A DNA stretch of 64,000 bases from Gammaproteobacteria bacterium (GTDB taxonomy: Bacteria > Pseudomonadota > Gammaproteobacteria > VBWC01): assembly GCA_006218035.1 (NCBI GenBank), contig VBWC01000002.1, positions 124,001 through 188,000 on the forward strand, given 5' to 3'. The number at the start of each line of letters is the position of its first letter. The stretch's first letter is position 1. The notes beneath the pieces are model-generated. The model was not told the origin of the DNA. It searched no databases and saw only the letters and a list, made by a program, of their open reading frames with translations. The translations under genes and the position numbers were made by a program. Of this stretch, positions 1 through 64,000 are shown in pieces.

Positions 1-3029
<3,029 letters not shown>

Positions 3030-3031
3030 GT

Positions 3032-3991
3032 TCAGCCTTTGGAGTAGTTGTGACGTAACAATCGTTCGTGCCGACGCGCCAGCAGCTGGTCCAGCGAATA
3101 TTCGTCGAGCATGTCGAGGTTATCTTTCAGCGCCGCCTTCAGGCGCGCGGCCATTGTATCGATGTCGCGGTGCACACCGCCCAGCGGCTCCGGTACGACC
3201 TGATCAATCAGCTTTAAATCCAGCAGACGCTGCGCGGTGATGCCCATGGCTTCCGCCGCCTCCGGTGCCTTGGCCGCATCCTTCCACAGAATCGCCGCGC
3301 AACCCTCCGGCGAGATAACCGAATAGACACTGTATTCGAGCATCAATACCTGATCGCCGACGCCAATCGCCAGCGCACCGCCCGAGCCGCCCTCACCAAT
3401 GACGGTACAGATCACCGGCGTCCTGAGTCCGGACATCACCATCAGGTTGCGTGCGATGGCCTCGCTCTGGCCGCGCTCCTCGGCACCTACCCCGGGATAG
3501 GCGCCCGGCGTATCAATAAAGGTGAACAACGGCAGGCCGAACTGTTCGGCCATCTGCATCAAACGCAATGCCTTGCGATAGCCTTCCGGCCGCGGCATGC
3601 CGAAGTTGCGCTGGATCTTTTCCTTGGTGCTGCGCCCCTTGTGATGACCGATGATCATCACCGGACGGCTGTCGAGGCGCGCGATACCACCGATAATGGC
3701 GGCATCATCCGCGTAGGTGCGGTCGCCGTGCAGCTCCTCGAAACCGGTAAACATGCGCGCCACATAGTCCGGCGTGTACGGTCGTTGCGGGTGGCGTGCG
3801 ACCTGTGAGATTTGCCACGCCGAGAGAGACGCGAAAATCGATTCGGTCAGCGTCCTGCTTTTGCTCGCCAGACGTTCGATTTCTTCGTTGATATTGATGC
3901 CGTCATCGTTACCGACGACGTGACGCAGCTCCTCGATCTTGGCCTCGAGTTCGGCAATGGGCTGCTCAAAATCCAGAAAGTTGTGATTCAT
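3032..3991 (-). CDS. accA: Acetyl-CoA carboxylase carboxyltransferase subunit alpha
   Basis: Alpha subunit of the carboxyltransferase half of acetyl-CoA carboxylase. With AccD it moves the carboxyl group from biotin-BCCP to acetyl-CoA, giving malonyl-CoA for fatty acid synthesis. The 319 residues match the family length. The N-terminus ([18 protein letters not shown]) is characteristic, and the crotonase-like core includes [14 protein letters not shown] and [12 protein letters not shown], the last lining the active site. It lies between dnaE (84 nt gap) and tilS (2 nt). Confidence 0.97.
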
Positions 3992-4075
3992 GCGACGGTG
4001 AAATCTGTCCGGGTTCCAAAACGTGGGATTATAGGGCGATTGCCGCCGGGGATGAAACGATTTGTTTTGCGACGG

Positions 4076-7000
4076 TCAGTAGAGAACGCAAACGCGGTCG
4101 CTGCCGGCCAGCTCACCCAGACGGTGCAGCAGTTCGTCGGTCGGTTTTACCCGCCATTCCTGTCCCAGCACCAGGTCGGCGCGGGCCGACTGCCCGAGAT
4201 AGTGCACGCGCACCGGGCAGCCGCCTTCGCGGAACGGTTGCAGCGTGCGCGCCAGCGATTGGACGAAACCGTTACCGGCGAGACTGTCATCTACGTTGAC
4301 CTGCACACCCTTGGCAAATACCGCACGCGCCTGATCGATGTCCATAATCCGCTCCGCGCTCATGCGGAAACCGCCGGAATACTCATCGACACTGACCGAG
4401 CCTTCCACCACCAGCAGCCGATCCTTGGCCAGCAGATCGCGGTAGGTCCGGTAGCATTCGGCAAACACGCCGATCTCGATCCGGCCGCTGCGATCATCCA
4501 GCGTGACGAATGCGATCCGTTCGCCGCGGCGACTGTTCATCGCGCGCAAGGCGACCACCAGCCCGGCGATAACCACGGTCTGGTCGCGGGTCGGTTTTAG
4601 ATCCACGACCCGCGCGCTGGTGAAGTGCGCCAGCTCCTGCTCGTATTTGTTGATCGGGTGTCCGGTCAGGTACAGGCCCAAGGTTTCCTTTTCGCCGGTC
4701 AGACGCTCGTCTTCGCTCCAGGAGGCAACCTCGATAAACGGACTGCGTGCCTCGTTGCCCGCCCCGGTCACCGCCGGCCCGGCGACATCGCCGATGCTGA
4801 GCGCACCGAACAGGTCGTTCTGCCCGGTGACGCGGTCATTGACATGTTTTTCCGCCATGCTCAGCGCCCGGCCCAGCGACGCCATCAGCGAGGCCCGGTT
4901 CGGCCCCAGGGCGTCCATCGCGCCGCTGCGGATCAATGCCTCGATCACGCGGCGATTGACCTTGCGGCTGTCGACACGACAACAGAAATCGAACAGGTCA
5001 CGAAACGCGCCGTCGTGCTCGCGTTGCTCGACCAGCGCCTCGACAGCGGCCGCGCCAACGCCCTTGATTGCGCCCAGACCATACAGAATCGTGGTATCGC
5101 CGCGCGCCGTGAATGCGCAGGCACAGGCATTGACATCCGGCGGCGTCACGGTCAGCTTCATATCGCGACACTCGTCGATCAGCGTCACGACCTTATCCGT
5201 GTTGTCCATGTCCGCCGACAGCACCGCTGCCATGAATGCCGCCGGATAATGCGCCTTCAAATAGGCGGTCTGGTAGGCAAGCAGTGCGTAGGCCGCCGAG
5301 TGCGACTTGTTGAATCCGTAGCCGGCGAATTTCTCCATCAGATCGAATATGTAAGACGCCAGACTGGTCTCGATGCCGCGGCCCTGTGCGCCGGTGACGA
5401 AGACCTCGCGCTGCATGGCCATTTCCTCGGCCTTCTTCTTGCCCATCGCGCGACGCAGCAGATCGGCGCCGCCCAGCGAATAGCCGGCCAGCACCTGCGC
5501 AATCTGCATGACCTGCTCCTGGTACAGGATCACCCCGTAGGTCGGCTGCAGGATCGGCTCGAGATCGGGATGGGGATAATCGACGCGCTCCCGACCGTGC
5601 TTGCGATTGATAAAGTCGTCCACCATGCCGGATTGCAGCGGGCCGGGACGGAACAACGCGACCAGCGCGATGACGTCTTCGAAACGGTCCGGCTGCAGGC
5701 GCTTGATCAGGTCCTTCATGCCGCGCGACTCCAGCTGGAACACGGCCGTCGTCGCGCAACGCTTGAGCAGATCGAACGTCGCCTTGTCATCCATCGGCAG
5801 CGTCCCGATATCGAGCGGTGCGGCATGCGCGTCGGTGGCCGACTGGTTAACAATCCGCACCGCACGATCAATGATCGTCAGCGTGCGCAGCCCCAGAAAG
5901 TCGAACTTGACCAGGCCGACGGCCTCGACATCATCCTTGTCAAATTGGGTCACCGTCGCGGTAACGCCCTGCTCGCAGTAGAGTGGCGTGAAATCGGTCA
6001 GATCGGACGGCGCGATCACCACGCCACCGGCATGCTTGCCGGCGTTGCGCGCCAACCCTTCGAGCGAGCGCGCCAGATCGATCAGTCCGCGCACTTCCTC
6101 CTCGTTGTCGTAACGATCGCGCAGCAGCTCCTCCTGTTCCAGCGCCTTGTCCAGCGTTATGCCGATCTCGAACGGAATCAGCTTGGCGATCTGGTCAACG
6201 AAGCCATACGGATGACCGAGCACGCGGCCGACGTCGCGCACCACTGCCTTGGCCGCCATACTGCCGTAGGTGATGATCTGCGATACGCGTTCGCGGCCAT
6301 AGCGCTGCGCAACATAATCGATCACGCGGTCGCGCCCTTCCATGCAGAAATCGATATCGAAATCCGGCAGCGACACGCGCTCCGGATTCAGAAACCGCTC
6401 GAACAGCAGGTCGTACCCGATCGGATCAAGATCGGTGATGCCTAGCGCATAGGCCACCAGCGAGCCGGCACCGGAACCGCGCCCGGGCCCGACCGGGATG
6501 CCGTTCTCCCGCGCCCAGCGGATGAAATCCGCGACAATCAGAAAATAGCCGGGGAAGCCCATGCCGATAATGACATCGAGCTCGTGGCGCAACCGTTCGT
6601 CGTACGGGGCACGCATCTGCGCCATGTCCTGCTCATTCTGCGCCGCGATCTTGTGCAGGCGCCGGTCGAGTCCCGCGCCCGCCTGCTCGATGAAATACGC
6701 CTCCGCTGTCGTGCCGGCGGGCACCGGGAAATCGGGTAACGCGTTCTGGCCGAGTGTCAGCTCGAGATTGCAACGCCGCGCGATCTCGACGGTGTTTTCG
6801 AGCGCTTCCGGTATGTCGGCAAACAGCTCCGCCATCTCCTGCGGCGAACGCAAATACTGCTGCTCCGTATAGAGGCGCGGCCGCCGCGGATCGGCAAGCG
6901 TGCGGCCGTCGTGGACACAGACGCGCGCCTCGTGCGCCTCGAAATCGTCCCGGCCCAAAAAGTGCACATCATTGGTCGCAACCACCGGTGTATCGGTCGC

Positions 7001-7567
7001 CAGCGCGAGGTCGACGGCCGCGTGCAGATAGTCCTCTTCGTGCTCGCGGCCGGTACGGCACAGCTCGATATAGAAACGCCCCGGAAACAGTGCCCGCCAT
7101 CCCGCGAGCAGTTGTTTGGCGCGCTTGGCGTCGCCGGCCAGCAAGGCCTGGCCGATATCGCCGTGGCGGGCGCCGGACAATGCGATGAGGCCGTCCGTGG
7201 CCGATTCCAGCCATTCCCGATTGAGCAGAGGCACACCCTGATGCTGGCCTTCGGTGTAGCTGCGTGTCACCAAACGGGTCAGGTTCAGGTAACCGGTCCG
7301 GTTTTGGCACAGCAGAATCAGGCGTGCCGGCGTTTTCTGCTGGCCGTGTTCGCGGATACGCAGGTCGACGCCGATCAGCGGCTTGACACCCGCCGCCAGC
7401 GCCGCGCGGTAAAACTTCACCATCGCAAACAGATTGCCCTGATCGGTGACGGCGACCGCCGGCATACCAGCTGCGGCCGCTGCCCGCACCAGCGGACCGA
7501 CCCGGACGATACCGTTGGCCAGGGAATACTCACTGTGCACACAAAGATGAACGAATGGAGCTGACAT
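4076..7567 (-). CDS. dnaE: DNA polymerase III subunit alpha
   Basis: Catalytic subunit of the replicative polymerase. The 1163 residues agree with DnaE1 (E. coli 1160). The PHP domain is at the N-terminus (FVHLCVHSEYSLANG). The C-family palm carries GPGRGSGAGSLVAYALGI and the catalytic pair PDFDIDFCMEGRDRVIDY; helix-hairpin-helix, OB-fold and tau-binding C-terminal regions follow. It is followed on the same strand by accA, as in many gammaproteobacteria. A 606-codon open frame on the opposite strand (4625-6445) is a high-GC shadow. Confidence 0.98.
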   Translation of the reverse strand: MSAPFVHLCVHSEYSLANGIVRVGPLVRAAAAAGMPAVAVTDQGNLFAMVKFYRAALAAGVKPLIGVDLRIREHGQQKTPARLILLCQNRTGYLNLTRLVTRSYTEGQHQGVPLLNREWLESATDGLIALSGARHGDIGQALLAGDAKRAKQLLAGWRALFPGRFYIELCRTGREHEEDYLHAAVDLALATDTPVVATNDVHFLGRDDFEAHEARVCVHDGRTLADPRRPRLYTEQQYLRSPQEMAELFADIPEALENTVEIARRCNLELTLGQNALPDFPVPAGTTAEAYFIEQAGAGLDRRLHKIAAQNEQDMAQMRAPYDERLRHELDVIIGMGFPGYFLIVADFIRWARENGIPVGPGRGSGAGSLVAYALGITDLDPIGYDLLFERFLNPERVSLPDFDIDFCMEGRDRVIDYVAQRYGRERVSQIITYGSMAAKAVVRDVGRVLGHPYGFVDQIAKLIPFEIGITLDKALEQEELLRDRYDNEEEVRGLIDLARSLEGLARNAGKHAGGVVIAPSDLTDFTPLYCEQGVTATVTQFDKDDVEAVGLVKFDFLGLRTLTIIDRAVRIVNQSATDAHAAPLDIGTLPMDDKATFDLLKRCATTAVFQLESRGMKDLIKRLQPDRFEDVIALVALFRPGPLQSGMVDDFINRKHGRERVDYPHPDLEPILQPTYGVILYQEQVMQIAQVLAGYSLGGADLLRRAMGKKKAEEMAMQREVFVTGAQGRGIETSLASYIFDLMEKFAGYGFNKSHSAAYALLAYQTAYLKAHYPAAFMAAVLSADMDNTDKVVTLIDECRDMKLTVTPPDVNACACAFTARGDTTILYGLGAIKGVGAAAVEALVEQREHDGAFRDLFDFCCRVDSRKVNRRVIEALIRSGAMDALGPNRASLMASLGRALSMAEKHVNDRVTGQNDLFGALSIGDVAGPAVTGAGNEARSPFIEVASWSEDERLTGEKETLGLYLTGHPINKYEQELAHFTSARVVDLKPTRDQTVVIAGLVVALRAMNSRRGERIAFVTLDDRSGRIEIGVFAECYRTYRDLLAKDRLLVVEGSVSVDEYSGGFRMSAERIMDIDQARAVFAKGVQVNVDDSLAGNGFVQSLARTLQPFREGGCPVRVHYLGQSARADLVLGQEWRVKPTDELLHRLGELAGSDRVCVLY

Positions 7568-7663
7568 ACGCCTAGTGTCGAGTTTCAGATACGGACTTGC
7601 AAGGGCCGGAGCGGCCGCCTTCCGGCGCCAGCAAACGGGACCGAAACGATCAAACGAATATAA

Positions 7664-8278
7664 TTAGCTATTAACCCTAACCATATGACTAACAGGAAAA
7701 AATGAACGTCTATGTATGGGCGACACCCCGAGCGCATGGAGTCGCTCGACATGGTCCCGCGTCGGATATCCCTTGTGCGCGGCGAAGCCATAACCGGGAT
7801 ATTGCCGATCCAGCTCCACCATCTCCCGATCGCGCTCCACCTTGGCGAGTATCGACGCGGCCGATATCGCCGGTACCAGCGCATCGCCGCGGATAATCGC
7901 CTCGGCCGCGCAGGCGACGCGGGGGCAGTGCGTGCCATCGACCAGTATTTTACAAGGCGCAATCGCCAGGCCGTTCACCGCCCGCGCCATCGCCAGCAAG
8001 GTCGCCTGCAGGATGTTCATATCGTCGATCTCGCCGACGTCGGCGCGGCCGATGGCATAACACAGCGCATGGCTGCGTATCTGTTCCGCCAGCCTCTCGC
8101 GCCGCAGTGGCGACAACTTCTTCGAATCGTCCAATCCCGCGATAGGATATTCCGGGGCGAGTATCACGGCGGCCGCGACCACCGGCCCGGCCAGCGGCCC
8201 CCTGCCAGCCTCGTCGACCCCGGCGATGAGAATGGCATTGTCTGCTAACAGATCACGATGGTCTTCAGTCATTGGCAT
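7664..8278 (-). CDS. rnhB: Ribonuclease HII
   Basis: Cleaves the RNA strand of RNA-DNA hybrids and removes misincorporated ribonucleotides. The 204 residues match the family. The [13 protein letters not shown] signature gives two acidic catalytic residues (D22, E23); a later D in KILVDGT and the KVERD region are also present. It starts 6 nt after the lpxB stop, and lpxB-rnhB-dnaE is the usual gammaproteobacterial order. Met3 is an equally possible start. The 96 nt between rnhB and dnaE show no obvious feature. Confidence 0.96.
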
Positions 8279-8284
8279 CTATAT

Positions 8285-9478
8285 TTATACTGATTGATTG
8301 TCGAGCAACGCCAGAATAGCGGTGGCCGCTTTATCGCTCGCCCCCTGCCGCAGGGTGAGATGCAACTGCTCGAACACCTTCCCGAGCTCGCTCACACGGC
8401 CCGGATTATCGAGATAATCAAGCAATGCGCCGGCGAGATTAACGGCGGTCGCACGTTCCTGAATAAACTCCGGCACCAGATCCGTGCCCGCCAGCAGATT
8501 CGGCAAGGCAAACCGCCGGATACTGACCATACGCTTCAACAAAAAATGGGTCAGCGGCGCGAGACGATAGGCCATGACCATCGGCCGCTTTAACAGCATG
8601 GCCTCCAGCGTCGCCGTACCGCTGGCCACCAGCACGATGTCCGCTGCCGCCATCACATCGTGAGCACGGCCATCGCAAAGCGTGATTGGCAGATCACAGC
8701 CGGCGCCAGCCAGTAGCTGCTCAAACCGCTCGCGCACTGCGCGATTAATTAACGGGGCCACAAAATGCAGTTGCGGGTACTTCTCCAGACAGCGGGCCGC
8801 CGCGTCGATAAACAGCGGTGCCAGCTGATTCACTTCCGACAGCCGGCTGCCCGGCAACAGCGCAATAATCGTTTTCTGTCCGGGTAACTGCAATTTCTCC
8901 CGCGCGGCCACACGATCGATGACCAACGGGATCGTATCCGCCAGCGGATGACCGACGAAGCAGACGTTGACATCCGAGCGGCGGTAGAATTCGGCCTCGA
9001 ACGGGAACAACGTCAGCATCAGATCCGCCGCCCGCGCGATCTTTTTGACACGCGACTGGCGCCACGCCCATACCGATGGGCTGACGTAGTGAACGGTTCG
9101 GATACCGCCCCGCCGGAGACGCTGCTCGAGACCCAGATTGAAGTCAGGCGCATCGATACCGATGAATACGTCCGGAGGATTTACCAGAAAGTGCCGTGCC
9201 AGCCGGGCGCGGATCGCGCGCAGCTCGCGATAATGTTTCAGTACCTCGACCAGCCCCATCACCGCAAGCCTTTCCGCCGGCACGATCACACTGCAACCGG
9301 CGGCCGCCATCTGCGGCCCGGCCACGCCTTCGAACACGGCATCGGGGTGCCGCGCGTGAATCGCGCGAATCAAGCCGGCGCCGAGCTGATCCCCCGACGC
9401 CTCACCGGCTACGACGCCGATGCGCAACACGTGATCACGACTACCGGTAATTGACCAGCCGGAAACCCGACGGAGCAC
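8285..9478 (-). CDS. lpxB: Lipid-A-disaccharide synthase
   Basis: Inner-membrane-associated glycosyltransferase that joins UDP-diacylglucosamine and lipid X to make the lipid A disaccharide. Family signatures include VAGEASGD, GIDAPDFN, HYVSPSVWAWR, LLPGSR and PNLLAG. It lies 10 nt after lpxA. The start is uncertain: a GTG at 9478 gives 397 residues, while a second GTG at 9430 (VLRIGVVAGEASGD) fits the E. coli N-terminus better, and neither has a strong ribosome binding site. Its presence shows a normal LPS-bearing outer membrane. Confidence 0.96.
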   Translation of the reverse strand: MLRRVSGWSITGSRDHVLRIGVVAGEASGDQLGAGLIRAIHARHPDAVFEGVAGPQMAAAGCSVIVPAERLAVMGLVEVLKHYRELRAIRARLARHFLVNPPDVFIGIDAPDFNLGLEQRLRRGGIRTVHYVSPSVWAWRQSRVKKIARAADLMLTLFPFEAEFYRRSDVNVCFVGHPLADTIPLVIDRVAAREKLQLPGQKTIIALLPGSRLSEVNQLAPLFIDAAARCLEKYPQLHFVAPLINRAVRERFEQLLAGAGCDLPITLCDGRAHDVMAAADIVLVASGTATLEAMLLKRPMVMAYRLAPLTHFLLKRMVSIRRFALPNLLAGTDLVPEFIQERATAVNLAGALLDYLDNPGRVSELGKVFEQLHLTLRQGASDKAATAILALLDNQSV

Positions 9479-9488
9479 GACCGCATCG

Positions 9489-10259
9489 CTATCTCACGAT
9501 GCCACGGGTCGAGCGGGCGAGAAATTCGACGAACAGATTGACCTCAGGGAACTCGGCTGTCATCGCGGCGAGCTGCTCACGCGCCTGATCGACCGTCAAT
9601 CCGGACTTGTAGAGAATCTTGTAGGCGCGACGCAGACCCGAGAGCGCGGCCGCGCTGAAGCCGCGCCGCTTCAGTCCTTCAACGTTCAGGCCGTAAGGCC
9701 GCGCCATGTGCCCGGATACCATCAGGTACGGCGGCACGTCCTTCGGTATCACGCTACCCATCGCCGTAAAACCGTGCGCGCCGATCACGCAGAATTGATG
9801 TACCAACGTAAATCCGCCCAGTATCGCGTGGTCGTCCACCGTGACATGTCCGGCGAGCGATGCGGCGTTGGCAAAAATTACGTTGTTGCCGACGATGCAG
9901 TCGTGCGCGATATGCACGTAGGCCATGATCCAGTTGTCGTTGCCGATGCGCGTCATCCCGCCACCCTGCACGGTGCCGCGGTGGATCGTGCAGGACTCGC
10001 GGAAGGTATTGCGATCGCCGATTTCAAGCCGCGTGTCTTCCCCGGCGAATTTCTTGTCCTGCGGGACCTCGCCGATCGATGCAAACTGGAATATGCGGTT
10101 GTCGCGGCCAATCCGGGTCGGGCCGTTGATGACCGCGTGCGGACCGATCCACGTCCCCTCGCCGATCTCCACGTCCGGTCCAATTATCGAGAACGGCCCT
10201 ACCGTAACACCTTTGGCTAATCGCGCGCCGGGATCAACGATCGCACGCGTATCGATCAA
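9489..10259 (-). CDS. lpxA: Acyl-ACP:UDP-N-acetylglucosamine O-acyltransferase, TTG start
   Basis: First enzyme of lipid A synthesis: moves a hydroxyacyl chain from ACP to UDP-GlcNAc. It is a left-handed beta-helix of hexapeptide repeats, with the signature [10 protein letters not shown] and catalytic-His context HIAHDC. I chose the TTG at 10259, which overlaps the fabZ stop (TTGA), because the resulting N-terminus ([10 protein letters not shown]) lines up with E. coli MIDKSAFVHP and a purine-rich AGAAGGAAGTGGAG sits just upstream. A GTG at 10283 would add eight residues. Length 256 residues, E. coli 262. Confidence 0.95.
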
Positions 10260-10705
10260 GGCTCCACTTCCTTCTCGGCGCACATGAGCTCCGCCGTGCT
10301 GACCACCTTGCCATCCACCGTAGCAACACCGTTAAACCGCCAGATGCCGCGCAACGTCCGTGTCACGTCGACTTTCAGAATCAACTGATCGCCGGGCTCG
10401 ACCGGGTGCTTGAAGCGCGCATTGTCTATACCGACCAGGTAATAAAGAGACTTGTCATCGGGACGCGAATTCGTCGACTTGAACGCCAGTATGCCGGTCG
10501 CTTGCGCCAGCGCCTCAAGCACCAGCACGCCGGGCATGACCGGCTTGATCGGAAAATGGCCCAGAAAATAGGGCTCGTTGAAGGTAACGTTCTTCAGCGC
10601 CGTCAGCGATTCGCCGGGCACACATTCGAGAACCCTGTCGATCAACAAAAACGGATAGCGGTGCGGCAGATGCTGCAGTACTTCATTGATATTCATTTTT
10701 ATCAC
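10256..10705 (-). CDS. fabZ: (3R)-hydroxyacyl-ACP dehydratase FabZ
   Basis: Dehydrates 3-hydroxyacyl-ACP in fatty acid elongation. The 149-residue hot-dog fold protein has [13 protein letters not shown] at the N-terminus, the catalytic His motif [13 protein letters not shown], and the catalytic Glu in LVLEALAQ. It overlaps the lpxA start, so translation is probably coupled, balancing fatty acid and lipid A synthesis as in other gammaproteobacteria. Met4 (10696) is an alternative start. Confidence 0.96.
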
Positions 10706-10784
10706 TTGATTATCATCTTTTCAATAAACCATCCCGGATGATCGCAGTATCGGCGGCAACGGTCCGGCAGAGTTCGCCGGTTTG

Positions 10785-11798
10785 TCATTCTTCCTGCGCC
10801 TTCACACCACCAACACGACGCGCCAAATCATCCAGATGACGCAAACGTGCCATATTTTTCCGCCATACGATGCTGGGTTCCGCCGGCATCCCCGACGAGT
10901 AGACTCCGGGCGCGGTGATCGACTTCAACACAAATGTCATCCCGGTAATATGAACATCATCGGCAATATCCAGATGGCCGGAAATCCCGGCACCGCCGCC
11001 TATGGTACAGCGCCGCCCTATCTTCGTGCTACCGGCAATACCGACGCAACCGGCGATGGCGGTATGGGCGCCAACGCTGACATTGTGGCCAATCTGAATC
11101 TGGTTATCCAGCTTTACGCCGTCTTCGAGCACCGTATCTTCAATCGCGCCGCGGTCGACCGTGGTATTCGCACCGATCTCGACATCATCCCCAATACTGA
11201 CTCCACCGAGCTGCGGCACCTTGATCCATACGCCGTTGTCGTTGGCCAGTCCGAATCCGTCACTGCCGAGCACAACGCCGGGATGTATCAACGCACGCTC
11301 ACCGATTCTCACCCGGCTACACACCGTCACGTTGGCAAGCAGGCGGCTATCGTTACCGATGGTTACGTCAGGGCCTACGACGCAACCAGGACCGACATAG
11401 GCGTTCCGACCGATGACCACCCCGGGCTCAACAACGGCGTTCGCCCCAACAAACGCGGTGTGATCGATATCGCAGCCACTGGCGACGCTGGCAGTCGGGT
11501 GTATCCCGGCTGAGCTGGACGGCAACGGGTTGAGTATTGCGGCAATACGCGCATATCCGGCATACGGGTTCTTGACGATTAACGCGTTCGACGGACAGAC
11601 CTCCCGGTCCGCCGCGGACACAATCGTCGCCGACGCCGCGTTCGTCGCGAGATACTTTCGATAGCGGGAATTCGCAAGAAACGTGATATCGCCAGGCCGG
11701 GCATTCTGCAATGTGGCGATACCGGTTATCACGCAGTCCGGGTCGCCGGCGACCTCACCACCTATTCGTCTGGCCAGTTCTCCGAGCGTCCATGCCAC
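10785..11798 (-). CDS. lpxD: UDP-3-O-(3-hydroxyacyl)glucosamine N-acyltransferase
   Basis: Third step of lipid A synthesis; N-acylates UDP-3-O-acyl-glucosamine. The N-terminal uridine-binding domain is followed by hexapeptide repeats (GCDIDHTAFVGANAVVEPGV and so on) and the catalytic-His region DNQIQIGHNVSVG. The 337 residues match the family (E. coli 341). It starts 3 nt after the skp stop. The 79 nt before fabZ hold nothing I can name. Confidence 0.96.
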   Translation of the reverse strand: MAWTLGELARRIGGEVAGDPDCVITGIATLQNARPGDITFLANSRYRKYLATNAASATIVSAADREVCPSNALIVKNPYAGYARIAAILNPLPSSSAGIHPTASVASGCDIDHTAFVGANAVVEPGVVIGRNAYVGPGCVVGPDVTIGNDSRLLANVTVCSRVRIGERALIHPGVVLGSDGFGLANDNGVWIKVPQLGGVSIGDDVEIGANTTVDRGAIEDTVLEDGVKLDNQIQIGHNVSVGAHTAIAGCVGIAGSTKIGRRCTIGGGAGISGHLDIADDVHITGMTFVLKSITAPGVYSSGMPAEPSIVWRKNMARLRHLDDLARRVGGVKAQEE

Positions 11799-11801
11799 CC
11801 G

Positions 11802-12350
11802 TCATTCACCGGGCTTCTTGCTGGACTTGGTATTGGCCGGTGCCGGCAACTGCCGCAGACGTTGCAGAACCTGTTCGCTTATATCAATCGCTTCGGAGGC
11901 ATAAACAACACCTTCACCGACGATCAGATCAAACCCCTTTTCCTTGGCAAGTTCATTGATCACTTTAAGAACCTCTTTCTGCAGCTTCGCCAACTCATCG
12001 TTACGGCGCAGATTCAGGTCCTCCCGAAACTCCTCTTTTGCCCGCCGCACATCCCGTTTACGAGCGATTACATCGCGCTCGAGTTTCTGACGCTCCGATT
12101 CGCTCATGATGGCCGTATCCCGGCCGAGCTTCTCCTCCGCACGCTTGATGCTAGCATCCTCCGCCTCAAGGTCTTCCTTGCGCTGCGCGAATTCACGTTC
12201 AAGATCATTGCGGGCCGCCTCCGCCTGAGGGGCCATTTCGAGCACTTTAATCGGATTGATGAACCCGATTTTGATGTCAGCGAACGCCAGTCCCGGCAAC
12301 AACACAGCGGCGGTCAGCACGACCAAAAGACAACGATTAAGGCTTTGCAA
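11802..12350 (-). CDS. skp: Periplasmic chaperone Skp/OmpH
   Basis: Trimeric periplasmic chaperone that carries unfolded outer-membrane proteins to the Bam complex. The signal peptide (LLVVLTAAVLLPGLAFA) is followed by DIKIGFINPIKVLE and a long charged coiled coil. The same frame is open back to 12443, but that overlaps the bamA 3' end and gives an improbably long leader. I place the start at a TTG at 12350, with GAGAGGA about 8 nt upstream, giving about 182 residues. The start remains uncertain. It lies between bamA and lpxD, the standard context. Confidence 0.9.
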   Translation of the reverse strand: MQSLNRCLLVVLTAAVLLPGLAFADIKIGFINPIKVLEMAPQAEAARNDLEREFAQRKEDLEAEDASIKRAEEKLGRDTAIMSESERQKLERDVIARKRDVRRAKEEFREDLNLRRNDELAKLQKEVLKVINELAKEKGFDLIVGEGVVYASEAIDISEQVLQRLRQLPAPANTKSSKKPGE

Positions 12351-12384
12351 AACTCCTGTCCTCTCTATTCGATATGCCAAAAAA

Positions 12385-14685
12385 TCAGAAAAAAGTTCCG
12401 AGTGAAAACTGGAAATTCTGGGTCCGGTCACCCGGTTTCTCATTTAGCGCCCGCGCGAGGCTAAATGTCAATGGTCCAATCGGTGACAGCCAGATCGCTG
12501 CAACGCCGGTAGAAAAACGCAGCTCTCCCGAGTCGTAGTCACTCACGTCCGCGTAAACGTTTCCACCGTCGATAAAGGCGCTGAGCCGGAATGATTCCAC
12601 GTCCGACGCAAACGGTGCCGGCAATATGAGCTCCAGGCCCCCGACCGTCCGGAACGCGCCACCCAACCGCTTGTCGTTTTCTTGCGGGCCCAACGAATTG
12701 GACCGGTAACCGCGCACACTCTGACTGCCACCGGCGTAAAAATTCTCGAAGAACGGCAGTGCCGTCGTATCACTATAACTGTCACCGTAGCCTATGTCCG
12801 CCTTAAGCAACAATGTCAGCGACCGGGTTAACGGCGTAAACCACCGCGTGCGCGAATTCAGCTTGTAATACGTCAAACCGCTGCCCGGCAGCGCAACATC
12901 CAGCGACACGGATTGAAGCGTCCCACTCGTGGCGAGCAACGTACTGTTGCGGGAATCGTACGACCAGGAAGCCGTGCCCTTGATTGTATCAAAGCTGCTC
13001 GCGTTCGCATTGAGGAAATCGATAAACGACTGTGGCGTATTGACCGTGGTACGGAGATCGGTAGTTTCAAGCCCGATACCAAGACGGACAGTCTGGAGTT
13101 CATTTATCGGGAGGCCATAATTAACACTGCCCTCCATGACGTCTGACAGGTAATCACCAACGTCCGCCTGTCCGGCGTTCGTCTGACGCGACGAAAACTG
13201 AAACCCGCGGCTGACGCCATCCAGCGTATAGTACGGATTGGTGTAGCCAAAACTGTATACGGTATTAACCGAACTGTTGTTGATGGTGGTCGATACCCGC
13301 TTGCCGGTGCCAAAGAAATTGTTATGGCTGACGCTGGCGTTGAGCAGCACGCCCTGCGCATCCGAATAGCCGATACCGGCGGTCAGGGTTCCGGCGGGCC
13401 GCTCCTTGACGCTGAAATTCACATCGACCTGATCGTTGACGCCCGGCACCGCCGGTGTCTCGACATTGATGCCTTCGAAATAGCCAAGCCGCTGCAGGCG
13501 GACACGCGAGCGATTGACCTTTTCGGTCGATATCCAGCCACCTTCCATCTGGCGAAATTCGCGGCGCAAAACCTCGTCCTGCGTCTTTTCGTTGCCGACA
13601 ATACCCAGGCGCCGCACATAAATCCGCCGTCCCGGATCGACAAAAAATGTCAGCGAGACCTCTTTCGTCTCCATATTGATGTCCGGGATGGTATTGATAT
13701 TGGTAAATGCGTAACCCTCGTCGCCGAGCCGCTCGCTGATCTTGCTCGAACTCTCGCTGCTCAACTTACGTGAAAAAATATCACCGGGCGCCAGGGATAT
13801 GAGGCGGGCAAGCTCCTCTTCCGGAACAATCAGCTCGCCGTCGAGCTTGACCTCCTTGACGGAAAACCGGTCACCTTCCGAAATGTTAATGGTGATATAC
13901 ACATTCTTCTTGTCCGGCGTTATCGATACCTGGGTCGAGTCGATCGTGAAATTGATATAGCCACGATCCAGATAATACGACCGCAATGTCTCCAGGTCGG
14001 CCGTCAGTTTCGGCTTGTCATAGCGATCGTTGCCGCTGATAAACGAAAACATCGTCGGCGTGTTCAGCTCCAACCTGCCCAGCAGCGTGTCGTCATCGAA
14101 AACCGTGTTGCCGACGATGGTAATACTGCGGATCTTCGCCACCTGGCCTTCTGCGATGTTGATCGAGATGTCGACACGGTTGCGCTCGAGCGGCTTGACT
14201 TCCGATTTGATGCTTACGCCGTACTTGCCACGATTAAAATACTGACGCTGCAATTCCCCTTCGACCTTGTCCAGCGACGACGGATTGAAGACCCGACCCT
14301 TGGCAAGACCTATCTTCTCGAGCGCCTCTTTCAGTTGATCGGACGTAATGTCCTTGTTTCCAGCAAACGTGATCTCCGAAATCGCCGGCCGCTCCGTAAC
14401 GGCGATTACCAGCACATTACCGTCGCGTTGCAGATCGATATCCTGGAAGAAGCCGGTGCGAAACAGCGCACGGATCGCCTCCGCCGACCGACGCTCGTCC
14501 ATCAATTCGCCGGTATTGAAGGGTAGTTCATTGAAGACCGCGCCTTCCGAAATGCGCTGCAATCCAGTGACGCGAATATCCTCGATAGTGAACGAATCGA
14601 ACGCGAACGCCGACGATAAGACGAACAATATCGACAGGAAATACGAAAGCGATCCACGCCGGGTTATGCAAAGCATCGCGTTCAC
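12385..14685 (-). CDS. bamA: Outer membrane protein assembly factor BamA
   Basis: Core Omp85 component that folds and inserts beta-barrel proteins into the outer membrane. The 766 residues comprise a signal peptide (to about residue 28), five POTRA domains (to about 420) and a 16-strand barrel ending in the aromatic beta signal FQFSLGTFF. Barrel landmarks include VRGY in GGSQSVRGYRSNSLGP, the conserved loop-6 (V/I)RG(F/Y) motif. It follows rseP after 9 nt. The block rseP-bamA-skp-lpxD-fabZ-lpxA-lpxB is intact. Confidence 0.97.
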   Translation of the reverse strand: MNAMLCITRRGSLSYFLSILFVLSSAFAFDSFTIEDIRVTGLQRISEGAVFNELPFNTGELMDERRSAEAIRALFRTGFFQDIDLQRDGNVLVIAVTERPAISEITFAGNKDITSDQLKEALEKIGLAKGRVFNPSSLDKVEGELQRQYFNRGKYGVSIKSEVKPLERNRVDISINIAEGQVAKIRSITIVGNTVFDDDTLLGRLELNTPTMFSFISGNDRYDKPKLTADLETLRSYYLDRGYINFTIDSTQVSITPDKKNVYITINISEGDRFSVKEVKLDGELIVPEEELARLISLAPGDIFSRKLSSESSSKISERLGDEGYAFTNINTIPDINMETKEVSLTFFVDPGRRIYVRRLGIVGNEKTQDEVLRREFRQMEGGWISTEKVNRSRVRLQRLGYFEGINVETPAVPGVNDQVDVNFSVKERPAGTLTAGIGYSDAQGVLLNASVSHNNFFGTGKRVSTTINNSSVNTVYSFGYTNPYYTLDGVSRGFQFSSRQTNAGQADVGDYLSDVMEGSVNYGLPINELQTVRLGIGLETTDLRTTVNTPQSFIDFLNANASSFDTIKGTASWSYDSRNSTLLATSGTLQSVSLDVALPGSGLTYYKLNSRTRWFTPLTRSLTLLLKADIGYGDSYSDTTALPFFENFYAGGSQSVRGYRSNSLGPQENDKRLGGAFRTVGGLELILPAPFASDVESFRLSAFIDGGNVYADVSDYDSGELRFSTGVAAIWLSPIGPLTFSLARALNEKPGDRTQNFQFSLGTFF

Positions 14686-14694
14686 ATGCCCCTG

Positions 14695-16059
14695 CTAATT
14701 GATCAACCGCGAAATATCGTTATACAGCGCAACAAACACCAGCACACCGATCGCCACAATCCCGATACGCTGCCCTAACAGCTCCGTCTGCTCGGAAACC
14801 GGGCTGCCCTTTAATGCTTCAACGATGAAATACAGCAGGTGCCCACCATCCAGCATCGGGATCGGCAGCAGATTCAGCACGGCGAGACTGACACTGATAA
14901 TCGCCAGAAAGCCCAGAAACGGGATCAGGCCGGCGTTTGCGGAAAAACTGGCGTACTGCGCAATACTGATCGGGCCGCTGATGTTGGTCACCGAAACTTC
15001 GCCAACGATCATCTTGCCAAGCAATTGCAGCGTTAGCGCCGACATATCCCACGTCTTCACTATCGCGGCGCCCAGCGCGGCGACCGGCGGATATTTCACC
15101 TCGGCGCGCAGACGCTCGGACAGTCCTTCGGGGAATGCCACCGTCGCGCCGATACGACCGACGTCGTGGCCGTTCTCGGTCACCGGATCGGGCCGTATCT
15201 GCAACTGGAGCACCTGGTCAGCGCGCTTGACGTCGACGACCATCAGCTGACCGGGTTTTGCGCGGACAAGCTCGACCCACGCCTGCCAGTCACGGACCGG
15301 CACTGCGTCCGCGGCAATGATCAGATCGCCGCTGCTGAGCCCGGAGCGTTCCGCTGCGCTACCCGCAGTGATACGGTCGACGCGCGGCGGGATGTCCGGC
15401 CGGAACGGCTCCATCCCCATGGTACTCAGCAAGTTATTTCGTTCCAGATCCACCGGCGCATCGTCAAGCCGCAGATTGCGGCTCCTGTCATGCCCCGCCT
15501 GATCACGGACGGTCACCGTCACGGCCTCGTGATCCAGCAATTTATCCAGCAATACCAGAATCGTCGCGTCCCACGTCGGAGTCAGCTTGCCCGCGATCGA
15601 AACGATTTCATCGCCGTCACGGAAGCCGCCCTGGTAGGCGATACCCGCCGCATCCACCTTGCCGACGATCGGTTTCAGCCCGGGGACACCGGCGATAAAG
15701 ATGATCCAGTAGATCGCCACAGCGAGCAGGAAATTGAACAATGGGCCGGCGGCGACAATGGCGAAACGACGGTAGAGCGGCTGGCGATTGAAGGCGCGAC
15801 CCTGTTCGTTCGCCGGCACCGCACTCTCCCGTTCATCGAGCATCTTGACGTAGCCACCCAGCGGTATCGCGGCGATGACATATTCTGTGTTGTCGCGGCG
15901 GCCATTCCAGCGCCACAGCGGTTTGCCAAACCCGATCGAGAACCGCAGCACTTTGACGCCGCAAATGCGCGCGACCAGGAAATGACCATACTCGTGTATC
16001 ACCACAAGTACCCCGATCGCGACAATGAAGAAAAATACAGCGGAAAGTATCCCGTTCAT
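14695..16059 (-). CDS. rseP: Site-2 intramembrane zinc protease RseP
   Basis: Inner-membrane metalloprotease that cleaves membrane-embedded substrates such as anti-sigma factors and leftover signal peptides. The zinc motif HEYGH is at residues 22-26 and the third ligand motif MLDGGH is near the C-terminus. PDZ domains lie in the periplasmic middle (for example [30 protein letters not shown]). The 454 residues match E. coli (450). It overlaps the dxr stop by 4 nt, implying one transcript. Confidence 0.96.
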
Positions 16060-17249
16060 AGCGCGACCCGGCTGCTATCGCGGCGGACAAGTGACAGCGC
16101 GTGGCTGCGCGCGGCGGCATCATCTTCCAGCACGACTGCAAGACTGTCGACCGAACGGGCCGCGACCACGCCGAGGGTGTGCTCGATCACCACCGGAATC
16201 GATGTAAACGCGATGCTCCCGGCGAGAAACGCCTGCACCGCCACCTCGTTGGCGGCATTCAATATCGCCGTCGCAGTGCCGCCCTGATCCATCGCCTGAT
16301 AGGCGAGCCCGAGACACGGAAAGCGGGCCATGTCGGGTTCCTCGAAATCCAGTCGGGCGACATCGAACAGATTCAGCGGCGTCACGCCCGACGCAATTCG
16401 TTCCGGCCAGGCCAGTGCGTGGGCGATCGGCGTACGCATGTCGGGGCTGCCGAGCTGCGCGAGCACGGACCCATCTTCGTACTCCACCAGCGAATGCACG
16501 ACGCTCTGCGGGTGCAATACCACCTGGACGTTTTCCGGCGTCGTATTGAACAGCCAGCACGCCTCGATCACCTCGAGACCCTTATTCATCATCGTCGCGG
16601 AGTCGACCGATATCTTGCGCCCCATCACCCAGTTAGGATGGGCGCACGCCTGGGCCGGCGTTACCGAACGCAGCTTGTCGAGCGCGGTCGTCCTGAACGG
16701 CCCACCGGATGCCGTCAGGAATATTTTGCGTACGCCGACTGCCGCGAGACCGCGCGAAAAATCCGGCGGCAGGCACTGGAAAATGGCGTTGTGTTCGCTG
16801 TCGATGGGAAACAACCGGGCATTGCCACGCCGCACGTCGTCCATGAAAATCGCACCGGACATCACCAGTGCTTCCTTGTTGGCCAGCAAAATGCGCTTGC
16901 CCGCACGGGCCGCCGCCAGTGTCGGCAATAATCCCGCCGCACCGACGATCGCCGCCATCACGTAGTCGGCACTGTCCAGCGTCGCGACCTGCTTCAACCC
17001 ATCGACACCGGACAACACCTCGATAGCCGCGCCCGCCTGCTCCAGCCGCTGCCGCAGCCGCCGCGCCGATGCGTCATCGGCCATCGCGGCATACTGCGGC
17101 CGGCAGGTCATGCACTGTTCATACAGGCGATCCACTTCGGTGTTCGCCGTCAGCGCCACCACGCGGTAACGATCGCGATGACGCGACACGACGTCAAGCG
17201 TACTGACCCCAATCGATCCGGTCGCGCCGAGTACGGTAATGCCAATCAC
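16056..17249 (-). CDS. dxr: 1-deoxy-D-xylulose-5-phosphate reductoisomerase
   Basis: Converts DXP to MEP with NADPH, the committed step of non-mevalonate isoprenoid synthesis. The NADPH-binding LGATGSIG is at residues 7-14, with metal and substrate motifs TASGGPF and [19 protein letters not shown] chose the GTG at 17249, which overlaps the cdsA stop (GTGA) and has GGAGG 7 nt upstream. The in-frame start at 17270 would lie within cdsA. Length 397 residues (E. coli 398). Confidence 0.96.
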
Positions 17250-18100
17250 GCTACCGCCTCCAGCACCCATAATCCGGCCGCGAACACCGGTGACGCCGCG
17301 GTAAGACTGTCGATACGATCCAGTATGCCACCGTGCCCGGGCAACAGACGTCCGCTGTCCTTTACTCCGGCCTGACGCTTGTACATGCTCTCGAACAAAT
17401 CACCCACAATGGAAAAAATCACGGTAATCGCACACAGCACGACGAACAACAGCAACTGCGCCGCACCGGTGACCCCGAAATACCATCCACCACCCACGGC
17501 GAACGGCAGCACCAACGCGAATCCTCCACCAACACCCTCCCATGTCTTGCCCGGGCTGACGTTGACCGCCAGCTTGTGCCTGCCCCATTTTTTGCCGGCA
17601 AAGTAGGCGCCGGTGTCCGCCGCCCACACCAGCAGCATCAAAAACAATACGTACCCGGCGCCATGCGCACTGTGGATGATGGATAGCGCCAGCCACGCCG
17701 GCACCAGAACCCATACGCCGGCACCGGTTCTGGATAGCAGATCACGTCCGGCACCCGAAACTATGACCGGTGAAGCACCCGTCGGGTTCAGCATCGGCTG
17801 CTGATTGTAACGATAAATCTGCGCGGTCGCCGCGCACCACCAGAGTACGGCCAGGCCAACGACAAAGCGGGAGTGATCGAGCGAGAGCAACGCACTGCCG
17901 ACTATGCACGCCAGCACTATAGCAATGTATACGGCCCGTTTTACAGCATATTGCATGCCGGCCAGACCGCTCCATTCCCACGCGCCGAGCATCACCAGAC
18001 CAGCCAGTATCAGTGAAAACCACTGCGTCGACGCACCCAGTACCCACCAGAACACCAGCGGCACAAGAATCGCCGCGGTAACCAGGCGCTGCCTAAGCAC
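17246..18100 (-). CDS. cdsA: Phosphatidate cytidylyltransferase
   Basis: Multi-span inner-membrane enzyme making CDP-diacylglycerol from phosphatidate and CTP, the precursor of all phospholipids here. Many hydrophobic helices precede the C-terminal signature region [19 protein letters not shown]. The frame is open far upstream, but that part lies inside uppS. The GTG at 18100, overlapping the uppS stop, gives 284 residues, essentially the E. coli length (285). An ATG at 18133 is an alternative. Confidence 0.94.
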
Positions 18101-18860
18101 CCTTGACCTGCACCTGGTCGCCGGTTCGCCCATACCGGCGCTGTCGACTGGCATAGGACGAGAACGCGCTGTCCAGTGCCGCAACGTCGAAATCAGGCCA
18201 CAGGATATCGGTGAAATAGAGTTCAGTATAGGCGAGCTGCCACAACAGAAAATTACTGATACGTTGTTCTCCGCCAGAGCGGATGAACAGATCCGGCTCG
18301 GGAAAGCCGTACATCGCCAGCTCGGCTTCGATGCTATGTTCGGTGACTTGCTCCGCCGCCAGTTCACCGGACTGGATTTTGCGGACGAGCTTCTGCGCTG
18401 CCTGCACGATATCCCAGCGCCCGCCGTAATTGGCAGCAATGGCGATAGTCAAGCCGGTGTTATCGCCGGTCAACGCCTCGGCACGGGCGATTTCCTGTTG
18501 CAGCTTGGGCGCGAATGCGGCGCGATCACCAATCACGATCAATCGTGCATTGTTCTTATCAAGCTTTTTGGATTCCCGGCGCAAGGCGGTCAAAAACAGC
18601 TCCATCAGCAGATTCACTTCCGTTGCCGGGCGACGCCAGTTTTCGCTGCTGAATGCAAACAAGGTCAACACTTCGACGCCTTTCTTGCCGCAGATCTGCA
18701 CAATTTTGCGGGCGGCCTCGACGCCCGCGCGATGGCCGGCGATGCGCGGCATGTTGCGCTGTTTCGCCCACCGCCCGTTGCCATCCATGATAATCGCAAC
18801 GTGCCGCGGGATCACGTCATTCGGGGGTGATGGATCGGACTGTGATGGTTTGTGCAACAT
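18093..18860 (-). CDS. uppS: Undecaprenyl diphosphate synthase
   Basis: Cis-prenyltransferase making the C55 lipid carrier for peptidoglycan and O-antigen. The signature [13 protein letters not shown] has catalytic Asp at residue 26; FSSENWRRP and the C-terminal [18 protein letters not shown] substrate motif are present. Length 255 residues. It overlaps cdsA and stands in the standard frr-uppS-cdsA-dxr order. About 100 nt without a visible feature separate it from frr. Confidence 0.97.
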
Positions 18861-18959
18861 TGGTGTCCGGACAACAATTGCTAAGCATCAATCAATATTC
18901 AGAAAACATCGGCCTGTAGGTGCCGGAAGCAGGAAACAACGTCCGGCGGCAACGAGGTA

Positions 18960-19517
18960 TCAGATCTCCATCAACTCCGCTTCCTTGTCCGCCAGGATCC
19001 GGTCCACCTGGGCAATGTACTTGTCAGTCAGCTTCTGAACTTCGTCCTGGGCACGACGCTCATCGTCCTCAGCAATCTTTTTTTCCTTCAACAGGCCCTT
19101 GAGGCTGTTATTGGCGTCCCGCCGGATATTCCGGATCGCGACACGCGCACCCTCGCCCTCATGGCGGACGATTTTGGTCATATCGCGGCGGCGCTCCTCG
19201 GTCAGCGCCGGCAGGCTGATGCGCAACACGTTGCCCGACGTCGCCGGGTTCAGCCCGAGATCCGAGGTCAGGATCGCTTTCTCGACGGTCTGCACCATGC
19301 TTTTTTCCCAGACGGTGACGGTCAGCATGCGCGCGTCGGCGATGTTGACGTTGGCCACCTGATTCAATGGCACGTCGTTGCCGTAGTACGGAACGGTAAT
19401 GTGATCGAGCAGGCTGGTGTGCGCGCGGCCGGTACGCAACTTCATCAAATCCTCTTTCAGCGACTCGATGGATTTGCCCATCCGGTTGGTTGCGTCTTTC
19501 TTGATATTCTCTATCAT
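18960..19517 (-). CDS. frr: Ribosome recycling factor
   Basis: Splits post-termination ribosomes together with EF-G. The 185 residues are the usual length. Key regions are [14 protein letters not shown], the hinge [13 protein letters not shown], and the C-terminal helix ending [14 protein letters not shown]. The start codon overlaps the pyrH stop by 4 nt (ATGA), so translation is coupled. Confidence 0.97.
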
Positions 19518-20254
19518 GCCGCCGCATCCCCCGTAACGAGGGTTCCCTCGTCGTCCTCGGTCACCGCCCGCATCAACGCGCCGGGCTTGTTAACGTTGAA
19601 AATACGCAACGGGATACCGTGATCCCGGCACAACACAATCGCGGTCGCGTCCATGACTTCGAGCTTGCGCGTCAGTACATCATCGTAAGTCAGGTGGGTA
19701 TACCGCACGGCGTCGGCATTACGCACCGGGTCGGACGAATAAACGCCATCCACCTTCGTCGCCTTCAGCACGATGTCCGCGCCGACCTCGATCGCCCGCA
19801 GGCTGGCCGCCGAATCAGTGGTAAAAAACGGATTGCCGGTACCTGCGGCGCAGATCACCACGCGACCTTTTTCGAGATGCCGTATAGCACGACGCCGTAT
19901 GTAACTTTCACAGATCTCGTTGACCTGGATAGCCGACATGACGCGCGTATAAATACCCTGATGTTCCAGCGCATCCTGCATCGCAAGGGCATTGACCACG
20001 GTCGCGAGCATTCCCATGTGATCCGCGGTAACCCGGTCCATACCGGATGCCGCCAGCCACGACCCGCGACAAATGTTGCCGGCGCCGATCACCATGCCAA
20101 CCTGCACGCCGGATCGGACCACCTCGGCGACTTCCGCCGCCAGCCGGTTGATGGCGACGGCGTTAATGCCGGACTCGCCCTCGCCCATCAACACTTCGCC
20201 GCTCAACTTCAGCATGATGCGCTGGAACCGGGGCGTTCCCTGAGCCTGTGTCAT
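19514..20254 (-). CDS. pyrH: UMP kinase
   Basis: Phosphorylates UMP to UDP with ATP; hexameric amino-acid-kinase-fold enzyme. Signatures include [20 protein letters not shown] and [15 protein letters not shown]. Length 246 residues (E. coli 241). It sits directly between tsf (1 nt) and frr (overlap), the conserved rpsB-tsf-pyrH-frr arrangement. Confidence 0.97.
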
Positions 20255-21145
20255 TCAGCGGCCTCCTTGTGCCTGCGCCATGACCTCCGCAGCAAAATTC
20301 TCCTCTTTCTTCTCAATACCCTCGCCAATCTCGTAGCGAGCGAACGCAGCGACCGACGCGCCGGACTTCTTGAGCAGCTTCTCGATCGTGGTATCGGGGT
20401 CTTTGACGAAGGGCTGTCCGAGCAGTGTTGTTTCCTTCAAAAACTTTTGCACACGGCCGTTGACCATCTTCTCAATGATGTCGGCCGGCTTTCCGCTGTC
20501 GGCCGCCTGCGCCAGATATATTTCACGTTCCTTGGCGATCACCTCCGCCGGCACATCAGCCGCCGAAATCGCGACCGGGCGACTCGCCGCAACGTGCATC
20601 GCAATATCCTTGGCAAGATCAGGATCATCTTTATCGAGGCTGACGCACACGCCGATGCGAGAACCGTGGGAGTAACTGCCCACACAGCCGCTACCGCTGC
20701 CCAGACGGGCGATGCGGCGCACGTTGATGTTTTCGCCGAGCTTCGCAATCAGTTCCTGGCGGGCGGTATTGACGGTCTTGCTGTCACCGGCCGCAAGCGG
20801 CGTCGCCAGCAGGGCGTCAAGATCCGCCGGCCGCTTCTCCAGCACGCGCCGCGCTACCTGATTGGCAAACCGGACGAAGTCATCGTTCTTCGCGACGAAA
20901 TCGGTCTCGCTGTTGATCTCGGCCATGGCCGCCTCGCGACCATCTTCGCTGGTAGCAATGACGATAAGTCCGTCTGCCGCGATCCGCCCGGCCTTCTTGT
21001 CTGCCTTGGCATGCCCCGCCTTACGCAGGTGCTCGACCGCCAGTTCAATATCACCGTCCGTTTCGACCAGGGCTTTCTTGCACTCCATCATGCCCAGGCC
21101 GGTCCTCTCGCGCAGTTCTTTAACCAACGCTGCTGCAATCGCCAT
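20255..21145 (-). CDS. tsf: Translation elongation factor Ts
   Basis: Guanine-nucleotide exchange factor for EF-Tu. The N-terminal UBA-like domain has [16 protein letters not shown], and the core has the EF-Tu-contact motif [11 protein letters not shown]. Length 296 residues. It lies 36 nt after rpsB and is presumably expressed from the rpsB promoter. Confidence 0.97.
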
Positions 21146-21181
21146 GTCGTTTCCTCTTCCGTCCTGCTCTCATCAAGCTCG

Positions 21182-22102
21182 TTACTGTGCAACGGCGTCC
21201 AGATCCGCGCCTTCCGTCCCGGCTGCCGCGGCGTCATCAGTCTCGACATCCGGTTTTTGTCCGGCCTTGCGGGCGGTGGCCTCTTTCCTGGTCTGGATTG
21301 CAACCTTCTTCGCCGGCTTTTTGGCCGACTTCGAACCCTTCTTTTTCGGCGCCTCGGTCAGGGCGATCGCACCGCTGTCGTCCAGCTCGACAAACTCGTC
21401 GCCACTGCCCAGATGACCCACCGACGAACGCGCTTCGAGGATCGTATCCGCCGCGCCCCCGACATACAGCCTGATCGCGCGCATCGCGTCATCGTTACCC
21501 GGGATTACATAATCGATATTATCCGGCGGATTATTGGTGTCGACGATAGCGACGACCGGTATACCCAGCTTGACGGCCTCGCTCACGGCGATTTTCTCAT
21601 GGCCGACGTCGATCACGAACAACGCGTCCGGCAGTCGATCCATGTTCTTGATGCCGCCGAGACTGCTGTTGAGCTTCGCCATCTCGCGCCGCAGATCCAG
21701 GCCTTCGCGCTTGTTGAACCGGTTAATACTGCCATCCGCTTCCATCGCCTCGATTTCCTTCAGACGCTTGACGGAGCGCCGGATGGTGTGGAAGTTGGTC
21801 AGCAAGCCGCCCAGCCAGCGGTGATTGATATAGGGCATGCCGCAACGTTGCGCTTCCTGTTCGATGACTTCTTCCGCGGCGCGCTTGGTCCCGACGAACA
21901 GAATCTTGCCCTTGTTGGCGGCGAGGCTACCGAGAAAGTTCATCGCCTCCTGATACAGGGGCAACGTTGTTTCCAGATTGATAATGTGGATCTTGTTACG
22001 GGCACCGTAGATAAAAGGTGCCATCTTGGGATGCCAGAACCGGGTCTGATGCCCGAAATGAACGCCAGCTTCCAACATCTGGCGCATGGTTACGTCAGCC
22101 AT
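21182..22102 (-). CDS. rpsB: 30S ribosomal protein S2 with long C-terminal tail
   Basis: Ribosomal protein S2 on the 30S platform. The core up to about residue 240 is typical ([54 protein letters not shown]). The protein is 306 residues, whereas E. coli S2 is 241. The extra 60 or so begin with a Lys/Ala-rich stretch ([14 protein letters not shown]) and end acidic. GGAG precedes the ATG, and a sigma-70 promoter lies about 265 nt upstream. Confidence 0.96.
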
Positions 22103-22365
22103 ATGCGACTCTCCTGCAATGTAGGGTTAAACCTCCATGCATCCCATAAATCAACCCGCGGATATGGCGGCAACACCGCCAGGGAACCTGCCAGGCACCC
22201 GGATCTATGTGACGATGCATGTGTGGCGTTAGTGTTGGCTATCCGGTTAGACCGGTATAACCGCCTGCAAGCCATCTGATGGCGCCTGTCTGACCGGCCG
22301 AGCGACCACATGACGTGATCCGCGGCACCAAACTGCCACCTTCAATACCTGCTTTTGGCGCGCGC
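22103..22365 (-). other. Long 5' leader of rpsB
   Basis: About 260 nt lie between the predicted rpsB promoter and the rpsB start. No open frame here looks real. S2 leaders are sites of autoregulation in gammaproteobacteria, so a structured regulatory RNA is plausible, but I could not match a specific motif by eye. The gap continues to map at 22502. Confidence 0.3.
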
Positions 22366-22394
22366 TTTATAACATAAATAGTTTGGTGCGACAA
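22366..22394 (-). promoter_or_regulatory. Putative sigma-70 promoter of rpsB-tsf
   Basis: On the minus strand, TTGTCG (22394-22389) and TATAAA (22371-22366) are separated by exactly 17 nt and followed by a GC-only discriminator GCGCGCGCC. GC-rich discriminators are typical of stringently controlled ribosomal promoters. It would give an untranslated leader of about 255 nt before rpsB. Confidence 0.6.
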
Positions 22395-22501
22395 TGAATT
22401 AGGCCAAATTGACGGCAAACGACGATGTATTGGCGGGTGTCCGTTGCAAACCGTACAATACGGGGCCCAAAAGCGCGGGCCAACGCCGACTGGATTTACC
22501 T

Positions 22502-23269
22502 ATGACCAACCTCATCAAGGCGCCCGAGGAAATCGCGAAAATGCGTATCGCGGGCCATCTCGCCGCCGACGTACTGCGCATGATCCGCCCCTATGTCCAG
22601 CCGGGCGTTTCCACCGAAGAACTTGACCAGCGCTGTCATGATTACATCGTGACGGTACAGCATGCCATTCCGGCCCCGCTCAATTACCGCGGCTTCCCCA
22701 AATCCATCTGCACCTCGGTCAATCACCAGGTCTGTCACGGCATACCCGGCAATCGCAAACTCAAGGACGGCGATATCGTCAACATTGATATTACCGTCAT
22801 CAAGGATGGCTGGCATGGCGACACGAGCAAGATGTTTTTCGTCGGTGAACCGTCCATCGCGGCGCGGCGCATCTGCCGCATCAGCCACGAGTGCCTGATG
22901 CTCGGACTCGACCTTGCCAGACCGGGAACCCATCTTGGTGATATCGGGCACGCCATCCAGCGTCACGCCGAGGCCAATAACTGCTCGGTGGTGCGCGAAT
23001 ACTGCGGTCACGGCATAGGCATGCAATTTCACGAAGAGCCGCAGGTCCTGCACTTCGGCACGCCCGGCACCGGCCTTGTGTTGCAGCCGGGCATGACGTT
23101 TACGATCGAGCCGATGGTGAACGCCGGCAAACGTCACGTCAAACTGCTGTCGGATCAGTGGACGGTCGTCACCAAGGATCACAGCCTTTCCGCGCAATGG
23201 GAGCATACCATCGCGATCACCGGCGGCGGCCACGAGATCCTCACGCAATTCCCCGGCGATGACATCTGA
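22502..23269 (+). CDS. map: Methionine aminopeptidase, type I
   Basis: Removes the initiator Met from nascent proteins. Metal ligands are visible in order: Asp in DIVNIDITV, Asp in WHGDTSKMF, His in GHGIGMQFHE, Glu in FTIEPMV and Glu in WEHTIAI. The ATG at 22502 gives 255 residues and the family N-terminus (MTNLIKAPEEIAKMRIAG). It is divergent from rpsB and followed by glnD, the conserved rpsB/map/glnD neighbourhood. Confidence 0.97.
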   Translation: MTNLIKAPEEIAKMRIAGHLAADVLRMIRPYVQPGVSTEELDQRCHDYIVTVQHAIPAPLNYRGFPKSICTSVNHQVCHGIPGNRKLKDGDIVNIDITVIKDGWHGDTSKMFFVGEPSIAARRICRISHECLMLGLDLARPGTHLGDIGHAIQRHAEANNCSVVREYCGHGIGMQFHEEPQVLHFGTPGTGLVLQPGMTFTIEPMVNAGKRHVKLLSDQWTVVTKDHSLSAQWEHTIAITGGGHEILTQFPGDDI

Positions 23270-23310
23270 TTCAGTCCCGCCGGTTTCCCTGACAGCCATC
23301 GCGCAACGCC

Positions 23311-25977
23311 ATGAGCCCTGCTGATTCCGCACTGGTCGATCTGCACGCGCTGGAACTGGCGCTGGCCGGGTCGGGCGATCCGATCGCCGCGTTCCGCGGT
23401 GCGCTCGACAAGGCAAACGCGAGCCTGGGAAAACAGTTCGACGCCGGAGTTGCCGCGGCAGTTTTGGTGCAGCATCGCGCCGCACTGATAGACCGGCTGC
23501 TGCTGCAGGCATGGGGCCGACTCAACGGCGCCGGCTGTGATGACATTGCACTCGTCGCCGTCGGCGGCTACGGACGCGGCGAACTGCATCCGCACTCCGA
23601 TATTGACCTGATGGTGTTAACGCCGGCCACGCTGGATGACGCCCAGCGGCGCTGTATCGAGGGCTTTTTGACGTTTATCTGGGACATCGGGCTGAACATC
23701 GGTCACAGCGTCCGCTCGGTCGCGCATTGCGTCGATGTCGCCGCCACGGACATTACCATCGCCACCAACCTGATGGAGTCGCGCCTGCTGGCCGGGCCAC
23801 GCGCGTTGTACGATGAAATGGTTGACGCCACGGCACCCGGCAGTATCTGGCCCAGCCGCGAATTCTTCGCGGCGAAGTGGCGCGAACAGATTGCGCGTCA
23901 CCACAAATATAATGACACCACCTACAACCTGGAGCCGAACATCAAGGAAGGGCCCGGCGGACTACGCGATATTCAGATGATCGGCTGGGTACTGAAACGG
24001 CACTCCGGCGCCACCACGCTGCATGAACTGGTGGCACAGGGGTTTCTGACGGAGAACGAATTCCAGACTCTGCTCAGCGGTCAGAATTTCCTGTGGCAGA
24101 TCCGTTACGCCCTGCACCTGTTGAGTGGCCGGCGCGAGGAACGGCTGCTGTTTGATTACCAGCGAGCGCTCGCGGCGCGGTTCGGCTACAGCGACAAGGA
24201 CCACCGGCTGGCCGTCGAGCATTTCATGAAGGACTTTTACCGCACGGCGCTGGAGCTGAGCCGGTTGAACGAAATGCTGCTGCAACATTTCCAGGAGGCG
24301 ATACTGCAGAGCGACGCGCCGGTGGATATCCAGCCGATCAATAAACGGTTTCAGTCCCGCAACGGCTTCGTCGAAGTGACTGCGGAAAACGTGTTCCGGC
24401 GTTACCCGTTCGCGCTGCTGGAGATTTTTCTGCTGCTCGAGCAGCACCAGGAACTCAAGGGCGTGCGTGCGTCAACCATACGCCTGATCCGCGAACATCA
24501 TCATCTGATCGATGACGCGTTTCGCGACAACCTGTCCAGCCGCAGCCTGTTCGTTGAGATACTGCGCCAGCCGCGCGGTGTGACACACGAATTGCGTCGC
24601 ATGAACCGCTATGGCGTGCTGGCGGCCTACTGGCCGGCGTTCGGCCGCATCGTCGGACAGATGCAGTACGACCTGTTTCATGTCTATACCGTGGACGAAC
24701 ACACGCTGCGTGTGCTGCGTAACATCCGCCGGTTCTTCGTTCCGGAATGCGCCCATGAGTTCCCGCTTTGCAGCGACATCGCGAAACGCCTGCCGAAACC
24801 GGACGTGCTCTATCTCGGCGGACTGTTTCACGATATCGCCAAGGGCCGCGGCGGCGATCACTCGGATCTCGGCGCACAGGAGGCGGTCGGGTTCTGCCTG
24901 CATCACGGCCTGAGCCAGTACGACGCGCGGTTCGTCGCCTGGCTGGTCAAAAACCATCTGAAAATGTCGCTGACCGCGCAACGCAAGGACATCAGCGATC
25001 CGGACGTGATCGCCGAATTCGCCGGAGTGGTTGGCGACGAAACCCACCTCGACTACCTGTACATGCTCACGGTAGCCGACATACGGGCGACCAATCCATC
25101 GCTGTGGAACGGCTGGAAGGATTCTCTGCTCGCGGAACTGTACGCCGCTACGCGACGCGCGTTGCGACGCGGCGTGGAGCAGCCGGCCGACAAAACCGAA
25201 CTCATCCTGGAAACCCAGGCGGCCGCGCGCGCGCTGTTACGCCGGCAGGATGTCGAGAAGGCGGAATTCGAGACGCTGTGGGCGAACGCCGGCGAAGACT
25301 ATTTCCTGCGTTATTCCGCCGAGGAAATCGCCTGGCACACGGAGGAGATCCTCAAGTGCCCGTCGCACGCGTTGCCCCTGATTCTGATACGCGAGCATCC
25401 GGAACGCGGCGGCTCCGAGGTGTTGATTTACGCGCCCGACCAGGACTATCTATTCGCCAAGACCACCCGGATACTGGCGCGCTACGGTCTGAATATTCTC
25501 GATGCGCGGATTCTCACCACGCACAACCGGTTCGCCGTGGACAGTTTCATCGTACTCAACACCGATGGCACGCCGATCGCTTCGACGTATCAGGCGCAGG
25601 AACTCGTCGCGGCGATCAAGAAGGGATTACAGCAACCTATCGCCGACCTTCCGCCCCTGACGATACGCATGCCGCGCCAGATGAAACATTTTTCCGTACC
25701 GACGGAAATCACCTTCGGGCGTGACGAGCGTAACCAGCGTACGATCATGGACCTCGTCGCATCGGACCGGCCCGGACTGTTGTCGCTGATCGGCGAGGCG
25801 CTGGTGACATGCGGGGTGATACTGCAGAACGCCAAGGTCGCAACCATCGGCGCACACGTCGAGGACGTGTTTTACATTACCGACAAATCCGGAAAGCCGT
25901 TGCAACAGGACGCGCAGTTTCGCTGCCTGACGGACGCCATCACCGGACTGCTGGATAAAGCCCGGCCCGCGCGATGA
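23311..25977 (+). CDS. glnD: Bifunctional uridylyltransferase/uridylyl-removing enzyme GlnD
   Basis: Senses glutamine and uridylylates or deuridylylates PII, setting nitrogen metabolism. The nucleotidyltransferase motif GGYGRGELHPHSDID spans residues 85-99. The HD hydrolase domain carries FHDIAKGRGGDHS with H507/D508. Two C-terminal ACT domains (from about 705 and 815) bind glutamine. Length 888 residues (E. coli 890). It starts 41 nt after map. Confidence 0.97.
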   Translation: MSPADSALVDLHALELALAGSGDPIAAFRGALDKANASLGKQFDAGVAAAVLVQHRAALIDRLLLQAWGRLNGAGCDDIALVAVGGYGRGELHPHSDIDLMVLTPATLDDAQRRCIEGFLTFIWDIGLNIGHSVRSVAHCVDVAATDITIATNLMESRLLAGPRALYDEMVDATAPGSIWPSREFFAAKWREQIARHHKYNDTTYNLEPNIKEGPGGLRDIQMIGWVLKRHSGATTLHELVAQGFLTENEFQTLLSGQNFLWQIRYALHLLSGRREERLLFDYQRALAARFGYSDKDHRLAVEHFMKDFYRTALELSRLNEMLLQHFQEAILQSDAPVDIQPINKRFQSRNGFVEVTAENVFRRYPFALLEIFLLLEQHQELKGVRASTIRLIREHHHLIDDAFRDNLSSRSLFVEILRQPRGVTHELRRMNRYGVLAAYWPAFGRIVGQMQYDLFHVYTVDEHTLRVLRNIRRFFVPECAHEFPLCSDIAKRLPKPDVLYLGGLFHDIAKGRGGDHSDLGAQEAVGFCLHHGLSQYDARFVAWLVKNHLKMSLTAQRKDISDPDVIAEFAGVVGDETHLDYLYMLTVADIRATNPSLWNGWKDSLLAELYAATRRALRRGVEQPADKTELILETQAAARALLRRQDVEKAEFETLWANAGEDYFLRYSAEEIAWHTEEILKCPSHALPLILIREHPERGGSEVLIYAPDQDYLFAKTTRILARYGLNILDARILTTHNRFAVDSFIVLNTDGTPIASTYQAQELVAAIKKGLQQPIADLPPLTIRMPRQMKHFSVPTEITFGRDERNQRTIMDLVASDRPGLLSLIGEALVTCGVILQNAKVATIGAHVEDVFYITDKSGKPLQQDAQFRCLTDAITGLLDKARPAR

Positions 25978-25994
25978 ACATGGGCATTTGACCG

Positions 25995-26639
25995 ATGGTT
26001 GCAAAGCAATCCCGTGGCAGAAGACCCGCGATAGCACGGCGTCCTACCTTCTGGCGATCGCACGCGGTCCCGCTGCTGTTGTCTCTGTTGTTAGCGGCGC
26101 TGGGATTCCTCGAACCGACCGCGTCACAGTGGTTGCGTTACGACCGTACCGCCATACTCAATGGCGAAATCTGGCGGATCGTCACCGGTAATATCGTGCA
26201 TTTCGGCTGGGGCCATCTGGCGCTGAATCTTGCCGGTCTGTTGCTGTTGTGGTTCCTGTTTATCCGCGTGATCGCAAGCGGTACCTGGCTGCTGATCATA
26301 CTCACCGGATCGCTCGGCGTCGGCATCGGTATCCTGCTATTCAATCCGTCGATCGAGTGGTACGTGGGACTATCCGGCGTGCTGCACACGGCGCTGGCGG
26401 GCGGCATCCTGCTGGCGATACGGGCTGGCGAACGTTTTCAGTGGGTATTGCTGGTATTTGTTTCCGCAAAGCTTGCGTGGGAACATGTCTACGGCGCGCT
26501 GCCGGGTTCAGAAGAAACCGCCGGCGGGCCGGTGCTGGTAGACGCGCATCTGTATGGCGCAGTGACCGGCATCGTGCTGGCACTGTTGATCATCGCGCTG
26601 ACACGACGACGCCCGTCACACGGCGCTGGCGCAGCGTAA
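25995..26639 (+). CDS. rrtA: Rhombosortase, rhomboid-family protease
   Basis: Intramembrane serine protease that processes GlyGly-CTERM surface proteins. The 214 residues form about six membrane helices. Rhomboid catalytic residues appear as Ser127 in GLSGVLH and His185 in DAHLYGA. The conserved rhombosortase segment RYDRTAILNGEIWRIVTGNIVH and helix H-x3-N (HLALNLAG) are present. The call rests on family resemblance. No GlyGly-CTERM substrate is seen complete here, but the truncated gene at 62132 is a possible one. It lies 17 nt after glnD. Confidence 0.85.
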   Translation: MVAKQSRGRRPAIARRPTFWRSHAVPLLLSLLLAALGFLEPTASQWLRYDRTAILNGEIWRIVTGNIVHFGWGHLALNLAGLLLLWFLFIRVIASGTWLLIILTGSLGVGIGILLFNPSIEWYVGLSGVLHTALAGGILLAIRAGERFQWVLLVFVSAKLAWEHVYGALPGSEETAGGPVLVDAHLYGAVTGIVLALLIIALTRRRPSHGAGAA

Positions 26640-26666
26640 TTGTGGATCGCGGATTCCTGTCATGTT

Positions 26667-26682
26667 TGCCGCCATGGCGGCA
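26667..26682. repeat. 16-bp perfect palindrome upstream of dapD
   Basis: TGCCGCCATGGCGGCA reads the same on both strands, in the 145-nt gap between the rhombosortase gene and dapD. It has no T-run, so it is not an obvious terminator. It may be an operator or just a GC-rich coincidence. Confidence 0.4.
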
Positions 26683-26784
26683 TACCGTATACTACGCCCC
26701 TTCGCCGGGCCGCCATGGTGAGCGGCCTGTTGCAAACTGCCCGCCTGCTTATCGGACGCGGGAATGCGCCTGGGAGAGCAATGA

Positions 26785-27605
26785 ATGAGTGACCTGAAAG
26801 AGATTATCGAAGTCGCGTTCCAGCGGCGGGCGGAAATAACGCCGCGCAGCGTTGAAACCCACGTCAAGGATGCCGTGCATGAGGCGATCAACCTGCTCGA
26901 GTCCGGAAAAATGCGCGTTGCCGACAAGAAGAATGGCCAGTGGGTGGTTAACGAGTGGCTCAAAAAGGCCGTACTGCTATCGTTCCGGATCGAGGACAAC
27001 AGTTTTATCAAGGGTGGCTTCACGAATTACTACGATAAGGTTGCGTCGAAATTCGCGGATTATAATTCACGGGATTTCCGCGACAAGGGCGTGCGTGTCG
27101 TCCCGCCGGCCACCGCGCGGCGCGGCTCCTATATTGCGCCGGGCGTGGTATTGATGCCGTCCTACGTCAACATCGGCGCGTTCGTCGACACCGGCACGAT
27201 GGTCGATACCTGGGCGACTGTCGGCTCCTGCGCCCAGATTGGCAAGAACGTGCATCTGTCCGGGGGCGTCGGGATCGGCGGCGTGCTGGAGCCGGTCCAG
27301 GCGGCACCGACGATCATCGAGGACAACTGTTTCATCGGCGCACGATCCGAGATAGTCGAAGGCGTGATCGTCGAGGAGAGCTCGGTCATTTCGATGGGCG
27401 TGTTCATCGGCCAGAGCACCCGGATTCTCAATCGCGAGACCGGCGAGATTCTCTACGGTCGCGTGCCGGCGGGGTCGGTGGTCGTATCGGGTAGCCTGCC
27501 GTCCAAGGACGGCAGCTACAGCCTGTATTGCGCCGTGATCGTCAAACAGGTCGACGACAAGACACGTGGCAAGGTCGGTATCAACGAATTGCTGCGCGAC
27601 ATCTG

Positions 27606-27606
<1 letters not shown>
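26785..27606 (+). CDS. dapD: 2,3,4,5-tetrahydropyridine-2,6-dicarboxylate N-succinyltransferase
   Basis: Succinylase step of the diaminopimelate/lysine pathway, using succinyl-CoA. Left-handed beta-helix core with hexapeptide repeats. Signatures: [24 protein letters not shown] region, [10 protein letters not shown] and [11 protein letters not shown]. Length 273 residues (E. coli 274). Its stop overlaps the next start (ATGA), and dapE follows, so the succinylase branch is clustered. Confidence 0.97.
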
Positions 27607-29094
<1,488 letters not shown>

Positions 29095-29217
29095 AGCCAG
29101 TCGACGCGGCGGCCACTCCCGACGACAGCAAAGGACAGCAAAAAGTTTCCGTAGCGGACTTCACAAACCCGTTGTTGCGTGTAAACTTGTGCTGTCCCCA
29201 AATGCGAGGAAAGTCAT

Positions 29218-29595
29218 ATGACTGATCGCTCACCACAGGAAAAACGTTCGTTCAGCCGTATCGCTTTCGATTCCGAAGTACTGCTTTCCGACTCCTCGGG
29301 CGACTGGCCGAGTACGTTGATCGATATATCGCTGAAGGGCGTTCTGATGAAAACGCCGTCAGGCTGGCAAGGCCGGCGTGGCGAGAAGTGCCGCCTGGCG
29401 ATCAAGCTCCATGGCGGTGAAGTCGAAATCCATATGGTCGCCATCGTCGCGCACATAGAAAAAGGCTCAGCGGGATTTCGCTGCGAAAAGATTGAGGCCG
29501 CCAGCGCCGTTCATCTGCGCCGCCTGGTCGAACTGAATCTCGGCGACGAGAACTTGCTGAACCGCGAACTCGCGGCGCTGGGCAAGTCCGGTTAA
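29218..29595 (+). CDS. PilZ-domain protein, probable c-di-GMP receptor
   Basis: 125-residue single-domain protein. The PilZ signature for c-di-GMP is visible: R10-x3-R14 (KRSFSRI) and D36-x-S38-x2-G41 (DISLKG). AGGAAAG lies just before the ATG. It stands alone after dapE. It probably links c-di-GMP to motility or surface behaviour; the partner is unknown. Confidence 0.88.
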   Translation: MTDRSPQEKRSFSRIAFDSEVLLSDSSGDWPSTLIDISLKGVLMKTPSGWQGRRGEKCRLAIKLHGGEVEIHMVAIVAHIEKGSAGFRCEKIEAASAVHLRRLVELNLGDENLLNRELAALGKSG

Positions 29596-29952
29596 GGAGC
29601 AAACTTCCCGGCGCGACCAGCGGCCGCCGCATACCGGTGATCCACCCGATAGTCCAGCACGGTGGCTGCCGTCTGGACATGGACACCGGGATTCCAGTGT
29701 CCATCATCCCTCCCCCCGGAAATCGCATCCATCGATGCAACTTCATGGTATCAATGAACGCAACTCCGGTTCCGGGCACCGCGTCCGGAAGTATTTCGCC
29801 AAGCTGATTTTCGGGAATAAGGTCGCCGTGCTTCCGGAAGGATCGCCCGTGAACCGTGCCGGCGCCTTGCTCGTGCGACGGCCGTTTACGGTTGCCTGAC
29901 GAAACGCCATTCCGGTATCCCGCCACTCGTCCGCACGCAATCGAACATACCC
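29596..29952. other. 357-nt stretch without a recognised gene
   Basis: Between the PilZ gene and the convergent aldolase gene. Short open frames here have no recognisable motif or convincing ribosome binding site. No clear hairpin terminator seen. Confidence 0.4.
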
Positions 29953-31179
29953 TTATCCGGCGATCGGCGCCGGCGTAGTGTCCCTCTCCCGGTCCGTCAA
30001 ATCATTAACTTCCGTGAAATCGATACTGATACGATTATCCGCGCGGGGCCGGAACAGCGTATTCGCAAACTCGACATGCGCCGGATGATCCCGATAGGTA
30101 TTGATGACGGCCGCGTGCGCAAACCGCACCAGCCAGCAGTAGCGGTATTTCGCATCTTTGGTGACGGCCCGGCCGGTGACGACACGTCGCACACCCGGGA
30201 TATTACCGAGCACCCGCCGACCTTCGGCCATCATATCCAACACCGGTTCATCCGACTCGTCGATGGTGTTGTAAACAATCATATGCTCGACCTCCGACCA
30301 CGGCGCGACCTCTGACAATACGGCATCGGCCCGGTCGGCGGCGCGCCATAGCGCCAGACAGCGCTCAACTTCCTGTTGAATGACTTCGCGTACACCGTTG
30401 ACCAGTGTCCCGTACGCGCCGGCGCGATCCTCGATGGCGTTACCGCGAATACGGCGGGCCGCTACCGTTGACAACATGGTGTAATAGTTGATCTTGGCGA
30501 CCCCGCGGTCGATAAGGCAACCGAACTCGGCATCGCTCAGGCCGCTGCCGCCATGTATCACCAGCGGCACGTCGACTAACGCATGTATACGCGCCAGCCG
30601 GGTCAGATCGAGCTGACCGCGCCCGACGGGTTGTCCGTGTACGTTGCCGATGGAGACGGCGAGAAAATCCGCCTTCGTCCGGCGTTGAAACAATTTCACC
30701 TCATCCGGCGACGTATACACCGGCTGATCCCGGCTGCCGGGACGTTCATCGCCGACGCGACGCGCGACATGGCCCAGTTCGGCCTCGACCGGGATACCAC
30801 AGGAATGCGCCACGTCGACTACCCGGCGCGTCAACCGGACATTCTCCTCGAAGGACAGCTCCGATCCGTCGATCATGACGCCGTTGCAACCGTAGCGGAT
30901 GCCGCGTAATACACTGTCCGTCGTCGTCGCGTGATCGAGCTGGATCGCCACCGGCACACCAGCGCGCCGTGCCGCACAAACCGCCGCTGCCGCCAGTATC
31001 TCGAAGTCATAGAGATGAAACTGGTGTTCGACAAGGTTAAGGATAACCGGGGCGCATTGCGCTTCCGCACCGCCGATAACGGCGTGCAGAAAATCCAGAC
31101 TCACGATATCAAAAGCGCCGATCGCATAATGATTGCGATAGGCGTGATACACCATCTCCCGCAGATTCACCAGGGCCAT
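29953..31179 (-). CDS. Class II aldolase fused to a Dabb domain
   Basis: Residues 1 to about 285 form a class II (zinc) aldolase of the fructose/tagatose-bisphosphate family: QLDHA (D82, H83), EAELGHVA, GNVHG and IHGGSG. Residues from about 297 to the end (EVEHMIVYNTID ... YRDHPAHVEF) look like a Dabb stress-response alpha/beta-barrel domain. Total 408 residues, against about 340-360 for typical CbbA-type aldolases. It ends the cbbL-cbbS-cbbX series on the same strand, so a Calvin-cycle role (fructose- or sedoheptulose-bisphosphate formation) is likely. The role of the extra domain is unknown. Confidence 0.85.
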   Translation of the reverse strand: MALVNLREMVYHAYRNHYAIGAFDIVSLDFLHAVIGGAEAQCAPVILNLVEHQFHLYDFEILAAAAVCAARRAGVPVAIQLDHATTTDSVLRGIRYGCNGVMIDGSELSFEENVRLTRRVVDVAHSCGIPVEAELGHVARRVGDERPGSRDQPVYTSPDEVKLFQRRTKADFLAVSIGNVHGQPVGRGQLDLTRLARIHALVDVPLVIHGGSGLSDAEFGCLIDRGVAKINYYTMLSTVAARRIRGNAIEDRAGAYGTLVNGVREVIQQEVERCLALWRAADRADAVLSEVAPWSEVEHMIVYNTIDESDEPVLDMMAEGRRVLGNIPGVRRVVTGRAVTKDAKYRYCWLVRFAHAAVINTYRDHPAHVEFANTLFRPRADNRISIDFTEVNDLTDRERDTTPAPIAG

Positions 31180-31257
31180 GAACGATTTTCCTTACACGAT
31201 GGTCTTGCAGATGTTAGTAGATACCTCGCGAGCGAGCCCCGCTCCACCTCCACACGG

Positions 31258-32172
31258 TCAATCGGTCTGCCCGTCCCGAAATACCCGGCTGGCGAGGATA
31301 TCCTCCGGCTCGATGGTCATCACGTCGCGCCTGGCCAGCGACTTGCCGGCGGCGAACAGGCGATTGGCCTGACGCAGGCGCGCGCGATCCAGCGCGTTAC
31401 GCACCGAACGGCCGTTGGCGAAATGCGGCAGCTTCATGCGGCGGGCAATGTAGTCGCGGAACACCGTCTGCGCCTCGGCACTCAACAGATAGTTTTGCTG
31501 CTTTAGCATGATCGTCGCAATCGCAAGCAATTCGTCGACCGAGTAATCCGGAAAGTCGACATGGTGCGCGATGCGCGAGCGCATGCCGGGATTGCTATTG
31601 AAGAACGTGTCCATCCTGTCCTTGTAGCCGGCGAGTATCACGACCAGGTCATCGCGGTTATTTTCCATGACCTGCAGCAGGATTTCTATCGACTCCTGCC
31701 CGTAGTCGCGCTCGTTCTCAGGCTTGTACAGGTAATAGGCCTCATCGATGAACAATACGCCACCCATCGCTTTCTTGATCACTTCCTTGGTTTTCGGCGC
31801 CGTATGGCCGATGTACTGGCCGACCAGATCATCGCGCGTCACCGCAACCAGATGACCCTCGCGGACATAACCGAGACGATGAAGTATCTGCGCCATGCGC
31901 ATGGCGACGGTCGTCTTGCCGGTGCCCGGATTACCGCTAAAACACATATGCAGCGTCGGCGTCTCGGCAGTCAGCGCAAGCTGCCGGCGCACGCGGTCGA
32001 CAAGCAACAGCGCCGCGATTTCGCGGATTCGCGTCTTGACCGGCACCAGTCCGATCAGTTCGGCGTCAAGCTTGTCCAGCACCTCCTTGATGTTCGAGGA
32101 TTTGAACTCGGCCTCAAGATCGACACGCACGTCATCGTTCGACGGCACGACTGGAATATTGGAGTCGCTCAT
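31258..32172 (-). CDS. cbbX: RuBisCO activase CbbX
   Basis: AAA+ ATPase that remodels red-type RuBisCO to release inhibitory sugar phosphates. Walker [10 protein letters not shown] lies near residues 80-88, Walker B is [13 protein letters not shown], and the pore-loop region is [14 protein letters not shown]. The ATG at 32172 gives 304 residues (family about 310); the upstream open frame is not used. It directly follows cbbS, the standard cbbLSX order for form IC/ID enzymes. Confidence 0.96.
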
Positions 32173-32246
32173 AACACTGCCCCGTATGCTGATGGTCGAA
32201 AACGTTGGCGGACCGCGGACGCGGCCCGCCACGTTGTTGCCGGTGC

Positions 32247-32681
32247 CTAGTAGCGTTCGCTCTCCGGCTTGTCCGTCGCATAGCTGTGCACGGTATAGCG
32301 GATGTTGCGGCCCTCTGCCTCTTGCCGTGCCAGACCGAAGCCCGGTTCTTTTTTCGGGCGGTTGACGATAAATGACATGGTCGGCGATTCCACACCACGC
32401 GTGCTGTTGAAGGCCGTCACACGGATGTAGTGGCTGGGGAACGTTTTACGGCAGCTATTGATCTCCAGCAGTATCCCGGCGGGATCCTTGAGGTCGAACA
32501 TCGGGTTGCCGAACATTTCCCAGTAGGTGTTGCGCGGGTGCGGATCGTCGGTGTACTCCACGCTTACCGCCCAGCCGTTTTTCAGCGCATATTTAATTTG
32601 CGCCGAGATTTGCGCATCGGTCAGGTCAGGCAGAAAAGAAAACTGCCCTTGCGTGACGCGATTGCCAGGATTGGTCATCAT
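32247..32681 (-). CDS. cbbS: RuBisCO small subunit, red-type (form IC)
   Basis: Small subunit of the L8S8 ribulose-bisphosphate carboxylase. N-terminal [42 protein letters not shown] and a C-terminal extension typical of red-type small subunits, which forms a beta-hairpin in the central channel. Length 144 residues. It lies 24 nt after cbbL. Confidence 0.96.
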
Positions 32682-32705
32682 ATTCGCTTCTCCTTGAAAT
32701 ATTAA

Positions 32706-34193
<1,488 letters not shown>

Positions 34194-34309
34194 TCATGCG
34201 GTAATGCAATATCGCTACGTTCCGTAACGCTAATGCGTTTGTGATTGCAACGTCGCCGAGCATGCCCGTCGCGTTACATAGTTAACAGTCGATTTTTTTG
34301 ATGATATCG

Positions 34310-34325
34310 ATAGACTATAGTCTAT
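34310..34325. promoter_or_regulatory. 16-bp palindrome at the cbbR start, candidate CbbR operator
   Basis: ATAGACTATAGTCTAT is a perfect 16-bp palindrome in the cbbL/cbbR divergent region. It overlaps the first possible cbbR start codon (34324). LysR-type regulators bind interrupted dyads between their own gene and the target, so this is a natural operator candidate. It could serve autoregulation. The exact match to a CbbR consensus was not established. Confidence 0.5.
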
Positions 34326-35358
34326 GAACAAACTCGCGATAACGAGCCTGGTTCGGCATATGAGCCTGCGGCAGTTGCAAGTATTCGAAGCGATCGCGCG
34401 ACACTCGAGCTTCACGCGCGCAGCGGAAGAATTGCATCTGACTCAACCGACGGTTTCCGCGCAAATCAAGAATCTGACCGGCACAGTCGGCCTGCCGCTG
34501 TTTGAACAAATCGGTAAGAAGATTCATGTCACCGAAGCGGGGCGCGCGCTTCAGAAGACATGTCGCGAAGTTTTCGATGCGCTGTCGCGCTTCGAAATGG
34601 AAACCGCCGACATGAAAGGTTTAAAACACGGCCATCTCCGACTCGCCGTGGTGACGACGGCCAAGTATTTCGTCCCGCGTGCACTGGGACCCTTCTGCCA
34701 GCGCTACCCGGGCGTCGACGTTGCACTGAAGGTCACGAATCGCGAGCGGGTACTGGAACGCCTGATGGAAAACGAGGATGACCTGTATATCTTCGGACAA
34801 CCGCCTGCTGAAATCGATGTCGAGGCGATACCGTTTCTGCGCAATCCGCTGGTCGTCATCGCAGCACGCGATCATCCGTTGGCCAACAAACGCCGCATTC
34901 CGATTGAACGGATAGCACAGGAGGCGTTTCTGGTACGAGAGCCGGGTTCCGGCACGCGACTCGCGACGGAGCGCCGGTTCGCGGAGTTCGGCCTGAAAAT
35001 CCCGGTGAAAATGGAACTCGGCAGTAACGAAGCGATCAAGCAGGGGGTCGCCGGCGGCCTCGGGCTATCGGTCCTGTCTCACCATACGCTTTTCATGGAA
35101 GAACAGGGCGGGCTGTTACGCGTACTGAACGTCGAGGGCTTTCCGATCGAACGTCACTGGTACATGGTCTATCCGAAAGGCAAGCAGCTTTCCGTCGTCG
35201 CCAGAACCTTCCTTGACTACATGATGACCGAAGGGAAACGCATCGCCGAAACGTCGGCCAACGTCAAATCCCGACTGCGACGCTCACGGACACGCGGCAA
35301 AACGGAACGCACCGGAAGATCTCCGACGGTTTCGCGAAAGCGCCGCACAGCGCGCTGA
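34324..35358 (+). CDS. cbbR: LysR-family regulator of the cbb operon
   Basis: Transcription activator expected to control cbbLSX in response to Calvin-cycle metabolites. N-terminal winged helix-turn-helix (LRQLQVFEAIARHSSFTRAAEELHLTQPTVSAQIK), then a periplasmic-binding-like effector domain. The frame opens at ATG 34324, giving 344 residues, but ATG 34360 (MSLRQLQVF) matches the usual LysR N-terminus and leaves the palindrome outside the gene. Neither has a strong ribosome binding site. The C-terminus has a basic tail (RRSRTRGKTERTG). Confidence 0.92.
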   Translation: MNKLAITSLVRHMSLRQLQVFEAIARHSSFTRAAEELHLTQPTVSAQIKNLTGTVGLPLFEQIGKKIHVTEAGRALQKTCREVFDALSRFEMETADMKGLKHGHLRLAVVTTAKYFVPRALGPFCQRYPGVDVALKVTNRERVLERLMENEDDLYIFGQPPAEIDVEAIPFLRNPLVVIAARDHPLANKRRIPIERIAQEAFLVREPGSGTRLATERRFAEFGLKIPVKMELGSNEAIKQGVAGGLGLSVLSHHTLFMEEQGGLLRVLNVEGFPIERHWYMVYPKGKQLSVVARTFLDYMMTEGKRIAETSANVKSRLRRSRTRGKTERTGRSPTVSRKRRTAR

Positions 35359-35468
35359 CTTCACGCGCGCGGCGCCGCATGAAAAGTGCCGAATCGCGAC
35401 CGGTAATTGCTGGAAATTTCCGATGCCATTCCGCTGCGGCGCAACGGCGACATGACGCCGTTGCAACG

Positions 35469-36224
35469 TCACTCCGGGGCGGCGGGCGGTCGCCCCGGCC
35501 CATGCAGACGCACCGGCGGTACGGTCACGCGTCTGACCCTGACATTCAACATCTCGACGGCCACCGAGAACGCCATTGCGAAGTAGATATAACCCTTCGG
35601 GATGTGCATGTCGGCGCCCTCCCCGACCAGCGCAACACCGATCAGCACCAGAAAACTGAGCGCGAGCATCTTGATCGTCGGATGCCGGTCAACGAAGTCG
35701 CTTACCGGCTCGGACGCCACCATCATCACGAATACCGCCAGAATTATTGCCAGCACCATCACCTCGACGTGTTGCGCCATACCAATCGCGGTGATCACCG
35801 AGTCCAGAGAAAACACGATATCGATGATGGCAATCTGGATGATGGTGATGAGAAACGCGCCGCTCTTGTAGGTTTTCGGCGCCTCGTTGCTACCCTCAAG
35901 CCCGTTATGAATCTCCAGCGTGCTTTTCGCAATCAGAAATAGCCCGCCGACGATCAACAAAATGTCCCGGCCGGAAATTTCCTGGCTGAGCACGGTGAAC
36001 AGCGGCGCTGTCAGCTGCATAATCCACACCAGCGACAACAGCAGCGCAATACGCGTTCCCATCGCCAGACCGAGACCGATCAGGCGTGCTTTCCTGCGCT
36101 GCTCCGGGGGCAGGTTACCGACGAGTATCGAGATGAAAATGAGGTTGTCGATGCCGAGCACAATCTCCAGCAACGTCAGCGTGGCCAGCGCGATCCAGGC
36201 CTGTGGTTCGGTGATCCATTCCAT
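35469..36224 (-). CDS. TerC-family integral membrane protein
   Basis: About seven hydrophobic helices. TerC signatures: LEIVLGIDNLIFISIL, FSLDSVITAIGM and the acidic membrane residues they contain. I place the start at 36224 (MEWITEPQAW), giving 251 residues; the longer frame runs into the upstream gene's 3' region. TerC proteins are linked to metal (for example Mn) homeostasis and tellurite resistance; the substrate here is unknown. It is 61 nt downstream of the SulP gene. Confidence 0.88.
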   Translation of the reverse strand: MEWITEPQAWIALATLTLLEIVLGIDNLIFISILVGNLPPEQRRKARLIGLGLAMGTRIALLLSLVWIMQLTAPLFTVLSQEISGRDILLIVGGLFLIAKSTLEIHNGLEGSNEAPKTYKSGAFLITIIQIAIIDIVFSLDSVITAIGMAQHVEVMVLAIILAVFVMMVASEPVSDFVDRHPTIKMLALSFLVLIGVALVGEGADMHIPKGYIYFAMAFSVAVEMLNVRVRRVTVPPVRLHGPGRPPAAPE

Positions 36225-36285
36225 TAATTGCAGGCTCTCCAAGGGTACGTGGCTGTCGATCAATCGATGCGATTGCGTGATTACA

Positions 36286-38010
36286 TCACACCGGCATCGC
36301 TGCCCGCAACCGGGCGTGAAGCTCCGAGGCCCGCACCAGGCCCTGTTCCAGGCTGGACGAAAATTCGACATTGCCGCCTGGCGCGGCGACGCCGACCCGT
36401 TGCAGCTTCGTCACCAGCCGGTGTGATAACTCATTCATGATTACATGAATACCCTTGCGCGCCATAATCTTGATGAGCTCCTCCAGCGTGATAATCGCCG
36501 TCATATCGAGCATGGTCACGTCGGACATATCCAGAATCACTACCTTGGTGTCTTTGCCAACATCCCCGAGCGACTTCAGCGCCTTGTGCGCCGCGCCAAA
36601 GAACAGCGGTCCGTTTACGTCGTAGATCGCGACATAGTCCGGCAGACCCTCGACGCGCTGATGCTCATGGGGTTGCAGGCGAGTGCTGCCGGCCTGCTCG
36701 ATGCTGCGGCGTATGAAAAGCAACGCCGCCAGCGAAATGCCCACCGCCACCGCCACGGTCATGTCGAACAGCACGGTCATTGAAAAACAGGTCAGCAGGA
36801 TCGCCTTGTCATCACCCGGCGCGACCCGGACGACGCGGATGAAGTGCTTCGCCTCGCTCATATTCCAGGCGACCTGCAGCAACAGCGCGGCCAGTGCGGC
36901 CATCGGCAGATAGGCAAGCAGCTTCGCCAGCAGCAGGATCGCGGCCAGAATAAACAGGCCATGGACGACCGAGGACAGCGGTGAGGTTGCGCCGGCACGG
37001 ATATTGGTCGCGGTGCGCGCGATCGCCGCCGTCGCCGGCACACCACCGAAGAACGGCGCAATAATGTTGCCTATCCCCTGCCCGATCAGCTCGCGGTTCG
37101 GATCGTGCCGCGTGCCGGCCATGCCGTCGGCGACAACGGCGCACAACAGCGACTCCAGCGCGCCGAGCATGGCGATCGCAAGCGCTGAACCGAGCAGCGT
37201 GTTCAGCAAACCGAACGACAGTCCGACGGGTTGGCCGGACGCATCGGGCAGTTCCCACGGCCAGACGAACGCCGGCGCAAATGGCGGTATGCCGGAGCCG
37301 GTAACGCCATCGACCGTGTATTGAAACCGCGAGCCGATGGTCACCACCTGGAAGTCAGCGAAGATCAGCGACAACAGCCACGCCAACCCCGTCCCGACGA
37401 TCAACCCGATGAGCTGCGGCGGTAGCGCACTCTTGCGCCGCGCCCATAACAGCAGTGACGCCAGTGTCACCGCACCGATAAAGAGGTCAGAAAAATGCAG
37501 CGTCGGCAGCGCCTGAACGATCTCCAGAAGATTCTCCAGGTAATGCCCTTCCAGCGATGCAATCTCCAGCCCAAAAAAATCCTTGAGCTGGAATGTCGCG
37601 ATGACCACCGCGATACCCGATGTAAACCCGACCGTGACCGGGTAAGGCACCACTTCAATGAAACGTCCGAGCTTCGCCGCCCCCATCGCGATCAGTATCA
37701 CCCCCGCCATCAGACCGCTGATGACAAGCCCACCGAGCCCGTATAGATGCGTGATCGGCAACAGGATGACAACAAACGCCGCCGTTGGGCCGGAAATATT
37801 AACCCGCGAGCCACCGAACAGCGCCGTCACAATGCCGGCAATAATCGCCGTGTACAAACCGTGCTGCGGCGCAACACCGCTGGCGATTGCGAGCGCCATC
37901 GACAATGGCAGCGCGACGATGCCAACAGTGATACCCGCAAACAGATTGGCCCGCAGCACCGGCCACGCCAGTTCCTGGCGCAATCGAGCAACGCTAAACG
38001 TGAAAGACAT
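36286..38010 (-). CDS. SulP-family anion transporter with STAS domain
   Basis: Inner-membrane anion transporter, 574 residues. SulP transmembrane core (ANLFAGITVGIVALPLSMALAIASGVAPQHGLY; SGPTAAFVV) with a cytoplasmic C-terminal STAS domain from about 440 (VILDMSDVTMLDMTAI). SulP members carry sulfate, bicarbonate (BicA) or other anions. Nearness to RuBisCO makes bicarbonate attractive, but sequence alone cannot decide. Probably co-transcribed with the TerC gene. Confidence 0.88.
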   Translation of the reverse strand: MSFTFSVARLRQELAWPVLRANLFAGITVGIVALPLSMALAIASGVAPQHGLYTAIIAGIVTALFGGSRVNISGPTAAFVVILLPITHLYGLGGLVISGLMAGVILIAMGAAKLGRFIEVVPYPVTVGFTSGIAVVIATFQLKDFFGLEIASLEGHYLENLLEIVQALPTLHFSDLFIGAVTLASLLLWARRKSALPPQLIGLIVGTGLAWLLSLIFADFQVVTIGSRFQYTVDGVTGSGIPPFAPAFVWPWELPDASGQPVGLSFGLLNTLLGSALAIAMLGALESLLCAVVADGMAGTRHDPNRELIGQGIGNIIAPFFGGVPATAAIARTATNIRAGATSPLSSVVHGLFILAAILLLAKLLAYLPMAALAALLLQVAWNMSEAKHFIRVVRVAPGDDKAILLTCFSMTVLFDMTVAVAVGISLAALLFIRRSIEQAGSTRLQPHEHQRVEGLPDYVAIYDVNGPLFFGAAHKALKSLGDVGKDTKVVILDMSDVTMLDMTAIITLEELIKIMARKGIHVIMNELSHRLVTKLQRVGVAAPGGNVEFSSSLEQGLVRASELHARLRAAMPV

Positions 38011-38221
38011 AGAGGCGAGCGCCTATCCGCAACGACCAACAGTCACTGTGATTTCCGGTTCCGGCATACAATCCCTGGTAAACGCGTCGCCTCTTTACAA
38101 GCAACTGATAGATTCGTGCGAAAACATCATAACAAACGGACGACGACACCGTACATATCGGCAGGTGGTCGCATAAGGTTATATACCGTGTACGGGATAC
38201 AATAGAGGGGAAGTTTGATTA

Positions 38222-38286
38222 ATTCCCGCGCACGCGGGAATCCAGAAATTAATGAGATCCCCCTGGCTTCCGGCTCGCGGCCGGAA
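38222..38286. repeat. Two-hairpin dispersed-type repeat overlapping a gene end
   Basis: ATTCCCGCG-CA-CGCGGGAAT (38222-38241) forms one perfect hairpin, and TTCCGGC-TCGCG-GCCGGAA (38268-38286) a second. The spacing and the CCCGC...GCGGG core resemble the short dispersed intergenic repeats found in many proteobacterial genomes. The element contains the last codons and stop of the sulfotransferase gene. Confidence 0.55.
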
Positions 38287-39169
38287 CGACGGAGACTCCC
38301 TGGATTTCCAGAAACACCAGACAGTCGGCTGGCAACTCACCACTGGCGCGTTCGAGGATCGCGCGCTCATGGTGCGGCTGCAGCAAGGTTTTGTGATCCC
38401 CAACCTGGCCCTTGCGGATAAACAACTGCGGCTTGAATATCGGCGTACCATCGGCAAACCGTCCGGTGAACTTGTCGGCGTGACGTCTCATCCAGCCAAA
38501 CGAACAATACTCCAGTACGCGCTCGCGCCGGTCATCCGTCAACGACCAGCCGAGAAACCCAAGCAGCCGATCGATTGCCGCGCCGAGATCGTGCTTCATA
38601 TCCTCATAGCGCAGCCACAACAGGTTCGAGTTATTCCGATGCGGCCACCAGCCAGCGACATTGCGAAACCACGCGCCATACGCCATCCACTGCTCAAAAA
38701 ACGCATCAAACGATTCCGGATGCGCTATCCCGATGCGCGCACATGCCTCGTCGGTCATGTTCATCCGGTGGTAATACATGCTGACACAGCAGTCCCGCGG
38801 ATCACGCGAGGTCAGCACGATTTTCACCAGATCAACGCCCGGCGTCTGCTCGTGGGTACAATGCGTCTTGAACAGGCGCGGATCGGTAATCCGCTCGAAC
38901 GCCGCGAGGCGCTCCTGCCACGTCACCCCTTCTTCCGGAAATTCGATCCACGGCACAACCTCGTATATCGAATCGAAATCGGGATCGCCGCCGCTGCGCA
39001 GCTGGTGCAAGATCTGCTGCATCCACGTCGTCCCCGCCTTCGGCGCGGTCGTGATCAGCACGTCGGTCGCGCGCGGCCGGAAGTTGGCGAGCGCATACGG
39101 ATCGTGCGTACGGTTGGGCTCACCCCATTTCGGATCGAGCCCCGGTACGGGTTTCATAATGAATGACAT
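38249..39169 (-). CDS. Sulfotransferase (PAPS-dependent type)
   Basis: 306-residue cytosolic-type sulfotransferase. The 5'-phosphosulfate-binding loop appears as TTAPKAGTTWMQQIL (K-x-G-T-T-W) and the 3'-phosphate-binding region as SRDPRDCCVSMYYH. The ATG at 39169 (MSFIMKPVPGLDPKWGE) is a better start than the long upstream frame, which overlaps the ferritin gene. Substrate unknown. The final residues (ASRKPGGSH) are encoded within the hairpin repeat, so the original C-terminus may have been replaced. Confidence 0.87.
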   Translation of the reverse strand: MSFIMKPVPGLDPKWGEPNRTHDPYALANFRPRATDVLITTAPKAGTTWMQQILHQLRSGGDPDFDSIYEVVPWIEFPEEGVTWQERLAAFERITDPRLFKTHCTHEQTPGVDLVKIVLTSRDPRDCCVSMYYHRMNMTDEACARIGIAHPESFDAFFEQWMAYGAWFRNVAGWWPHRNNSNLLWLRYEDMKHDLGAAIDRLLGFLGWSLTDDRRERVLEYCSFGWMRRHADKFTGRFADGTPIFKPQLFIRKGQVGDHKTLLQPHHERAILERASGELPADCLVFLEIQGVSVVPAASRKPGGSH

Positions 39170-39222
39170 GCGGCCCTGTCGGTTCGGTATCGCCGGCAAC
39201 GAACAACAGGCCGGATTGCCCG

Positions 39223-39510
39223 CTAGTCGTGCGCGAGCGGCTTGTTCGTAAACAGATAGTCCTTCAGCTCCTTCGAGAACGCCGGGTCTTGGCGCCGTAT
39301 CCATTCCAGCACCATCGCGGCGTGCTCCTTTTCCTCGTCGCGGTTGTGCGCGAGGATCGCCTTCAGTTCGTTGTCCTTGCACGCATCGACGCGCTGGTTG
39401 TACCAGTCGACCGCCTCCAGCTCCTCCATCAGCGACACGATCGCGCGGTGCATGTCGCGCGTCTTGTCACTCAGCTCCGCTATCGGCTCGTGATATCCCT
39501 CGTTCGCCAT
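39223..39510 (-). CDS. EncFtn-type (encapsulated ferritin-like) protein
   Basis: 95-residue two-helix ferroxidase of the encapsulated-ferritin family. The ferroxidase pattern MEELEAVDWY (E30, E32, W36, Y37) and DEEKEHAAM (E60, H63) matches, from memory, the metal ligands of the Rhodospirillum rubrum protein offset by two. Such proteins oxidise Fe(II) and normally load iron into encapsulin shells. Here the chain stops at KPLAHD, with no C-terminal cargo-loading peptide, and no encapsulin gene is in the window. The start at 39510 (MANEGYHEP) is chosen over 39531. Confidence 0.88.
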   Translation of the reverse strand: MANEGYHEPIAELSDKTRDMHRAIVSLMEELEAVDWYNQRVDACKDNELKAILAHNRDEEKEHAAMVLEWIRRQDPAFSKELKDYLFTNKPLAHD

Positions 39511-39816
39511 GCTCAATACTCCCTGTGTCACGAACTCACGGCTATTTTCTCCTGAATCGATGCGAACGGCAACACATTCACCGCGCCAATGTTGACAACC
39601 GACGCCGCGCTATGCCGCCGGATCGGCATTCATCGCAACCTGTAGCGCACCATCCAGCCGCTGCCGTCCTCTGCCTCGGCCGAAACCCGCGTCCTGTTGC
39701 CGGAAAGATAGGCTAGGCGTTGCTCAAAGCGGCGCAACGCCTAGCTAACCCGCCTGCCACGAGGCTCGAAGCGCCGACGTCGCGAGTCAGGTTGAGCGAT
39801 GTATTAAAGGCATTTT
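39511..39816. other. 306-nt gap with one inverted repeat
   Basis: No convincing gene. It holds the inverted repeat at 39712-39745, described separately. Confidence 0.4.
39712..39745. repeat. 12-bp inverted repeat, possible terminator of the DUF1780-like gene
   Basis: GCTAGGCGTTGC (39712-39723) and GCAACGCCTAGC (39734-39745) pair perfectly around a 10-nt loop. It lies about 70 nt past the stop of the minus-strand gene at 39817. On that strand it is followed by CTATCTTTCC, only weakly T-rich. Confidence 0.5.
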
Positions 39817-40425
39817 CTATGTCTCAAAATATTCCATGGCTTTGCGAACATTGTCTCTCAACAACATCGGTGCATTTGAATTGGCATAGGCAACCGCACA
39901 ATAACGGTTGCGTACTATGGAAAGAGATCTGAAACCAACCTCCATGACGGCTACATCAACCGGCGGTACAATGCTGTTGTCCAACCAATTGAAATAACAA
40001 AGAAGGTCGATGTTTTTACATTCTTTCGGACCGTATCTGGATTGCTGTACCAGTGATTCCGCATAGCTATAGCAACGCTGTACTATCTCCGAGAACGAAA
40101 CATCTAACGGGGTGTAGTGTTCCAGCAATTCTCTATAGTCCAGAGAAGATTCTTCTTTCTCACGTTTATTCTTGAGTTCATCTGTTCTACGGCGACCCTC
40201 GTCTAGCATCTCTTTCACCTGAAATCCGGCGTCGCGGAAAGCTACATCCACCGGTTCCGCAGCTTGCGTCATTTCCTCTTCTTTGAAGTCGATGCGCAAA
40301 GCTTTAAGGAGGTGTCTGACAACCCATTTTTCTCGGTTGAGCTTCTCCGCATTGCCGAAGAAGGCAAGCGATTTTTTGAGCGCCCGGACGTGCTCCGCTT
40401 TCCAGTCAGATTTGGCGTTACGCAT
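39817..40425 (-). CDS. DUF1780-like protein
   Basis: 202 residues. The pattern NREKWVVRHLLKALRIDF, EPVDVAFRDAGFQV and MLDEGRRRTDE resembles DUF1780 proteins of Pseudomonas, some annotated as putative endonucleases; function is unproven. The DNA is noticeably more A/T-rich than its neighbours, suggesting acquisition. No partner gene is adjacent. Family call from memory of the motif, moderately sure. Confidence 0.65.
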   Translation of the reverse strand: MRNAKSDWKAEHVRALKKSLAFFGNAEKLNREKWVVRHLLKALRIDFKEEEMTQAAEPVDVAFRDAGFQVKEMLDEGRRRTDELKNKREKEESSLDYRELLEHYTPLDVSFSEIVQRCYSYAESLVQQSRYGPKECKNIDLLCYFNWLDNSIVPPVDVAVMEVGFRSLSIVRNRYCAVAYANSNAPMLLRDNVRKAMEYFET

Positions 40426-40636
40426 CGGTTCTCATGCTTTATAACATGTATTCGACACCCTAATCGGCGCCTCGTTTCGCGCCAGCACGTGTGTAGCATC
40501 TGGATGCGTCAATTAGAAAACAATCACTTAACAGCAATTCTTTCGGGAAGCACGCCTCTCGCATTGGCAGACACGTAACGCGGCATCGCTGTTCAACATC
40601 AGGAATGTCCCGCGTTTTTCGGGTGTCCGACGCCGG

Positions 40637-41079
40637 TCAAACCGTGGCCTCGCCTGTTAATGCCGTTACTACGTAATATCCCGCCGCCACCAGCAGCGCT
40701 ATCACGATCAGTCTCACCAACCGTCGGCGGCCAACTTCCGCCTGCTCGCTTTTCAGCCGGTTGCGCAATGACGGCTGATCGATCAGGTTGCTCGATGATG
40801 TTGTTCGCGGACGATGCGAATCGCCTCGATCATGGACCCTTTGTACAGCGCGGCCTTCGCGGCGGATGGAAAATGGATATCCACAGCATCCGGCGACGCG
40901 CGCTACAATCGCAGACGGATCGGCCAGATACCGCTCGATCAGGTCCTCCGCGTCTTTCAGGTCCAGCCCGGTTTGTTCGCGGACGATTTTGATTGCGTCG
41001 ATCTTGTTGCCGGAAGACAAGGCAGCCAGCGCGGCCGCAGGCGACGGACAATCGTTGTTATCGCGTCTGGTATCGCCAT
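40637..41079 (-). pseudogene. Frame-disrupted gene with L7/L12-like repeats and a C-terminal membrane helix
   Basis: An ATG at 41079 with GAGGAG upstream begins MAIPDAITTIVRRLRP and then leaves frame. The next frame carries ALSSGNKIDAIKIVREQTGLDLKDAEDLI, like the C-terminal domain of ribosomal protein L7/L12. A second copy, AALYKGSMIEAIRIVREQ, lies downstream in yet another frame. The original frame then ends with a membrane helix (LVRLIVIALLVAAGYYVV). The longest unbroken frame is 40637-41020, from a TTG. Either a decayed gene or sequence errors. Confidence 0.55.
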
Positions 41080-41129
41080 CGACTCCTCACATCGGGCTGG
41101 CTCAAGCGAATACAGGATAGAACCAATGT

Positions 41130-42251
41130 TCAGCCAGGTATCAACTGGAGTTTGAACACGCGCTGTGTCAGCCACAGTCCGGCGACCACGGCGACCGACC
41201 AGGAGCCCGCCATCATCACCGGCCGTGCGTAAAACCAGGTGTGGCGTGCCCACAGCGCGAGCGGCAGGAATATCGCGACGATGGCGAGCTGTCCAGCCTC
41301 CACGCCGAGGTTGAACGCGGCGAGCGACAGCGCGCGGGCCGAAGGCGCCAGACCGAGATCGCCGAGCACCGCCGCGAAACCGAAGCCATGCATCAGACCG
41401 AACAGGAACGCCATCTGCCAGCGATGCCGATGAAATCTCGGATAGAGATTATCGACGGCGGCCAGCACCACCGAGGCGGCGATCGCGGATTCGACCAGAC
41501 GCGCTGGCAGATGCACGACGTCGAGCGCCGCCAGGCTGAGTGTAATACTGTGCGCCAGCGTGAACGCGGTAACGATTTTCAGCGTGTCCGTCACTGCCGT
41601 GCGCGCGTCGCCGACGCCGTACCAGCGGCCATTACGCCGCTGCAACACCGACGGCAGCAACAGCGCGATCAGGAACAGGATATGGTCATAGCCGATCCAG
41701 ATGTGCCGCGCGCCGTCACGAAAGTAATCGACAAACTGGCCGAGCCGATTTTCCGCACCAAGCGCGAATTGCTCCTGCGGCTGCGCGGGCCCGAGTATAG
41801 CGCTCTGCGTAGTATCGCCGGAAGCCAGACGCAACAAGCCACGATGTTGTGGATCGATCTCGGCGAACAACCGGTAGCCGATCTCCAAGAGCTGCGGCTC
41901 ACTGTGACAGCGCGCGCGAAAATCGAGCACGCTGTAGGCGCCGTCGCTGTGACTATCGATCTGCTGAAACACCGGCTGCGTGGCGCAGGCCACATCGCCG
42001 GTGCTGATGCGCAAATGCGCCAGCGCATACGCGGCGATCTCGTTGTGACGCGCGCGCACTTCGCCCCACGTGATCGCCCCGTCATCATCGCGATCCAGTC
42101 CGATCGCGTAGTCCAGGTCGCGCAACGCAATATCCCAACGCCCGGTCACGTCCTGTCCGGTCACGCTGAGCGCCAGATAGCTGTCGCTCGGCTTGTGCGC
42201 GTAAGCGGTTGCGGACAAGAGCGCTAACAGAAAGAATAACGCGTGTTTCAT
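41130..42251 (-). CDS. HupE/UreJ-type membrane protein with EF-hand
   Basis: 373 residues with a signal peptide (to A18). The exported N-terminal half holds a perfect 12-residue EF-hand loop, D53-x-D55-x-D57-G...E64, and a looser second one (DSHSDGAYSVLD). The C-terminal half has about six helices with GYDHILFLIALLLP and LFGLMHGFGFAAVLG, typical of HupE/UreJ_2 proteins, often thought to transport nickel or other metals. No hydrogenase or urease genes are nearby. It overlaps the TPR gene by 4 nt, so it belongs to the DUF4331 operon. Confidence 0.82.
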   Translation of the reverse strand: MKHALFFLLALLSATAYAHKPSDSYLALSVTGQDVTGRWDIALRDLDYAIGLDRDDDGAITWGEVRARHNEIAAYALAHLRISTGDVACATQPVFQQIDSHSDGAYSVLDFRARCHSEPQLLEIGYRLFAEIDPQHRGLLRLASGDTTQSAILGPAQPQEQFALGAENRLGQFVDYFRDGARHIWIGYDHILFLIALLLPSVLQRRNGRWYGVGDARTAVTDTLKIVTAFTLAHSITLSLAALDVVHLPARLVESAIAASVVLAAVDNLYPRFHRHRWQMAFLFGLMHGFGFAAVLGDLGLAPSARALSLAAFNLGVEAGQLAIVAIFLPLALWARHTWFYARPVMMAGSWSVAVVAGLWLTQRVFKLQLIPG

Positions 42252-43447
42252 AACGCCTCCGCTGCCAGGTCTTTCAGCAATCGCGCCAGTTGCACGTCTT
42301 CCAGCCGTGTCCGCGCCAGCCATTCCCGCACCGGCTGCGCGCTGGCGGGGGTCCCAGCGCGCAGTGCCGCCGCGAGTAACAGGCGCGCGTCGGCGGGTTC
42401 GCGTTGTGCTTGCCAGTTATCCGCCGCGAGCGTCAGCGCCGTCTTCGGATCGTGCAGCAACTCCAGATGAAAACGCGCTTCCTCGCGACGATGGAGCACG
42501 TCGCCGCGCAGGCGGCTGGCGTCAAACCGCGAACGCAGCGCGGCAATGTGCTCGGCCGCGGTCGGCAAATTCAGCGCCTGCTCAGCGAGTGCAAGGCGCA
42601 GCAACAGGGCATCGGCGCGGGTCTGTTGCCGCAGCAGCGCCACGACGTCTGCCGCGCGCCCCTGATCGAGCAGGAAATCGGCGTAGCTCGCCAACAGATA
42701 ACTGTCGGCCCGGCCGGCGGCGAATGCCTGCCGGAAATGCGCATCGGCGGCGGTTGCGTCGCCACGCCGCGCCGCCATTTCGGCGAGCAGACCCTGCACC
42801 CATTGCTCCAGATCCGGCTGCAAACCGGCCGTATCCTGAACCACCCGCCGCAGCACCGCGTAGCTGCGCTCCGCTTCGCCATTGAGACTCGCCACCGACG
42901 CCAGGCAAGCGTACGCCACGATGTCGCGCGCATCACGCAGCAGCGCCAGGCAGCTCTGGCGGGCGGATGCATAGTCACCCTGCGCCTGTTCAATGGTAGC
43001 GCGCGTCAGCCACGCCTGCGTGTTGGCCGGATCGCGCTGCAGCGCATCCGCGAGATCGGCGAGCGCTGCGTCGAACCGGTGATTGGCCTGAAGAATGATG
43101 GCGCGTGTGACGAGTATATCAACGGGCGGCCGGGGCGCGTTCCACCACGGTGCCAGCACGGCCTCCGCGTAACCGAGATAGCGCGGATCGGCATCGAGAC
43201 GCGCCTGCCGGATATACAACTGCGCAAGCTGTCTGGCGCGCGTCGCGTCGCTTGGCTGCTCGGCCAGCGCGCGTTGCGCGGCGCGTATTTCCGCCAGCGC
43301 CGTATCGCCGGGACGCAGCGGCAGCCGTTCCAGCACGGCGCTCTCGTCGTCCGGTGTGTAGGGAGTAGCCGCGACTTCCAACGATACGCAACAGGCAATA
43401 AGCGCGGCGCTGAACAGCAATAATAAATGTGATCGGGTCGTTTTCAT
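42248..43447 (-). CDS. Secreted TPR-repeat protein
   Basis: 399 residues with an N-terminal signal sequence (LLLLFSAALIACCVSLEVAA) and several tetratricopeptide-like helical pairs (for example RFDAALADLADALQRDPANTQAWLTRA). Probably a periplasmic scaffold. It overlaps the HupE/UreJ-type gene downstream and lies 59 nt after the small lipoprotein gene. No catalytic motif seen. Codon use matches the neighbours. Confidence 0.8.
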   Translation of the reverse strand: MKTTRSHLLLLFSAALIACCVSLEVAATPYTPDDESAVLERLPLRPGDTALAEIRAAQRALAEQPSDATRARQLAQLYIRQARLDADPRYLGYAEAVLAPWWNAPRPPVDILVTRAIILQANHRFDAALADLADALQRDPANTQAWLTRATIEQAQGDYASARQSCLALLRDARDIVAYACLASVASLNGEAERSYAVLRRVVQDTAGLQPDLEQWVQGLLAEMAARRGDATAADAHFRQAFAAGRADSYLLASYADFLLDQGRAADVVALLRQQTRADALLLRLALAEQALNLPTAAEHIAALRSRFDASRLRGDVLHRREEARFHLELLHDPKTALTLAADNWQAQREPADARLLLAAALRAGTPASAQPVREWLARTRLEDVQLARLLKDLAAEAL

Positions 43448-43506
43448 ACGAGGCTCGGCCTGATAGAAAAAGCGGGCGGCGGCCCGTGAACCGCCGCCCG
43501 TTACCG

Positions 43507-43722
43507 TTACAGCGTGTCGATAGCGACCGGTTCCGCGTACTCAGGCGATGTCACCATCACCTGATCGACGCCCGCCGGCTCCGCTTCGTCCGCCGACACC
43601 GCCACCACCGACTTGACGTACTCGATGAAGCCATCGGTGGCCGCACTGTCGTTCCCTGAGTTGCAGGCCGCGAGCGCCAGCATCAGCAGAGCGCAGCCAG
43701 AGTGTTTTGCGATTAGTGACAT
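43507..43722 (-). CDS. Small lipoprotein
   Basis: 71 residues. The type II signal peptide ends in the lipobox LAAC with Cys20. The mature part is about 50 residues, acidic, without a known domain. Located between the DUF4331 gene and the TPR gene in the same operon, with a ribosome-binding-like AGGAGA ahead of it. Function unknown. Confidence 0.75.
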   Translation of the reverse strand: MSLIAKHSGCALLMLALAACNSGNDSAATDGFIEYVKSVVAVSADEAEPAGVDQVMVTSPEYAEPVAIDTL

Positions 43723-43750
43723 GGAACATTTCTCCTGTAATGTACGACGG

Positions 43751-45196
43751 TTAGTTCGGCGAACCCGGCAGCGGCGTCTTCAGATAGGGGAATGCGCCGT
43801 CGAAGAAGCTGTCGTTGACGAGTGCGCCGTCAGTGATCGGCGCGTCGCCCGCCGGGGCGTCAGCCGGTGCGCAGCCGATGTTGAGCTTGCAAAGCTTGCC
43901 CATCGCCACGCGCAGTTCGATGTCCACCACGTCGTCGCCCGGACGGCGGCCGTTGGGGAACCCGGCGGCGTCACCGCCGATGACACCGAGGTTGTTCTGG
44001 CTGCCCGTCGACGTCACCGGTGTGGATGTGTTGAGGCGCAACATCTCCGCGGGAATAACCGTCGCCGGCTTGTTGAGGCCGGGCACGCCCGTCAGGAATA
44101 CCGTGACCAGATCATTACGCGGGAAGTTGGTCGGCGCCGGCGCACCCGGAAACAGCAGCTCGATCAATGCGGGCAGCGTCGGGTTGGTCACGTAATCGGC
44201 AAACTGCGCGTCATTCATCGGCCGTGATGCGTTGAAGGTGTTCTTGTCCTTCAGGCCGATCACCACCTCATTCACCAGCGGCATGCCGAGACGCGACACC
44301 TGTGTCCACGGACCACCCTCCAGCGCTGGCGTGTCGAATTTTCCCGGGGCCTTGAGCAAGCGCCCCTGACGCAGACTGGCGGTCGTCCATGCGCCGATCA
44401 CCGGATCGCCGGCGGTCAGACACGTCGCTGGAACTTCGAGCGCGAGCGTGGTGACGTTCGCGTCGGCGAGCGTATCGGCCTCGCCATCCACCGGGCCGAG
44501 CGGATTGGTGTTAATGAGGTCAAAGATCTCGCCCAGATTCACCACGAACGGGTCCTTGCGCTGGCCAACGAACACGCGCCCGGTACCGCAGCGCGGGATG
44601 CTGACGTCATAGACATGGCCCGCGGCGTAGCCGGCATAGTCTGCAATGGTCTTGTTGCCGATGTTATCGACGGGTTTGGCAAACACGGCGTCGCCGGTGA
44701 TGGCGTTGGTGACGGGTTGCGAACCGCCACGGCGATTGCCGCGCACGATATTGACGCTGTAGCTGTCGGTAACATTCAGATTGGCCGTATCGCCGGCAGC
44801 GATAGTTCCCGACTGGATCAGCGGAATCGATACCTTCTTGCCTCCGACCGTGAGCTTCGTGTCTTTGAGCGTGCTCGTGAAGCGGAACTGGAAGGTAATG
44901 TCTTCCTTCGCGTCGCCATTGTTGTCGACATGGATTTCGTACAGCGCGTCGGGATCCAGACTGAAATAGTTCGGTCCGCCGTACGGATCCTGCAGCGGCA
45001 GGTAGTTCGCGATCAGCGTCACATAACCGGCGCGCCCTGCTTCGTAGCTGTCAAACATATAGAAATCGGTGCCGTCCACCTTGGGCATTTCGGTGATAAA
45101 TGGCGCCTCGCGATGGCTCGACGCCTGTGCCGTATACACCGGCAGCGTCAGTGCGGCCGCGACCGCAGCAGTGAGTGTAAACGTGTGAAATTTCAT
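43751..45196 (-). CDS. DUF4331 family secreted protein
   Basis: 481 residues starting at 45196, with a Sec signal peptide ending near AQA, then the family hallmark SSHREAPFI and TDFYMFDSYE. The mature protein is beta-rich and extracytoplasmic. The family is uncharacterised. GGAGG precedes the start and a candidate ECF promoter lies about 50-75 nt upstream. It is the first gene of a four-gene operon with the lipoprotein, TPR and HupE/UreJ-type genes. Confidence 0.88.
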   Translation of the reverse strand: MKFHTFTLTAAVAAALTLPVYTAQASSHREAPFITEMPKVDGTDFYMFDSYEAGRAGYVTLIANYLPLQDPYGGPNYFSLDPDALYEIHVDNNGDAKEDITFQFRFTSTLKDTKLTVGGKKVSIPLIQSGTIAAGDTANLNVTDSYSVNIVRGNRRGGSQPVTNAITGDAVFAKPVDNIGNKTIADYAGYAAGHVYDVSIPRCGTGRVFVGQRKDPFVVNLGEIFDLINTNPLGPVDGEADTLADANVTTLALEVPATCLTAGDPVIGAWTTASLRQGRLLKAPGKFDTPALEGGPWTQVSRLGMPLVNEVVIGLKDKNTFNASRPMNDAQFADYVTNPTLPALIELLFPGAPAPTNFPRNDLVTVFLTGVPGLNKPATVIPAEMLRLNTSTPVTSTGSQNNLGVIGGDAAGFPNGRRPGDDVVDIELRVAMGKLCKLNIGCAPADAPAGDAPITDGALVNDSFFDGAFPYLKTPLPGSPN

Positions 45197-45244
45197 GACG
45201 TCCTCCGTGTTGTGGAATGAAATGTCGTTCGGGACGTCTGCATA

Positions 45245-45270
45245 TACGGATAAAGCGTGGACCTGGATGC
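45245..45270 (-). promoter_or_regulatory. Candidate ECF-sigma promoter of the DUF4331 operon
   Basis: On the minus strand GCATCC (45270-45265) and CGTA (45248-45245) are spaced by 16 nt. The ATCC-type -35 and CGTA-type -10 resemble promoters of some ECF sigma factors with ChrR-type anti-sigma partners. It points at the DUF4331 gene. Proposed by eye only. Confidence 0.35.
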
Positions 45271-45369
45271 AAATCCCACGTACCTCGTCTGACAAACGCG
45301 GGGAATGCGTTATTGATGACACCATTGGCCTTGTGTGATAATCGGCCGGACAATTCGAGGCGGGGGTCC

Positions 45370-45966
45370 ATGCAACCAACTAAAGATGCGGCTGGCGACG
45401 AGACGTTAAAAACGCTGATCTCGCGCGTCGCGCTTGGCGATCAGGCCGCGCTTGCCGCGCTTTATGACATTACCGCCGGACGGGTCTATGCGCTGGCGCT
45501 GCGCATCGTTGCCAATCCTGCCTGCGCCGAAGAAATCGCTTCCGACACGTATTACCAGATCTGGACGCAGGCGGGGCGCTATGACGCAACTCGCGGGCGC
45601 GTGCTGGCCTGGATCATGACGATTTGTCGCAGTCGCGCACTGGACAAACTGCGTCAGCGCGATCCAGCCGAGCAGCGGTCCGGCCCGGTCCTGATCAGTC
45701 AGGACATTGAAGCACCCGAACAGGAACCACTGGACCTGTTGCTGGTCACCGAGCGTTGCAACGCGATCCATGACGCGCTGGAAGCGCTGGACGCACACGA
45801 TCGTCTGCTGCTCTCGCTGGCCTTTTTCAAGGAAATGAGTCATCAGGAAATTGCCCGGCAGACCGATATACCGCTGGGTACCGTAAAAAGTACGATACGC
45901 CGCTCGATGTTGTCGCTGCGTTCCGCATTGAATCTTGCGGAACTCGGCGCGAAGGAGGTGTCATGA
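45370..45966 (+). CDS. ECF-family RNA polymerase sigma factor
   Basis: 198 residues from ATG 45370. Sigma-2 region (ADTYYQIW-like ASDTYYQIWTQAGRYD; WIMTICRSRALDKLRQR) and sigma-4 helix-turn-helix (EMSHQEIARQTDIPLGTVKSTIRRSM) are both present. It overlaps the cupin anti-sigma gene downstream by 4 nt. It is divergent from the DUF4331 operon, the most likely target. The frame open further upstream is not needed. Confidence 0.93.
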   Translation: MQPTKDAAGDETLKTLISRVALGDQAALAALYDITAGRVYALALRIVANPACAEEIASDTYYQIWTQAGRYDATRGRVLAWIMTICRSRALDKLRQRDPAEQRSGPVLISQDIEAPEQEPLDLLLVTERCNAIHDALEALDAHDRLLLSLAFFKEMSHQEIARQTDIPLGTVKSTIRRSMLSLRSALNLAELGAKEVS

Positions 45967-46427
45967 AGCGATTTCGTAACGAAGCCGACGAGCAACCTAT
46001 CGACACCGAGGTGCTCGACGCGTTACTGACGGCGACGACTCCGGTGGAACCGCCGAGGGCGTTGCGCGCCATAGTGCTGGAGCGTATCGGCCGGCAGGCC
46101 GACAGCAAGTTCATCACACTGCCAGGCGCCCAAGGCTGGAAGGAACTTATCCCGGGCATCGAGGTGAAGCGGCTTTGCGTGGACGAACAGGCGGGTACAA
46201 AGTCGTTTCTGCTGCGCGCAAGGGCCGGTATGAGCCTGCCGGGACACGATCATCATGGATTCGAGGAATGCATGGTGATCGATGGTGAGTTCAGCATGGG
46301 CGATATCACCTTGCGCGCCGGCGACTATCATGCCGCCGTGACCGGCACTATGCATCCCGCGGCCAGCACCCGTACCGGCGTCACCGTCTATCTGCGCGCC
46401 GCTATCAGTGACTATCCGGGGGTGTAA
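45963..46427 (+). CDS. ChrR-like cupin anti-sigma factor
   Basis: 154 residues. The C-terminal cupin domain has metal-binding histidines (PGHDHHGFEECMVIDGEF) and a second motif GDYHAAVTGTMHPAAS, as in ChrR, which inhibits its sigma partner until oxidative stress. The N-terminal segment (about 45 residues) lacks the H-x3-C-x2-C zinc motif of classical ChrR. It overlaps the sigma gene, so the pair is translationally coupled. Confidence 0.85.
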   Translation: MKRFRNEADEQPIDTEVLDALLTATTPVEPPRALRAIVLERIGRQADSKFITLPGAQGWKELIPGIEVKRLCVDEQAGTKSFLLRARAGMSLPGHDHHGFEECMVIDGEFSMGDITLRAGDYHAAVTGTMHPAASTRTGVTVYLRAAISDYPGV

Positions 46428-46666
46428 ATCCTTCGCAGGCGGCGACTGCCTCCGGCGACCACCTTACCTGAAGTCCATTGGCTGAATTTCCCTTCGACGT
46501 CGTCCTGGCTCAGTACGCCCTCTTTTTTCGCCCGTTCAATCCCCCGGTGAATCTTCTCGGCAACGTACAAATGATACTGGACACCCTCCAACGTGCAGTC
46601 ATCGGGAGGTTTGTCCAATAACATCTTGATTTCATCTTTAACCGTGCTCGCGATAGCTCTCCTCAA
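46412..46666 (-). CDS. Orphan antitoxin-like protein
   Basis: 84 residues. The pattern VKDEIKMLLDKPPDDCTLEGVQYHLYVAEKIHRGIERAKKEG...W resembles small antitoxins that accompany RelE/ParE toxins. No toxin-sized gene adjoins it. Its end overlaps the convergent cupin gene by 16 nt. Start uncertain. Confidence 0.6.
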   Translation of the reverse strand: MRRAIASTVKDEIKMLLDKPPDDCTLEGVQYHLYVAEKIHRGIERAKKEGVLSQDDVEGKFSQWTSGKVVAGGSRRLRRIYTPG

Positions 46667-46798
46667 GTGACGTTACCGTCAATCGTTCGGGTGTCGACCA
46701 CCGGATCGCAGTAAAGCCGGGCTGTCGCGGGACTTCCGGATGCCACTATTGGTGTGCGCAGCGCCATGAAATGGCAAGGTCTCGATCGAATAGCGGCG

Positions 46799-48166
46799 CT
46801 ACAGCCCGTCGAACGTATCGATCAAACGTTTCACTGCGAACACTTCGATGCGTTTATCCGCCTGCCGCGGGGCATTCGCATGCGGGATGATGGCGCGCTT
46901 GAAGCCGTGCTTGGCGGCCTCGTGCAGGCGCTCCTGGCCGTTGTGCACCGGGCGGATCTCGCCGGCGAGGCCGACCTCGCCGAACACGATCAGATCGCTC
47001 GGCAGCGGTTTGTTCTTCAGGCTCGATAGTGCGGCGAGGATGATGGCGAGATCCGCGGCGGTTTCGGTAACGCGCACGCCGCCGGCGATGTTGATGAACA
47101 CATCCTGATCGTACATCGCGATGCCACCGTGGCGTTGCAGCACAGCAAGCAGCATCGCGAGCCGGTTCTGGTCGAGCCCGACCGCGACGCGACGCGGGTT
47201 CGATGCATGACTTTCGGCGACCAACGCCTGCACCTCGACGAGAATCGGGCGGCTGCCTTCCCAGGTGACCATGCTGACGCTGCCCGCGACCGGCTCGTCG
47301 TGGCGCGACAGAAAGATCGCCGACGGATTGTGTACTTCCTTCAGACCTTTTTCGGTCATCGCGAACAGACCGAGTTCGTTGATCGCGCCGAAGCGATTCT
47401 TGACCGCGCGTATCATGCGGTAGCGGCTACTGCTCTCGCCCTCGAAATAAAGCACGGTATCGACGAGGTGTTCGAGCACGCGCGGGCCGGCCAGCGTGCC
47501 CTCCTTCGTCACATGGCCGACCAGAAACAGCGAGGTATTGGTGGCCTTGGCAAACTGCACCAGTTGCGCGGCGCTCTCGCGCACCTGCGCAACCGAGCCG
47601 GGCGCCGATTGCAGCAGCTCGGTATACATGGTCTGGATGGAATCGATAACCATGATCTGCGGCCGCTCGTTCTGCGCATGGGCAATGATCTGCTCGATAT
47701 GCATCTCGGTCAGCAGCCGCAGCTCGGCCGCGGACAAACCGAGACGATGCGCCCGTAACGACACCTGATGCAGCGATTCCTCGCCGGTCACGTACAGGGT
47801 TTTATGGTGCTTGCTGATCGCCGCGAGTGCCTGCAACAGCAGCGTCGATTTACCGATACCGGGATCGCCTCCAATCAAAACGACCGAGCCGGCCACGAGA
47901 CCGCCGCCGAGCACGCGATCGAGTTCGCTGACACCTGTCGAAACGCGCGCCTCGTCGACCGGCTGAATCGCGGAGATGGCCTGCACCAAACTGCCGGCGG
48001 CAATCGCGCGCTTGTGGCGCGGACCCGACGGCGGTGCGACGAGCTCTTCGATCATGCTGTTCCACGCGTTGCAATCGGCGCACTGCCCCGCCCACTTCGG
48101 CGCGTGCGCCCCGCACTCGGTGCAGACGTAGCTGACCTTCGCGCCTTTGGTCTTAACGATCGCCAT
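46799..48166 (-). CDS. radA: DNA repair protein RadA
   Basis: RecA-like ATPase that helps process recombination intermediates. The C4 zinc finger is C15, C18, C29, C32. Walker A is GGDPGIGKSTLLLQ, the RadA-specific motif is KNRFGAINELG, and the C-terminal domain is Lon-protease-like. The ATG at 48166 gives 455 residues; it overlaps the alr stop. Part of the dnaB-alr-radA block. Confidence 0.96.
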   Translation of the reverse strand: MAIVKTKGAKVSYVCTECGAHAPKWAGQCADCNAWNSMIEELVAPPSGPRHKRAIAAGSLVQAISAIQPVDEARVSTGVSELDRVLGGGLVAGSVVLIGGDPGIGKSTLLLQALAAISKHHKTLYVTGEESLHQVSLRAHRLGLSAAELRLLTEMHIEQIIAHAQNERPQIMVIDSIQTMYTELLQSAPGSVAQVRESAAQLVQFAKATNTSLFLVGHVTKEGTLAGPRVLEHLVDTVLYFEGESSSRYRMIRAVKNRFGAINELGLFAMTEKGLKEVHNPSAIFLSRHDEPVAGSVSMVTWEGSRPILVEVQALVAESHASNPRRVAVGLDQNRLAMLLAVLQRHGGIAMYDQDVFINIAGGVRVTETAADLAIILAALSSLKNKPLPSDLIVFGEVGLAGEIRPVHNGQERLHEAAKHGFKRAIIPHANAPRQADKRIEVFAVKRLIDTFDGL

Positions 48167-49253
48167 CGATATCGACAACCCGTACGCGTTGCGTGATGCT
48201 GCAGAAGAGATGATACGAGATAGTACCGGCGTGCTGTGCGATCGTTTCGGCCGGCAGGCCGTCGCCCCACAGAATCACCTCGTCGCCGATGCGCGCGTTC
48301 GGGTGTGTACGCAGGTCGACACAGATCATATCCATTGATACGCGGCCGATCAGCGGTACATTGTGGCCGTTAACGCGCACCGGGGTGCCGGGTTTGGCGT
48401 GGCGCGGATAACCGTCGCCGTAACCGGCGGCGATCACGCCGATCGGCATGTCTTCGGGGCATTGCCATTCGCCGCCATAGCCAATGGCATCGCCCTTGCG
48501 CGACGGGCGGATGGCGATCAGCCGCGCCTTGAACGTCATCACAGGCTGTAGGCCATGATCCGCGCCGGTATCATTATTAAACGGTGACGCGCCATACAAC
48601 ATGATGCCGGGGCGCACCCAGTCGCCACGCGTCTGCGGCCAGCCAAGGATGCCGCCGGAATTTCCGATGCTGCGCTCGGCCTTTATCTCCTGCGTGCAGG
48701 TATCGAATAACCATACCTGCTCGCCGGTGCGGGCGTCTTCACGGTCATCGGCACAGGCGAGATGCGTCATCAGCCGCACTGGCGGCCGGACGATGGCGCA
48801 CGCGTTAAGGCGTTGCCACGCCCGCGGCACGGCCTCGGGAGCAATGCCGAGCCGATGCATGCCGGTATCCACCTTGAGCCACGCCGTCACCATGGCGCGC
48901 ATCTTCGAGCGCTCCAGAATGTCGATCTGGTATTCGTGATGCACGACGACATGCAATTGATGCTGGGTGACGGTCAGCAGCTCGGCTTCGTCGAGAAAAC
49001 CTTCGAGGAGCACCACTGGCTGCGTGAAGCCGCGTTCGCGTAAATACACGGCTTCGTCGAGACGCGCTACGCCGAACGCATCGGCACCGTTTTTGCCTTG
49101 CGAAAGAGCGCGAGCGACGCGCTCCAGGCCATGACCGTAGCCGTCGGCCTTGATGACGGCCATGATCCGGCTGCCGGGAGCGGCCTCGCGTACGCGCTGC
49201 AGATTGTGTTGGAGTGCCTGTCTCTTAATCAGTGCGACCGCGCCAACGGTCAT
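48153..49253 (-). CDS. alr: Alanine racemase
   Basis: PLP enzyme making D-alanine for peptidoglycan. The Schiff-base Lys is K35 in AVIKADGYGHG, and the C-terminal domain holds the catalytic Tyr region GYGDGYPRHA and IGRVSMDMICVD. Length 366 residues. It overlaps both dnaB upstream (4 nt) and radA downstream, indicating a tight operon. Confidence 0.96.
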   Translation of the reverse strand: MTVGAVALIKRQALQHNLQRVREAAPGSRIMAVIKADGYGHGLERVARALSQGKNGADAFGVARLDEAVYLRERGFTQPVVLLEGFLDEAELLTVTQHQLHVVVHHEYQIDILERSKMRAMVTAWLKVDTGMHRLGIAPEAVPRAWQRLNACAIVRPPVRLMTHLACADDREDARTGEQVWLFDTCTQEIKAERSIGNSGGILGWPQTRGDWVRPGIMLYGASPFNNDTGADHGLQPVMTFKARLIAIRPSRKGDAIGYGGEWQCPEDMPIGVIAAGYGDGYPRHAKPGTPVRVNGHNVPLIGRVSMDMICVDLRTHPNARIGDEVILWGDGLPAETIAQHAGTISYHLFCSITQRVRVVDIDGDR

Positions 49254-50641
49254 AGATAGCCCCCGGCATCCGGGGCGAAGTTCTCGAAGCGGGTGTACTG
49301 ACCAAGAAATGTCAGGCGGCGCGTCCCGATGGGACCATTACGCTGCTTGCTGACGATGATCTCCGCGACGCCCTTCTCGGGTGTGTCCTCGTTATAGACC
49401 TCGTCGCGATAGATAAAGATGATGACATCGGCGTCCTGCTCAATCGCACCCGATTCGCGCAGGTCGGACATGATCGGGCGCTTGTCGGTGCGCGCCTCGA
49501 GGCTGCGATTGAGCTGGGACAACGCCATTACCGGCACCTTGAGCTCTTTCGCCAGCGCCTTCAGCGAGCGGGATATCTCCGAAATCTCGGTCGCGCGATT
49601 TTCACGCGTGCCCGGTATCGCCATCAATTGCAGATAGTCGATGACGATCAGGCCAAGCTGGCCATGCTCGCGTACCAGCCGGCGCGCGCGGGCGCGCAAC
49701 TCACCGGGTGTCAGCGCCGCGCTGTCGTCGATAAACAGCTTCGCCTCGGATAGCATGCCGACCGCGGAGGTCAGCCGCGGCCAATCGCTGTCGTCGAGCT
49801 TGCCGGTGCGCAAGCGGTGCTGGTCAATGCGTCCGAGTGACGACAGCATGCGCATGGCGAGCTGCGGTCCAGGCATTTCCATACTGAACACCGCGACCGG
49901 CAGGTCGGACTTGATCGCGGCGTGCTCGGCGATGTTGATCGAGAATGCAGTTTTACCCATCGACGGCCGGCCGGCGACGATGATCAGATCACCGGCCTGC
50001 AGTCCGGCGGTCAGCTCATCGAGATCGGTGAAACCGGTCGCGATGCCGGTCAGCGGACTATCCTGCTGAAACAGTGTGTCGATGCGGTCGACGGTTTCAA
50101 CGAGCAGATCCTTGATCGACGTGAAGCCGTCGCGGCCACGGCCGCTGGATTCCGCGATCTGGAAGACGCGTTTTTCGGCGTCATCGAGCAACTCGGTGGC
50201 ATTCCGCCCCTGCGGGTTGTAACCGCTGCTGCCGATTTCATTACCGACCTGGATCAGCTGGCGCAGTACCGAGCGCTCCCGCACGATATCCGCGTAGGCC
50301 TTGATGTTGGCCGCGCTAGGCGTGTTCCTCGCCAGCACGCCGAGATAGGCCAGCCCGCCGGCCTTGTCGAGTTCGCGGGTTTTCTCCAGGCACTCGGACA
50401 GTGTAATGACGTCGTAGGGACTATTCTGCGCGGCGAGCGTGCCGATCGCCCGATAGATCAAGCGGTGGTCAGCACGGTAGAAATCCTTCTCGCCGATCAT
50501 ATCGGCCACCTGATCCCACGCCGAGTTATCCAGCAGCAGGCCACCCAGCACGGATTGTTCGGCCTCGATCGAATGCGGCGGAACCTTCAGCACCTCGGTA
50601 GCGGTATCGATGAGTCTCGGCGAAGCAGCAACTTCAGGCAT
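49250..50641 (-). CDS. dnaB: Replicative DNA helicase
   Basis: Hexameric 5'-3' helicase at the replication fork. The N-terminal DnaG-interacting domain begins VPPHSIEAEQSVLGGLLLD, Walker A is AGRPSMGKTA, and the C-terminal RecA core includes IVIDYLQLM. No intein. Length 463 residues. It starts about 245 nt after rplI, separated by a strong hairpin. Confidence 0.97.
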   Translation of the reverse strand: MPEVAASPRLIDTATEVLKVPPHSIEAEQSVLGGLLLDNSAWDQVADMIGEKDFYRADHRLIYRAIGTLAAQNSPYDVITLSECLEKTRELDKAGGLAYLGVLARNTPSAANIKAYADIVRERSVLRQLIQVGNEIGSSGYNPQGRNATELLDDAEKRVFQIAESSGRGRDGFTSIKDLLVETVDRIDTLFQQDSPLTGIATGFTDLDELTAGLQAGDLIIVAGRPSMGKTAFSINIAEHAAIKSDLPVAVFSMEMPGPQLAMRMLSSLGRIDQHRLRTGKLDDSDWPRLTSAVGMLSEAKLFIDDSAALTPGELRARARRLVREHGQLGLIVIDYLQLMAIPGTRENRATEISEISRSLKALAKELKVPVMALSQLNRSLEARTDKRPIMSDLRESGAIEQDADVIIFIYRDEVYNEDTPEKGVAEIIVSKQRNGPIGTRRLTFLGQYTRFENFAPDAGGYL

Positions 50642-50735
50642 GCGTCAATCAACCACTGTCATAATAAACTTCGGAGCCGTCACTATAGTGATTCCGCCAA
50701 CACTTGGATAGTCCCGTTTTTATAGTGTGACAAAC

Positions 50736-50778
50736 GATAAAAATGTATGGCGTAACGAACACGTTACGCCATACATTT
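50736..50778 (-). terminator. Rho-independent terminator after rplI
   Basis: AAATGTATGGCGTAACG (50741-50757) and CGTTACGCCATACATTT (50762-50778) form a perfect 17-bp stem with a 4-nt loop. Read on the minus strand the stem is followed at once by a T-rich run (TTTTTATCGTTT). This ends the rpsF-rpsR-DUF2232-rplI transcript before dnaB. Confidence 0.8.
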
Positions 50779-50886
50779 CACCGGCTTGCGCGGAAGTTTT
50801 ATATGTCGTCTGCGGATTGCAGACTAACTAAATGAACATTCAGGGGATGAACACCGGGGCGTCGCACACCTGCACTGCATTTGATA

Positions 50887-51336
50887 TCAGGCTTCGGCCT
50901 CGACGCTGATAGTGATCGTTGCCGTCACATCAGGATGCAGGCTGAGCGCGATCTCAAATGCGCCGGTTTCACGTATCGGCCCGTCGGGCATCAGGATTTC
51001 GCGTTTCTCCACCGCGCTACCCTGCGCACTTAACGACTCGGCGATATCGACGGTGCCGACCGAACCAAACAGCTTGCCGCCGTCGCCAGCACGGGCGCGT
51101 ATCAGTACCGTACGATTGTTCAACAGATCAAAACGTGCCTTGGCACTGGCGAGACGCTCCGCGGCGGTTTTTTGCAGTTCGGCCCGACGCGCTTCGAATT
51201 TGGCCTTATTGTCCGGCGTCGCCGCGACGGCCTTGCCGAGCGGAATCAGATAATTCCTGCCATAACCCTGCTTGACCTTGACCAGGTCGCCCAGCTCACC
51301 CAGATTGGTGATTTGTTCGAGCAAAATGATGTCCAT
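50887..51336 (-). CDS. rplI: 50S ribosomal protein L9
   Basis: Binds 23S rRNA at the base of the L1 stalk. N-terminal MDIILLEQITNLGELGDLVKVKQGYGRNYLIP is diagnostic; a long connecting helix (AELQKTAAERLASAKAR) joins the C-terminal domain. Length 149 residues. Last gene of the rpsF operon, before the terminator. Confidence 0.97.
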   Translation of the reverse strand: MDIILLEQITNLGELGDLVKVKQGYGRNYLIPLGKAVAATPDNKAKFEARRAELQKTAAERLASAKARFDLLNNRTVLIRARAGDGGKLFGSVGTVDIAESLSAQGSAVEKREILMPDGPIRETGAFEIALSLHPDVTATITISVEAEA

Positions 51337-51402
51337 CGTTCGTTTACCTCGTTAAAGAGATGAGTATTCTAATAAAATCCGATGCGCCAGACCATACGCG
51401 CC

Positions 51403-52353
51403 TTATGCGGTCGGTTTGCGGCCCGGTCTTAAATACCGGCGCAAGTCCATCCAGCTGTCGGTGAAACCCGCCGAGGCCAGCACAATGACCAGTTGCGGCA
51501 GAACAAACAGCAGCCCGTACAATGAGATCAACCAGGCGGCGCTCGCGTTCTTCGCCGCAGCGGCGGCGTGCGCCAGCGCCAGCCCCGCGAACAGGTACGT
51601 TGCCATAAGCACGATCACCACGTCCGACGCCATACTCGCCGCGGCTTCCGGCCCCATCATCATGACCGCCGTGACGACGACCGCAAATATCGAAAACTGC
51701 CGCCCGATACGCAACCCCTGAAACTCGGTTCGGAAGCCGCCCGGGTTATACAATATCGCCTGCCACCACCTGCCGATGAACAGGCTCGTCATCACGCCAA
51801 TCACGATGGCGCCACCGATCATCCCGGTCATCAGACCCGCCAGCGCGTCGAGAAAGGCATCGATATCGCCCGGACTGATCGCCGCGCCTTCACCGCTAGT
51901 CACCGGCTGGAAGGCCGTGGCAAGAACGGCACGCCACCATGCGGTCGTGTCACCGATCACGATATTCACGAACACTACGGCAGCGATACCCAGAGCAGCC
52001 GCCGTACCAAGTGCCAACGATATCGATCGGGTGGCGCGCAGCACGTTGGCGGCAAGCCATACGGGCAGCCACGAAGCCGCCCACACCGCGATGATGACAC
52101 CCATGCCGGGCCGTAGTCCGGACATCAACACCCACGCGAAGACACCGGCAGCGATACCGGCACCGAGAATCACGGACAGGCCGTATTGCGCACTGTTGCG
52201 CAGCGTCACCAAAGCGATGACGGCAGCACTGATCTGCATTAACGGAGGCGCCAGCAACGACAGCACGGTAAACGCAGCGGCAATCAGAATCGCCGCTGCG
52301 TGGCCACGCATGATGTACGAGGCAAATGTACGCATCGGATTTCGTGCCGTCAT
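51403..52353 (-). CDS. DUF2232 family membrane protein
   Basis: About 316 residues with eight or more hydrophobic helices, located between rpsR and rplI where DUF2232 (YybS-like) proteins are common in gammaproteobacterial sulfur oxidisers and relatives. The start is uncertain: ATG 52353 is chosen; 52335 and 52428 are possible. Function unknown; perhaps membrane transport. No catalytic motif. Confidence 0.78.
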   Translation of the reverse strand: MTARNPMRTFASYIMRGHAAAILIAAAFTVLSLLAPPLMQISAAVIALVTLRNSAQYGLSVILGAGIAAGVFAWVLMSGLRPGMGVIIAVWAASWLPVWLAANVLRATRSISLALGTAAALGIAAVVFVNIVIGDTTAWWRAVLATAFQPVTSGEGAAISPGDIDAFLDALAGLMTGMIGGAIVIGVMTSLFIGRWWQAILYNPGGFRTEFQGLRIGRQFSIFAVVVTAVMMMGPEAAASMASDVVIVLMATYLFAGLALAHAAAAAKNASAAWLISLYGLLFVLPQLVIVLASAGFTDSWMDLRRYLRPGRKPTA

Positions 52354-52497
52354 CGATTGCCGCCCGCCGCCAGTACCGGGAAGTCGCGCGCTGTCGTCAT
52401 GAAGCACTGATCCCCACCCGGGTAGCATACAAAGCGCTGCTCTGCCAAGCGCCTTGCCGGCACATCACGCTAATCGAACACTCAGGCGCCTGAAAAC

Positions 52498-52728
52498 TCA
52501 GCTGTGGTGCGAGTCACAATAAGGCAACAAGGAGAGAAAACGCGCACGCTTGATGGCCTTGGACAGTTGCCGCTGATATCTTGCTTTGGTTCCGGTAATG
52601 CGGCTCGGAACGATGGTGCCGGTTTCGCTGACGAAGGCCTTCAGCAGATTGATGTCCTTGTAATCAATTTCTTTAATATTTTCCGCGGTGAAGCGGCAAA
52701 ACTTTTTGCGACGAAAATAACGTGCCAT
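52498..52728 (-). CDS. rpsR: 30S ribosomal protein S18
   Basis: 76-residue platform protein pairing with S6. The segment [37 protein letters not shown] is diagnostic. It follows rpsF by 58 nt; the priB gene found between them in E. coli is absent. Confidence 0.97.
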
Positions 52729-52786
52729 GATGATCTGGTCTCCGGAAAATTCTTATGCGTTAACCACGGTAGGCTGCTGACCGCGC

Positions 52787-53221
52787 TTAACCGTTTGCAA
52801 CAGCGACTTCGCGCAACGGCTCCTCGTCTTCCGACCCCACGTCAGAGAGATCTTCTTCACGGGATTCGTGGCGGGATGCATGCTGCCGCGCTTCGTCTTC
52901 CGGCGATCTCGCCAGCACGGAACGCTCGGTGACCGCCTCGCTGCGTAGCATCACGAGATTACGCAATACGGCATCATTAAAGCGGAATGCGGATTCAATC
53001 TCGTCCAGCGTCGCTTTATTGCACTCGATGTTCATCAGCACGTAGTGCGCCTTGTGCGCCTTCTGGATCGGATACGCAAGCTGGCGGCGACCCCAGTCTT
53101 CAAGCCGATGAATCTTGCCTTCCTGCGATTCGATCATCGAACGGTAACGCTCGATCATCGCGGGCACCTGCTCGCTCTGGTCCGGATGAACCAGAAACAC
53201 GACTTCATAATGTCTCATCAA
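52787..53221 (-). CDS. rpsF: 30S ribosomal protein S6
   Basis: S6 of the 30S platform. Core: [50 protein letters not shown]. The C-terminal tail after about residue 100 is charged, as is common (a modification site in E. coli). Length 144 residues. First gene of the rpsF-rpsR-DUF2232-rplI operon. Confidence 0.97.
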
Positions 53222-53248
53222 AAACTCTCCTTACGGGTTAACAGCCTT

Positions 53249-53262
53249 CCGCACAATTACGG
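53249..53262 (-). promoter_or_regulatory. Possible S6:S18-binding leader element of rpsF
   Basis: The rpsF leader contains CCGTAATTGTGCGG, a short hairpin with a CCG element. S6:S18 leaders in bacteria mimic 16S rRNA helix 22 with such a CCG bulge and autoregulate the operon. Match judged by eye only. Confidence 0.3.
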
Positions 53263-53320
53263 TAAGACAAGGAGTTCTCCCCAGCGGGTATTTCCCGATG
53301 CGGTACTCAAAGGGGCGATT

Positions 53321-53349
53321 ATTGTAATTGAGCTGCGGCGCAGACGCAA
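53321..53349 (-). promoter_or_regulatory. Sigma-70 promoter of the rpsF operon
   Basis: Minus-strand TTGCGT (53349-53344), 17-nt spacer, TACAAT (53326-53321). About 95 nt of leader to the rpsF start. Confidence 0.6.
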
Positions 53350-53360
53350 CGCGCTGTAGC

Positions 53361-54113
53361 TCAAATGCCGGGTAAGCGCTGCCGCGCCGCCTCGAACAGG
53401 AAAATACCCGCTGCCACGGACACGTTCAGGCTCTCGACCTGACCCGCCATCGGTATTTTGGCCAACACATCACAATGCTCACGGGTAAGGCGGCGCATTC
53501 CGCCACCCTCGGCGCCAAGGACAAGCGCCAGCGGACCGGTCAAATCGATGTCATACAGGCTGGTTTCCGTCCCCCCGTCGGCGCCGATTACCCAGACGCC
53601 GGCATCCTTCAGGATACGCAACGCCCGCGCCAGATTGGTCACCTGGAAAAACGGCATCGTTTCCGCAGCTCCGCTAGCGACCTTGCGCACGACCGCCGTC
53701 AGCCCGGCAGCCCGGTCACGCGGCACAACCACTGCCTGGACACCCGCGGCATCCGCCGACCGGAGGCACGCGCCAAGGTTATGCGGATCCTGAACGCCGT
53801 CCAGCACCAGCAAGAACGCCGGCCCGGCCAGACCGGCAAGAAACTCCTTGAGCCCCCCCTCGTCACCGTGGCGCACCGCGCGACAGCGTGCGACCACCCC
53901 CTGATGGCGACCGCCGTCGGCGAGTCCATCGAGCTCCTCGCGCGTTACCGCTTTGACCGGCGCACCGCACTGCTGCGCGGCATCGATGATCGGGCGGAGG
54001 CGCGCCTTGTGGTCCGCTCCCTGTGCGATCCAGACCACCGACACATGACCGCTGCCGCGTTTTAGCGCCGCGTCGACGGCATGTATACCGAAAACGATTT
54101 CGTCACGATCCAT
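53361..54113 (-). CDS. rlmB: 23S rRNA (guanosine-2251-2'-O)-methyltransferase
   Basis: SpoU-family (knotted) methyltransferase modifying G2251 in the peptidyltransferase P loop. N-terminal EIVFGIHAVDAALKRG, C-terminal knot motifs LDGVQDPHNLGACLRSADAAGV, LVLGAEGGGMRRL and VESLNVSVAAGIFLFEA. Length 250 residues. It follows rnr, the usual rnr-rlmB pair. Confidence 0.96.
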   Translation of the reverse strand: MDRDEIVFGIHAVDAALKRGSGHVSVVWIAQGADHKARLRPIIDAAQQCGAPVKAVTREELDGLADGGRHQGVVARCRAVRHGDEGGLKEFLAGLAGPAFLLVLDGVQDPHNLGACLRSADAAGVQAVVVPRDRAAGLTAVVRKVASGAAETMPFFQVTNLARALRILKDAGVWVIGADGGTETSLYDIDLTGPLALVLGAEGGGMRRLTREHCDVLAKIPMAGQVESLNVSVAAGIFLFEAARQRLPGI

Positions 54114-54167
54114 ACGGTCAGTCAGGCGAACGAATCCAACACCATCACAAGTCTATAAGGCCTGTTA

Positions 54168-56420
54168 TCAACGCTGCTTCTTCTTTTTCGTAGAACGGCG
54201 GCGCTTCTTACCAGTCGATTTCGGCTTCTTCGGCGCCTCGTCCAGTGAGAAATCAATCTTCTTTTCGTCAAGATCGACCCGCACGACCTTGACGCGAACC
54301 TTGTCGCCGAGACGGTAAGCGCTGCCAGTGCGCTCACCAGCCATGCGATGTTTGACGGGATCATAGTGATAATAGTCGTTATCCAGCGCGGTTACATGCA
54401 CCAGCCCTTCAACGTATATCTGGTCGAGCTCGACGAAAAACCCGAAGCTGGTGACCGACGTTATGATGCCGTCATATATAGCGCCGACCTTGTCCATCAT
54501 GTACTCGCATTTCAGCCAATCAATGGCATCGCGGGTCGCATCATCTGCGCGGCGCTCGGTCATCGAGCAGTGCTCACCGAAAGCGATCATATCGGCGTGA
54601 TCGTAACGGAAGGTATCGGGTTTTTTGCCGGCCAGCACCTGGCGTATTGCGCGGTGCACCAGCAGATCCGGGTAGCGTCGAATCGGCGAGGTGAAGTGCG
54701 CATACGCCTCGTAAGCCAGACCGAAGTGACCCATGTTCTCCGGGCTGTAAACCGCCTGCGACAAACTGCGCAGCAACACGGTCTGGATAAAATGCGCGTC
54801 CGGCCGACCACGAATCATGCCGAGCAATTCGGCGTAGTGCCTGGGCTCCGGCTTGTGGGCGCCGCCCAGTGTCAGACCGAGTTGGCCGAGTAATTCGCGC
54901 AGATTGGCCAGCTTGTCCGTGTTCGGCCCGCCATGCACACGATACAGCGCCGGCATCTTGTGCTCCAGCAGGAAATCCGCGGCGGCAACGTTCGCCGCAA
55001 TCATGCACTCCTCGATAATCTTGTGCGCATCGTTACGCACGACCGCCTCGATCCTCTTTATCTTGCGCTGCTCGCCGAACACGATACGCGTCTCGGTGGT
55101 ATCGAAATCGATAGTGCCGCGCTCTTCGCGGCGCAGACGAAATGCCTGGTACAGCGCATAAAGCTCATCAAGGTGTGGCGTCAGCAATTTATGGGTACTG
55201 CGCAACGCTGCGTCCTTATCGACGACCATCGCCGCCATTTCTGTATACGTGAGACGCGCATGAGAGCGCATCACACCTTGAAAGAAACGGTAATCAGTGA
55301 CGTTGCCGCTTGCAGAAACGCGCAATTCACAAACCATGCACAGGCGATCGACTGATGGATTCAGTGAGCACAGACCATTTGACAGCTGCGCCGGCAGCAT
55401 TGGAATAACGCGCTCGGGAAAATATACCGAAGTACCGCGCAGACTCGCCTCCCTGTCCAGCGCCGCACCGGGTTTCACATACGAGGACACGTCGGCGATG
55501 GCGACCAGCAAGCGCCATCCCTTGCCCTGTGGCTCGCAAAAAACCGCGTCATCGAAATCCCGGGCGTCCTCACCGTCGATCGTCACCAGAGGCAGTTTTC
55601 TCAGATCTTCGCGCCCCTTCTTGCTGTCCTCGGCAGGTTCCGCGGGAAACTGCTTTGCTTCCTGTGCCACGTCATCCGGCCAGGTATTCGGCAGTTCAAA
55701 CGCACGGATCGCAACGTCGATTTCCATACCGGGCGCCATATGATCGCCGAGCACCTCCACCATGCGCCCGATCGGCTGCGCATGCTTGGTCGGCTGTTCG
55801 ACGATATCGACTACCACAATCTGTCCATCCAGCGCACCGCCGCGGAAATCCGCGGGTACGGCAATATCCTGGCTGATACGTTTATTGCTCGGGATAACGA
55901 CCCCGATACCATGTTCCATATGAAATCGGCCGACAACGCGCTTGTTGTTGCGCTCAAGCACCTCGACGATCGCGCCTTCACGACGCCCGCGGCGATCCAC
56001 GCCGATGACGCGGGCCACGGCACGGTCAGCATGCAATACGGCGCGCATCTGGCGAGCGGATAAAAACAGATCGTCGCCAACTTCATCAGGCACAAGAAAT
56101 CCATAACCATCAGGATGGCCGATGACGCGCCCGCTGACGAGATCCATTTTTGCGACAGGCCCGAATGCATTCTTGCGGTTACGAATAACCTGGCCGGCCC
56201 GCTCCATCGCGTTGAGACGCCGTATCAACGCGTCTTGATCGCGCTCATCGGATATACCGAAATCCGCGGCGAGTTCGTCAAACGTCAGCGGTTGCCCTTT
56301 GGCATCGAGATGTTCGAGGATGTACTCGCGGCTGACAATCGGATGCTCGTACTTGCGAGCTTCCCTATCGGTATGCGGATCGACGACTGGCGTCCCTGAC
56401 TTTTCTGATTTGCGTGACAT
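54168..56420 (-). CDS. rnr: Ribonuclease R
   Basis: Processive 3'-5' exoribonuclease able to degrade structured RNA. Cold-shock domains in the first third, the RNB catalytic domain with DGEDARDFDDAVFCE (acidic metal ligands), then an S1 domain (VGAIYDGIITSVTSFGFFVEL) and a very basic tail (KSTGKKRRRSTKKKKQR). Length 750 residues. First gene of the rnr-rlmB pair. Confidence 0.97.
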   Translation of the reverse strand: MSRKSEKSGTPVVDPHTDREARKYEHPIVSREYILEHLDAKGQPLTFDELAADFGISDERDQDALIRRLNAMERAGQVIRNRKNAFGPVAKMDLVSGRVIGHPDGYGFLVPDEVGDDLFLSARQMRAVLHADRAVARVIGVDRRGRREGAIVEVLERNNKRVVGRFHMEHGIGVVIPSNKRISQDIAVPADFRGGALDGQIVVVDIVEQPTKHAQPIGRMVEVLGDHMAPGMEIDVAIRAFELPNTWPDDVAQEAKQFPAEPAEDSKKGREDLRKLPLVTIDGEDARDFDDAVFCEPQGKGWRLLVAIADVSSYVKPGAALDREASLRGTSVYFPERVIPMLPAQLSNGLCSLNPSVDRLCMVCELRVSASGNVTDYRFFQGVMRSHARLTYTEMAAMVVDKDAALRSTHKLLTPHLDELYALYQAFRLRREERGTIDFDTTETRIVFGEQRKIKRIEAVVRNDAHKIIEECMIAANVAAADFLLEHKMPALYRVHGGPNTDKLANLRELLGQLGLTLGGAHKPEPRHYAELLGMIRGRPDAHFIQTVLLRSLSQAVYSPENMGHFGLAYEAYAHFTSPIRRYPDLLVHRAIRQVLAGKKPDTFRYDHADMIAFGEHCSMTERRADDATRDAIDWLKCEYMMDKVGAIYDGIITSVTSFGFFVELDQIYVEGLVHVTALDNDYYHYDPVKHRMAGERTGSAYRLGDKVRVKVVRVDLDEKKIDFSLDEAPKKPKSTGKKRRRSTKKKKQR

Positions 56421-56474
56421 TCTTTGCGTTTACCCGCGGCAGTGTGTGCCCCGGTATTTTCCTCTACTAATAAA

Positions 56475-56503
56475 TTGACATTGCCCAGTTCACTGGTTAA
56501 AGT
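56475..56503 (+). promoter_or_regulatory. Sigma-70 promoter of tRNA-Leu
   Basis: Perfect -35 TTGACA (56475-56480), 17-nt spacer, -10 TAAAGT (56498-56503), then GCGCGCGC, a GC-rich discriminator usual for stringently controlled stable RNA genes. It lies about 70 nt before the tRNA. Confidence 0.75.
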
Positions 56504-56580
56504 GCGCGCGCTACGATTGCTTGAAATGGCCGATCCCCGGGAATATTAGCGGCTTTTCTGGATTTCTTGTTGTTGTATAT

Positions 56581-56667
56581 GCCGAGGTGGCGGAATTGGT
56601 AGACGCGCTAGCTTCAGGTGCTAGTGGGGGAAACCTCGTGGAGGTTCAAGTCCTCTCCTCGGCACCA
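56581..56667 (+). tRNA. tRNA-Leu(CAG)
   Basis: 87 nt including an encoded CCA. The acceptor stem GCCGAGG pairs with CCTCGGC. The anticodon loop TTCAGGT between CTAGC and GCTAG gives anticodon CAG, reading CUG. The long variable arm (GGGGGAAACCTC) is that of a class II tRNA, and the T loop GGTTCAAGTCC is conserved. Confidence 0.95.
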
Positions 56668-56687
56668 ATTCGAAACAAGATACCCCA

Positions 56688-56705
56688 TTGCGCGATACCG
56701 CGCAA
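56688..56705 (+). terminator. Weak hairpin after tRNA-Leu
   Basis: TTGCGCG-ATAC-CGCGCAA forms a 7-bp stem 20 nt past the tRNA, followed by GCAATTGTTCT, only mildly T-rich. Possibly the tRNA terminator. Confidence 0.35.
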
Positions 56706-57030
56706 GCAATTGTTCTAAAAAAGAAATACTTGTCTCTTGAGGGCCAACCCGGCAGCATCTCTTTGCTGCAGATCCCTACGCGCTGGCCCGCCAGATCAAG
56801 CACCACTATGCCAGACGGAGCATCACGCGAAAATGACGCCCGCTGAATCGGCGTCCGCAGTTGCGCGCGCTTTCAGTATCGCTTTTTGCATGATAGCGGA
56901 CCAACCCCGCGCTAAAGAAAATCATCGGCAACACGCACTAACTGCGTCGGGGCTTGACCCGGTTTCCTGCTCTAACGCGACATACCGATATCGCCAACTA
57001 CGCAGTTCGGTCCCACACACTACTGCGCAG
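56706..57030. other. Non-coding stretch between tRNA-Leu and the mamZ-like gene
   Basis: A 106-codon frame is open across 56737-57057 but shows no family motif, has odd composition (Ser/Ala/Arg-rich) and runs into the inverted repeat, so I do not call it a gene. No integrase or repeat of the tRNA 3' end seen. Confidence 0.4.
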
Positions 57031-57064
57031 ATGATTTTCAATCTCATTAAGGATTGAAAATCAT
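57031..57064. promoter_or_regulatory. 13-bp inverted repeat with Fur-box-like sequence
   Basis: ATGATTTTCAATC (57031-57043) and GATTGAAAATCAT (57052-57064) are perfect inverted repeats around TCATTAAG. Each arm contains GAAAATCATT or its complement, 9 of 10 matches to GATAATCATT of the Fur box. It lies about 180 nt before the mamZ-like start. No T-run, so an operator is more likely than a terminator. Confidence 0.5.
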
Positions 57065-57077
57065 TGCGTTACCCTGA

Positions 57078-57095
57078 AACAAGAGTGTTCTTGTT
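57078..57095. promoter_or_regulatory. Second inverted repeat upstream of the mamZ-like gene
   Basis: AACAAGA-GTGT-TCTTGTT (57078-57095) is a perfect 7-bp inverted repeat 13 nt past the Fur-like repeat. A second regulator-binding site is possible. A weak promoter TTCTTG / TAGACT (spacer 17) overlaps it. Confidence 0.4.
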
Positions 57096-57242
57096 ACGGA
57101 TTTTCTCATGTAGACTTTGCAAACGTTTGGTGTCGATGTCGACCTGCGAACGCGCTGAGTAGCCAGTTCCAGCGTTGCCTTGTTTTCGGTCGGACACATG
57201 TCGGTGCGTGTAACCGGGCAACCATTTAAGTAGAAGAATAAA

Positions 57243-59330
57243 GTGACTGAACGGCCAATCGAAAAACATCATTGGAACACAGTTTTCCTGCTGTCGGCGA
57301 TATCGACCGTCTGCATGACGCTGGTCGTCGGTATACAGCCGCTGTTTCTCGATCGAATTCTCGAGATTCCGTTCGAATCTGCCGGCGCGGTTAACGCGAG
57401 CGTACAGATCGCTGCGGAAATCGGCAGTCTTTTGCTGATTGGAATTCTCGGTTACTTGTCGGATCGCATCGGTCGCAAACCGATTATCGTGTTCGGTTTT
57501 CTGACAACGGCGCTCGGTGCTTTCTTCATGCCGCTCAGCCTGCCACTCGGCACGGTACTTGGTCTCGGCGCACTGACCTTCTATTACCTGACGCGCATCA
57601 TCATGTCGCTGGGCAGTTGTGCATATGGGCCGCAGCTCTGGACACTGGCGGGTGATTACACCAACGCCGAGAACCGCACATCACTGGTCGCCAAGACCAC
57701 CTTCATGACGGTATTCGGCGGCACAATCGTTTACGCGATTCTAATGCGTCTGCCGCAGCAGGGTGACAGCGGCCTGATGATACTGCTTGCGTTACCGTTC
57801 ATCGTCGCACTCGCAGGCGCGTGGCTGGCAAAACACCAGCTTGTCGAAGTTGCGCCGCGGCTGGAAGAGGAAGGCATTCCGTGGCGACGCGTCTTTAAGC
57901 TGGTTGCCAGCGAACCCAAGATGCATTTGACGTTCGCCACCGCGTTTTATTCACGCAGCGATATGGTGTTCGTCAGCCTGTTCGTAATGATGTGGTGCAT
58001 CTACTTCGCGGATCTCGATGGCCTGACGCGCGAACAGGCAGCCGCGCAGGCAGGAACATTGATTGCCTTTGGCGGCGCCACAATACTACTCTCTATTCCG
58101 GTCTGGGCCGCGTTCATCCGCCGCTATGGTCGCGTCGCATCAATCGCCGTGGGCCTTAGCCTTTCGGGCGTGGGCTTTGTTTCCCTGGTATTCATCGACA
58201 GTCCATTCGAAGGATATATCTATATTCCGACGATCATGATTGCACTGGGTCAGGCCGGTTGCTTGATCGCTCCGCAGATACTGACCATAGAGCTCGCTCC
58301 CAAGGACCTGATGGGATCGGTGCTCGGATTCTTTTATTTCGTCGGCGGCCTGGGCATCGTGTTTTTGGTTCAAGCCGGCGGTTTTTATTTCGATACGATC
58401 GGTCCGCACGCGCCGTTTATGCTGATCGGTACCGGCAATCTGCTGATATCGGTGTACGGCTACTGGCTTTGGAGAGCCGAAGTCCGTGGCACTTCGCTGA
58501 TAACCGCAGACAAAAGCGGATTCAAACCGCTGGTGTTTATGCTGTGCCTGCTGCCGTTCGTCTGGTTCCTGGGGCGTCTGTTCGTCACGCACGCAATCCC
58601 GAACAATGACATCGATAACCTACCGGTCGGTTATCAGCAACGTTATCTGGGCGATTGGGCGCTGTACCTGCTCATTGTTTCACTCGCGTTGCGACCGTTT
58701 CGCGAAATGACCGGAGTCAACAAGATTGCACGTTATTCGCGGATGCTCGGCCTGTTTGCGTTTTTCTACGCCTGTTTGCACGTGGTCAACTACGTATGGT
58801 TCGAATTCGGTTTCCACTGGGTCAATATCTGGAATGATATCGTTGACCGGCCGGCAATTACCGTCGGCATCATCGCCTTCCTGATGCTAATCCCCTTGGC
58901 GGCAACGTCGACTAACGAGATGGTCAGAAAACTCGGCGGCAAGCGCTGGAAGGCGCTGCACCGCACGGTATATATCATCGATTTATTGGTGATACTGCAT
59001 TTCGTGCTGGTTACCGACCGGCATTATTTCCTCCCGGCGTTGATGGGGGCCGCCGTCGTGATGTTGCTTGGCTACCGGCTACGCAAGAGCCGCGGTTATC
59101 AGGGCCATGGCGTGCGCCATCTTTTCGAACACTGGTTGCTTGAGATCCGGCCCGATCTGTCCGCCGGAGGCAAGGTACATGTCAGCACCGCGCCGCCGCC
59201 CAAGCCGGAACCGACTGATGACTATTTCGAAATTCGGCCGATTCTCGAACAGATGGACGAAGACGTGACGCCACGAACGAAACGGCGCAGAAGAGCACCG
59301 CGAGCGCCTGAAGAAGCGACCGAATCATAG
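57243..59330 (+). CDS. mamZ: MamZ-like protein: MFS transporter fused to ferric-reductase-like heme domain
   Basis: 695 residues from a GTG start. Residues 1 to about 410 are a 12-helix major-facilitator transporter (signature GYLSDRIGRKPIIV). From about 420 to 625 a second membrane domain matches MsrQ/YedZ: ARYSRMLGLFAFFYACLH and LHRTVYIIDLLVILHF, with H513, H573 and H586. The 60/13 spacing equals that of the heme histidines of E. coli MsrQ as I recall them (H91, H151, H164). This fusion is the architecture of magnetosome protein MamZ, thought to handle iron transport and redox for magnetite formation. The C-terminal tail is cytoplasmic and basic. The next gene encodes a magnetochrome, supporting the call. 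Confidence 0.82.
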   Translation: MTERPIEKHHWNTVFLLSAISTVCMTLVVGIQPLFLDRILEIPFESAGAVNASVQIAAEIGSLLLIGILGYLSDRIGRKPIIVFGFLTTALGAFFMPLSLPLGTVLGLGALTFYYLTRIIMSLGSCAYGPQLWTLAGDYTNAENRTSLVAKTTFMTVFGGTIVYAILMRLPQQGDSGLMILLALPFIVALAGAWLAKHQLVEVAPRLEEEGIPWRRVFKLVASEPKMHLTFATAFYSRSDMVFVSLFVMMWCIYFADLDGLTREQAAAQAGTLIAFGGATILLSIPVWAAFIRRYGRVASIAVGLSLSGVGFVSLVFIDSPFEGYIYIPTIMIALGQAGCLIAPQILTIELAPKDLMGSVLGFFYFVGGLGIVFLVQAGGFYFDTIGPHAPFMLIGTGNLLISVYGYWLWRAEVRGTSLITADKSGFKPLVFMLCLLPFVWFLGRLFVTHAIPNNDIDNLPVGYQQRYLGDWALYLLIVSLALRPFREMTGVNKIARYSRMLGLFAFFYACLHVVNYVWFEFGFHWVNIWNDIVDRPAITVGIIAFLMLIPLAATSTNEMVRKLGGKRWKALHRTVYIIDLLVILHFVLVTDRHYFLPALMGAAVVMLLGYRLRKSRGYQGHGVRHLFEHWLLEIRPDLSAGGKVHVSTAPPPKPEPTDDYFEIRPILEQMDEDVTPRTKRRRRAPRAPEEATES

Positions 59331-59372
59331 TGTCAAAGTTCACCGACAACCAGCGCACGTGACAGGCGGATC

Positions 59373-59849
59373 ATGACCAAACATGAATGGATAATGGCCG
59401 CAGGTATTGGCTTTCTTGTCGCGCTGATCGGCATCGCGCTGCTTCCGGATCATATATGGGAAGATGAAGGTTACGATGACGCACCCGCAATCGTCGCTGG
59501 CACGCCGGCACCGCATCGTGATGGACGGGAAAACATGGCGTGCGGCACCTGTCATCGCATCCTGATACCGGAAAACGCTGCTAACATGCGCCTGCCGCTG
59601 GCAACCAGCCGCGCGGCACCGCCGATAGTGGCCGGTGTTCCGGCGCCGCATGCTGACGGCAGAGAAAGAATGGTCTGTGAAACCTGCCATCAGATCCTGA
59701 TCCGCAGCCCGGTCGGGCACAATCCGAATATGCCCCCGATACGACAGGCCGTGCCCGCCATTATGTCCGGCACCCCGGCACCACATCGTGACGGGCGGGA
59801 GAAAATGGTCTGCGCTTCCTGCCACAGGATTATCGTTCCGGGACAGTGA
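59373..59849 (+). CDS. Membrane-anchored triple magnetochrome cytochrome (MamX/MamT-like)
   Basis: 158 residues. One N-terminal membrane helix (about 8-24), then three repeats with CxxCH heme sites at C57-C60-H61, C102-C105-H106 and C147-C150-H151, exactly 45 residues apart. Each is preceded by PAPHxDGRE, the magnetochrome (MCR) pattern known from MamE, MamP, MamT and MamX, which bind c-type heme and act in magnetosome iron redox. Those proteins usually carry two MCR units; three is unusual. It lies 42 nt after the mamZ-like gene and is probably co-transcribed. No PDZ or protease domain. Confidence 0.85.
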   Translation: MTKHEWIMAAGIGFLVALIGIALLPDHIWEDEGYDDAPAIVAGTPAPHRDGRENMACGTCHRILIPENAANMRLPLATSRAAPPIVAGVPAPHADGRERMVCETCHQILIRSPVGHNPNMPPIRQAVPAIMSGTPAPHRDGREKMVCASCHRIIVPGQ

Positions 59850-60632
59850 CGCGGGCTCTTTACGGCTTGTAAAACAGCACGCACGCTCCATCAAGCCTCT
59901 GGCAGACCCCCGAGACAAGCGAACACAGAGTTGCTTGACCGACTCTGACGGCGCCCGGGTTTCACCGGCACCCAGCCGTACTCGACCTCGCCGGCAAGAC
60001 GCATCCTTCCGCTCCGACGACGCCTCCTGGTTTACCTTCGAAAATCAATCTCGCAGCGGCCCGCAATGCACCTGGTCTTGCGCCGAAAACTCGCCCCGAC
60101 AGCTGGGTCAACCTGACCATGCCCGAAACCGAATCAACTTCTTGACGTCGGGCAACCGGATATCGCAGAAAACCCGAACATCGATCTAACCATACATGAC
60201 GCCAGCGCGAAAGTGCTCGTAATCCGGTTGGTTCAGGCCGATAAACATCCACTGCAGCATTCTCCACCGGAGGCGGCTTTCAAACCTCAACACCTCTACC
60301 AGCCCTGCAGCAGGGGTCCCGCCGCCAGATCGGAGACACCGGTGTCGCTCGGCGCTATCAATAAGGGGAAATATCGTGGACCCGAGCCGGAACCTCTGGG
60401 GCGACAGTGCCAACCAGCCGGTTACACAAATAAGAACGGTGCGGAAACGCCCCCGACCGTCGAACGCAAGAAATATGAAATTTTTTCAATGCGTTACGCC
60501 GCATACCGTTTTTGCCAATTCAAGTAGCGTTTAAGACCGGCCGATACCCCAATCAAGGGCAGCCGTGCCTGACTTTCACATTGTAGTCATCACCGCGACA
60601 GCGCCGAGCCACATCCTCCGAGTAGGCAGCCG
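59850..60632. other. 783-nt stretch without a recognised gene
   Basis: Several short frames on both strands but none with a convincing start, motif or neighbour. No tRNA, clear terminator or insertion sequence. It separates the magnetochrome gene from the secreted-protein genes. Confidence 0.4.
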
Positions 60633-61787
60633 ATGTTGACATGCGTACACACCTCCACGGACGGACGAAGAAAACAGATCTTGGCAGGACACCTGGTGTT
60701 CTTACTTGCCGGGCTATGGCTGTTGACAGGCCTTATTAGCGCAGCGCACGCCGCTACCTTCACATTTAATTTCGCCTCCGTCTCTGGCGCATCCACTGTA
60801 GGCGAAGCCAGTCAGACCTGCGGCCGCTTCGGCAGTAACAACTGCGAAATGGAGAGTGGCAGCAGCCCGGATGGACAGTCTTCGACCCCGACCGACTGGC
60901 TGAACCAGATTGTCACGATCGGCGGCGTCAAATACTGGCATATGGTCGTCGGCGACCCGCTGGACGGCTTCGCGCTGGAATACTATATCCAGCACGGCAC
61001 GGTCAACCCCGACTATGCCAGCAATGCCGATTTCATCGCCGGCAACTTTGGCTCGAACAAGGTGGGTGACGGCGCCGGCTGGATTCCGTTCGACTTCGAC
61101 CAGGGCTTTTCAACCTCCGGCTCCGGATGCTGGCGTACCATCGGCGTCGCCTGTCGACCGCTGGGCCATAACCCGGAGATACAGGCCAACGGCTATCAAA
61201 ACCCGACCAAGGTCGCGATGAAGCAGATCACGTTCGATTCCGAGCTGACCTTCGATTTCGAGAAGAGCGAGATCGCCGAGAAACCGAAGATCACCCAGAT
61301 CGTGGCGAACAGCGAGATAACGCTGGAGTTCAAGGCCGATATGAGTGCCGGCAACCACTCGTCGATGGGCGCGGTGTTACCCACCAGCAGCAATATCACC
61401 GACCCGCAGGTCTTTGTGAACCGGCTGATCCACGCCGACGGTAACCCGCCGCAACCACCGGGTCAGGACTCGGTACTGGGCCTTTATGATTTCGATTACG
61501 CCCACGATGCCGTCAACACGGTGCGCACCGCAGGCCAGTACACCTTTACCCCGGGCCTGGGCTGGTCGACCTCGCGGCCGAACATCACCTACCGCAGCCG
61601 CGTCGCCGATTTCAATAGCTGGGGCATCGGCAGCGGCAAGATCTACGACAAGGGCACCTATGCCTACATAGGCGGCGCCGGGCTTAACCTCGACCTGGTC
61701 AAATGGGAGGAGTTCATGGACCCCGCCCAGAACCCCTGCGGTGGCGATCCGTGGTGCGGCACAACTCCCGGCGCCATGCCACAGTAG
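60633..61787 (+). CDS. Secreted protein of unknown family
   Basis: 384 residues. A basic start and hydrophobic segment (LVFLLAGLWLLTGLISAAHA) form a Sec signal peptide; the mature chain begins ATFTFNF. Rich in Gly, Ser, Asn and aromatic residues, predicted beta-rich, with Cys pairs (CGRFGSNNC, CWRTIGVAC, CGGDPWC) that could form disulfides. I recognise no domain and no C-terminal sorting signal. It stands alone; start codon uncertain. Confidence 0.7.
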   Translation: MLTCVHTSTDGRRKQILAGHLVFLLAGLWLLTGLISAAHAATFTFNFASVSGASTVGEASQTCGRFGSNNCEMESGSSPDGQSSTPTDWLNQIVTIGGVKYWHMVVGDPLDGFALEYYIQHGTVNPDYASNADFIAGNFGSNKVGDGAGWIPFDFDQGFSTSGSGCWRTIGVACRPLGHNPEIQANGYQNPTKVAMKQITFDSELTFDFEKSEIAEKPKITQIVANSEITLEFKADMSAGNHSSMGAVLPTSSNITDPQVFVNRLIHADGNPPQPPGQDSVLGLYDFDYAHDAVNTVRTAGQYTFTPGLGWSTSRPNITYRSRVADFNSWGIGSGKIYDKGTYAYIGGAGLNLDLVKWEEFMDPAQNPCGGDPWCGTTPGAMPQ

Positions 61788-62131
61788 GCCGATACCACGT
61801 ATTCAAGCACTGTCGCCGATTGAAATTCTTGCGCGCTACCAGCACGGTAGCGAATGTGACCGAGTTAAAGTTTTGACGCTTTTCGGCCGATAGATTCACT
61901 GAGAGTGGGTGTAAGCAGTACTCACCTTTCCCGGCCCTGACGGGCTGATCCCCACGGGGATAGTACGAGTTCCGGAGACATCCGACGGGCACGCCAACAC
62001 CGGCGCCCGCAGAAGGTCACCAGCAAGATCCAGCGTATGGAAACCAATCGGTGGTGCAGGGATGCAGCGGTACGTAAACGGATCGCGGTAGCAAACTGCG
62101 ATTCATGTTTAAGGGCTAACACCAAGCGCGC
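61788..62131. other. 344-nt leader upstream of the FN3 protein gene
   Basis: No gene. GC-rich, with small hairpins such as ATCGC...GCGAT near 62083-62103, close to the next start. A riboswitch was considered but no motif could be matched. Confidence 0.3.
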
Positions 62132-64000
62132 ATGAATACTGTCAAAGCCAAATCCATACGTGTTCTGCTGACGAGCCTGCTGGCCACTTTAGGCCTGGGA
62201 CTGGGCAACGCGCACGCCGTTACCTGTTACGTCGATCCGGCAGGCACCTATATCGAAGCCGAGAACTACACGTCACTGACCGATGGTTCCGGCCCCGGCA
62301 TATTCCGCGTTCAGAGCACCGAGCCGTACGCGAACGGTAACAGCTATCTGTTCAGCGACCGCGGCAGCACCAACGAACCGCCCGAAAACCAGCGCGCAAA
62401 CTACCAGGTACTGTTCAATACCACGGGCACGTATTACGTCTGGATACGCGGCTTCGCACTGAACGGCAGTTCGGATTCGGTGTTCGTCGGACTGGACGGC
62501 ACGTATGTCGGGGCAATCAATGAAAACGGCTACTGGTATCAGTGGGTGTACTCCAAAACGACACAGATGGGCGTAAACACGATCAATGTCGCGTCGACCG
62601 GCACGCACACGCTGAACGTTTGGGTGCGTGAAGGAAATCACAAGCTGGACGGAATCTACGTCACAACCAATAGCGGCAATCTTCCGGGCGGCATCTTCCC
62701 CTCTGGCCCCACCCATTTTCCGGACGGCGCGAAGATACTGGACCCGAAAACTTGCAAAACTGATGCAGTGGCTCCGTCGCAGATTACCAATCTTGCCATC
62801 GGCACCACCACCAACGAATCGATACAGTTGACCTGGACTGCACCGGGCGACGACGGCAACGTAGGTACCGCGACCAGCTATGAGATACGTTACCTCACCG
62901 ATCAGGCCGTCATTCCGCAAAACTGGGCGGCGGCGACCACACTGACCGGCTTGCCTGCACCGCAAGTCGCCGGCACCAATCAGTCCTACACCGCATATCT
63001 GCCCAGTAACGGCACCTACTACTTCGCGATCCGCGCGAATGACGAGGAAGCCAATCAGGGAGCGGTCAGTAACTCGGTCAACACAACCATCGGGCTGGAC
63101 GGCGGACCACCGAACACCGTATCCAACCTCGCTACCGGCGGCAAAACCGATGCCACGGTTCAGTTGACGTGGTCTGCCCCCGGTGATTCTGGTACGGTCG
63201 GCCGCGCGACCGCGTACGATATCCGTTACAGAACCGGCGGTGCAGTCAGCGATGCCAACTGGGCCACCGCAACTCAAGTGCCGAATGAGCCAGCACCACA
63301 GGCCTATGGCGCTACCGAGTCGTTCTGGGTGACCGATCTAAACCCGTCTACCACCTATTATTTCGGTCTGAAGGCGGTTGACGAAGTCAGCAACTGGAGC
63401 GCGCTGTCTAACTCGCCGAGCACGAATACTGATCTGGTGGATAGTACGCCACCCGCCGCGACGACCGACCTGGCGACGACCACGCCGAGTTCGCAGATCT
63501 CGGTAACGCTGACCTGGACAGCCCCGGGCGACAGTACCAATACCGGCACGGCCACGAGCTATGACGTACGCTATTCGACCTCAACCATAACAACCGGGAA
63601 TTGGGCCAGCGCGACGCAGGCCAGCGGCGAACCTGCACCGCAACTTGCCGGTAACACGGAAGTCTTTACCGTGTCCGGTCTGGCGCCCGGCACCACCTAC
63701 TATTTCGCACTTAAGACCTCCGACGAGGTCCCGAACATCAGCGGCCTGTCGAACGTCGTCAGCAAAGCGACACTGAATGTCGGCAGCGCGGGTGTAATGA
63801 AGGTCCATCCGTCGGGTGCTGCCACAGGCGATACCACGAGCAGCTATTCGGGCGGCACTGCGGCAACTGCGATGGACACCAAGGACAACGACAGTTCCTA
63901 TGCGCGCCTGAACAAGGACAGCACGAACACCACCCGCGCTGCGCTTGATGACCCGGTCGGCGTCGGCAGCATCATCTCTGTGCGCATTCGCGCCTACATC
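62132..64000 (+). CDS. Secreted multi-domain protein, carbohydrate-binding-like plus FN3 repeats (3' end outside window)
   Basis: 623 codons with no stop; the gene continues beyond the window. Signal peptide (VLLTSLLATLGLGLGNAHA). Residues 30 to about 180 look like a CBM6/35-type sugar-binding beta-sandwich (YIEAENYTSL ... YYVWIRGFA ... KLDGIYV). Three fibronectin type III repeats begin near 213, 326 and 440 (each with LTWTAPGD or similar and TYYFALK-type ends). Another beta domain begins near 550. Likely a cell-surface or extracellular protein; the rhombosortase at 25995 could process it if its missing C-terminus carries GlyGly-CTERM. Confidence 0.85.
   Translation, partial: MNTVKAKSIRVLLTSLLATLGLGLGNAHAVTCYVDPAGTYIEAENYTSLTDGSGPGIFRVQSTEPYANGNSYLFSDRGSTNEPPENQRANYQVLFNTTGTYYVWIRGFALNGSSDSVFVGLDGTYVGAINENGYWYQWVYSKTTQMGVNTINVASTGTHTLNVWVREGNHKLDGIYVTTNSGNLPGGIFPSGPTHFPDGAKILDPKTCKTDAVAPSQITNLAIGTTTNESIQLTWTAPGDDGNVGTATSYEIRYLTDQAVIPQNWAAATTLTGLPAPQVAGTNQSYTAYLPSNGTYYFAIRANDEEANQGAVSNSVNTTIGLDGGPPNTVSNLATGGKTDATVQLTWSAPGDSGTVGRATAYDIRYRTGGAVSDANWATATQVPNEPAPQAYGATESFWVTDLNPSTTYYFGLKAVDEVSNWSALSNSPSTNTDLVDSTPPAATTDLATTTPSSQISVTLTWTAPGDSTNTGTATSYDVRYSTSTITTGNWASATQASGEPAPQLAGNTEVFTVSGLAPGTTYYFALKTSDEVPNISGLSNVVSKATLNVGSAGVMKVHPSGAATGDTTSSYSGGTAATAMDTKDNDSSYARLNKDSTNTTRAALDDPVGVGSIISVRIRAYI

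Follow-up and report, generated by a model that had tools for sequence, protein, structure and literature searches.

A predicted mamZ-short mamX pair encoded apart from the mamAB-type magnetosome cluster of a gammaproteobacterium

Why would a gammaproteobacterial genome encode a MamZ-like protein and a magnetochrome cytochrome at a site with no magnetosome gene cluster around them? The pair lies in a 64,000-nucleotide stretch of DNA (here called the window; C32:124001-188000 of assembly G000). A sequence-only reading of the window had described an MFS domain fused to an MsrQ-like heme membrane domain, followed 42 nt later by a c-type cytochrome built of magnetochrome repeats, and had offered two explanations: an unrecognized magnetotactic gammaproteobacterium, or a stand-alone module that might be the ancestor or a relic of magnetosome iron redox chemistry. 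Our analysis makes it highly likely that the two genes form an operon serving magnetosomes, the other genes of which are located in a mamAB-type cluster at a different site in this genome.

Table 1. Positions of the gene pair and neighboring features in the window
Feature	Position	Strand	Description	Basis
rnr (RNase R)	54168..56420	-	Housekeeping neighbor; served for genome placement	
tRNA-Leu(CAG)	56581..56667	+	Border of conserved rlmB-rnr block and mamZ locus	ARAGORN
mamZ	57243..59330	+	MFS transporter domain fused to MsrQ-like (ferric reductase-like) b-heme membrane domain	NCBIfam, Pfam, trees, histidines
Spacer	59331..59372	+	42 nt; AGGCGG Shine-Dalgarno-like motif just 5' of the short mamX ATG	Sequence
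Short mamX	59373..59849	+	N-terminal membrane anchor and three magnetochrome (CXXCH) repeats, without C-terminal MamS-like domain	Pfam MCR, MamX profiles

The fusion protein groups with MamZ

Is the fusion protein a MamZ? The open reading frame encodes 695 amino acids and starts with GTG (its counterpart in a second species of the genus starts with ATG). Pfam by itself recognizes just MFS_1 (residues 14 to 374, 1.7e-34) and Ferric_reduct (residues 470 to 582, 5.4e-17), matches that would also suit an MFS transporter of the ordinary kind that was joined by accident to an MsrQ domain and lies beside an unrelated multiheme cytochrome. We give that explanation practically no chance. The protein scored 768.8 bits against the NCBIfam MamZ model NF040998, exceeding the curated equivalog cutoff of 650, and MamZ proteins were monophyletic in two trees; the score and both trees refute an unrelated fusion, and the magnetochrome (MCR) repeats of the partner, which scored above the Pfam cutoff, also speak against it. 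In the heme-domain tree, 20 MamZ proteins were separated from 21 MsrQ-like proteins at 100/99. In the full-length tree of 20 MamZ and 5 MamH proteins, MamZ, the window protein included, split from MamH at 100/99, and the window protein, its congener, and two zetaproteobacterial-type MamZ proteins formed one clade (100/98). Phylogeny, which the sequence-only reading had proposed as a check, thus places the protein with MamZ and not among ordinary MFS or MsrQ proteins. The closest named MamZ is that of Mariprofundus (54%). Judged by these sequence comparisons, the open reading frame encodes a true MamZ.

Three histidines (H513, H573, and H586) were invariant in an alignment of 20 MamZ and 13 MsrQ-like proteins, a pattern that fits b-heme ligation as known from MsrQ. 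MsrQ (YedZ), the free-standing partner of MsrP, likewise carries these three histidines in a b-heme membrane domain but belongs to the separate clade described above. A search of the G000 genome with MamZ found no free-standing MsrQ-like protein. The MFS half of the window protein is 53% identical to the genome's own MamH, a product of the main cluster that, unlike MamZ, has no heme domain. A sequence search of the Protein Data Bank with MamZ returned no meaningful relative. A C-terminal extension (residues about 620 to 695) occurs in both species of the genus and is partly common to zetaproteobacterial MamZ; it is missing from the MamZ of Alphaproteobacteria and Magnetococcales.

The magnetochrome partner is a short variant of MamX

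The second open reading frame encodes 158 amino acids from an ATG start, with one N-terminal transmembrane segment (a hydrophobic helix). It matched Pfam MCR (PF18509) in three stretches at 2.6e-37, above the Pfam cutoff. The search against Mam profiles that the sequence-only reading had called for gave a different outcome for each protein of the pair: MamZ passed its cutoff, and the partner reached 165 bits against NCBIfam MamX, under the cutoff of 400. A MamX profile that we built from 16 MamX sequences of other Pseudomonadota matched the partner at 6.9e-50 (166 bits) through the anchor and MCR part only, and the first 38 residues alone matched the MamX anchor profile at about 1e-7. None of four short proteins, the window protein included, matched a profile of the MamX C terminus; that profile matched MamS of G000 (1e-19) and MamS of G454 (5e-17), a genome considered below. 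Because the C-terminal domain is absent and the full-length score falls below the cutoff, we call the partner a short MamX variant rather than a full MamX. The magnetochrome assignment of the sequence-only reading therefore held as far as the MCR repeats and the likeness to MamX are concerned; the missing C-terminal domain had escaped it.

A resemblance of MamX to MamE and MamS has been described (PMC3847676, PMC3905215). In the gamma- and zetaproteobacteria of the clade, the MamS-like domain would be a separate protein, MamS, and MamX would function without it. Could the partner instead be a MamT, which likewise consists of an anchor and MCR repeats only? A true MamT is present in the main cluster of G000, and it scored 12 bits against our MamX profile versus 166 for the window protein. 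A Protein Data Bank sequence search with the short MamX matched only designed SAKe proteins, with no single stretch passing alone, and returned no meaningful relative.

A mamAB-type cluster lies on another contig

Where, then, are the other magnetosome genes? The sequence-only reading had seen none in the window, and tblastn with 19 proteins of the genome's own magnetosome cluster bore this out: across the window and the remaining 5.4 kb of the contig, matches fell in the pair only. The G000 assembly (3.01 Mb in 62 contigs, 100% complete, 0.03% contamination) carries a mamAB-type cluster on the minus strand of contig C14, at 70 to 91 kb. The cluster encodes MamI, MamE (with three MCR), a K/A/P-rich protein, MamK, a weak MamL (17 bits), MamM, MamN, MamO, MamP, MamA, MamQ, MamR, MamB, MamS, MamT, and MamH, and further holds genes for a third CDF transporter, an Mms6/MamD-like GL-rich protein, and a MamF-like protein that was recognized by eye and has no NCBIfam match. 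MamA, B, H, I, K, M, N, O, and T passed the NCBIfam cutoffs; MamE, P, Q, R, and S had a magnetosome family as their best match yet scored under the full-length cutoffs. The genome search that had been suggested for mamA, B, E, I, K, M, O, P, and Q thus located the entire core set on C14, with E, P, and Q under the full-length cutoffs. The lack of a cluster beside the pair is explained by this location of the remaining genes in the same assembly. Genome-wide, strong MCR matches were confined to MamE, MamP, MamT, and the short MamX.

Since a search for 16S found no rRNA match in the assembly, we used RNase R for placement. It shares 57 to 66% identity with RNase R of Gammaproteobacteria and 52% with that of Burkholderia and Massilia; identity to the alpha- and zetaproteobacterial proteins drops to 38 to 40%. 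By these gene-level criteria, the genome is that of a gammaproteobacterium with a full core magnetosome gene set. Together with the flagellins encoded in G000, the full mamAB-type cluster and the gammaproteobacterial placement indicate that the organism is very probably magnetotactic, a phenotype predicted from genes. The first of the two earlier explanations is supported to that extent.

Two further proteins of the cluster deserve mention. The third CDF transporter (G000:C14:73549-74697; L009:3549-4697) is a relative of MamM and MamB that scored under their cutoffs and is not a MamV. The K/A/P-rich protein (527 amino acids; G000:C14:86442-88025; L009:16442-18025) occupies the mamJ position between mamE and mamK and has no family match; it may be a lineage-specific magnetosome linker.

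The split arrangement is conserved in a second species of the genus

In the second species of the genus (G001), likewise, mamZ and a short MCR gene share a contig, and the mam cluster lies on a different one. Between the two species, dN/dS was 0.043 for mamZ and 0.024 for short mamX, compared with 0.049 for RNase R and 0.045 to 0.14 for mamB, M, E, and O. Conservation of the pair within the genus was assessed in this close pair of genomes only, the order- and family-level sample consisting of the same two congeners. Given the repeated split arrangement and the strong purifying selection on mamZ and short mamX, the pair is no relic.

An assembly in 62 contigs could in principle have brought together a C14 cluster and a C32 pair from different organisms. 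Such a binning error is exceedingly improbable: contamination is 0.03%, both loci occur in two separate genomes, and the synonymous divergence of both between the congeners is similar (dS, 0.14 to 0.23).

Short MamX and the Z-then-X order recur in zetaproteobacteria

How widespread is this form of the pair? Among 369 class-level genomes, only the two congeners had a MamZ over the cutoff. Members of a second gammaproteobacterial magnetosome family, f116 (G116, G231, and G329), encode MamH, and all their MCR proteins correspond in size to MamE, MamP, or MamT; neither MamZ nor MamX was found in the three genomes, in agreement with the reported absence of MamX from strain SS-5 (PMC3971196). In a phylum-level sample of Pseudomonadota, MamZ exceeded the cutoff in 26 of 398 genomes, 25 of which also had MamH; the sole exception is 82% complete. 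One genome (G520) has two MamZ copies, the second of which (L056, G520:C354) is long-branched, scored 642 bits, under the cutoff, and is paired with its own mamX.

In Alphaproteobacteria and Magnetococcales, mamX precedes mamZ, and MamX has about 239 to 347 amino acids. In G454 and G492 (L057, Mariprofundus), of one other family, mamZ is followed by a gene for an MCR-only protein of 152 to 182 amino acids. Gene order and short MamX architecture equal those in the window, and the MamZ proteins fall in the closest clade; the zetaproteobacterial pair, however, is inside the mam cluster, adjoining mamT or mamQ, whereas the window pair occupies a separate locus. As the short MamX and the Z-then-X order are common to the gammaproteobacterial pair, G454, and G492, the gene comparisons define them as a gamma/zeta variant. 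In the MamZ tree rooted on MamH, the forms with long and short MamX fall on opposite sides of the first fork.

A site outside the cluster is not unusual. Contig stretches from Magnetococcales (L058, L061, and L065) and Rhodospirillales (L059 and L062) carry mamX-mamZ with no other recognizable mam genes nearby, and, according to a survey, auxiliary clusters such as mamXYZ are as a rule either embedded in mamAB or dispersed beyond it (PMC9840458), so that mamXZ away from mamAB has already been reported. A review described MamX and the mamXY operon as specific to Alphaproteobacteria (PMC3971196). Relative to the open-access text, the short MamX and the Z-then-X order are new; figures or supplements of PMC9840458 and PMC11773610 may already depict such gammaproteobacterial genes.

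These comparisons bear on the second of the earlier explanations, in which the pair would be an ancestral or relic iron-redox module with no tie to the present-day magnetosomes of the organism. The pair and the mam cluster are indeed separated by tens of kilobases or more (about 9.5 kb lie between the pair and the C32 end, and about 70 kb between the cluster and the nearer end of C14). Against this stand the full mam machinery in the genome, the purifying selection on the pair (dN/dS of 0.02 to 0.04), the equivalent pair embedded in a zetaproteobacterial cluster, the off-cluster mamXZ genes just described, and the company of MamH in nearly all MamZ genomes. We regard a stand-alone module as very unlikely.

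Proposed role at the magnetosome membrane

What would the pair do for magnetosomes encoded elsewhere? Gene identity, co-conservation, and heme-ligand residues were observed here; localization, electron direction, and substrate are drawn from work on MamX, MamZ, and MamH of Magnetospirillum. By analogy with the proposal for MamXZH, the pair most likely transfers electrons and controls the redox state of iron at the magnetosome membrane. MamZ would be located in that membrane, its MFS half probably moving iron or a ligand and the b-heme of its MsrQ-like half relaying electrons across the membrane. The short MamX, tethered by its one N-terminal helix, would face the magnetosome lumen with three c-type hemes and exchange electrons between MamZ and iron, which could help to adjust the proportion of Fe(II) to Fe(III) for magnetite formation.

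In Magnetospirillum, loss of MamX results in flake-like hematite beside rare normal crystals, and neither the MCR domains of MamX nor the C-terminal domain of MamZ can be dispensed with (Raschdorf et al. 2013, as relayed in PMC3971196 and PMC3905215). The mamXY operon of Magnetospirillum gryphiswaldense MSR-1 likewise encodes an MFS and ferric reductase-like fusion beside a membrane-anchored magnetochrome protein, with the heme-position histidines in common and invariant across MamZ. In contrast to MSR-1, the window has mamZ before mamX, its MamX has three MCR repeats and no C-terminal MamS-like/OB-fold domain, and neither mamY nor an ftsZ-like gene adjoins the pair. Its predicted architecture fits the same role as that of Magnetospirillum MamX and MamZ, minus the MamS-like domain.

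These findings add a gammaproteobacterial magnetosome lineage to those with a redox module of the MamZ/MamX type, at variance with the Alphaproteobacteria-only view of the review (PMC3971196). They also suggest that, in nature, MamX can do without its C-terminal domain, narrowing the functional core down to the anchor, the hemes, and MamZ. Tentatively, and leaning somewhat against it, we raise the possibility that the MamX of Alphaproteobacteria and Magnetococcales is a composite, in which a magnetochrome protein that partnered MamZ, initially free-standing as it still is in Gamma- and Zetaproteobacteria, later acquired a domain derived from MamS. If so, MamZ and short MamX would represent the minimal magnetosome electron-transfer unit.

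Flanks and origin of the locus

The spacer between the two genes is nearly identical in the congener, and the sequence layout is consistent with an operon. A promoter scan yielded a single sigma-70-like site, upstream of the tRNA-Leu gene and no better than chance. The tRNA-Leu(CAG) gene, rnr, and rlmB were grouped in four other gammaproteobacterial genomes with no mamZ at the site.

Was the pair acquired separately from the main cluster, perhaps at this tRNA gene, from a zetaproteobacterium-like donor? Its position at the edge of a conserved block, the Mariprofundus affinity of MamZ, and the absence of MamZ and MamX from family f116 would suit such a transfer, and the same function would be possible. 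However, vertical inheritance with loss in f116, or rearrangement out of the cluster, is equally possible, and the locus (GC content, 0.565) differs little in composition from the cluster (0.581) and from rnr (0.574). Although the tRNA-Leu gene does mark an edge, a search of roughly 19 kb, from about 6 kb upstream to 12 kb downstream, revealed no second copy of the tRNA 3' end, and we rejected a tRNA-mediated island. Transfer of the pair appears unlikely, with an appreciable chance of being correct.

Downstream of the pair, window positions 60633 to 61787 encode a 384-amino-acid protein that is probably secreted and has no NCBIfam match; beyond it, open reading frames of 1,544 and 719 amino acids extend onward to C32:192862. 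The 384-amino-acid protein is kept in the congener and is faster evolving (dN/dS, 0.17).
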